Part shown: positions 1 through 32,602 of the stretch, piece after piece
How positions within the stretch are numbered: the stretch's first letter is position 1
Layout of the letters: every line of letters begins with the position of its first letter
Assembly (NCBI GenBank): GCA_016210245.1
Contig: JACQUR010000108.1
Location: 1-32,602, forward strand
Direction of reading: 5' to 3'
Length of the DNA stretch: 32,602 bases
From: Chloroflexota bacterium
Lineage (GTDB): Bacteria > Chloroflexota > UBA6077 > JACQUR01
Made by a program: the position numbers and the translations under genes
Notes under the pieces: model-generated
Databases searched by the model: none
Seen by the model: only the letters and a program-made list of their open reading frames with translations
Told to the model about the DNA's origin: nothing

Positions 1-105
1 CCGGTGCCCACCCGCGTGCCGCCCGAGATCAAGGCGCGCATGGACCCGGGTGACTACGTCCGCCCGCTGAGCGACGAGGACGCAGCGTTCTTGCGAGGGG
101 AGTGA
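1..105 (+). CDS. UbiD-family decarboxylase, C-terminal end only (5' truncated by window)
   Basis: Frame 1 reads PVPTRVPPEIKARMDPGDYVRPLSDEDAAFLRGE*, close to the C-terminus of the complete UbiD at 8071-9582 (PAPTRVPPEVSARMDPGEYVGPLNDRVLRYVRGE*); the same GTGA overlap with the next gene is present. Confidence 0.85.
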   Translation, partial: PVPTRVPPEIKARMDPGDYVRPLSDEDAAFLRGE

Positions 106-107
106 CC

Positions 108-1586
108 ATGGCCGTCCAAGCCACGGCTGAGCTAGCCAGAGCGACGAAACCTCAGTGGCGCGACCTGCGCGAGTGGCTGCAGTTGGTCGAGGCCATCGGC
201 GAGCTGAAGACGGTGCGCGGGGCCACCTCGGAGGCGGACATCGGCGCGATCACCGAGATGTGCGAGCACGCCGACCAGAGCCCGTGCCTGCTGTTCGACG
301 ACATCCCGGGCTTTCAGCGCGGCTTCCGGGTGATGTCGAACGGCATGGGCACCCGCCGCCGCCAGGCGATCACCCTCGGCCTCGACCCCGCGGAGGCCTC
401 CCACGAGCGGCTGCTTGAGTTCTGGCGCGGGCTGCTGCGCGGCTTCACGCCCATTCCCGCGGTCACCGTTGGGCAGGGGCCGATCCAGGAGAACATCCTG
501 CGGGGCGAGGACGTGGACTTGGGCCGCCTCCCAGCCCCGATCTGGCACCCGCTCGACGGCGGGCGCTTCATCGGCACCGCCAGCGTGAACATCGTGCGCG
601 ACCCGGATACCGGGGTAGTCAACGCCGGCACCTACCGCAACCAGATCTTCGACCGCAACAGCGTCGGCATCCGGGTGGCCCCGCCGCACCACGGCGGGAT
701 CATCAAGGAGAAGTACCTGAAGCGCGGCGAGCCCTGCCCCGTGGTGGTGGTGGTGGGCTGCGACCCGCTGCTGTTCATGGCCTCGTGCGTGGAAGGCATT
801 CCCTTTGGCCTGAGCGAGTTCGACTGGGCCGGGGGGGTGCGCGGCCGGCCGATCGAGATGATCCAGGGCGAGGTGACCGGGCTGCCCATCCCGGCCTATG
901 CCGAGATCGCGCTGGAGGGCTTCGTCGTCCCGGACGAGTTCCACAAGGAAGGGCCGTACGGCGAGTGGATGGGCTACTACCAGGACGGGTACCAGCGCGA
1001 CCAGGTGGTGCGGGTCCACCGCATCTACCACCGCGACAACCCGGTCATCCTGGGCTGTCCCCAGGGCAAGCCGCCCCACGAGGACAACCGCTTCCTGGCC
1101 TACCTGCGCTCCGGCATGATCTGGGACCAACTGGAGAAGGCCGGCGTGCCAGGGGTGGTGGGGGTCTGGTCCCCGCCGGAGGGTGGCAACCGGCTGATGA
1201 CCGTGGTGGCGATCAAGCAGCAGTACCCCGGCCACGCCAAGCAGGCGGCGCTCATCGCCTCCCAATGCGCGGGCTCAGTGGAGATGTGCCGTCTGGTGGT
1301 CGTGGTCGACGACTACGTGGACGTGACCAACCTGCAGGACGTGATGTGGGCGATCCTGGCCCGCTCCGACCCGGCCCGCGACGTGGAGATCATCACCCGC
1401 ACCAAGGGCAGCCGGATCGATATCGGCATGGGCCCCGATGAGCGCGAGCTGAAGATGATGTCGCGCATGATCATCGATGCTACCACGCCCTACGAGTGGC
1501 TGAACCACCCGCTGGCGGGCGAGCCGATCTGCACGCCGGAGCGCACCCGGGCCACGCTGGAGAAGTGGGGCTGGATCCTGAGTTGA
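108..1586 (+). CDS. UbiD-family (prFMN-dependent) decarboxylase, type B
   Basis: ORF 102-1586; NAGTYRNQIFDRNSVGIR and KEGPYGEWMGYYQDGY match UbiD prFMN/active-site regions. ATG at 108 (or GTG at 102). Confidence 0.9.
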   Translation: MAVQATAELARATKPQWRDLREWLQLVEAIGELKTVRGATSEADIGAITEMCEHADQSPCLLFDDIPGFQRGFRVMSNGMGTRRRQAITLGLDPAEASHERLLEFWRGLLRGFTPIPAVTVGQGPIQENILRGEDVDLGRLPAPIWHPLDGGRFIGTASVNIVRDPDTGVVNAGTYRNQIFDRNSVGIRVAPPHHGGIIKEKYLKRGEPCPVVVVVGCDPLLFMASCVEGIPFGLSEFDWAGGVRGRPIEMIQGEVTGLPIPAYAEIALEGFVVPDEFHKEGPYGEWMGYYQDGYQRDQVVRVHRIYHRDNPVILGCPQGKPPHEDNRFLAYLRSGMIWDQLEKAGVPGVVGVWSPPEGGNRLMTVVAIKQQYPGHAKQAALIASQCAGSVEMCRLVVVVDDYVDVTNLQDVMWAILARSDPARDVEIITRTKGSRIDIGMGPDERELKMMSRMIIDATTPYEWLNHPLAGEPICTPERTRATLEKWGWILS

Positions 1587-1674
1587 GATTTCGGATTTCG
1601 GATTTCGGATTTCGGATTGAGGAGGCGTGAGGCCCGGTCCCCAATCCGAAATCCGAAATCCGAAATCCGAAATC
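1587..1674. repeat. Inverted repeat with heptamer arms (ATTTCGG)n
   Basis: Left arm 1587-1618 gatttcggatttcggatttcggatttcggatt; right arm 1643-1674 is its exact reverse complement (32 nt). Confidence 0.95.
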
Positions 1675-1686
1675 CAAGGAGTGGAC

Positions 1687-3969
1687 ATGGCGATAGGACA
1701 GGCGGTCCCGATGGTGGACTGGTGGTCGCGCGTGACCGGAGAGGTGGCCTACGCCCTCAACCTGAAGCTGCCGGGCATGCTGCACGCGCGCGTCTTGCAC
1801 AGCCCGCACGCTCACGCGCGGCTGGTGCGGGTGGACACCTCGAGGGCCGAGCGGCTGCCGGGGGTCGCGGCGGCCATCAGCCGCAACGACCTGCTCGGGC
1901 AGGACCAGTTCTCCCCGTACTACGGCCCGGTCATCCGCGACCAGACGCCGCTGGCGCTGGACCGGGTGCGCTACGTGGGCGAGCCGGTGGCGGCGGTCGC
2001 CGCGGTCGACGAGGACACCGCGGCCGAGGCGCTGGACCTGATCGAGGTGGAGTACGAGGAACTGCCGGCTGTCTTCGATCCGGAGGCCGCGCTGGCGCCC
2101 GGGGCGCCGCTGCTGCACGAGGGGCCGCGGCGGGTCATTCCCGCCCGACTCGAGGTGCGGGCGCGGTCGAAGGAAGGGACGAACATCATCCACCTGTTCA
2201 CCCAGCGCAAGGGCGACGTGGAGCAGGGGTTCCGCGAGGCGGACCTCATCATCGAAAACGTGTACACCAGCCCGCCGGTGGCGCACGTGCCGATGGAGCC
2301 CCACAACGCCATCGCCCAGGTGCGGGACGGCCGGATCACCATCTGGACATCGAACCAGAGCCCGCACCTGGTCCAGATGCAGATCGCGGACATCTTCCGC
2401 TTGCCGACGGCCGACGTGCGGGTGATCGTCTCCACCCTCGGTGGCGGCTATGGCGGCAAGATCAACGCCAGGATCGAGCCCATGGCCGCGCTGCTGGCCT
2501 GGAAGGCGCGGCGGCCGGTGCGGCTGGCGCTGCGGCGCAACGAGGAGTTCCTGGTCTACACCCAGCACGCCGTGAAGGTCCGGCTCAAGACGGGGGTGAA
2601 GCGCGATGGGACGCTGGTGGCCCACGAGGCTACCTGCTACTACAACGGCGGCCCCTTCGCCGACAGCTCGCCCAACCTGATCCAGCGAGCCTACGCGTCC
2701 ACCGGACCGTACCGGGTACCCAACCTCAAGACGGACTCCTACGGCGTCTACACTAACGCCCTGCCGGCAGGAGCCTTCCGCGGCTACGGGATCACCCAGG
2801 TCGCCTGGGCGCACGAGCTCCAGATGGACCTCATTGCCGACCAGCTCGGGATCGACCCGCTCGAGCTGCGGCGCAAGAACGTGCTGCACGAAGGTGAGCC
2901 CTTCACCACGGGCGAGCCGTTCCCCGAGTGCCACTACCCCGAACTACTGGAGGAAGCGGCTCGACGGATCGGCTGGGGCGAGGGGCCGCTGGTGGTGCGC
3001 GAGGGCACCAGGATCCGCGCCAAGGGCCTGAGCTGCATCGTCAAGGGCGCCGCGACCGTGCCGTCCTCGGCGATCGTCAAGCTGAACGGCGACGGCAGCC
3101 TGAACGTGCTGGTCAGCAGCGTGGAGATGGGCCAGGGGGCGCAGACGGTGCTGGGCCAGATCGCGGCCGACGAAGCCGGGCTGCCGTTCGAGCGAGTCCG
3201 GGTGTCCGAGCCCGACACGGCCGTCACCCCCTTCGACCACATGACCGCCGCGAGCCGCACGACCTTCACCATGGGCACGGCCGTGCGCTACGCCGTCCAG
3301 GATGTGAAGCGGCAACTGCTGGAGCTCGGGGCCGACCTGCTGGAGGTGTCCAGAGACGACGTGGTGCTGGAGGATGGGCGGGTGAAAGTGCGCGGCGCGC
3401 CCGATCGCTCGCTCGGCTACGGCGACGTGGTCCGCCGGGCGCTGCGCGGCAACCTGCTGGGCCACGGCTACTTCGGGCCGACGACGCACCTGGACCTGGA
3501 GACCGGCCAGGGAAAGGGATCGGCGCAGTGGCACCCGGCGGTGGTGACGTGCGAGGTGGAGGTCGACACGGAAACGGGCAAGGTGGAGGTGACGCGCCTG
3601 CACGCCTGCCTGTACGTCGGGCGGGCCATCAACCCGCGCTTCTGCGAGCTGCAGGTCGAGGGCAGCGCCCTGTTCGGACTGGGCCAGGCGCTGTTCGAGG
3701 AAGTGGTCCTGGACACCGACGGTCGCATCGCCAATCCCAACCTGAGCGACTACATGATCCCGTCGTTCGAAGACGTGCCCCACGAGTTGACGACGTACGT
3801 CCTCGAGTCGGCACATACCAAGGAGGTCCACGGGATCGGCGAGACCGCGGTCCCACCGATTCGGCCGGCCATCGGCAACGCGGTCAACCGAGCGCTGGGC
3901 ACGCGCATCTTCGATCTGCCGCTTACCCCGGAGAGGGTGCTGCGGGCGCTGCAGGAGCAGCGTGGCTAG
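1687..3969 (+). CDS. Xanthine dehydrogenase family protein, molybdopterin-binding (large) subunit
   Basis: LGGGYGGK, AGAFRGYG, SSVEMGQG and HGIGETAVPP motifs; ATG at 1687 preceded by AAGGAG. Confidence 0.92.
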   Translation: MAIGQAVPMVDWWSRVTGEVAYALNLKLPGMLHARVLHSPHAHARLVRVDTSRAERLPGVAAAISRNDLLGQDQFSPYYGPVIRDQTPLALDRVRYVGEPVAAVAAVDEDTAAEALDLIEVEYEELPAVFDPEAALAPGAPLLHEGPRRVIPARLEVRARSKEGTNIIHLFTQRKGDVEQGFREADLIIENVYTSPPVAHVPMEPHNAIAQVRDGRITIWTSNQSPHLVQMQIADIFRLPTADVRVIVSTLGGGYGGKINARIEPMAALLAWKARRPVRLALRRNEEFLVYTQHAVKVRLKTGVKRDGTLVAHEATCYYNGGPFADSSPNLIQRAYASTGPYRVPNLKTDSYGVYTNALPAGAFRGYGITQVAWAHELQMDLIADQLGIDPLELRRKNVLHEGEPFTTGEPFPECHYPELLEEAARRIGWGEGPLVVREGTRIRAKGLSCIVKGAATVPSSAIVKLNGDGSLNVLVSSVEMGQGAQTVLGQIAADEAGLPFERVRVSEPDTAVTPFDHMTAASRTTFTMGTAVRYAVQDVKRQLLELGADLLEVSRDDVVLEDGRVKVRGAPDRSLGYGDVVRRALRGNLLGHGYFGPTTHLDLETGQGKGSAQWHPAVVTCEVEVDTETGKVEVTRLHACLYVGRAINPRFCELQVEGSALFGLGQALFEEVVLDTDGRIANPNLSDYMIPSFEDVPHELTTYVLESAHTKEVHGIGETAVPPIRPAIGNAVNRALGTRIFDLPLTPERVLRALQEQRG

Positions 3970-4028
3970 TGGCGAGTGCCGAGTGATGCGTGGTCGGTCA
4001 ATCAAGGTGTGCGGGAAGGAAGGGGGTT

Positions 4029-4096
4029 ATCCGAGCCGCGACCGTGAGGGAGCGCGGACCCCGGGGGCCGCGCGCCCTCACGGTCGCGGCTCGGAT
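4029..4096. repeat. 22-bp perfect inverted repeat (ATCCGAGCCGCGACCGTGAGGG)
   Basis: Arms 4029-4050 and 4075-4096 are exact reverse complements. Confidence 0.95.
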
Positions 4097-4126
4097 GGAA
4101 GCTTGGCAACGGAGGTCAAGCTGCTC

Positions 4127-5335
4127 ATGAAGGTATTCCCAGCTCGGCTCCTGACGCTGCTGGCGGCGCTGCTCCTCGCGGCCTGCGCGCCCGCGGCGGC
4201 GCCCAGCCCCACCGTAGCGCCTGCCAGGCCCGCGCCGACGGCCGCGCCCGCGCAACTGACGGCCGCTCCGGCCAGGCCGACCGAGAAGCCGGCCGCGACG
4301 GCGGCCGCGGAGAAGCCGGCGGCCAAGCCGACCGAGAAGCCGGCTGCCAAGCCCGCCTTCGATGAGCAGGCGGTGGCCGACTTCTACCGGGGCAAGACCG
4401 TCAAGATCATCGTCACCTTCCCGCCGGGCGGGAGCTTCGACGTCAACTCGCGCCTGATGGCCAAGTACATGTCGAAGCTCATCCCTGGCAACCCCACGAT
4501 CATCGTTGAGAACATGCCGGGCGCGGCTGGCCTGCTGGGCACGAACCACGTGTACAACGTGGCGCCTCAGGATGGCACCGTCATCGGCGTCACCAACGGC
4601 AGCGCGACGGTGCTGGAGCAGCTCTTCGGCGGGCAGGCCGTCCAGTACGACGCCAGGAAGCTGCTGTACCTCGGCGCTCCGTTTCCATTCAGCTACGTGC
4701 TCATCGTGGGCAAGGCTTCCGGCTTCAAGCAGTTCGACCAGGTCCTGGGCCCGAGCGCCAGGCAGATTGTCCTGGGCGGCAGCGCCCCGGGCTCGGCCAC
4801 CTACGACGCGCCCATCCTGGTCCGTGAGATGCTGGGCGGCAACGTGAAGCTGGTTCCGGGCTATCCGGGCGTGCCCGAGCGCGCCCTGGCGATCGAGCGA
4901 GGCGAGATCGACGGCGCCTTCGAGGTCTGGGAAGGCGCCAAGGTAGCGATTCTGCCGAAGCTGCAGGGCGGAGAGCTGCTACTGCTGGCCCAGTTCACCG
5001 ACGCCCCGCTCAAGGACCTGCCGAACACTCCGACCGTGCTGAGCTTCGCCAGGAGCGAGGAACAGCGCCAACTGCTGCGCCTGGGTATCGTCGTGCCCGG
5101 CCAGTTCTCGGTCCAGTATTTCCTTGCCCCCGGCGTGCCCGGGGACCGCGTGCAGGCGCTGAAAGCCGCCTGGGCGAAGACCACGCTCGACCAGGAGTAC
5201 CTGGCCGAGGCGAAGAAGGCCAATCTGGAGATTCAGCCGCTCAGCGGCGAGCAGCTCCAGAAGCTGGTCCTGGAGTTCCTGGACATGCCGGCCGACCTGA
5301 AGACGAAGTTGAAGAACGCGATGCGTCCAAGTTGA
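4127..5335 (+). CDS. TctC/Bug-type (tripartite tricarboxylate family) substrate-binding lipoprotein
   Basis: MKVFPARLLTLLAALLLAAC lipobox, Ala/Pro/Lys linker, then GKTVKIIVTFPPGGSFDVNSRLMAKYMSKLIPGNPTIIVENMPGAAG typical of the family. ATG at 4127 rather than 3962. Confidence 0.88.
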   Translation: MKVFPARLLTLLAALLLAACAPAAAPSPTVAPARPAPTAAPAQLTAAPARPTEKPAATAAAEKPAAKPTEKPAAKPAFDEQAVADFYRGKTVKIIVTFPPGGSFDVNSRLMAKYMSKLIPGNPTIIVENMPGAAGLLGTNHVYNVAPQDGTVIGVTNGSATVLEQLFGGQAVQYDARKLLYLGAPFPFSYVLIVGKASGFKQFDQVLGPSARQIVLGGSAPGSATYDAPILVREMLGGNVKLVPGYPGVPERALAIERGEIDGAFEVWEGAKVAILPKLQGGELLLLAQFTDAPLKDLPNTPTVLSFARSEEQRQLLRLGIVVPGQFSVQYFLAPGVPGDRVQALKAAWAKTTLDQEYLAEAKKANLEIQPLSGEQLQKLVLEFLDMPADLKTKLKNAMRPS

Positions 5336-5342
5336 GGTTCGG

Positions 5343-5417
5343 GATGCTCGAACGGTGGGCTTTCTGGCGATGCCGGCAGATATCAAGTCCAGGCTGCAGC
5401 GGGTGATGCGCCCGTGA
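5343..5417 (+). pseudogene. C-terminal remnant of a second TctC/Bug-type binding protein
   Basis: Reads ...TVGFLAMPADIKSRLQRVMRP*, matching the C-terminus of 4127-5335 (LEFLDMPADLKTKLKNAMRPS*); no intact upstream body. Confidence 0.75.
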
Positions 5418-7897
5418 AGCAGGCGCTGGCCAATCGGGATGGGGGAAGGGCGTCCTTCGACAGGCTCAGGACGAGCGTGGGGCCGGTCGGGCAGAGCGTG
5501 CCGGTGGTCGACGCCTACGAGCGCGTCACGGGGCAGGTGGGCTATGTGCTCAACGTCGAGCTGCCCGGCATGCTGGCCGGGCGGATCCTGCGCAGCCCGC
5601 ACCCCCACGCCCGAGTGCTCCGCGTCGACGCCTCGCGCGCCGAGCGCCTGCCGGGCGTCGTGGCTGTCCTGACCCGGGCGGACCTGGAGCACCCGGAGGC
5701 CCTCACTCCCCGCTACGGGCGGATGCTCTGCGACCAGACCATCGTGGCGGTAGACCGGGTGCGCTTCGTCGGCGACCCGGTGGCGGCGGTAGCGGCCGTG
5801 GACGAGGAGGTGGCCGACGAAGCGCTCGACCTGATCGAGGTCGACTACGAGCCGCTGCCAGCCGTGTTCGAGGTGGACGAGGCGCTGCGGCCGGACGCGC
5901 CGCTGCTCCACGAGCCCCGGCCGGAGGTGCAACCCGGGCTCGGGCACCTGGCCGGGGCCGTCGCCGGAGCGAACAACCTGTGCGGCCACTTCAAACTGCG
6001 CCGAGGCGATGTGGAGCAGGGCTTCGCCCAGGCGGACTTCGTCTTCGAGGACACCTTTCGCTCCCCCGCCGTGCAGCACGTGTCGCTCGAGCCGCACGTC
6101 ACCGTTGCCCAGTACGAGGGCGGCCGGCTCACCCTCTGGTCCTCTACCCAGATGCCCCACGCGATCCGAGCCCAGATGGCGACGATGTTCCACCTGCCGC
6201 AGTCGAAGGTGCGGGTCATCGTCCACACCCTGGGCGGCGGGTATGGCGCCAAGGGCTCGCTCCGACTCGAGCCGATCGCCAGCCTGCTGGCCTGGAAGGC
6301 GCGGCGGCCGGTCAAGATCGTCCTGCGGCGTGCGGAGGAGTTCGTCACGGTCACCAAGCACGCCGCGACTGTCCACGTGAAGACCGGGGTGATGCGGGAT
6401 GGGACCCTCGTGGCGCGACAGATGGCTACCTACTTCAACACCGGCGCCTACGCCGACATCGGGCCGCTCGTCGCCCGCAACGGCGGCCTGGCCATGGTCG
6501 GCCCATACCGGGTCCCGCACGTGAAGATCGACTCGTACGCGGTCTGGACCAACCTCGTTCCAGCCGGGGCGTTTCGCGGCTTTGGCGTGCCGCAGGCGGC
6601 CTGGGCGTACGAGAGCCAGATGGACATGATCGCCGAGCGGTTGGGCATGGACCCGCTCGAGCTGCGGCGCCGGAACGTGGTCCACGACGGCGATCGCCAC
6701 CCGAGCGGCCAGGAGCTCGAGGACCTGCACTTCGACGAGCTGATCGAGGGTGCGGTGGCGTCCGTCGCCTGGCAGCCGGGCGACGCCTGGTGGCTGAGGC
6801 AGGCCGCGGCGGGTGGGCAGGATGAGAGCAGGTCTCGGCAGGCCCGCCCTTCAGGGCGGCAGCCCAGAGAGGCCGCCGCCCTGAAGGGCGGGCCTGGGAG
6901 CGCCGCGGAGCCGGGTGGGCAGGGCGGGCGAGAGACCAGCAAGCGCCGGGGGAAGGCCGTGACCGTCATCATGAAGTCCACGCTCACGCCGTCGACCTCC
7001 ACCGCCTCGGCCAAGCTGAATGAAGACGGCAGCCTGGACGTGGCCACCAGCAGCGTCGAGATGGGGCAGGGCGCCACGACGGCGCTGGCCCAGCTCGCCG
7101 CCGAGGCCGCGGAGCTGCCTTACCAGCGCGTGCGGGTGTCCGAGCCCGACACCGACGTGACCCCTTACGACCAGCAGACCAGTTCCAGTCGCACCACCTT
7201 CTCGATGGGCACGGCCGTAGCCCAGGCGGCCCGGGAGGTCAAGCGCCAGGTCCTGGAGCTGGCGGCGGGGCTGCTGGAGGTCGGGGTGGACGACCTGGTG
7301 GCGCGCAACGGCAGGGTGGAGGTCCGCGGGGCACCCGAGCGCGGACTCGACTACGGCGAGGTGGTGCGCAAGGGCCGGCGGGGCAACCTGCTCGGCCAGG
7401 GCGCCTGCGTCACGAAGGGCGGCCTGGACCCCGAGACAGGACAGGGCTTCGCCTCCGTCCACTGGCACCAGGCCACAGCCGCGTGCGAAGTCGAGGTCGA
7501 CACCGAGACCGGGAAGATCGAGGTGCTCAAGTTCGACTCCGGGGCGTTCGCGGGTAGGATGGTGAATCCCCGGCTGTGCGAGCTGCAGACCGAGGGGAAC
7601 ACCCTGTTTGGCCTGGGGCAGGCGCTCTTCGAGGAGATGCGGTACGAAGACGGCCAGGTGGTGAACCAGAACCTGGCCGACTACATGATCCCGTCCTTCA
7701 AGGACGTGCCTGGCGACCTGGTCAGCTCGATCCTGGAACGGGCGGAGAGGGGCGAGGTCCACGGCATCGGCGAAACCTCGCTCCCCCCAGTGATGGCGGC
7801 GATCGCGAACGCCGTCTACAACGCAGTAGGAGTGCGCATCACAGACCTGCCGCTCACGGCGGAGAAGGTGTTAGCAGTGCTGAGTGCTGAGTCCTGA
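5414..7897 (+). CDS. Xanthine dehydrogenase family protein, molybdopterin-binding subunit with repeat-derived insert
   Basis: LGGGYGAKG, AGAFRGFG, SSVEMGQG and HGIGETSLPP motifs; paralog of 1687-3969. GTG 5414 overlaps the stop of the remnant (GTGA). Confidence 0.9.
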   Translation: MKQALANRDGGRASFDRLRTSVGPVGQSVPVVDAYERVTGQVGYVLNVELPGMLAGRILRSPHPHARVLRVDASRAERLPGVVAVLTRADLEHPEALTPRYGRMLCDQTIVAVDRVRFVGDPVAAVAAVDEEVADEALDLIEVDYEPLPAVFEVDEALRPDAPLLHEPRPEVQPGLGHLAGAVAGANNLCGHFKLRRGDVEQGFAQADFVFEDTFRSPAVQHVSLEPHVTVAQYEGGRLTLWSSTQMPHAIRAQMATMFHLPQSKVRVIVHTLGGGYGAKGSLRLEPIASLLAWKARRPVKIVLRRAEEFVTVTKHAATVHVKTGVMRDGTLVARQMATYFNTGAYADIGPLVARNGGLAMVGPYRVPHVKIDSYAVWTNLVPAGAFRGFGVPQAAWAYESQMDMIAERLGMDPLELRRRNVVHDGDRHPSGQELEDLHFDELIEGAVASVAWQPGDAWWLRQAAAGGQDESRSRQARPSGRQPREAAALKGGPGSAAEPGGQGGRETSKRRGKAVTVIMKSTLTPSTSTASAKLNEDGSLDVATSSVEMGQGATTALAQLAAEAAELPYQRVRVSEPDTDVTPYDQQTSSSRTTFSMGTAVAQAAREVKRQVLELAAGLLEVGVDDLVARNGRVEVRGAPERGLDYGEVVRKGRRGNLLGQGACVTKGGLDPETGQGFASVHWHQATAACEVEVDTETGKIEVLKFDSGAFAGRMVNPRLCELQTEGNTLFGLGQALFEEMRYEDGQVVNQNLADYMIPSFKDVPGDLVSSILERAERGEVHGIGETSLPPVMAAIANAVYNAVGVRITDLPLTAEKVLAVLSAES
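5453..5476. repeat. Dispersed-repeat-like half site TCCTTCGACAGGCTCAGGACGAGC inside a CDS N-terminus
   Basis: Encodes SFDRLRTS in the 5414-7897 ORF; absent from the paralog N-terminus at 1687. Assignment to a repeat family is from memory. Confidence 0.5.
6840..6895. repeat. 21-bp perfect inverted repeat of the GCCCGCCCTTCAGGGCGGC family inside a CDS
   Basis: Arms 6840-6860 aggcccgcccttcagggcggc and 6875-6895 gccgccctgaagggcgggcct; related copies at 16906-16971 and 30366-30570. Confidence 0.95.
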
Positions 7898-8060
7898 GTC
7901 CTGAGTCAGGGACGAGCACTCAGCACTCAGCACTCAGCACTCAGCACTCAAGACTCAAGACTCAGCACTCAGGACTCAGGACTCAGCACTCAGGACTCAA
8001 GACTCAAGACTCAGCACTCAGGACTCAGCACTCAAGACTCAGGACTCAGGACTCAGCACT
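7883..8060. repeat. Heptamer tandem array (NNACTCA, NN = GC/GG/AG), about 20 units, with mirrored left arm
   Basis: 20 consecutive 7-bp units from 7916 to 8055 plus partial gcact 8056-8060; 7883-7907 is the exact reverse complement of 8036-8060 (25 nt). Confidence 0.95.
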
Positions 8061-8070
8061 GGAGGAGGCC

Positions 8071-9582
8071 GTGGCACAGCACGACACGCTGGCGCAGGTG
8101 GCGGACGCCGCAGAGGCGCGGGGCGAGGGGGCGAGCACGGGGGCGGAGGACCTGCGCACGTTCCTGAGGCGGCTGCTGGAGCATGACCCGGAGCAACTCA
8201 TGGTGGTGGACCGGGCGGTCGACCCGGTTTTCGAGGCCACGGCCATCGTGGACCGCATGCGCCTGGACCCGCGCTACCCGAAGTACCCGGCCGTGCTGTT
8301 CAAGAACGTCCGGGGCTCCCGCATGCCGCTGCTCATCAACCTGCACGGCACCTACGAGCGCCTGGCCCTGAGCATCGACTCGACCGTGCAGGGCATGGTG
8401 GAGGCGTTCCGTCGGCGCGAGAGCCAGCCGCTGCCGGTCAGGCGGGTCGAGCGGAGCGAGGCGCCGGTCAAGGAGGTGATCTGGACCGGGGAAGAGGCCG
8501 ACCTGAGCAGGCTCCCACTCCTCCAGCACCAGGAGCTGGACGCGGGCAAGTTCGTGACCTCGGACGTGGCGATCGTCCGCGACCCGAAGACCGGGGCGCT
8601 GAACGCCGGAACCTACCGCGCCCAGGTCCACGGCACCAAAGAGCTGGGGTTCATGGCTGGCAGCACGCAGAACGCGCGCTATGTCATGCTCCAGTACCGC
8701 GAGCGCGGGGAGTTGATGCCGATGGCGATGGCCATCGGACACCACCCGGCCCTGCTGCTGGCCGCCAGCACCAAGCCGCCGGGCGTCGGGGGCGAGCTGG
8801 AGGTGGCGGGCGGCCTGCTGCGGCAGCCGCTGGAGGTGGTGCGTGCGGAGACGGTCGACCTGGACGTGCCCGCCCGGGCCGAGATCGTGATCGAGGGCTT
8901 CGTGGACCCGAACCCCGAGTCCTTCCGCCAGGAGGGGCCGTTCGGCGAGTACCCGCGCTACTACACCGGCACGGGGCCGCAGCCGGTATTCGCCATCACG
9001 GCCATCACCACGCGCCGCAACCCGATCTACGTCGACGTGTTCAACGCCAGCCCCGAGCACCTGGCCGTCGGCGGCCTGGCGCGCGTGGGCTACCTGTCGA
9101 ACCGGGTGCGCGACGTCTGTCCCAACGTGACCAGCGTCCATCTGCCGCTCTCCGCCAGCGCCCGCCTGCACGCCTACATCTCGATGAAGAAGCACGCCGA
9201 TGGCGAGCCCCACCTGGCCGCCTTCGCGGCCTTCGCCTGCAACCCGACCCTCAAGCTGGTGGTTGTGGTGGACGACGACATCGACGTGACCAACGAGGCG
9301 GAGGTGCTCTGGGCGCTGTCCACCCGCTTCCAGGCGGACAAGGACATGACCCTCATCCCCAACTCGGTCGGTGGCTTCCTGAACCCGCCCACCTACGCCT
9401 ATCGTCGGGACCAGAAGGGCAGTATGGAAACCAAGCTGATCTTCGACTGCACCCGCCCGGCCCCGCCGGCCAGGTTCCCGGCCCCCACCCGCGTGCCGCC
9501 CGAAGTCAGCGCGCGCATGGACCCGGGTGAGTACGTGGGGCCACTGAACGATCGAGTGCTGCGGTACGTGCGAGGGGAGTGA
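8071..9582 (+). CDS. UbiD-family decarboxylase, type A
   Basis: NAGTYRAQVHGTKELGFM, RQEGPFGEYPRYYTG; GTG start after GGAGGAGG. Confidence 0.9.
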   Translation: MAQHDTLAQVADAAEARGEGASTGAEDLRTFLRRLLEHDPEQLMVVDRAVDPVFEATAIVDRMRLDPRYPKYPAVLFKNVRGSRMPLLINLHGTYERLALSIDSTVQGMVEAFRRRESQPLPVRRVERSEAPVKEVIWTGEEADLSRLPLLQHQELDAGKFVTSDVAIVRDPKTGALNAGTYRAQVHGTKELGFMAGSTQNARYVMLQYRERGELMPMAMAIGHHPALLLAASTKPPGVGGELEVAGGLLRQPLEVVRAETVDLDVPARAEIVIEGFVDPNPESFRQEGPFGEYPRYYTGTGPQPVFAITAITTRRNPIYVDVFNASPEHLAVGGLARVGYLSNRVRDVCPNVTSVHLPLSASARLHAYISMKKHADGEPHLAAFAAFACNPTLKLVVVVDDDIDVTNEAEVLWALSTRFQADKDMTLIPNSVGGFLNPPTYAYRRDQKGSMETKLIFDCTRPAPPARFPAPTRVPPEVSARMDPGEYVGPLNDRVLRYVRGE

Positions 9583-9584
9583 CG

Positions 9585-11096
9585 ATGGCCATCCAAGCCA
9601 GGCACGAGCTAGCGGGAGCCAGGAAACCCCTCTGGCGCGACTTGCGTGAGTGGCTCCTGTTGGTGGATGCCATCGGCGAGCTGAAAACGGTGCGTAGGGC
9701 CAGTTCCGAGGCGGACATCGGCGCTATCGCCGAGATGCTGGACCATGCCGAAGAGAGCCCGTGCGTCGTCTTCGACGACATCCCGGGCTTCGAGCCTGGC
9801 TACCGGGTGATGGTGAACGGTATGGGGACCCGGCGCCGCCAGGCGATCACCCTGGGCCTCGATCCCGAAGAGGCCACCCACGAGCGGCTGCTGGAGTTCT
9901 GGCGCGGGCTGCTGCGCGGCTTCACGCCCATCCCGCCGATCACGGTCGGGAAAGGGGCGATCCAGGAGAACGTGCTGCGGGGCGAGGAGGTGAACCTGGC
10001 GCGCTTCCCAGCCCCCATCTGGCACCCGCTCGATGGGGGCCGCTTCATCGGGACCGCGAGCATCAACATCATGCGCGATCCCGACAGCGGCGCAATCAAT
10101 GCCGGCACGTACCGCAACCAGGTCTTCGATCGAAACAGCATTGGCATTCGGGTCGTGCCCCCCCACCACGGCGGCATCATCAAAGCGAAGTACCTGCAGC
10201 GCGGGGAGCCCTGCCCGATCGTGACGGTGGTGGGGGCTGACCCACTGCTGTTCATGGCCTCGTGCGTGGAAGGGCCTGGCTTTGGGCAGAGCGAGCTGGA
10301 TTGGGCCGGGGGCGTGCGAGGCCAGCCGCTGGAGGTGATCGAAGGCGAGGTGACGGGGCTGCCGATCCCAGCCCACGCCGAGATCGCGCTCGAGGGCTTC
10401 GTCACGACCGACGAGTGGCACAAGGAAGGGCCGTACGGCGAGTGGACCGGCTACTACCAGGACGGGTACGCCCGCGACCAAGTGGTGCGGGTCCACCGGG
10501 TCTACCACAGAAACAACCCGGTCCTCCTGGGCTGCCCGCAGGGCAAGCCCCCCCACGAGGACAACCGCTTCCTGGCCTACCTGCGCGCGGGGATGATCTG
10601 GGACCAACTGGAGAAGGCCGGCGTGCCGGGCGTGCGCGGTGTCTGGAGCCCGCCCGAGGGCGCGAACCGGCTGATGACCGTGGTGGCGATCGAGCAACAG
10701 TACCCCGGGCACGCCAGGCAGGCAGCGCTCATCGCCTCTGAGTGTGCGGCTGCCGTCGACACCGGCCGCATGGTCGTGGTCGTCGACCACCACGTGGACG
10801 TCACTAACCTGCAGGATGTGGTGTGGGCGATCCTGACCCGCTGCGATCCAGCCCGTGACGTGGAGATCATCACTCGGACCCGGTCCGTTCGGACTGACAT
10901 GGCGATCGATCCCGACAAGCGGGAACTGAAGATGAACTCGCGCCTGATCGTCGATGCCACTACGCCGTTCGAGTGGAAGGACCACCCGTTGGCCGGGGAG
11001 ATCATCGCTACGCCTGAGCGAGCCCGGGCCACACGCGAGCGGTGGGGATGGATCCTGGGACAGGCACGCGGGTCGCGTGTCGCTGAATCAGACTGA
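9585..11096 (+). CDS. UbiD-family decarboxylase, type B
   Basis: Close paralog of 108-1586; ATG at 9585, or GTG at 9579 overlapping the preceding TGA. Confidence 0.9.
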   Translation: MAIQARHELAGARKPLWRDLREWLLLVDAIGELKTVRRASSEADIGAIAEMLDHAEESPCVVFDDIPGFEPGYRVMVNGMGTRRRQAITLGLDPEEATHERLLEFWRGLLRGFTPIPPITVGKGAIQENVLRGEEVNLARFPAPIWHPLDGGRFIGTASINIMRDPDSGAINAGTYRNQVFDRNSIGIRVVPPHHGGIIKAKYLQRGEPCPIVTVVGADPLLFMASCVEGPGFGQSELDWAGGVRGQPLEVIEGEVTGLPIPAHAEIALEGFVTTDEWHKEGPYGEWTGYYQDGYARDQVVRVHRVYHRNNPVLLGCPQGKPPHEDNRFLAYLRAGMIWDQLEKAGVPGVRGVWSPPEGANRLMTVVAIEQQYPGHARQAALIASECAAAVDTGRMVVVVDHHVDVTNLQDVVWAILTRCDPARDVEIITRTRSVRTDMAIDPDKRELKMNSRLIVDATTPFEWKDHPLAGEIIATPERARATRERWGWILGQARGSRVAESD

Positions 11097-11134
11097 GGGC
11101 TCAACTCTATCTTCGAAGGCCGGGAGGGAAAGAC

Positions 11135-12307
11135 ATGCACCGCTTGTGGCCAGGCATCGTCGCACTGTCGCTGCTCGCAGCCGTAGCCTGCGCGCCAACC
11201 GCACCACCGAGCCCTGCAGCCGCGCCACCCAGGCCGACGGAGAAGCCAGCCGCTGCCGCTGCGCCCGCGCAGCCGACCCCGCAGCCGGCGGCTAAACCGA
11301 CTGAGAAGCCCGCGGCTAAACCGACCGAGAAGCCCGCCGCCAAGCCGACCGAGAAGCCCGCCGCCAGGCCGGAAGACATCAAGGTGCCGAAGCCGAGCGG
11401 CAACCTGGCTATCAAGGCCGGCCATCCGTCGAGCATCTCGTTCTACGAGGCGCCCCAGATGATGACGCACGAGCGCCTCAACAAGGACGGCTGGAAGATC
11501 GAGGACGTGCTCTTCACTCGCACCGATCTGGGCGCCATCGCGCTCAACGAGGGGAAGATCGACCTCTATATTTCCGTGCCCCTGGACCCGCTCCGGGCTA
11601 TCCAGAAGGGCGGCAAGCTCCGCTGGCTCACAGAGAACAATCCTGGCGAGTTCGTGTTGATCGCCAAGACATCGATCGCCAGGTGCGAGGACTTGAATGG
11701 CAAGCGGCTCGCCCTGCACAACGAGGTCGGCAACACCACCCTGCTGACGAAGCAGTGGATCTTGAGCACCTGCAAGGCGACGCCAAACTACCTCATCATT
11801 CCCGGTGGAGAGAACCGGGTGGTGGCGCTCATGAACGATCAGGTCGACGCCACGTACGTCCAGTTGGGAGATTGGCTCGGCCTTGACGCCCAGGCACCGG
11901 GCAAGTTTCACGTGCTGACAAGCGGCGAGGCGTACAAGATCAGCGGCTCTGGCTTCTGGGCGAACACCGAATGGCTGCAGAAGAATGCAGACGTGGCAAC
12001 CGCCTACGTCGCAGAACTGCTCAAGACCTACCGCATGATCGCCGCCAATCCCAAGCTGCTCGAGGAGGTCGTCCCAAAATACGTGCCGGACCTCGATCGG
12101 AAGGTGCTGCCCACGACGATCAAGGCCTACCTCGACATAGGAAGTTTCCCGGCCAACGGGGGCGACCTGTCGATGCTCGAAGGGGGGATCAGGTTCTTTC
12201 AGGAACAAGGTGAGCTGCAACCAGGTCTGGAGGCTGGGAAGATCGCCGACAGCACAGTCCTCCAGAACGCCTTGAAGATCATCGGCAAGGTGCCGGGCCA
12301 ACGTTAG
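11135..12307 (+). CDS. ABC transporter substrate-binding lipoprotein, NMT1/SsuA-like (SBP1)
   Basis: Lipobox ...LLAAVAC, (KPTEKPAA)n linker, IIPGGENRVVALMNDQVDATYVQLGDW; paralogous to SBP2-4. Confidence 0.85.
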   Translation: MHRLWPGIVALSLLAAVACAPTAPPSPAAAPPRPTEKPAAAAAPAQPTPQPAAKPTEKPAAKPTEKPAAKPTEKPAARPEDIKVPKPSGNLAIKAGHPSSISFYEAPQMMTHERLNKDGWKIEDVLFTRTDLGAIALNEGKIDLYISVPLDPLRAIQKGGKLRWLTENNPGEFVLIAKTSIARCEDLNGKRLALHNEVGNTTLLTKQWILSTCKATPNYLIIPGGENRVVALMNDQVDATYVQLGDWLGLDAQAPGKFHVLTSGEAYKISGSGFWANTEWLQKNADVATAYVAELLKTYRMIAANPKLLEEVVPKYVPDLDRKVLPTTIKAYLDIGSFPANGGDLSMLEGGIRFFQEQGELQPGLEAGKIADSTVLQNALKIIGKVPGQR

Positions 12308-12423
12308 GGAGATTTCGGGTTTCAGGTTGCAGATTTGAGACCCAGGGGTCAGAATCTGCAGTCCGCAGCCAATCTGCGATCTCAACTCTGAACTCTGCAA
12401 TCAAGAAGGAGGAGGCAACCTCG

Positions 12424-13599
12424 ATGCACCCAAGGTGGCTTGCCATTGCAGTCGTGTCCCTGTTCGTGGTCGGCACTGCTTGCGCGCCAGCGGCGGCGCC
12501 CAGCCCGACGGCCGCTCCGGCGAAGCCGGCGGCGACGACCGCGCCGGCCCAGCCGGCGCCAACCGCGGCACCGGCCAAGCCGGCGGCAACCGCAGCGCCC
12601 GCCAAGCCGGCGGCGACGGCCGCGCCGGCCAAGCCGGCCGAGAAGCCCGCGACCAAGCCTGAGGACATCAAGATCCCCAAGCCGAGCGGCAACCTGAACC
12701 TCAAGATCGGCCACCCGTCCAGCATCTCCTTCTACGACGTGCCGACTCAGGTCACCCACGAGCGGCTCAAGAAGGATGGCTGGACCATCGAGAGCGTCCA
12801 GTTCACCCGCACCGACCTCAACACCCAGGCGCTCAGCCAGGGCACGGTCCAGATCTCCATCTCCCAGATCCTCGATCCGCTGCGGGTCTTCGAGAAGGGC
12901 GGCAAGGTTTCCTGGCTCATGGAGCACAACGGCGGCGAGTTCGTGATGATCGCCAAGAACGAGATCAAGACCTGCAAGGACATGGACGGCACGAAGTTCG
13001 CCATCCACGGCGACACCGCGACGACATCTGTAGCCAGCAGGGACTGGCTGCTCAACCAGTGCAAGGTCAAGCCAAACATCCTGGTGATTCCCGGCGGAGA
13101 GAACCGCATCGTCGCCCTGGCGAACAACCAGATCGACGGCACGCAGGTCCAGTTGGCCGACTGGATCAACCTGGACGCCAAGGCGCCGGGCAAGTTCCAC
13201 GTCATCGACACCGGCGGGCTCTACAACATCAGCGGGGCCGGGCTCTGGGCCAACAACGAGTGGCTGGAGAAGAACCAGGACGTGGGCATCGCCTACATCG
13301 CCGAGACGCTCAAGACGTTCCGGATGATCCACGCCAACCCGAAGATCATCGAGGACGCCGTGCTGAAGTACGTGCCGGACACGCCGAAGGACGCGGTCGC
13401 CCCCTCCGTCAAGGCCTACCTGGACATCGTGAAGGCCTGGCCGCAGAACGGCGGCGACACGGCCATGCTGGAGGACACGATCAAGTTCTTCACCCCGCTG
13501 GGTGAGCTGCAGCCGGGCATGGACGCCAAGAAGCTGATCAACACCCGCGTGCTCGAGGAGGCGTTGAAGCTTGTCGGCAAGGTGCCAGGCGCGCGCTAG
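12424..13599 (+). CDS. ABC transporter substrate-binding lipoprotein, NMT1/SsuA-like (SBP2)
   Basis: Lipobox ...VVGTAC, AAPAKPAAT linker, VIPGGENRIVALANNQIDGTQVQLADW. Confidence 0.86.
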   Translation: MHPRWLAIAVVSLFVVGTACAPAAAPSPTAAPAKPAATTAPAQPAPTAAPAKPAATAAPAKPAATAAPAKPAEKPATKPEDIKIPKPSGNLNLKIGHPSSISFYDVPTQVTHERLKKDGWTIESVQFTRTDLNTQALSQGTVQISISQILDPLRVFEKGGKVSWLMEHNGGEFVMIAKNEIKTCKDMDGTKFAIHGDTATTSVASRDWLLNQCKVKPNILVIPGGENRIVALANNQIDGTQVQLADWINLDAKAPGKFHVIDTGGLYNISGAGLWANNEWLEKNQDVGIAYIAETLKTFRMIHANPKIIEDAVLKYVPDTPKDAVAPSVKAYLDIVKAWPQNGGDTAMLEDTIKFFTPLGELQPGMDAKKLINTRVLEEALKLVGKVPGAR

Positions 13600-13612
13600 T
13601 GTTCCGAGCGGT

Positions 13613-13644
13613 TGTAGGGGCAGACCTGCGTGTCCGCCCCTACA
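13613..13644. repeat. Short hairpin TGTAGGGGCRGAC-CTGCGT-GTCCGCCCCTACA
   Basis: 13-nt arms with one mismatch; near-identical core at 24613-24640. Confidence 0.85.
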
Positions 13645-13695
13645 GGTGAGTGGAATGCGGTTCGGAGAATCCGCTTCAGGAGACGGCGAGCAGAG

Positions 13696-14652
13696 ATGTC
13701 CCTGCAACTGAGCATGACTTGCGGCTCATACGACCGCAATCAGGCGCTGCTCGACGGCCGGGTCAAGCCCGAAGGGATCGACCTGTACATCCACGTCAAC
13801 TCGCACGATCCCAGCCGCCAGGCTCAGGCCCGCGCGGGCAAGTTCGACGTGTGCGAGTTCTACACAGGCATCTACCTCGCCGACGTGCCTTACCAAACGC
13901 TCGGGTTCACCGCGATACCGATCTTCGTCAAGCGTATGTTTCGGCACTCCTACATCTATGTCAATAAGCGGGCTGGCATCCGGTCGCCTGCCGACCTCAA
14001 CGGCAAGCGGGTCAGCGTCCAGACATGGTTCACCACCACGGCACTCTGGGCGCGCGGCATTCTGGAGGACGAGTATGGGGTGGACCTGAAGTCGATCACC
14101 TGGGTGGCTGAGCGCCCGGCGCGCGTGGGTGATTGGCGGCCACCTTCCTGGCTCAAGCTGGAGGCGGCACCCAGTGGCGCGACCGCCCACGAGATGCTAG
14201 CCGCGGGCGCGCTCGACGCGGCTATCACCACCGGCACATGGGCACCCGACGGACACCCGGACATCGACTTCCTGTTCCCGAACTACGCGGAGCTGGAGCG
14301 GGACTATTTCCGACGAACCGGCTTCTTCCCGATCATGCACACGCTGCTCATCCGGACAGCAGTGCTGGAGCGCCACCCCTGGGTGGCGATGAGCATGTTC
14401 AACGCCTGGCAGGAGTCCAAGCAACTGTGCTACAAGTGGCTGGAATGGCAGCGGGTTCACCAGACGTCGATGTGGTTCCGAGCGCTGTGGGAAGAAGAAC
14501 GGTCCGCGGCAGGCGCGGACCTCTACCCCTGGGGCTTGCGCAAGACGCGCCCGGAAGTGGCCAGGATACTGGAGTATGCCTACCGGCAGGGTCTCACCCC
14601 GCGCGAGCTCGAGCCGGAGGAACTGTTCCATTCAAGCACACTCGCCACGTGA
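13696..14652 (+). CDS. 4,5-dihydroxyphthalate decarboxylase-like / periplasmic-binding-fold protein
   Basis: MSLQLSMTCGSYDRNQALLDGRVKPEGIDL, FDVCEFYTGIYLA, IPIFVKRMFRHSYIYVN, GIRSPADLNGKRV resemble the DHP decarboxylase family; no signal peptide when started at ATG 13696. Confidence 0.75.
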   Translation: MSLQLSMTCGSYDRNQALLDGRVKPEGIDLYIHVNSHDPSRQAQARAGKFDVCEFYTGIYLADVPYQTLGFTAIPIFVKRMFRHSYIYVNKRAGIRSPADLNGKRVSVQTWFTTTALWARGILEDEYGVDLKSITWVAERPARVGDWRPPSWLKLEAAPSGATAHEMLAAGALDAAITTGTWAPDGHPDIDFLFPNYAELERDYFRRTGFFPIMHTLLIRTAVLERHPWVAMSMFNAWQESKQLCYKWLEWQRVHQTSMWFRALWEEERSAAGADLYPWGLRKTRPEVARILEYAYRQGLTPRELEPEELFHSSTLAT

Positions 14653-14840
14653 GGCAGTAGACAGCAGGCAGAAAGCAGAGGGCAGGAAGAAGCGGCGACC
14701 GGCTGGGCTGGAAGCGCGAGGGACTGTCGTTCTGCAGTGAAGGCACAAGCGTACCGGCGCACAGGGTCATAGGTCACGGTCCAGGGCTACCAGGGGCATT
14801 CGCTTCACCGTCGTGAATGAAATGCTGGGGGGGAAACCCG

Positions 14841-16010
14841 ATGAGCGGTTTGTGGCCCACCTTGCTCGTGGCGTTCATGCTTGCGTTCTCGGCCATCGCC
14901 TGCGCGCCAGCCGCGCCGCCGAGCCCTACGGCGGCGCCACTGAAGCCAACCGAGAAGCCGGCGGCCACCGCTGCGCCCGCCAAGCCGGCGGAGAAGCCGG
15001 CCGCGAAGCCGGCGGCCACGGCTGCGCCCGCCAAGCCGGCCGAGAAGCCGACCGAGCAGCCGGCCATCAGGCCGGAAGACCTCAAGATCCCGAAGCCGAG
15101 CGGCAACCTCAGCCTCAAGGTGGGCCATCCGTCCACCATCTCCTTCTACGACGTGCCCACCCAGATCACGCACGAGCGGCTCAAGAAAGACGGCTGGTCG
15201 ATCGAGAGCGTCCAGTTCACCCGAACGGACCTCAACACGCAGGCGCTGGCCCAGGGAACGGTCCAGGTCTCCATTGCCCTGAGCGTCGACCCGCTGCGGG
15301 TGGTCGAGAAGGGCGGCAAGATCAAGTGGCTCACGGAGAACACGCCGGGCGAGTTCGTCATGATTGCCAGGAAGGACATCGCCCGCTGTGAGGACCTATC
15401 TGGCAAGAAGTTCGCCATCCACGGGGAGACCTCTGGCACGTCCCTGTCGGCCATGAAGTGGATCAAGGACGTGTGCAAGGCCTCGCCCACCATCATCGTC
15501 GTGCCCGGCGGTGAAAACCGCATCGTCGCCCTCAGGAACGAGCAGATCGATGCCACGCTGGTCCAGTTGGCGGACTGGCTCAACCTGGAGGCGCAGGCGC
15601 CCGGCAAGTTCCACGTGATCGTCTCGGGCGGGCCGTTCAATATCAGCGGATCGGGCTTCTGGGTGAACGTGGACTGGCTGGAGAAGAACCGCGAGCTGGC
15701 CACGGCCTACGTGGCCGAGACGCTCAAGACGTACCGCATGATCTACGCAACGCCGAAACTGCTCGAGGACGTCGTGGTAAAGTACGTGCCAGACACCAAG
15801 CCCGAGGTGGTGCCCGCGACGGTGAAGGCTTACCTGGGCATCGGCGCCTGGCCGCGGAATGGCGGCGATACCTCGATGCTCAAGGAGACGATCCAGTTCT
15901 TCACCGAACGCGACGAGCTGAAGCCAGGTATGGAAGCAAGCAAGCTCGTCGAGTCCAGCGTCCTCGAGAACGCGCTGAAGATAGTCGGCAAGGTGGCGGG
16001 AGTGCGGTAG
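14841..16010 (+). CDS. ABC transporter substrate-binding lipoprotein, NMT1/SsuA-like (SBP3)
   Basis: MSGLWPTLLVAFMLAFSAIAC lipobox; strongly similar to SBP2 (SISFYDVPTQITHERLKKDGWSIESVQFTRTDLNTQAL). Confidence 0.86.
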   Translation: MSGLWPTLLVAFMLAFSAIACAPAAPPSPTAAPLKPTEKPAATAAPAKPAEKPAAKPAATAAPAKPAEKPTEQPAIRPEDLKIPKPSGNLSLKVGHPSTISFYDVPTQITHERLKKDGWSIESVQFTRTDLNTQALAQGTVQVSIALSVDPLRVVEKGGKIKWLTENTPGEFVMIARKDIARCEDLSGKKFAIHGETSGTSLSAMKWIKDVCKASPTIIVVPGGENRIVALRNEQIDATLVQLADWLNLEAQAPGKFHVIVSGGPFNISGSGFWVNVDWLEKNRELATAYVAETLKTYRMIYATPKLLEDVVVKYVPDTKPEVVPATVKAYLGIGAWPRNGGDTSMLKETIQFFTERDELKPGMEASKLVESSVLENALKIVGKVAGVR

Positions 16011-16014
16011 CACT

Positions 16015-16062
16015 CAGTGGTCAGTGGTCAGTAGTCAGTTGACTGCTGACCACTGACCACTG
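16015..16062. repeat. Inverted repeat with (GTCAGTG)n arms
   Basis: Arms 16015-16035 and 16042-16062, one mismatch in 21; further CCACTGACCACTGG units run to the SD GGAGG at 16076-16080. Confidence 0.9.
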
Positions 16063-16085
16063 GCCACTGACCACTGGAGGCAGGC

Positions 16086-16886
16086 ATGAAGGCAGCAGCG
16101 GCGGCGCGCAAGAGCAGGCGAGAGGAGGCCATCGCGGCCTGGAGACTCCGCATCGTGGTCTTCGCCCTTTTCGTGGCAGTGTGGGAGCTGTCGGCCAGGC
16201 GCATGGAGAACCTGCTCATCCCGACCTTTACCGAGATGGTCGGGGGCTTCGTCCGGCTCGTGTTCGTGACCGGCAGGGTCTGGGAGCCGCTGCTGATCAG
16301 CAACCAGGCGCTGGTGCTCGGCTACCTCCTCTCGGTGGTGATGGGCATTCCCCTGGGCCTGGCCGCGGGGCGGAGCCGCTGGATCAACCGGCTGATGAAT
16401 CCCTACATCGGCCTCGTGCTTGCGGTGCCGGTGGCGCCGCTCATCCCCATCCTGATCACCGCGCTGGGCCTGGGGCTGGCCTCGCGGGTCGTGCTGGTCG
16501 TGCTGTTCGCCTTCATCTTCATCACGGTCAACACCCGCGCCGGTGTGCGGAACGTCGACCCGTCGTTGATCGAGATGGCCCAATCCTTTGGGGCCAACGA
16601 GGGGCAGATCTGGCGAAAGATCGTGATCCCGGGCGCCGTGCCTGCGATCTTCGCCGGCCTGCGCATCGGGCTCGGACGAGCGATCGCGGGCATGGTCATC
16701 GTCGAATTGCTCCTGGTAGCGACCGGCGTGGGCCGCCTGCTGCTGGAGTTCGCCGGACGCCTCCAGGCGGACCTCGTGTTCGCCACCGTGTTCGCCATCA
16801 TCGTCGAGGCGGTGGTGCTCGTGACGGCGATGCAGGTGGTGGAGCGGAAGGTGGCGCCCTGGGCGCACGACGTGGCGCTGGGCTGA
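16086..16886 (+). CDS. ABC transporter permease (BPD_transp_1, SsuC/TauC-like), PermA1
   Basis: Multi-TM; EAA-like loop EMAQSFGANEGQIWRKIVIPGAVPAIFAGLRIGLGRA. Confidence 0.88.
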   Translation: MKAAAAARKSRREEAIAAWRLRIVVFALFVAVWELSARRMENLLIPTFTEMVGGFVRLVFVTGRVWEPLLISNQALVLGYLLSVVMGIPLGLAAGRSRWINRLMNPYIGLVLAVPVAPLIPILITALGLGLASRVVLVVLFAFIFITVNTRAGVRNVDPSLIEMAQSFGANEGQIWRKIVIPGAVPAIFAGLRIGLGRAIAGMVIVELLLVATGVGRLLLEFAGRLQADLVFATVFAIIVEAVVLVTAMQVVERKVAPWAHDVALG

Positions 16887-16905
16887 ACCGATCAGAAGGT
16901 GGATC

Positions 16906-16971
16906 GGGCTGCCGTCCTGAAGGGCGGACCTGGGGAGACCAGACAAGGTCCGCTCTTCAGGACGGCAGCCC
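16906..16971. repeat. 26-bp inverted repeat (GGGCTGCCGTCCTGAAGGGCGGACCT)
   Basis: Arms 16906-16931 and 16946-16971, one mismatch; same family as 6840-6895. Confidence 0.93.
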
Positions 16972-17020
16972 AGGGACCTGGCAGATCAGCAGGTTGACCT
17001 GCTGGGCGGAGAGGGACACC

Positions 17021-17827
17021 ATGGCGGGGGCTACGGCTGAGGTCTTGAAGGTTCGACGGGTGAGCCGGCCGCGCGCGCTCTGGCGGCCGCTCCGGGAAAA
17101 CGCCATCGAGGGACTGGCGTTGCTCGGAGGCGTGCTCCTCTGGGAGGCGTGCGGCTGGCTGCTGCCGCTGCCCTGGCTGCCGCCGTTCTCGCACGTCGTG
17201 GCAGCGCTTGCCCAGTTCATTGAAAGCGGCGTGATCGGCGCGAACGTGGCCGTGAGCTTGCAAGGACTGGCCATCGGGTTCGGGTTCTCGCTGGTGGTCG
17301 GGCTGACGGTCGGCGCGCTCATGGGTCGCTATCGACGCGTGGAGCAGGCGCTGGACGTGTACGTCTACGCCATGTTGCTCTCGCCGTCGATGGTCTTTGC
17401 GCCCATCTTCTTCGCCATCTTTGGTCTGTCGGACATGGCGCGCATCGCCGTGATCGTCATGTACGCCCTGTTCGTCATCATCATCAACACCAGCACCGGA
17501 GTGCGCACTGTCGATCCTGCGCTGGTCGAGATGGCCCGCTCCTTTGGCGCCGGCGAGCGGCAGCTCTTCCTGCGCATCCTGCTGCCCGCCTCCTTGCCGC
17601 TCGTCTTTGCCGGGATTCGACTGGGCATGGGCCGGGCGGTCAAGGGCATGATCAACGGCGAGATGTTCATCGCCCTGGTGGGGCTGGGCGCCCTGGCGCA
17701 GAAGTACGGCAGCCAGTTCGAGGCCTCGAAGGTGTTCGCCATCGCGCTGGTCGTCCTGATCGTGGCCCTGTTCGCGAACTGGATTGTGCAAATCATCGAG
17801 CAACGGCTTACGCGCTGGGCCGACTGA
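17021..17827 (+). CDS. ABC transporter permease, PermB1
   Basis: 268 aa from ATG 17021; EAA-like loop EMARSFGAGERQLFLRILLPASLPLVFAGIRLGMGRAVKG. Confidence 0.88.
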   Translation: MAGATAEVLKVRRVSRPRALWRPLRENAIEGLALLGGVLLWEACGWLLPLPWLPPFSHVVAALAQFIESGVIGANVAVSLQGLAIGFGFSLVVGLTVGALMGRYRRVEQALDVYVYAMLLSPSMVFAPIFFAIFGLSDMARIAVIVMYALFVIIINTSTGVRTVDPALVEMARSFGAGERQLFLRILLPASLPLVFAGIRLGMGRAVKGMINGEMFIALVGLGALAQKYGSQFEASKVFAIALVVLIVALFANWIVQIIEQRLTRWAD

Positions 17828-17835
17828 TGGCTCGT

Positions 17836-17881
17836 CAGTGGTCAGGGGTCAGGGGGTCAGTGGTCAGCAGCCACTGACCAC
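17836..17881. repeat. GTCAGTG-type repeat with short hairpin
   Basis: cagtggtcaggggtcagggggtcagtggtcagcagccactgaccac; same motif family as 16015-16079. Confidence 0.75.
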
Positions 17882-17915
17882 GATGCCATTCCATAACAAC
17901 AGCGGAGGAGAACGC

Positions 17916-19046
17916 ATGAACCGCCTGTGGCTAAGCATTGTCGCGACGTTCCTGCTCACCGCCAGCGCCTGCGCGCCGGCCGCGGCCCCCAGCCCTACGG
18001 CGGCGCCTGCCAGGCCGACCGAGAAGCCGGCAGCCAAGGCGGAGCCGACGGCTGCCGCGCCCGCCAAGCCGGCGGCCACGGCGGCGCCGGCGGCCAAGCC
18101 GGCCGAGGTCAAGGTTCCCAAGCCTGCCGGCAGCCTGGCCATCAAGGTGGGTGAAACCGCGGGCCTGTCCTATAGTCGCATTCCATCCCGCGTTACTCTG
18201 GAGCGCCTCAACAAAGACGGCTGGAAGCTCGAGCTGGTCGAGTTGAAGGGCACCGACCTGATCGCCGAGGCCGTCTCCAGCGGCGAGACCCCGCTGGCCA
18301 GGTTCCAGTTCCTGGACTCGCTCCGCACGGTCCAGGCGGGAGGCAAGCTCAAGCTGCTCATGGAGGACCGTCCTGAGGAGTTCGTCGTGATCGGCAAGAA
18401 GGAGATCACGAAGTGCCAGGACATGAACGGCAAGCGCTACGCGGTCCATAGCGAGGGCTCCCCCTACGCCACCATGTCGGCCAAGTGGATGAACGACTGC
18501 GGGGCTAAGCCCAACCGGCTGGTGATCTCCGGTGGGGAGAACCGCATCGTTGCCCTGATGAACGGGCAGATCGACGCCACCTTCGTGCAGTTGAGCGACT
18601 GGATCAACCTCGACACCCAGCGCCCGGGCGAGTTTCCGATCATCATGCGCTTCGCCGATGTGCTGCCCGGGCTGATGGGCGGCATCCTGGTCGCCAACTC
18701 GGCCTGGCTGGAGAAGAACCGAGAGGTGACCACGGCCTACATGGCAGAGTCGCTGCTGGACAACCGCCGGATCGCCAGCGATTCGAAGCCCGCGGAGGAG
18801 GCGGTCAAGAAGCTCATGACCGAGGCCGACGTGAAGGCCTTCGCCAAGACCTACCAGGCCTACCAGCGTGACCTGGGCGGCTTCCCCCAGAACGGCGGGC
18901 TGACCGCCGACCGCATCCAGCGCGGCATCAACCTGTTCACCGAGCTGGAGCTGGTCAAGCCCGGGCTGGCCCCGAACCAGGTCGCGGACCTGAGCCTGCT
19001 CGAGGGCGCGCTCAAGATAGTCGGGAGCGTAGCCGGGCAGCGGTAA
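17916..19046 (+). CDS. ABC transporter substrate-binding lipoprotein, NMT1/SsuA-like (SBP4, most divergent)
   Basis: MNRLWLSIVATFLLTASAC lipobox; ISGGENRIVALMNGQIDATFVQLSDW. GGAGGAG SD upstream. Confidence 0.85.
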   Translation: MNRLWLSIVATFLLTASACAPAAAPSPTAAPARPTEKPAAKAEPTAAAPAKPAATAAPAAKPAEVKVPKPAGSLAIKVGETAGLSYSRIPSRVTLERLNKDGWKLELVELKGTDLIAEAVSSGETPLARFQFLDSLRTVQAGGKLKLLMEDRPEEFVVIGKKEITKCQDMNGKRYAVHSEGSPYATMSAKWMNDCGAKPNRLVISGGENRIVALMNGQIDATFVQLSDWINLDTQRPGEFPIIMRFADVLPGLMGGILVANSAWLEKNREVTTAYMAESLLDNRRIASDSKPAEEAVKKLMTEADVKAFAKTYQAYQRDLGGFPQNGGLTADRIQRGINLFTELELVKPGLAPNQVADLSLLEGALKIVGSVAGQR

Positions 19047-19060
19047 AGCTGGTTGGAGGC

Positions 19061-19135
19061 GTAGCGCGGGGGCTTGTCCCCCGCCGTCTCCCGGGGTGCG
19101 CATGCACCGGAGCGGGGTACAAGCCCCCGCGCTAC
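19061..19135. repeat. 17-bp inverted repeat GTAGCGCGGGGGCTTGT
   Basis: Arms 19061-19077 and 19119-19135, exact reverse complements. Confidence 0.92.
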
Positions 19136-19154
19136 AGGTGGTCGTTCGGACATG

Positions 19155-19312
19155 TCGGGTGGAACGGATTGCTGTCAACGGATTCGGGGAACGGATTGGA
19201 ACAGATTGGAATGGAATTAGAACGGAATTGGAACGGATTGAGCGCTCGGCTGTCCGTTCCAATCCGTTCAATCCGTTCCCCGAATCCGTTGACAGCAATC
19301 CGTTCCACCCGA
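19155..19312. repeat. 44-bp perfect inverted repeat rich in GGAACGGATTG units
   Basis: Arms 19155-19198 and 19269-19312 exact; loop contains further degenerate GGAACGGATT units. Confidence 0.93.
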
Positions 19313-19336
19313 GCCGCACGTGCAAGAGAGGCGTAG

Positions 19337-20134
19337 ATGGCAGTAGCAGCGGCGCGCAGACGACGGCAGGAGGAGCGGCTCTGGGCCTGGGGGCTCCCGC
19401 TGGGCGTGTTCGCCGTCGGAGCGGGGCTCTGGGAGCTGGCCACCATCAACTCGGAGAGCCTGATCATCCCGACCTTCAGCCAGACGATGGTCGGGCTCTA
19501 CCAGCTCCTGTTCCAGACCGGGCAGTTGTGGGGTCCGTTGCTGCTGAGCAACCAGGCGCTGGTGCTCGGGTACGTCCTGGCGGTCACCGTCGGCGTGGGG
19601 CTTGGCCTCGGAATGGCCAGGGCGCGGTGGCTGGAGAGCATCGCCGACCCCTACGTCCACATGATGCTGGCGATGCCAACTGCGCCCCTGATTCCGCTGG
19701 TCATGATGGCGCTGGGGTTGGGAATCGAGTCGCGGGTGCTCATCGTCTTCCTCTTCGCCTTCATCTACATCACCGTCAACACCCGCGCAGGAGTCCGCAA
19801 CGTCGACCCCGGGCTGATCGAGATGGCCAGGTCCTTCGGCGCCAGCGAGGCGGACGTCTGGCGCAGGATCCTGATCCCCGGCGCTGTGCCCGCGATCCTG
19901 GCCGGGCTGCGGATCGGGCTGGGTCGAGCGGTCAACGGCATGGTGGTCGCCGAGCTGCTCCTGGTGGCAACGGGCATTGGCAACCTGCTGCTGGAGTTCC
20001 GCGCCGCCTTCCACAGCGGGCTGTTGTTCGCAACAGTGCTGGCGGTCGCCCTGGAGGCGATCGTGCTGCTGGCTCTGATGCGCGTGCTCGAGGACCGGCT
20101 CGCCCCATGGGCGAGCAGCGTCGTGGGGGACTAG
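19337..20134 (+). CDS. ABC transporter permease, PermA2
   Basis: Paralog of 16086-16886; EMARSFGASEADVWRRILIPGAVPAILAGLRIGLGRAVNG. Confidence 0.88.
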   Translation: MAVAAARRRRQEERLWAWGLPLGVFAVGAGLWELATINSESLIIPTFSQTMVGLYQLLFQTGQLWGPLLLSNQALVLGYVLAVTVGVGLGLGMARARWLESIADPYVHMMLAMPTAPLIPLVMMALGLGIESRVLIVFLFAFIYITVNTRAGVRNVDPGLIEMARSFGASEADVWRRILIPGAVPAILAGLRIGLGRAVNGMVVAELLLVATGIGNLLLEFRAAFHSGLLFATVLAVALEAIVLLALMRVLEDRLAPWASSVVGD

Positions 20135-20168
20135 GTGTGCCTCGCGAAACCGCCGAGACGCGGGGTCC

Positions 20169-20256
20169 GGGGACGCGGGGACGCGGGGACGCGGGGACGC
20201 GGGGACGCGGAGACGGACGGGTCGCTCTCTCCGTCCCCGCGTCCCCGCGTCCCCGC
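20169..20256. repeat. Octamer repeat (GGGGACGC)5 with mirrored (GTCCCCGC)3
   Basis: Five perfect copies 20169-20208; complementary copies 20233-20256. Confidence 0.92.
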
Positions 20257-20317
20257 GTCTGAGCACCCGGCGTCCCCGCGGTTGGACAAGGTGTGCTGAG
20301 CGAGGTGGAGGCGAGCG

Positions 20318-21124
20318 ATGGCGAGCGTAGCGGCTGAAGCGGCCAGGGTCCGACGAGCGGGCGGGCCGCGCGCGCTCTGGCGTCCGCTGCGAGGCAGCGC
20401 CATGCAGGGGCTGGCCCTGCTGGGCGGAGTGGTGCTCTGGGAGGCGTTTGGCTGGCTACTGGCGCTCCCCTGGCTGCCGCCGTTCTCGAAGGTGGTCGCC
20501 GCCCTGGGCCAGCTCATCCAGAGCGGCGAGATCCTGGGCAACCTGGCGGTGAGCCTGCGCACGCTCGTGGTCGGCTTCAGTCTGTCGCTGGTGGTCGGGC
20601 TGGTGGTCGGCGCGCTGATGGGGCGCTACCGCCGCGTGGAGCAGGCGATCGGCATCTACGTCAACGCCCTGCTGTTCACGCCGTCCCTGGTCTTCGCCCC
20701 GATCTTCTTCGCGTTCTTCCATCTTTCGGACTGGACGCGCATCGCGGTGATCGTCAAGTACGTGGTGTTCATCCTCATCATCAACACCGCGACCGCCATC
20801 CGCACCACCGATCCCGCCCTGGTCGAGATGGCCCGCTCCTTCGGCGCCACCGAGCGGCAGATCTTCCTGCGCATCCTCCTGCCGGCCTCGCTGCTGATCG
20901 CCTTCGCCGGCATCCGGCTGGGGGTGGGCCGCGCGGTCAAGGGCATGATCACGGGCGAGATGTTCATCGCCTTCGTCGGGCTCGGCGGCGTGGTGCAGAA
21001 GTATGGCAGCCAGTTCGACGCCTCCAGGGTGCTGGCCATCTCGCTGGTCATCCTGGTGGTGGCGCTGGTGCTGGGCACAGCCGTCCAGGCGCTGGACCGC
21101 AGGCTGACCCGGTGGGCGGATTGA
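20318..21124 (+). CDS. ABC transporter permease, PermB2
   Basis: 268 aa, same length as and paralogous to 17021-17827; EMARSFGATERQIFLRILLPASLLIAFAGIRLGVGRAVKG. Confidence 0.88.
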   Translation: MASVAAEAARVRRAGGPRALWRPLRGSAMQGLALLGGVVLWEAFGWLLALPWLPPFSKVVAALGQLIQSGEILGNLAVSLRTLVVGFSLSLVVGLVVGALMGRYRRVEQAIGIYVNALLFTPSLVFAPIFFAFFHLSDWTRIAVIVKYVVFILIINTATAIRTTDPALVEMARSFGATERQIFLRILLPASLLIAFAGIRLGVGRAVKGMITGEMFIAFVGLGGVVQKYGSQFDASRVLAISLVILVVALVLGTAVQALDRRLTRWAD

Positions 21125-21136
21125 GCGCCGAGGCCG

Positions 21137-22009
21137 ATGGACCCCAGGCTGGCCGCCGCCCTCGCCGCCCTGTGCCTGGGCGCGATGCCTATTCCCTTGA
21201 AGCGCGGCTTCAAGAGCGGCACCTCGTCCACCCAGCTTGCTGTCGTGGTCAGTTTGCTGGTTGGCCCGCCGCTCTATGTGCTCATGGCGCCCTTCGGCGG
21301 CGGCTTCCACCTGGAGCAACTCACTCCCACGGCGGTGGGAGCGTTTGTGGTGGGCGGGCTGATGGGTACCTACCTGGGTCGCTACCTGACCTATTCGGCG
21401 GTCCGCCACCTTGGCGCGGCGCGGGCGGCGGCGATCAAGAACTGCTCGCCGCTGGTGGCGACGCTGCTCGCCTTCGTGGTGCTGGGGGAGAACATCGGCC
21501 TGGAGCGCTGGCTGGCGATTGGCGCGATCGTGGGCGGCGTCCTGCTCATCGGACGCGAGGCGAGCGCGCCCGGCGCCGAGTCGGACCCGGTGGGCATCCT
21601 CTACGCCATCGGCGGTGCGGTGAGCTTCGGGCTACGCCCGGTCATCTTGAAGGCGGGCTTCCAGGAGGCGGACCTGCCGCTGACCGCGGCGATGATTGGC
21701 GCCTCGACCGCGCTGCTGCTCTACCTGGTGGAGATGGCGGCGCGCGGGAGACTGGGATCCATCTCCTGGCGCTCGCCTGGCCTGGGCTGGTTCGCCGCCA
21801 GCGGCCTGCTGCAGGCGCTGGCCTTCGTGCCGTTCAACATCGCCGTGGCTGGAGGCGAGCTGAGCGTGGTTTACCCTATTATGAACAGCGCGCCGCTGGC
21901 CACGCTGGCGCTCAGCCGCTGGCTGCTGCGCGAGGTGGAGCGCACGACGTGGCTGGACGTGGTGGCCGTGCTAGCCATCGTGGTGGGCGTCTCCGTGCTG
22001 GCCGCATAG
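21137..22009 (+). CDS. EamA/DMT-family transporter
   Basis: Ten-TM-like hydrophobic protein with internal repeat; RAAAIKNCSPLVATLLAFVVLGENIGLERWLAIGAIVGGVLLI. Confidence 0.82.
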   Translation: MDPRLAAALAALCLGAMPIPLKRGFKSGTSSTQLAVVVSLLVGPPLYVLMAPFGGGFHLEQLTPTAVGAFVVGGLMGTYLGRYLTYSAVRHLGAARAAAIKNCSPLVATLLAFVVLGENIGLERWLAIGAIVGGVLLIGREASAPGAESDPVGILYAIGGAVSFGLRPVILKAGFQEADLPLTAAMIGASTALLLYLVEMAARGRLGSISWRSPGLGWFAASGLLQALAFVPFNIAVAGGELSVVYPIMNSAPLATLALSRWLLREVERTTWLDVVAVLAIVVGVSVLAA

Positions 22010-22027
22010 GTCGCCCGCCTCACCGGG

Positions 22028-22091
22028 CTGCACAGGTGAGCCGCCTGTGCCACCGAGTTCCTATGGTGGCACAGGCGGCTCGCCTGTGCAG
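22028..22091. repeat. 27-bp inverted repeat CTGCACAGGYGAGCCGCCTGTGCCACC
   Basis: Arms 22028-22054 and 22065-22091, one mismatch. Confidence 0.93.
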
Positions 22092-22186
22092 ACTTGCGTC
22101 GCCAGACGGCGCACGATCCAGCCTGCGCCAGCAAACTGCGATACCCCGCCGCGGAGCACTGAAATGGGTGACATAGGCAGGCAACG

Positions 22187-23404
22187 ATGGGAAGCAGCAT
22201 GGCCCGAACGCCGCTGATGGCCGAGCGGGTCGCGAACCCGCCCGGCTCGCCGTCCGGGCTGTTCTCACAGGCGTTCGTCTTCGTGTGCGTCACCACGTTC
22301 CTGGGGTACGCGCAGTACTCGCTGCTCACGCCGGTCCTGCCGCTCTTCATCAAGGACCACGGCGGCTCGGCCAGCCTGGTCGGCCTCGTCACCGCGGCGT
22401 TCAGCGTCACCTCCTTCGCGCTGCGCCCATTCATCGGGCGCGCGGTGGACACCTGGAGCGCCCGGGGCGTGATGGGCCTGGGCACGCTGGCGATGGGGCT
22501 GGCCAGCTTCGGCTACCTGTTCTACGACACCGTGCTGCTGCTGCTCGTCCGCTCCATCCACGGCACGGGCTGGGCGGCGTTCAACACCGGCGGCAAGGTG
22601 CTGCTCTCCACCTCCGCGCCCGCGGAGCGGCGCGGGGAGGCCTCGGGGTACTACTCGATGGCTCAGGGCGTCGCGACTGCCCTGGTGCCGGCCATCGCCC
22701 TGTGGGTCCTGGGCCTGGTGGACTATGCGGGCGTCTTCGCCCTCTCGGCGGTCGGGGGACTGATCGCTACCCTCACCAGCCTGGCCGTGCCCGCGCAGCC
22801 GCACCCGCAGTCGGATGGGCCGCGCGAGTCGTTCTGGGCTGGCCTGGTGGAGCGGTCCGCGCTGCTGCCTTCGGTGCTGGAGTTCCTCACCAAGCTGTCC
22901 CAGCCCGCGGCGGCGGTCTTCGTCCCGCTCTACGCCACCTCCCGAGGGCTGCCGGTCGAATCGCTGGTGTACTACTACCTGGGCTACGGGCTGGTCGGCA
23001 TTGCGGCGCGCGGCGTGCTGGGCAGCCTGTCTGACCGCATCGGGCGAGGCCGGACGATCGCCATGGGCACGACGCTGGGCGCCGTGTCGCTGCTGCTCAT
23101 GGCGCTGGCGCACGACATCTACCTTCTGACGCTGGGCGGGATGATCTTCGGGCTGGGCACGGCCGCCTTCGCGCCCTCGGTCATGGCCCTGGCGATCGAC
23201 CTCGCGCCGGCCAGGCGGCGCGGGGCGGCCATGGCGACCTACTCCATGGCCTTCCAGCTTGCGCAGGGGGCAGGGGGCCTCCTGTGCGGCGTGTTGATCG
23301 ACCTGGCCGGGTTCGAGGTCATGTACCTCACCATGGCAGTTGCTTCCCTCTCCGCACTGCTCGTGGTGTTCCAGTACCGAAGCACCCTGAGCCCCGAGCA
23401 CTGA
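22187..23404 (+). CDS. MFS transporter (MFS1)
   Basis: 12-TM pattern; AAFSVTSFALRPFIGRAVDTWSARGVMGLGTLAMG. Confidence 0.85.
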   Translation: MGSSMARTPLMAERVANPPGSPSGLFSQAFVFVCVTTFLGYAQYSLLTPVLPLFIKDHGGSASLVGLVTAAFSVTSFALRPFIGRAVDTWSARGVMGLGTLAMGLASFGYLFYDTVLLLLVRSIHGTGWAAFNTGGKVLLSTSAPAERRGEASGYYSMAQGVATALVPAIALWVLGLVDYAGVFALSAVGGLIATLTSLAVPAQPHPQSDGPRESFWAGLVERSALLPSVLEFLTKLSQPAAAVFVPLYATSRGLPVESLVYYYLGYGLVGIAARGVLGSLSDRIGRGRTIAMGTTLGAVSLLLMALAHDIYLLTLGGMIFGLGTAAFAPSVMALAIDLAPARRRGAAMATYSMAFQLAQGAGGLLCGVLIDLAGFEVMYLTMAVASLSALLVVFQYRSTLSPEH

Positions 23405-23435
23405 CCACTGACTACCAACAACAGAGGAGGCACAC

Positions 23436-24599
23436 ATGTCTACCGAGGTGGAGAAGCACCACCACCACGGAGCCCGCCTGGGCGATCCGGAGATCAGCGG
23501 CGACAAGTGGTGGGCGAACGAAGGAGAGCGCCTGGTCCAGCTCTACCAGGCCGGCGCCGTCATGGCCAGCGGAGAGCGCGCCGCAGCCGAGCGGGAGCTG
23601 GCGACGCGCGAGCGGCGGCGGAAGACGCCGGTGGTGATCAAGCGGGAATCGATTCAGTTCGAGCCCTCGTCCTACAAGGGCGTCCACATCGGCTACATCG
23701 TCGCCCCGCACCGGGGCATCGAGGTGCGCAACATCCAGTTGGAGGTCCACCGGCTGCTGCCAGGGGCGCACACGGAGGCGCACCGGCACGGCGAGGCGGT
23801 CTGCCACGTGCTCAACGGCCACGGGCGCAGCCTCGTCGAGGGCAAGGAGTACGAGTGGGGGCCGCACGACTCGCTGCACATCCAGAAAGGGGCCTGGCAC
23901 CAGCACCTCAACGCCAGCGCAAGCGAGCCCGCCCATATCCTGGTGGGCAAGCCGGCGCCCATCCTGGAGCACCTCGCGCCCCACGCCATGGTCTACAAGG
24001 GCGACAGCTTCAGCGACATGCCCGACGACTTCATGCCCGAGCACCCCTTCACCCACGAGCGCGTGCCGGTGGGCTACGTGGGCGGCGAGAAGTGGATGAG
24101 CCACCTCCAGCTTGCCACCCACGAGCGCCTGGCCGAGCTGGAGCGGCGGCGGCGCGAGGCGCGGGTGCTGCTCAAGGCCAGCGAGGCGGTGATCGAGCGC
24201 TCCGAGCACAAGGGCGACTGGAAGGTGGGGCTGATCGACGAGTACCTGGGCTTCGACAACCGGATCCTGGCCATGTACATCCACCAGATGCCGCCCAGCA
24301 GCTACACCGAGACCCACAAGCACGGCGAGGCGATCGTGTACGTCTTGAGCGGGCGGGGCTACAGCATCGTCGAGGGCGAGCGCTACGACTGGCAGGCCGG
24401 CGACTGCATCTTCGTCCAGCCCGGGGTGTGGCACCAGCACTTCAACAGCCATCCCCAGCAGGTTTCGCAGCACCTGGCCCTGTACGTCGCGCCGCTGCGA
24501 GACCGCATCGTCCGCGGCGCGGAGTTCGTCGACTGGAAGACCGAGCCCGACTACCAGTCCCCAGCCGTGGAACTGCCCGCCGGCGAATGGTGGAAGTAG
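23436..24599 (+). CDS. Two-cupin-domain protein (bicupin, gentisate-dioxygenase-like architecture)
   Basis: Domain 1 PGAHTEAHRHGEAVCHVLNGHG...GAWHQHLN; domain 2 PSSYTETHKHGEAIVYVLSGRG...GVWHQHFN. Confidence 0.85.
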   Translation: MSTEVEKHHHHGARLGDPEISGDKWWANEGERLVQLYQAGAVMASGERAAAERELATRERRRKTPVVIKRESIQFEPSSYKGVHIGYIVAPHRGIEVRNIQLEVHRLLPGAHTEAHRHGEAVCHVLNGHGRSLVEGKEYEWGPHDSLHIQKGAWHQHLNASASEPAHILVGKPAPILEHLAPHAMVYKGDSFSDMPDDFMPEHPFTHERVPVGYVGGEKWMSHLQLATHERLAELERRRREARVLLKASEAVIERSEHKGDWKVGLIDEYLGFDNRILAMYIHQMPPSSYTETHKHGEAIVYVLSGRGYSIVEGERYDWQAGDCIFVQPGVWHQHFNSHPQQVSQHLALYVAPLRDRIVRGAEFVDWKTEPDYQSPAVELPAGEWWK

Positions 24600-24612
24600 C
24601 CGTGACCAGGGC

Positions 24613-24640
24613 TGTAGGGGCGGACCTGCGTGTCCGCCCC
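24613..24640. repeat. Dispersed copy of the TGTAGGGGCGGACCTGCGTGTCCGCCCC hairpin
   Basis: Matches 13613-13640 except one base. Confidence 0.85.
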
Positions 24641-24654
24641 GTCCCGCGCCTGCC

Positions 24655-24749
24655 GAGAGACGGGATGCACCACGGAGACACGGAGACACGGAGTTTTCTT
24701 ATGAGAACATCTCCGTGTCTCCGTGTCTCCGTGGTGCATCCCGTCTCTC
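24655..24749. repeat. 39-bp perfect inverted repeat with (ACACGGAG)n arms
   Basis: Arms 24655-24693 and 24711-24749 exact; 17-nt AT-rich loop. Confidence 0.95.
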
Positions 24750-24805
24750 CGTGCGGCGCGGGGATAGGACGGGGGGCGGACTCTTGAAGGCGCGGGGGTC
24801 CAATA

Positions 24806-25399
24806 GTGGCTAGTGATGCCGCCCAGGCGTATGCGCGGGCGTGCGTGGCCCAGGGCGAGGCCGAAGTGGAGCGCCTGCGGGCGGAGGTCCGCGCCAGCGC
24901 GGAGCGAGTGACGCAGCTCTCGGCCCAGTTGCGAGCGGCGAGCCGTGCCATCCACGCCGCCCGCACGCGCCTGGGTGCCCTGGAGGCGCTGCTGGCAACC
25001 GAGCAGGCGCGCTTCGAGCAGGAGTTCGAGCAGCTCGCCACGTTTCCAAAGGTGCGCGGCGTGGAGATGGACGGTGCGCTCATCCGCGTCCTGACCGACA
25101 CCATCTACCTCGACCACCTGGGCCGGCGCTATCGCATCGGGGAGTTCGCGCTCGAGCTGGACCTCGATCGGGGCATCCGCACGATCAACCTGAGCAACAC
25201 GGGCCAGAAGAGCGGATGGGACCACCCCCACGTCCAGGCGGGGCTGCCCTGCCTGGGCAACCTGCGCGACGGCTTCGAGAAGCTGCTGGGCGAGTACCAG
25301 GTCGTCCCGCTGGTTTCCATGCTCATCCAGTTCCTCGAGACCTTCAACCCGGACACCGCGTACGGCCCCATCGACCTCTGGGAGAAGGTGGCAACGTGA
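24806..25399 (+). CDS. Coiled-coil protein with UBC/E2-like C-terminal domain
   Basis: N-terminal heptad-like Ala/Glu/Arg region; C-terminal YRIGEFALELDLDRGIRTINLS...HPHVQAGLPCLGN...LVSMLIQFLETFNPDTAYGPIDLWE resembles the E2 HPN-Cys region, candidate Cys149 (25250-25252). GTG start. Confidence 0.7.
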   Translation: MASDAAQAYARACVAQGEAEVERLRAEVRASAERVTQLSAQLRAASRAIHAARTRLGALEALLATEQARFEQEFEQLATFPKVRGVEMDGALIRVLTDTIYLDHLGRRYRIGEFALELDLDRGIRTINLSNTGQKSGWDHPHVQAGLPCLGNLRDGFEKLLGEYQVVPLVSMLIQFLETFNPDTAYGPIDLWEKVAT

Positions 25400-25965
25400 T
25401 CTTCCAGCCTGCCGATGCGGGTGGGGACGAGCCCCCGCCCTACGAGCCCCACCTGGCCTTCACCGCGCCAGCCTGGCGCAAGCTGGTGCTCTACGTCCTC
25501 AACTGCCCGTTCGAGATCGGCGGCCTGGGCCTGGTGGAGGCGCGCGGCCAGGACTTCCTGGTCACCGATGTGCTGCTGGTGGAGCAGGACGTGAACGACA
25601 TCGCCACCCGGCTGGACAGCGGCGCGGTGAGCGCGCTCCTGCTCCAGTTGCTCGAGTCCGGGCGCGACCCCGGCGAGCTGAAGCTGTGGTGGCACAGCCA
25701 CGCCCACGAAGCGCCCTTCTGGAGTGGCGTGGACGAGCAGACCATCGAGCGCTTCCAGAACGACTTCATGCTCTCAGTGGTCAGCAACCACGAGCTGCGC
25801 TTCCTGGCCCGCCAGGACCACTACGCGCCGCGCCGGACGACCTGGGTCTGGGTGGACAAACCGTCCGACGGACTGGAGTCCAGTCCCGAGGAGGTCGAAG
25901 CGGTCCGCGCCGAGATCGCCGCCAGGACGCGGCACGTGCCACGCGATCGGACCCGGATCTTCTGA
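25396..25965 (+). CDS. JAB1/MPN/Mov34 (JAMM) metalloprotease-like protein
   Basis: 189 aa from GTG 25396 (GTGA overlap with upstream stop); complete JAMM motif E40...H100-S-H102-x7-S110-x2-D113 (CPFEIGG... WWHSHAHEAPFWSGVDEQ). Confidence 0.85.
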   Translation: MIFQPADAGGDEPPPYEPHLAFTAPAWRKLVLYVLNCPFEIGGLGLVEARGQDFLVTDVLLVEQDVNDIATRLDSGAVSALLLQLLESGRDPGELKLWWHSHAHEAPFWSGVDEQTIERFQNDFMLSVVSNHELRFLARQDHYAPRRTTWVWVDKPSDGLESSPEEVEAVRAEIAARTRHVPRDRTRIF

Positions 25966-25966
25966 C

Positions 25967-27187
25967 ATGGCGGCGCCCGCGCCAGGGACCAGGCCGGCCG
26001 GGGGCTCCAGAGCGGCGCGCGAGCCGCTCTGGAGCCCCCCGTTCCTGCTCATTTGCGGCTCGCAGTTCCTGAGCTACGCCAACAACGTGATGCTCCACCC
26101 GGTCTTGCCACTCTACCTGGCCAGCCTTGGCCAGACGCCCGCCTTCGTTGGCCTGACCGTGGCCGCTTTCAGCGTCACCTCCTTCGCTCCCCGCCCGCTG
26201 GTAGGCCAGGGCGTCGATCGCTGGAGCGCGCGCGGCGTGTACGTGCTCGGGGCGCTGGCGCTCGCTGCGTCCAGCTTCAGCTACCTGCTGCCCCTCGTGG
26301 CCCTGCTGCTGCTCATGCGCACCGTCCACGGCCTCGGCTGGGCCGCAGTCAACACGGCCGGCGTCACGATCGTCTCCGAGACGACGCCCGCCAGCCGCCG
26401 CGGCGAGGGCGTCGGGTACTTCGGCATGACGCGCGGCATCGCGACGGGCCTCCTGCCAGCGCTGGGCGTCTGGCTCGTCGCGGGCACAGGCTTCCCCTTG
26501 ATCTTCGTCCTGTCCGGCCTGTTCGGTCTCGGCGCGGCGTGTACCGCGGCCATGGTGCCGACCGCGCCGCGTGCGCGGCAGGCCGAGTCGGGCGGCGGCT
26601 TCTGGAGCAACCTGGTCGAGCCGCGGGTTGCCCTGCCGGCGACCCTGCGCGTCCTGCTCAACACCACCCACCCGATCACCACGGCCTTCGTCGCGCTCTA
26701 CGCCCGGGAGCGGGGCATCCAGATCGAGGACTTCTCGTTCTACTACCTGGCCAGCGGCTTCGCCATGGTCGGCGCCCAGTCCCTGGCCGGATTCTCCGAC
26801 CGCTGGGGACGGGCGCCGCTGATCGCCGTCGGCTTCACCGCCAGCACTCTTGGCCTGGCCAGCATGCTGTGGGCCTCGGCGCTCCTGCCGCTCGTGCTGG
26901 GCGGCGCGCTGTGGTCGGCCGGGGTGGGCCTGCTGGAGCCGGCGCTGCTGGCGCTGGCCATCGACAAGGCCCCGCCCAGCCACCGCGGCGCCAGCATGGC
27001 TACCTACACGGCCTCGTTCCAGGTCGGAACCACGATCGGCGGACTGGTGTGGGGAGTCGCCATCGAGCAGGTGGGCTACAGTGGGATGTTCCTCGGAGCG
27101 ATCGCGGTGCTCCTGGCCGGGCTGGTCCTGCTGGCCGCGAACTGGGAGTCGGCCGGCGGGCGGGGGCTCAGCCAAGGAAAGACGTAG
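25967..27187 (+). CDS. MFS transporter (MFS2), paralog of MFS1
   Basis: ATG one nucleotide after the JAMM stop codon; AAFSVTSFAPRPLVGQGVDRWSARGVYVLGALA. Confidence 0.85.
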   Translation: MAAPAPGTRPAGGSRAAREPLWSPPFLLICGSQFLSYANNVMLHPVLPLYLASLGQTPAFVGLTVAAFSVTSFAPRPLVGQGVDRWSARGVYVLGALALAASSFSYLLPLVALLLLMRTVHGLGWAAVNTAGVTIVSETTPASRRGEGVGYFGMTRGIATGLLPALGVWLVAGTGFPLIFVLSGLFGLGAACTAAMVPTAPRARQAESGGGFWSNLVEPRVALPATLRVLLNTTHPITTAFVALYARERGIQIEDFSFYYLASGFAMVGAQSLAGFSDRWGRAPLIAVGFTASTLGLASMLWASALLPLVLGGALWSAGVGLLEPALLALAIDKAPPSHRGASMATYTASFQVGTTIGGLVWGVAIEQVGYSGMFLGAIAVLLAGLVLLAANWESAGGRGLSQGKT

Positions 27188-27253
27188 AGCTGGACCCGCG
27201 TGTGCCGCCGTCTAATCTCGGTAGCGGGCACTCGCCCACCCGGGCGATGCGGA

Positions 27254-27580
27254 TCACTCCCACAGGCGCTCGCGGGCCACGAAGAGCAGGTCCGGCTGGA
27301 CCACCATGATCTCGCTGAGCAGCACGTCGCACGGCGCTATGAGCACCTTGCCCAACCGCTGCTGCCGCACGTGGCGATCCAGCCGGACCGCGAGATTCAA
27401 CACCACGCTCTGGTGGCCCGTGCTGGGAACCGGCGTTACTTCCAGCTCGCCTTCGAGCAACTCATACCGCTTGCCGTCGTCCGGAAGCTGGACGTAGTCC
27501 GCGTAGGTCAGGATGACCCGCTCCGGCTGGGTAGCCACCACACACCTCGCACCAAAGCGAAGCCAACGTGGGATCTGCAT
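27254..27580 (-). pseudogene. Uma2 (DUF820)-family endonuclease, C-terminally truncated
   Basis: TYADYVQLPDDGKRYELLEGELEVTPVPSTGHQSVVLNLAVRLDRHV...VVQPDLLFVARERLWE* ends where Uma2 proteins normally continue. Confidence 0.7.
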
Positions 27581-27615
27581 GACGTTGTGAGTGCCTGCTC
27601 GCGGAGAGGGACGTT

Positions 27616-27682
27616 CACCACGGAGCCACGGAGCCACGGAGCTTTTTCTCAGAAGACTCCGTGGCTCCGTGGCTCCGTGGTG
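27616..27682. repeat. 26-bp perfect inverted repeat with (CCACGGAG)n arms
   Basis: Arms 27616-27641 and 27657-27682 exact; related to 24655-24749. Confidence 0.95.
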
Positions 27683-27730
27683 CGCGTCTCCTCACGCGCG
27701 AAGCCATGAGGGTTTCACCCTGGCTTTAGT

Positions 27731-28039
27731 TTAGGGCACGGTCGCCACGAGTCGGAAGTTTCCTGGCCTGGCCTCGCTGCATAGAGCGGCGAGCTGGCGA
27801 ATCATCGCGGGTGTCCGAGGATCTGCCCGCATCGCCTGAATGGCTTCGAGACTCTTCCATGGTCCGAAGGAGTAGAACAACTGGGGGTCGTCCAGGCTCT
27901 GGACGAGCGTCCCTGGTGGTTCCGGAGGCTCGGGCAGACTCATGAAGAAGGCGCCCAATTCCTTCCAGGCGGCAACAAAGGCGGTCTCCTGCCCGGGCTT
28001 CACCCGCCACACCCCCAGCGTATAGACCTGGTTCTCCAT
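27731..28039 (-). CDS. Antibiotic biosynthesis monooxygenase (ABM)-like small protein
   Basis: MENQVYTLGVWRVKPGQETAFVAAWKELGAFF...; start at 28039 with GGAGGAT just upstream. Confidence 0.7.
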   Translation of the reverse strand: MENQVYTLGVWRVKPGQETAFVAAWKELGAFFMSLPEPPEPPGTLVQSLDDPQLFYSFGPWKSLEAIQAMRADPRTPAMIRQLAALCSEARPGNFRLVATVP

Positions 28040-28205
28040 TCCGATCCTCCCTGACACGGTGTCTCTGCCCCAGGCACGGACTTGCTGGGGCAAAACGGTA
28101 CTCCCTCGCACGCGCTGTGCCGGGCCCGCCGACCTCGCCGCACGGCCGAGCGGAAGCTGGCCGGCACGCGCTCTGCCGGAGTGAGGCCACCAGAGAGACA
28201 GAGAC

Positions 28206-28425
28206 ATGCGCATCGCCCAGATCGCCCCGCCCCACCAACCTACCCCACCCGACGGGTTCGGCGGGTCCGAGCTGGTGGCCAGCAACCTGACCGAGGAACT
28301 GGTGCGGCGTGGGCACCAGGTGGTGATCTTCGCGCACCCGGCCTCCTCGACCCGGGCTGAGCTGGTTCCCTTGCCGGAGACGCTTCAACCGCTCTCCTTC
28401 GATCAGAAGGAGTTGCTCCACGGTG
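28206..28425 (+). pseudogene. Glycosyltransferase family 4-like N-terminal fragment
   Basis: MRIAQIAPPHQPTPPDGFGGSELVASNLTEELVRRGHQVVIFAHPASSTRAELVPL is a typical GT4 N-terminus, then homology-like sequence stops. Confidence 0.7.
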
Positions 28426-28450
28426 GAGGCCAAGTCGGACTACCTGCGGT

Positions 28451-30271
28451 TCACGGAACGGGGCTATCGCGACGCCCGCCAGGAGCTGTAGGGGCAACGC
28501 CTGCGCCGGGCGGGGTAGCCGTGGCCAGGTCCCCGCGCGCCCGGCGCAGCACCAGGTCGATGAACAGCGCCGCCGACCAACTGAACCCGGCCGCGGCGCT
28601 GGGCGGCACCGCCCCGGTCTCGGGATCGTAGTACTCGGCGATCTCCGGCTGGCTGGCCACCAGTTCCAGGGTGCGGTCGGCCAGCCGCCGGGCCAGCGCC
28701 GGTTGTCTGGCTGCCAGCAGCGCCTCCACCAGCAGGTAGTTGGCGTTGATCCACACCGGGCCGCGCCACATCTGCTGGGCATCGTAGGTCGGCTCGTCCG
28801 CGCTGACCGTTGCCACTGGAAAGGGACGCCACAGCCGCGCGGGATCGGCCAGTGCAGCCAGCAGCGGCGCCGCCTGGCCCTCAGCCAGCCGTCCGGTCCA
28901 CAGGGGGAGCAGGTTGAAGGGCGTGAGCACCCGCACGAGGGTGTCGCCCCGCCTCGGCCAGAAGAGCCCGGTGGCCGGGTCGTACAGGCGGGCCAGGAGC
29001 TGCGCGAACAGCCCCTCCGCCTCCTGCGCCCAGTCGTCCGCCTCCGCCCCACGGCCCAGCAGGCGGGCGATCGTCGCCAGAGACTGGGCCTGGACGCACA
29101 GATAGGCCCCCAGGTCCGGCGACTCCGCCGGCAGGCCGGCGTCCCAGAGCGGGCTGTCGTCCAGCCCGGACGAGTAGGCGTGCAGGTAGCGCGGCAGGCT
29201 GTCACCCTCGGCCGTGGTGGCCCACCAGCGGTGCCAGCGGACCAGCGGGCCATATACCTCCGCCAGGAAGCCCCGACCCGCGCCGGCCTCGAACAGGCGC
29301 AGCGTGGCCCAGCCGAGCAACGGCGGCTTGGTGATCGGCTGGCCGTCCGCGGCTCGCACGATGACCCCCACGTCGCGCACCACGTCCGGGATCATGCCGT
29401 CGGGCTGCTGGTGCTCGAGCAGCAGCCGCACCTGGTCCAGGGCCAGCGCCAGATCGGCGTGGCGGCAGCCCAGGGCGTGGAAGAGGGCATCCCAGTGCCA
29501 GACGCCGAGGTAGCGGAACTTGGATGGGGCGATCCCGTCGCGGGTCAGCGACCCACGCGCGCTCAGCACGTTGGCCCGCAGCAGGTACCAGGCGTAGTAG
29601 TAGGGGCGCCGATAGCGAACTGGCGGTGGAGGGGCCGCGGCAAACCACTGCGCCCACCGCCGCGCCGCCGCCTCCTGCACGGCCTCGATGAGCAGCCCAC
29701 GCTCTGGCAGCATGGGAGCTTCACCCATGGCCAGGGGCACGGTGGCAGGCCCCAGGGCAGCGTTGCAGAGCTCCACCCGGTGCGTCCCGTCCTGAGCGGT
29801 CGACTCCACCCGGAGTTGCGGCCCGGCCTGGAGAGCCAGACGACGCAGTCCCTCCCAGCGAACCACGCCTTCGCGCTGGGCGACGGAGGCGGCCTGGACC
29901 TCGAAGCCCAGGCCAGCGCCCGCCGGGAGGCCGACCGCCAGGCACTGCTCGTCCACGAAGCAGAGCAGGAAGTCGCCCCGCGCGGTCCGCAGGCGGAGCT
30001 GGTGGGGCCACGTGTCCACCTCGAAGTCCAGCGGGTGGCCGTCCTGGTCGAGAGGGCGGAGGTGGCCCAGAAAGGGGCGGGAGCGGTGGCTGCCCAGCCC
30101 GGGCTGGTCCGCCAACCACTCCTCCGCCAGGAAGATGGTCAGGCCCTCGCCGACAGGGGCGCGCATCACCAGCAGGCGCGACCCGCGCTCGGTGAAGGGC
30201 ACGGCGTGCAGGTTCAGTGCGTTCGCGAGCAGGTCCAGCGGAGCAAGCTCGGCGTGCTGGGGGGCATACAC
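28451..30271 (-). CDS. GH63 / mannosylglycerate-hydrolase-like (MGH1-type) glycoside hydrolase
   Basis: GVWHWDALFHALGCRHADLALALDQVRLLLEHQQPDGMIPD, QMWRGPVWINANYLL; (alpha/alpha)6-type glycosidase motifs. Confidence 0.78.
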   Translation of the reverse strand: MYAPQHAELAPLDLLANALNLHAVPFTERGSRLLVMRAPVGEGLTIFLAEEWLADQPGLGSHRSRPFLGHLRPLDQDGHPLDFEVDTWPHQLRLRTARGDFLLCFVDEQCLAVGLPAGAGLGFEVQAASVAQREGVVRWEGLRRLALQAGPQLRVESTAQDGTHRVELCNAALGPATVPLAMGEAPMLPERGLLIEAVQEAAARRWAQWFAAAPPPPVRYRRPYYYAWYLLRANVLSARGSLTRDGIAPSKFRYLGVWHWDALFHALGCRHADLALALDQVRLLLEHQQPDGMIPDVVRDVGVIVRAADGQPITKPPLLGWATLRLFEAGAGRGFLAEVYGPLVRWHRWWATTAEGDSLPRYLHAYSSGLDDSPLWDAGLPAESPDLGAYLCVQAQSLATIARLLGRGAEADDWAQEAEGLFAQLLARLYDPATGLFWPRRGDTLVRVLTPFNLLPLWTGRLAEGQAAPLLAALADPARLWRPFPVATVSADEPTYDAQQMWRGPVWINANYLLVEALLAARQPALARRLADRTLELVASQPEIAEYYDPETGAVPPSAAAGFSWSAALFIDLVLRRARGDLATATPPGAGVAPTAPGGRRDSPVP

Positions 30272-30365
30272 CGATGGCGGGATCCCGCGTAACCTCGCCG
30301 TGCCCGGGGAGCGGCGGCGGGCTGAGTATACCAGCCGCAGGTAGGCACGGCGACGGTTGGCGGGT

Positions 30366-30570
30366 CCGGGGTCATCGTCCTGAAGGGGGAAGTTGCCGCC
30401 CTGAAGGGCGGACCTGGGCGTGAGGCCCGCCCTTCAGGGCGGCAGCCCCAGCCCCGGCGGACCTGGGCGTTGGGCCCGCCCTTCAGGGCGGCAGTCCCAG
30501 CCCCGGCGGACCTGGGCGTTAGGTCCGCCCTTCAGGGCGGCAACTTCCCCCTTCAGGACGATGACCCCGG
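30366..30570. repeat. 50-bp perfect inverted repeat enclosing a 49-bp-period tandem repeat
   Basis: Arms 30366-30415 and 30521-30570 exact; GGYCCGCC cores at 30424, 30473 and 30522. Confidence 0.95.
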
Positions 30571-30611
30571 GTCCGCCTCCGCGCCTGCCTGCGCTCTACG
30601 GCGAGGATGCC

Positions 30612-30857
30612 CTACCGCCCGCCGGCCACGCCTGTCCGGCGGCGGGCGGCCATGGTCCAGAAGGCGTAGAGGTGCATCAGCGCCGACAGGCCCAGCAGCG
30701 CGTAGCCCAGAGGCCGCGCCTGCCGCGCCACACCTGGGTAGACCAGCAGTCCCAACCCGACTCCGCCCAGGGCATGGGCCACCTCCCGCTGGAGCGGCTT
30801 GTCCTCCCACATGAAGCCCGCCGTCTGGCGGTAGGCCGCCTCGATCTGTGTCAACAT
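30612..30857 (-). CDS. Small membrane protein, about 81 aa, unknown function
   Basis: MLTQIEAAYRQTAGFMWEDKPLQREVAHALGGVGLGLLVYPGVARQARPLGYALLGLSALMHLYAFWTMAARR; two hydrophobic segments. Confidence 0.5.
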   Translation of the reverse strand: MLTQIEAAYRQTAGFMWEDKPLQREVAHALGGVGLGLLVYPGVARQARPLGYALLGLSALMHLYAFWTMAARRRTGVAGGR

Positions 30858-30976
30858 GATCCACTGCTCCAATCCGATGTCTGGCACTCCTGCTTGCCAG
30901 GCCTGCAAAGGGTATGCCGAGGTGATCGAGCCGGGCGACCAGGCAGGTGGTCGTGTCTTGCTGACCTTCGAGTCGC

Positions 30977-31043
30977 AGGGGGCGACGGCCCTGTCGCCCC
31001 GCCGGCCCCGTTCCGTAGGGGGCGACGGCCCTGTCGCCCCGCC
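30977..31043. repeat. Tandem duplicated hairpin AGGGGGCGACGGCCCTGTCGCCCCGCC
   Basis: Identical 27-nt copies at 30977-31003 and 31017-31043 (40-bp period). Confidence 0.9.
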
Positions 31044-31271
31044 GCGCAGAGCGCGGCAAAGGCCCCGGGGGTCGGAGGCCACAGAAGGTGGCCCCGGCTC
31101 GTGGGACCATTGCCGCCCTTCGGGCGGCGGGCAGACAGGGCCGTCTGCCCCTACGGCTACGGCAGGGCGGCGGGCAGAAAGCGTCGTCCGTCCCGACGAT
31201 GGGTGACCTGCCGGCAGGTGGCGCAGGCCGCTGGCCTGCGCAGATCGCACGGCCCCGGCGAGAAGCCCGGG

Positions 31272-31523
31272 CTACACCAGGCTCATCACCTCGGTAATCT
31301 CGTCCGGGCCCAGGGTGATGCCCATGGCCGCGTGGCCCTGGCGCACCGCCTCGGCGCTGGCGGCTTCGGTCAGGCACCAGCCCCGCCCGTTCTGGGCGAC
31401 GAACACGTTCAGGGGTACCACTCCAAAGGCATCCGCCTGGCCCGCCTGTACCTGCGCGCGCATAGCCTGCACGGCCTCGGGCGGCAACTGAGGCATCGCA
31501 TGCTGATCCATGAACTTCGGCAT
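31272..31523 (-). CDS. DUF4242-like small protein
   Basis: MPKFMDQHAMPQLPPEAVQAM...GRGWCLTEAASAEAVRQGHAAMGITLGPDEITEV. Confidence 0.65.
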   Translation of the reverse strand: MPKFMDQHAMPQLPPEAVQAMRAQVQAGQADAFGVVPLNVFVAQNGRGWCLTEAASAEAVRQGHAAMGITLGPDEITEVMSLV

Positions 31524-31684
31524 CTCTCTTGTGCTCCTCTCACGCCTCTTCTCGGGTTCTTCTATCCTGGCAGCATCTACGCTGAGCAGCGTCCCGACAG
31601 CCTGTCACGCTACGGCGACGGTCTCCTCCCCAAGCTGGATTGCGGATCGACCTCTCGGCCTGTCCGCGGCGGCGCGTGCTGCCC

Positions 31685-32140
31685 CTATGCGGCCGGAGCA
31701 GCCCAGGGGTCCGGGCCGGGGTCGCGGCCCTCGGCAGCGATGGCCAGGCGCGCCAGGTAGTGGCCCCAGCCTTCGGTGTGCTGCTCACGCTGGTCGACGG
31801 GCAGTCCCAGGTGGCGCAGGCGCACGATCGTGCCATCGCCATCCGGCACCAGGGAGATCTCGACGGTGCTGGAGCCCGGTGGAACGGGGCTGGCTTCGCC
31901 CTCCCAGCCCCAGGTGAAGACGACGCGGCGGTGGGGGGCGAGCTCGAGGTAGCTGCCGCGCGCGGCGTCACGCGGGTTGATGCTGACGCGGTAGAGTCCG
32001 CCGGGACGGGGGTCCAGGTCGGCGGCGACGCCCATCCAGCGCACCATTCTGGCCGGATCCACCAGGAAGGAGAACACGGTCTCCGGCCGCGCGGCGATCC
32101 TGATCTCCCGTTGCACCACGTCACGTTCGTTCGGTGCCAC
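31685..32140 (-). CDS. SRPBCC / AHSA1-like domain protein
   Basis: VVQREIRIAARPETVFSFLVDPARMVRWMGVAADLDPRPGGLYRV... typical AHSA1. Confidence 0.85.
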   Translation of the reverse strand: MAPNERDVVQREIRIAARPETVFSFLVDPARMVRWMGVAADLDPRPGGLYRVSINPRDAARGSYLELAPHRRVVFTWGWEGEASPVPPGSSTVEISLVPDGDGTIVRLRHLGLPVDQREQHTEGWGHYLARLAIAAEGRDPGPDPWAAPAA

Positions 32141-32453
32141 CCTGCGAGGCCCTCCGTTCTTCAGCTTCGGCCGCCTGCTTGAGCAACCACAGGCGTCCCT
32201 CCCAGAACCCTTCGAGGAACTCTCTGAGCTCGGCCAGGCCCTCCGGTCGAGCGCGATACAGGCGCCGCGTCCCCTGGCGGCGCACGGACACGAGGCCTGC
32301 GTCGGCCAGCACCCGCAGGTGCTGGGAGATGGCCGGGCGCGTCACCTCGAAGTGCGAGGCGATAGCACCGGAGGTCAGCTCTGCGTCCCAGATCAGGCGT
32401 AGAATCTCCCTGCGCCGAGGCTCGGCGATCGCACGCAGCGCCAGGTCGACCAT
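32121..32453 (-). CDS. ArsR-family helix-turn-helix regulator
   Basis: IAEPRRREILRLIWDAELTSGAIASHFEVTRPAISQHLRVLADAGLVSVRRQGTRRLYRA; overlaps the SRPBCC start, a common pairing. Confidence 0.88.
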   Translation of the reverse strand: MVDLALRAIAEPRRREILRLIWDAELTSGAIASHFEVTRPAISQHLRVLADAGLVSVRRQGTRRLYRARPEGLAELREFLEGFWEGRLWLLKQAAEAEERRASQGGTERT

Positions 32454-32543
32454 GTTGCTATTGTAGTGATGGCTTACGAAAGTGTCAACTTACAGTCTTT
32501 CCCGGGCCGTCGTCCTCGAGGGGGAAGCAGTCGTCGTGCGGGG

Positions 32544-32602
32544 GCAGCCACAGGGGGCTGCCCCTACACGGAACCTCCGTAGGGGCAGCCCCCTGTGGCT
32601 GC
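32544..32602. repeat. 24-bp perfect inverted repeat GCAGCCACAGGGGGCTGCCCCTAC (may continue past window)
   Basis: Arms 32544-32567 and 32579-32602 exact. Confidence 0.93.

Follow-up and report, generated by a model that had tools for sequence, protein, structure and literature searches.

A dispersed hairpin repeat carried in frame by a molybdenum hydroxylase gene of Chloroflexota

How does an enzyme gene come to carry a large DNA palindrome in the middle of its reading frame? This question is raised by the gene at positions 5414-7897 (plus strand) of a 32,602-nucleotide contig (C10), hereafter called the window, which belongs to a Chloroflexota MAG of 4.41 Mb that comprises 547 contigs and is 74.6% complete. 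The 827-amino-acid product is a Mo-hydroxylase large subunit of the xanthine dehydrogenase/4-hydroxybenzoyl-CoA reductase alpha family, and the actual start of its open reading frame may lie downstream of position 5414. The protein includes the Pfam domains Ald_Xan_dh_C (residues 39-149), MoCoBD_1 (188-422) and MoCoBD_2 (508-766). TIGR03194 is its best match, yet below cut-off, and the nearest orthologs share 62-64% protein identity. Two Mo-hydroxylase large subunits, several ABC transporter genes and three UbiD-family decarboxylases (window 102-1586, 8071-9582 and 9579-11096) are neighbors here, an arrangement that suggests an aromatic-compound degradation cluster.

The insert and its place in the enzyme

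A preliminary description of the window, made from the sequence alone, reported a perfect 21-bp inverted repeat inside this gene. The two arms (6840-6860, AGGCCCGCCCTTCAGGGCGGC; 6875-6895, GCCGCCCTGAAGGGCGGGCCT) are indeed exact complements, and the additional pair C6839/G6896 extends the match to 22 bp. The left arm (6839-6860) is a hairpin unit in the minus orientation (CCGCCC-TTCA-GGGCGG) translated as ARPSGR, and it is separated by a 14-bp spacer (6861-6874) from a right arm (6875-6896) carrying the same unit in the plus orientation (CCGCCC-TGAA-GGGCGG), translated as AALKGGP. Both lie within a 90-bp segment (6822-6911) whose peptide includes DESRSRQARPSGRQPREAAALKGGPGSAAEPGGQ, and which is bracketed by two exact copies of the 12-bp direct repeat CGGGTGGGCAGG (6810-6821 and 6912-6923), a candidate target duplication. 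These copies are 102 bp apart and in identical codon phase, such that the insert plus one repeat copy amounts to 34 codons, or approximately residues 470-503. The presence of an in-frame palindrome in this gene is thereby confirmed: the frame is uninterrupted across it, and the VEMGQG and GIGE motifs are found downstream, as had been claimed.

The inserted segment differs from its surroundings in coding character, with a codon-usage score per codon near zero versus +0.34 and +0.38 for the flanking gene. Its predicted fold is also exceptionally stable, at -70.7 kcal/mol for the 90 nucleotides compared to -44.7 +/- 3.5 kcal/mol for shuffled versions (z = -7.4; 0 of 200 shuffles match this value).

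Relative to its paralog, the protein was originally described as having an extra stretch at 6795-6960. This extra stretch is real, both against the paralog (1627-3969) and in an alignment of approximately 65 homologs, but the better bounds are probably 6822-6911 plus the 12-bp repeat, for a net gain of 34 amino acids. Between W453 and R512 the linker measures 58 amino acids here, 21-28 in the five nearest orthologs, 13 in the paralog and 7-17 in most other homologs, with some Frankia homologs reaching 28-46. We prefer the narrower bounds because the linkers of the nearest orthologs are longer than that of the paralog, and subtraction of 34 amino acids leaves a linker of 24, which falls within the range of those orthologs. 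An insert of approximately 45 amino acids, as judged from the paralog alone, was dropped after the closer orthologs were aligned. None of the homologs in the alignment retains the insert, and the five nearest orthologs thus support the existence of an insert-free ancestor.

The insert is located between MoCoBD_1 and MoCoBD_2. An AlphaFold2 model built from a 22-sequence alignment (mean pLDDT 84, pTM 0.84) falls below a pLDDT of 50 in only three stretches, namely residues 1-23, 274-278 and 469-506, the last of which is the insert, predicted as a disordered loop between two well-modeled domains. Whether the insert forms a surface loop had been raised as a point to model in the preliminary description. 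Furthermore, chain A of nicotinate dehydrogenase (3hrd) matches residues 26-437 and chain B matches residues 510-826, which places a natural chain break at the insert site. Given this chain break and the low pLDDT values, the linker is likely to be an exposed site that tolerates extra length. The enzyme probably still works.

Other repeats also touch this gene. A TTCGACAGGCTCAGGACGA repeat at window 5454-5476, near the annotated N-terminus, is translated as FDRLRTS, and CTCAGSA-type heptamers at 7875-8061 provide the final codons and the stop. Consequently, the N-terminus, the middle and the C-terminus of the gene each carry a different repeat.

A dispersed hairpin family and its signs of mobility

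The hairpin unit is not confined to this gene. CCGCCC-TGAA-GGGCGG occurs as 135 exact copies in the 4.41-Mb genome and as 171 copies when one mismatch is allowed, compared to 0 and 3 for the reversed control sequence, and GCCGCCCTGAAGGGCGG is present in 128 exact copies. Within approximately 0.3 Mb of loci from this genome, 118 hairpins with the CCGCCC/GGGCGG stem have a TGAA/TTCA loop and few have another. In a survey that covered 28 further genomes of the class, a 17-mer of the hairpin exceeded two copies only in G009 (19 exact copies) and G014 (7 exact copies), and every site examined in these two relatives is intergenic.

Sixty-four repeat clusters were examined, the majority of which consist of two units in inverted (+,-) orientation around a short loop, although some form arrays. 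The window was previously thought to hold two further members of the same family, and this proved correct for the hairpin unit, which recurs in a diverged intergenic (+,-) member at 16906-16971 and in an intergenic composite at 30359-30577 (first placed at 30366-30570). The latter has four units (+,-,-,-) within a 57-bp inverted repeat with outer arms of the C type. The gene copy, however, is not the same composite element, since its two hairpins run in the reverse order of most intergenic copies.

Several recurrent types of outer arms surround the hairpins, and types A, B, C and D differ in their ends. Subfamily A elements are approximately 124 bp long, lack an open reading frame, and carry 19-20-bp terminal inverted repeats whose ends are AGGGCTATTCAGTTGTCCG in inverted orientation. 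Copies of this subfamily are 92-99% identical, have unrelated outer flanks and, in some cases, are bordered by 8-9-bp duplications. The characteristics used to define MITEs (terminal inverted repeats, a target duplication and no transposase gene) are all found in subfamily A and partly in B and C. Three elements (L086, L113 and L123) join an arm of one type to an arm of another, and these hybrids arose either by recombination at hairpins or through assembly error.

Short direct repeats flank the elements more often than they flank control positions. Of 55 elements, 7 have flanking repeats of at least 12 bp and 15 have flanking repeats of at least 9 bp; the corresponding shares among 2,660 control positions are 0.3% and 6.5%. 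The 24-27-bp flanking repeats of L086, L093 and L131 are doubtful target duplications; that of L086 is situated in simple-repeat DNA, and that of L093 resembles a longer diverged gene-junction duplication. Without these three, repeats of at least 12 bp still flank 4 of the 55 elements. At L093 (1545-1645), an overlapping stop/start gene junction occurs as two diverged copies (24 bp exact) with the hairpin between them, and because this junction is duplicated around the hairpin both adjacent genes appear to retain intact ends. The flanking duplications range from 8 to 27 bp, a spread unlike that left by a single transposase, and thus duplication by template switching is possible. The earlier proposal that the palindrome is mobile gains support from the dispersed near-identical copies, their sharp ends and these flanking duplications.

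The gene copy fits this family imperfectly. Its hairpins are in (-,+) order, whereas most intergenic copies are (+,-), and the other (-,+) case is one junction in the L080 array. It has a 12-bp flanking duplication without terminal inverted repeats, it has only the hairpins in common with other elements, and its ends match none of them. Given the unmatched ends and the hairpin order, it does not reproduce an intergenic element exactly.

Other repeats are also present in the window. A GTAG repeat related to REP sequences considered below lies at 30971-31158, and simple heptamer-like repeats (TTTCGGA, AACGGATT, GACGCGG and CACGGAG) form inverted arrays between genes at 1587-1674, 19155-19312, 20148-20283, 24655-24749 and 27592-27706. 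These arrays are perhaps terminators or mobile repeats. No match to the window was obtained with Rfam covariance models at gathering thresholds.

Recurrence in other genes

The palindrome family strongly avoids genes overall, and most copies are intergenic. Six of the 64 clusters are genic, though the loci are 81% coding according to a gene finder that had learned the codon usage of the window, and all six lie in open frames. The search for further in-frame copies, as had been recommended at the outset, uncovered among these clusters five other genes besides that for the Mo-hydroxylase. A clean comparison is offered by glycerate kinase (L112), which has an extra 33 amino acids between its DUF4147 and MOFRL domains that are absent from 11 of the 11 orthologs aligned. 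In a TorD-molybdopterin oxidoreductase fusion (L087), the linker is approximately 17 amino acids longer than that of its paralog C223, which itself has another repeat there. In-frame palindromes are also found in a ResB-like protein (L085), a Wzy_C-like protein (L080) and the C-terminal tail of an EAL protein (L106). Insert-free orthologs were compared for the window enzyme and L112, and a paralog for L087, while L085, L080 and L106 are assigned by their open frames; no close ResB orthologs of L085 were found among 25 relatives.

Across these genes the hairpin unit is translated in different frames, yielding AALKGGP, ARPSGR, GPPFRA or RPALQGG. The use of several frames is as expected for non-coding DNA that has turned coding. 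Since several cases can be set against insert-free orthologs or in-genome paralogs, the question of whether these insertions alter the enzymes or are simply tolerated becomes testable.

A fragment 89% identical to glycerate kinase residues 43-95 is located approximately 1.2 kb upstream of that gene (G000:C26:4548-4706), and represents either a partial duplication or an assembly artefact.

Three paralogous TorD-molybdopterin fusions of this genome present a further arrangement, in which the same linker is occupied by a different repeat family in each: the palindrome (C194; L087 2560-2760), a TCGACAGGCTCAGGA-type repeat (C216; L171 3040-3290) and CTCCGCGT heptamers (C223; L175 895-1010). The C223 fusion also has an in-frame TAA within its TorD part. 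The occurrence of different repeat families in the same paralog linker is a more unusual lead than the palindrome insertion itself. We offer as a tentative generalization, somewhat short of an even chance, that several unrelated short-repeat families repeatedly colonize inter-domain enzyme linkers in frame in this lineage; both these paralogs and the three different repeats of the window gene point that way. If true, repeat invasion would routinely supply new linker sequence.

Origin of the insert and relation to known palindromic repeats

Taken together, these observations make it very probable that the palindrome is a copy of a mobile REP/MITE-like repeat that inserted into the linker with a 12-bp duplication and survived by virtue of its frame and a tolerant site. 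A genome-wide mobile repeat built on CCGCCC-TGAA-GGGCGG would have entered the inter-domain linker of the Mo-hydroxylase gene, presumably by transposition, and left the flanking duplication. Frame and site would then have decided its survival, which we attribute to a net length of 102 bp that is a multiple of three, to a unit that is open in five of six frames, and to a linker that tolerates length. In the predicted product, a disordered loop of 34 residues connects the two Mo-cofactor domains of the enzyme.

The same insert might instead have a local origin, in which a long and fast-evolving linker became palindromic through duplication, slippage or recombination without any mobile element. 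The variable length of the linker, 21-28 amino acids in the nearest orthologs and up to 46 in some Frankia homologs, is consistent with such a history, as is the failure of the ends of the gene copy to match any other element. However, the hairpin is identical, TGAA loop included, to well over 100 other copies in unrelated contexts, and the glycerate kinase insertion is clean, with 33 amino acids versus none in 11 orthologs, and thus we regard a purely local origin as highly improbable. Least probable of all is a misjoin at a repeated hairpin during assembly. The fragmented and incomplete state of the MAG, the contigs that often terminate in palindromic repeats, and the elements that look like hybrids of two families would all invite such an error, but the stretches before and after the insert encode parts of a single protein, share their best orthologs and keep an intact frame, and the same pattern recurs in several other genes. 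A role in the mRNA, either as a ribosome pause at the domain boundary or as an expression brake, would account for a very stable predicted hairpin situated exactly between two domains. This proposal seems very unlikely, as other genic copies reside in unrelated proteins, in one case at the C-terminus, while no ortholog keeps the insert and linkers simply tolerate insertions.

The proposal of a specific mover for the family deserves more weight, although it too is rather unlikely: the repeats might be REPs or REPINs moved by a RAYT of this genome, with the gene copy as an intragenic REPIN. The pairing of 16-bp hairpin units in inverted orientation is REPIN-like (PMC3116915), and a search with PF01797 revealed a single Y1 gene in the 75%-complete genome, which is a RAYT (L119:2051-2617; NF047646 above cut-off). 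The sequences on both sides of this RAYT (L119 1660-2958) carry a GTAG-tagged REP, GTAGGGGC[AG]GACGG, together with CCGCCC-TCG-GGGCGG hairpins that have the stem of the TGAA unit and a different loop. This shared stem is suggestive, but it does not establish that the RAYT moves the TGAA unit. The repeats beside the RAYT are these others and not the TGAA unit, and linkage of the family to the RAYT was rejected for this reason. Just 4 of 131 TGAA units have GTAG or CTAC at a distance of 12 bp or less, and CGTC is absent from the unit. The (-,+) order and the flanking duplications are likewise atypical of REPINs.

MITEs are generally moved by a DDE transposase supplied in trans. The ends and duplications of subfamily A would fit such an enzyme, and none was found in the genome. 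Indeed, no transposase linked to the TGAA hairpin family was found in the 75%-complete genome, and a search for an autonomous partner located the subfamily A terminal repeat elsewhere only at MITE spacing (approximately 100 bp) or at contig ends.

Palindromic DNA within reading frames has precedents, including Rickettsia palindromic elements (RPEs), QMITEs and intragenic REPs, and it is the present family and its host that are new; no description of the family in Chloroflexota was found in the open-access literature. RPEs (Ogata et al., 2000, 2002) are short dispersed palindromes, intergenic or in frame in unrelated protein genes, that add tens of fold-compatible residues (as cited in PMC10969869 and PMC3733652). 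They are approximately 150 bp long, and nearly half of the first-described ones are genic according to PMC10969869. The analogy to RPEs drawn in the preliminary description is right as a statement about behavior, in that a palindrome family is dispersed between and within genes and has an in-frame insertion absent from orthologs. The phylum and base composition are different, and the genic share is 6 of 64 clusters here versus nearly half in that account.

In-gene copies of REP sequences are known in several species (PMC3733652). The TGAA family resembles REPs and REPINs in having short hairpin units, often as inverted pairs, which is the main form among the 64 clusters, and in being mostly extragenic and sometimes genic (PMC3733652; PMC3116915). 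Judged by its sequence, it is not a GTAG/CGTC REP: there is no such tag at the foot of the hairpin and no linked RAYT, and many copies are bounded by terminal inverted repeats and flanked by duplications. Coxiella QMITE1 and QMITE2, for which in-frame insertions or fusions are described (PMC5896051), are matched by subfamily A in its 19-20-bp terminal inverted repeats, length of approximately 124 bp, lack of an open reading frame and 8-9-bp duplications. Unlike MITEs, the gene copy has no terminal inverted repeats, and the same hairpin resides within several MITE types of differing ends. In-frame palindromic mobile DNA, best known from the obligate intracellular Rickettsia, is thus extended to a high-GC, larger-genome member of the Chloroflexota that carries different repeats.

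Follow-up and report, generated by a model that had tools for sequence, protein, structure and literature searches.

A Chloroflexota E2-like/JAMM gene pair as a probable part of a compact ubiquitin-like conjugation cassette

What is the role of two overlapping genes that encode an E2-like protein and a JAMM protease, when their surroundings hold neither an E1 gene nor a gene for a ubiquitin-like protein (Ubl)? The stretch of DNA in which they lie, here called the window, spans 32,602 nucleotides and makes up all of contig C10. The MAG to which this contig belongs, from a Chloroflexota bacterium, comprises 4.4 Mb in 547 contigs and is 74.6% complete. We propose, at a probability of roughly 60%, that the pair supplies the E2-like and JAMM parts of a minimal reversible ubiquitin-like conjugation cassette.

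The gene pair and its neighbors in the window

The pair is found on the plus strand, in the order MFS, double-cupin, E2-like, JAMM and second MFS:

22187..23404, + strand: MFS transporter gene upstream of the cupin gene, a paralog of the downstream MFS gene
23436..24599, + strand: double-cupin gene (gentisate / 5-aminosalicylate dioxygenase-like), the conserved neighbor
24806..25399, + strand: E2-like gene, 197 aa, GTG start
25223..25261, + strand: putative active-site segment HPHVQAGLPCLGN (H140-N152) of the E2-like gene, with candidate catalytic C149
25396..25965, + strand: JAMM/MPN+ gene, 189 aa; its GTG start overlaps the stop codon of the E2-like gene
25967..27187, + strand: MFS transporter gene, not conserved in the relatives described below

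As the first-pass annotation of this DNA had described, the two genes overlap by GTGA (25396-25399), the first encodes a coiled coil and HPHVQAGLPCLGN with its candidate Cys149, and the second encodes a complete JAMM motif. The E2-like protein consists of a coiled coil (~residues 2-77), a strand-rich part (83-130), the tripeptide HPH (140-142), C149 and two C-terminal helices. GC3 is coding-like in both genes, at 0.91 in that for the E2-like protein. Inspection of its C-terminal domain revealed the pattern HPHV-x4-PCLG, which resembles the HPN-like tripeptide, with a Cys about eight residues on, of UBC/E2 proteins, His replacing the Asn of HPN. Alignment showed H140, P141, H142 and C149 to be invariant among the homologs. 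Profiles of Pfam (including UQ_con and Prok-E2), NCBIfam, PHROGs and PADLOC gave no E2 family match to this domain, and tblastn of the protein against plasmids and phages returned nothing useful.

In the second protein all five residues of the JAMM zinc site are present (E40, H100, H102, S110 and D113, numbering Met as 1), and this arrangement, the Glu plus H-x-H-x7-S-x2-D of JAMM/MPN+ metalloproteases, does not vary between the window protein and three homologs. The protein scored 18.7 bits (E 0.0017) against Pfam Prok-JAB (PF14464), under the curated cut-off of 25, and so we classify it by its motif as a diverged JAMM/MPN+ member. The relatives' genomes also carry a lone JAMM paralog (L013 / L026:8974-9561), 47% identical, which lies between SDR-like and DinB-like genes, has no E2-like gene beside it and scores 21.3 bits against Prok-JAB.

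The pair is rare. The E2-like gene was found in three of 399 sampled Chloroflexota genomes (two genera), always adjoining a JAMM gene; the JAMM gene occurred in the same three genomes, a DNA pattern for HPH...PCLG matched the same three only within the phylum, and class-level searches added no E2-like genomes. HPHV-x5-C is present in 3/3; the conserved Cys and the pairing with JAMM, for which a homolog survey had been suggested, were both found. Two further weak matches in the survey (L008 and L009) were set aside, their similarity being that of coiled coils only, to a protein encoded beside ATP-synthase-like genes.

The pair had also been described as welded to an MFS transporter. This holds for the window, where the downstream MFS gene starts 1 bp past the JAMM gene, but not for the relatives, in which the pair adjoins no MFS gene; moreover, a 42%-identical MFS paralog lies upstream, and the conserved neighbor is the double-cupin gene. 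The genes upstream include UbiD-like, xanthine-dehydrogenase-like, substrate-binding and permease ones, and the cluster, judging by translations read by eye, looks catabolic. The two paralogous MFS genes flank the cupin-E2-JAMM block of the window and are missing there in the relatives. An inverted repeat (CACCACGGAGACACGGAG... and its complement) lies at 24662-24745, between the cupin and E2-like genes, and CACGGAG runs at 27619-27635 resemble it.

A complete cassette in two related genomes

Scanning of genome contigs identified two Chloroflexota genomes of one genus (L003 and L004) whose E2-like genes are 53-54% identical to that of the window, and in which the pair is accompanied by further genes:

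L003:9117-9779, - strand: ThiF/E1 gene, 220 aa, single domain, divergent from the E2-like gene
9896-10570: E2-like gene
10567-11217: JAMM gene
L003:11267-11476: Ubl gene, 69 aa, ending in IKGG
11557-12792: double-cupin gene, 49-50% identical to that of the window

The order E1 // E2-JAMM-Ubl(GG)-cupin is complete in both genomes. The E1 matches the ThiF profile (E 9e-27) and carries no rhodanese domain. In the PDB, the Ubl finds SAMP2 (E ~5e-7) and PF1061 (E ~8e-7) as its best matches, in alignments that extend to the GG end; by phmmer, residues 5-69 align with SAMP2 (5lda_B; E 5.3e-7). With its similarity to SAMP2, its GG end and a length close to the ~67 aa of SAMP2-type Ubls, it belongs to that type, and the window has no such gene. 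The Ubl also resembles ThiS-type carriers (NCBIfam PRK08364, E 1.5e-8).

Given this complete locus, we regard the window pair as belonging to a complete Ubl cassette, of which the window would hold a partial copy. The first-pass annotation had correctly noted that no E1-like or Ub-like gene is visible in the window (our own inspection likewise gave no E1 gene there, nor any small coding-like ORF with a GG end), and had suggested an E1-less module. Since the relatives carry E1 and Ubl genes right beside the pair, a design without E1 is unsupported.

Orthologs of the relatives' E1 and Ubl were not found in the assembled part of the window's genome, which at 74.6% completeness is no proof of their absence. 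The rest of the MAG offered only generic or sulfur/cofactor-type candidates, and these were set aside: a ThiS-like gene beside an aldehyde-ferredoxin-oxidoreductase-like gene (C277), ThiS/MoaD-like and ThiF-like genes in a cysteine/sulfur cluster with a Mec-like JAB (C347), a MoeB/ThiF-like gene cut by the contig end (C318), and an E1-like gene beside a NACHT-HEAT gene (C202). In the last of these (L023, G000:C202, 6135-11312), the E1-like gene (429 aa) is convergent with the NACHT-HEAT gene, a 94-aa small protein is encoded as well, and the contig ends adjacent. Elsewhere in the same genome (L027, G000:C232, 10762-13110), a JAB-domain protein has YRSDVFS in place of H-x-H, is fused to a long repeat-like region and, judging by its residues, is probably inactive.

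The pair of the window might then work without an E1 and Ubl of its own, as the degenerate or repurposed peptidase/adaptor pair that had been suggested, possibly borrowing the cysteine-pathway E1 and Ubl of contig C347. The two genes are indeed missing at the position they occupy in the relatives, the assembled genome holds no ortholog of either, and the relatives' lone paralog demonstrates that such a JAMM gene exists unaccompanied. Nevertheless, this explanation appears to us quite unlikely: the MAG is incomplete, and the retention of C149, HPH and all JAMM residues suggests selection for catalysis.

Kinship with crAss-like and jumbo phages

The closest relatives found for the E1 of the two Chloroflexota genomes are encoded by crAss-like, Flavobacterium and Xanthomonas/Erwinia jumbo phages, and sequence comparison shows this kinship in two ways. 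In blastp, all 11 crAss-like, Flavobacterium and jumbo phage E1s outranked every bacterial or plasmid E1 compared, and in a tree of moderate supports the E1 joined those of crAss-like phages (support 71) and then that of a jumbo phage (89), apart from the PRTRC, ThiF, MoeB and multi-Ub E1s. An E1 of this phage-type group was found in the relatives' locus only, and none in the window's genome. The JAMM profile behaved similarly, aligning with crAss JAMMs over 120 columns at a probability of 67%, versus <1% for both PRTRC-A and the Mec-like JAB of its own genome.

In crAss-like loci, the E1 gene lies near a JAMM gene, just upstream of which, mostly overlapping and otherwise abutting, is a gene for an HSH...C-[LTI]-G protein; across 11 sequences of this type, HSH, Cys and the final Gly do not vary. 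In the jumbo phage, the E1 gene is preceded by genes for a small protein with a GG end and, just upstream of E1, for a large one with IHPHM...LCLG. We composed the motif H-x-H-[VIMLC]-x(4-25)-C-[LTIVF]-G after inspecting the sequences, and so its counts are supportive and no independent test: it was matched in 0/5000 shuffles of the window protein and in 0 to 5 of 5000 per protein across the phage and Chloroflexota E2-like proteins, and among 1206 mechanical ORFs of 25 loci it occurred only in the phage and Chloroflexota E2-like genes. Between the Chloroflexota and crAss E2-like profiles only 21 columns around the motif aligned, at a probability of 5-6%, with a score above that of 60/60 column-shuffled controls. 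Against the jumbo-phage domain, and likewise against a plasmid UQ_con E2, the E2-like profile scored no better than controls, pairwise alignment with the jumbo-phage domain was not significant, and the crAss E2-like profile found no E2 match in the PDB.

These comparisons raise a broader possibility, which we advance tentatively and at slightly under even odds, namely that crAss-like phages, jumbo phages and a few Chloroflexota share an unrecognized E2 family (HxH...CxG plus a coiled coil or long N-terminal region) which, with a minimal E1 and a JAMM and/or GG-ended Ubl, would form a separate bacterial/viral Ubl-conjugation lineage. In the literature searched, which covers few subscription papers or preprints, no account presents the crAss-like genes as a Ubl system, so the novelty is provisional.

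Several of the phage gene runs deserve mention in their own right. In the jumbo phages PhiXhv-12 and Ep032 (L038:736-4612 and L053:233-4112), a KASGG-ended small protein, an HPHM...CLG large protein and an E1 are encoded together, in what by gene content is possibly a phage Ubl-conjugation operon. In the crAss-like and Flavobacterium phages (L035-L037 and L039-L046), E1-like, JAMM and HxH...CxG genes are clustered in a single run, mostly close to genes for primase and uracil-DNA glycosylase; their annotations read thiamine biosynthesis, metalloprotease domain or hypothetical.

The phage data bear on the main rival to a conjugation cassette, a sulfur-carrier or small-molecule pathway. Mec hydrolyzes CysO-cysteine. 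By analogy, the E1 and the ThiS/SAMP2-like Ubl would make a thiocarboxylate or a Ubl-metabolite adduct, the JAMM enzyme would hydrolyze the adduct, and the E2-like Cys protein would be an acceptor or scaffold in a catabolic cluster, with no protein ligase involved. The fit of the Ubl to ThiS-type carriers agrees with such a role, as do the metabolic neighbors in both settings (cupin, xanthine-dehydrogenase-like and UbiD-like), the cysteine cluster with Mec-like JAB, ThiS/MoaD-like and ThiF-like genes in the same genome, and the still unproven UBC fold. We nonetheless judge it rather unlikely, as the relatives' E1 is devoid of a rhodanese domain and stands apart from ThiF and MoeB, the JAMM profile fits phage JAMMs and not the genome's own Mec-like JAB, and phages, too, carry the HxH...CxG partner, with no genes of such a pathway adjacent to it.

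Predicted fold, proposed mechanism and comparison with known systems

AlphaFold2 models of the E2-like protein, built from only three sequences, are of low confidence (mean pLDDT 69 for the full length and 48 for the domain alone). Both contain a helix, a strand run, the motif loop and two helices, which is the order of the UBC fold: helix, strands, active-site loop, helices. A Foldseek search of the PDB with the domain model placed ten E2 chains among the top 50 weak hits, none of which reached E 0.001; the first-ranked was human Ubc2b, and one of the ten came from a bacterial E1-E2-Ubl complex. Foldseek against viral structures was uninformative, with no hit reaching E 0.001. The models thus suggest a UBC fold for residues 78-197. 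The original proposal of an E2-like/JAMM pair stands as to the invariant active-site residues, the linkage to E1 and a GG-ended Ubl and the matching crAss-like set, while the UBC fold itself is unproven, the E2 hits being individually non-significant.

Could the first gene instead encode a coiled-coil protein unrelated to E2s, whose conserved His/Cys site might, for instance, bind a metal, and which acts as an adaptor for JAMM? HPH...C could bind metal, no profile library recognized the protein, and its models are weak; yet it is linked to E1 and a GG-ended Ubl in the relatives, the same signature stands beside E1/JAMM in phages, and E2 structures appear among the fold hits, so we consider such an adaptor unlikely.

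Returning to the conjugation cassette, the data show the genes, their motifs, their linkage and the relation of the E1 to phage E1s, and from these we infer an E2 fold and activity, a target and a direction of chemistry as follows. In the complete version of the relatives, the single-domain ThiF/E1 would adenylate the GG tail of the SAMP2-like Ubl; the E2-like protein would accept the Ubl on C149 (HPH...C) and hand it to a target, perhaps selected via the coiled coil; and the JAMM enzyme would take it off again. The double-cupin enzyme next door is our best guess for the target or partner pathway. In the archaeal SAMP1/HvJAMM1 pair, a metabolic enzyme is reversibly inhibited (PMC4443979), which makes the cupin enzyme a reasonable first target candidate. 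In the window's genome, the E1 and Ubl may be encoded elsewhere, unassembled, replaced by sulfur-pathway ones, or lost.

Taken together, the data indicate a compact E1/E2/JAMM/Ubl system whose E2-like member is unrecognized by the family libraries scanned, and whose tag in the relatives is SAMP2-like, a type of tag for whose attachment archaea use no E2. Should the link to phages be real, abundant gut phages would carry Ubl conjugation under present annotations of thiamine synthesis and hypothetical proteins, which is directly testable in crAss001.

Among known gene sets, those of crAss-like phages (e.g., crAss001 gp78-gp76) have the closest E1s found and, as here, an HxH...CxG gene directly before JAMM, mostly overlapping it. 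The Xanthomonas/Erwinia jumbo phage sets share a GG-ended small protein with the relatives, but no JAMM was seen beside the jumbo E1. The phage proteins of these sets are larger and diverged, and homology of the whole E2 domain to Chloroflexota is not statistically secure. The type 6d bacterial Ub-like operon (PRTRC, Prok-E2_D; Iyer et al. 2006, PMC1779556) has separate Ubl, JAB, E1-like and E2-like genes, as does the relatives' cassette. However, in its E2-like proteins the Cys is not preceded by the classical His, whereas HPH precedes it here; the operon has ParB, E and F partner genes, and its E1 and JAMM group apart from those described here; our loci yielded no PF14460 match and no DUF2016-JAB/ParB/E/F partners, whereas PRTRC references matched in the same library. 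BilABCD is built on the same principle, an operon that combines a Ubl, an E2, a JAMM peptidase and an E1, but in its published description (PMC11354881) the motif of BilB is CEHH, BilD contains a Cys domain besides two adenylation domains, and BilA carries two Ubl domains, in contrast to the HPH...C, the single-domain 220-aa E1 and the single SAMP2-like Ubl found here. The set described here thus fits neither PRTRC nor Bil as defined. The Mec/CysO-type JAB systems, represented in the genome itself on contig C347, likewise combine a JAB peptidase with a ThiS/MoaD-like Ubl and ThiF, yet have no E2-like gene and a JAB that the JAMM profile does not fit. The nearest functional precedent, by analogy, would be the archaeal SAMP/JAMM1 system, with its SAMP2-like GG Ubl, minimal ThiF-type E1 and JAMM deconjugase; to our knowledge, the archaeal SAMP scheme has no E2, in contrast to the loci described here, to which an E2-like gene belongs.
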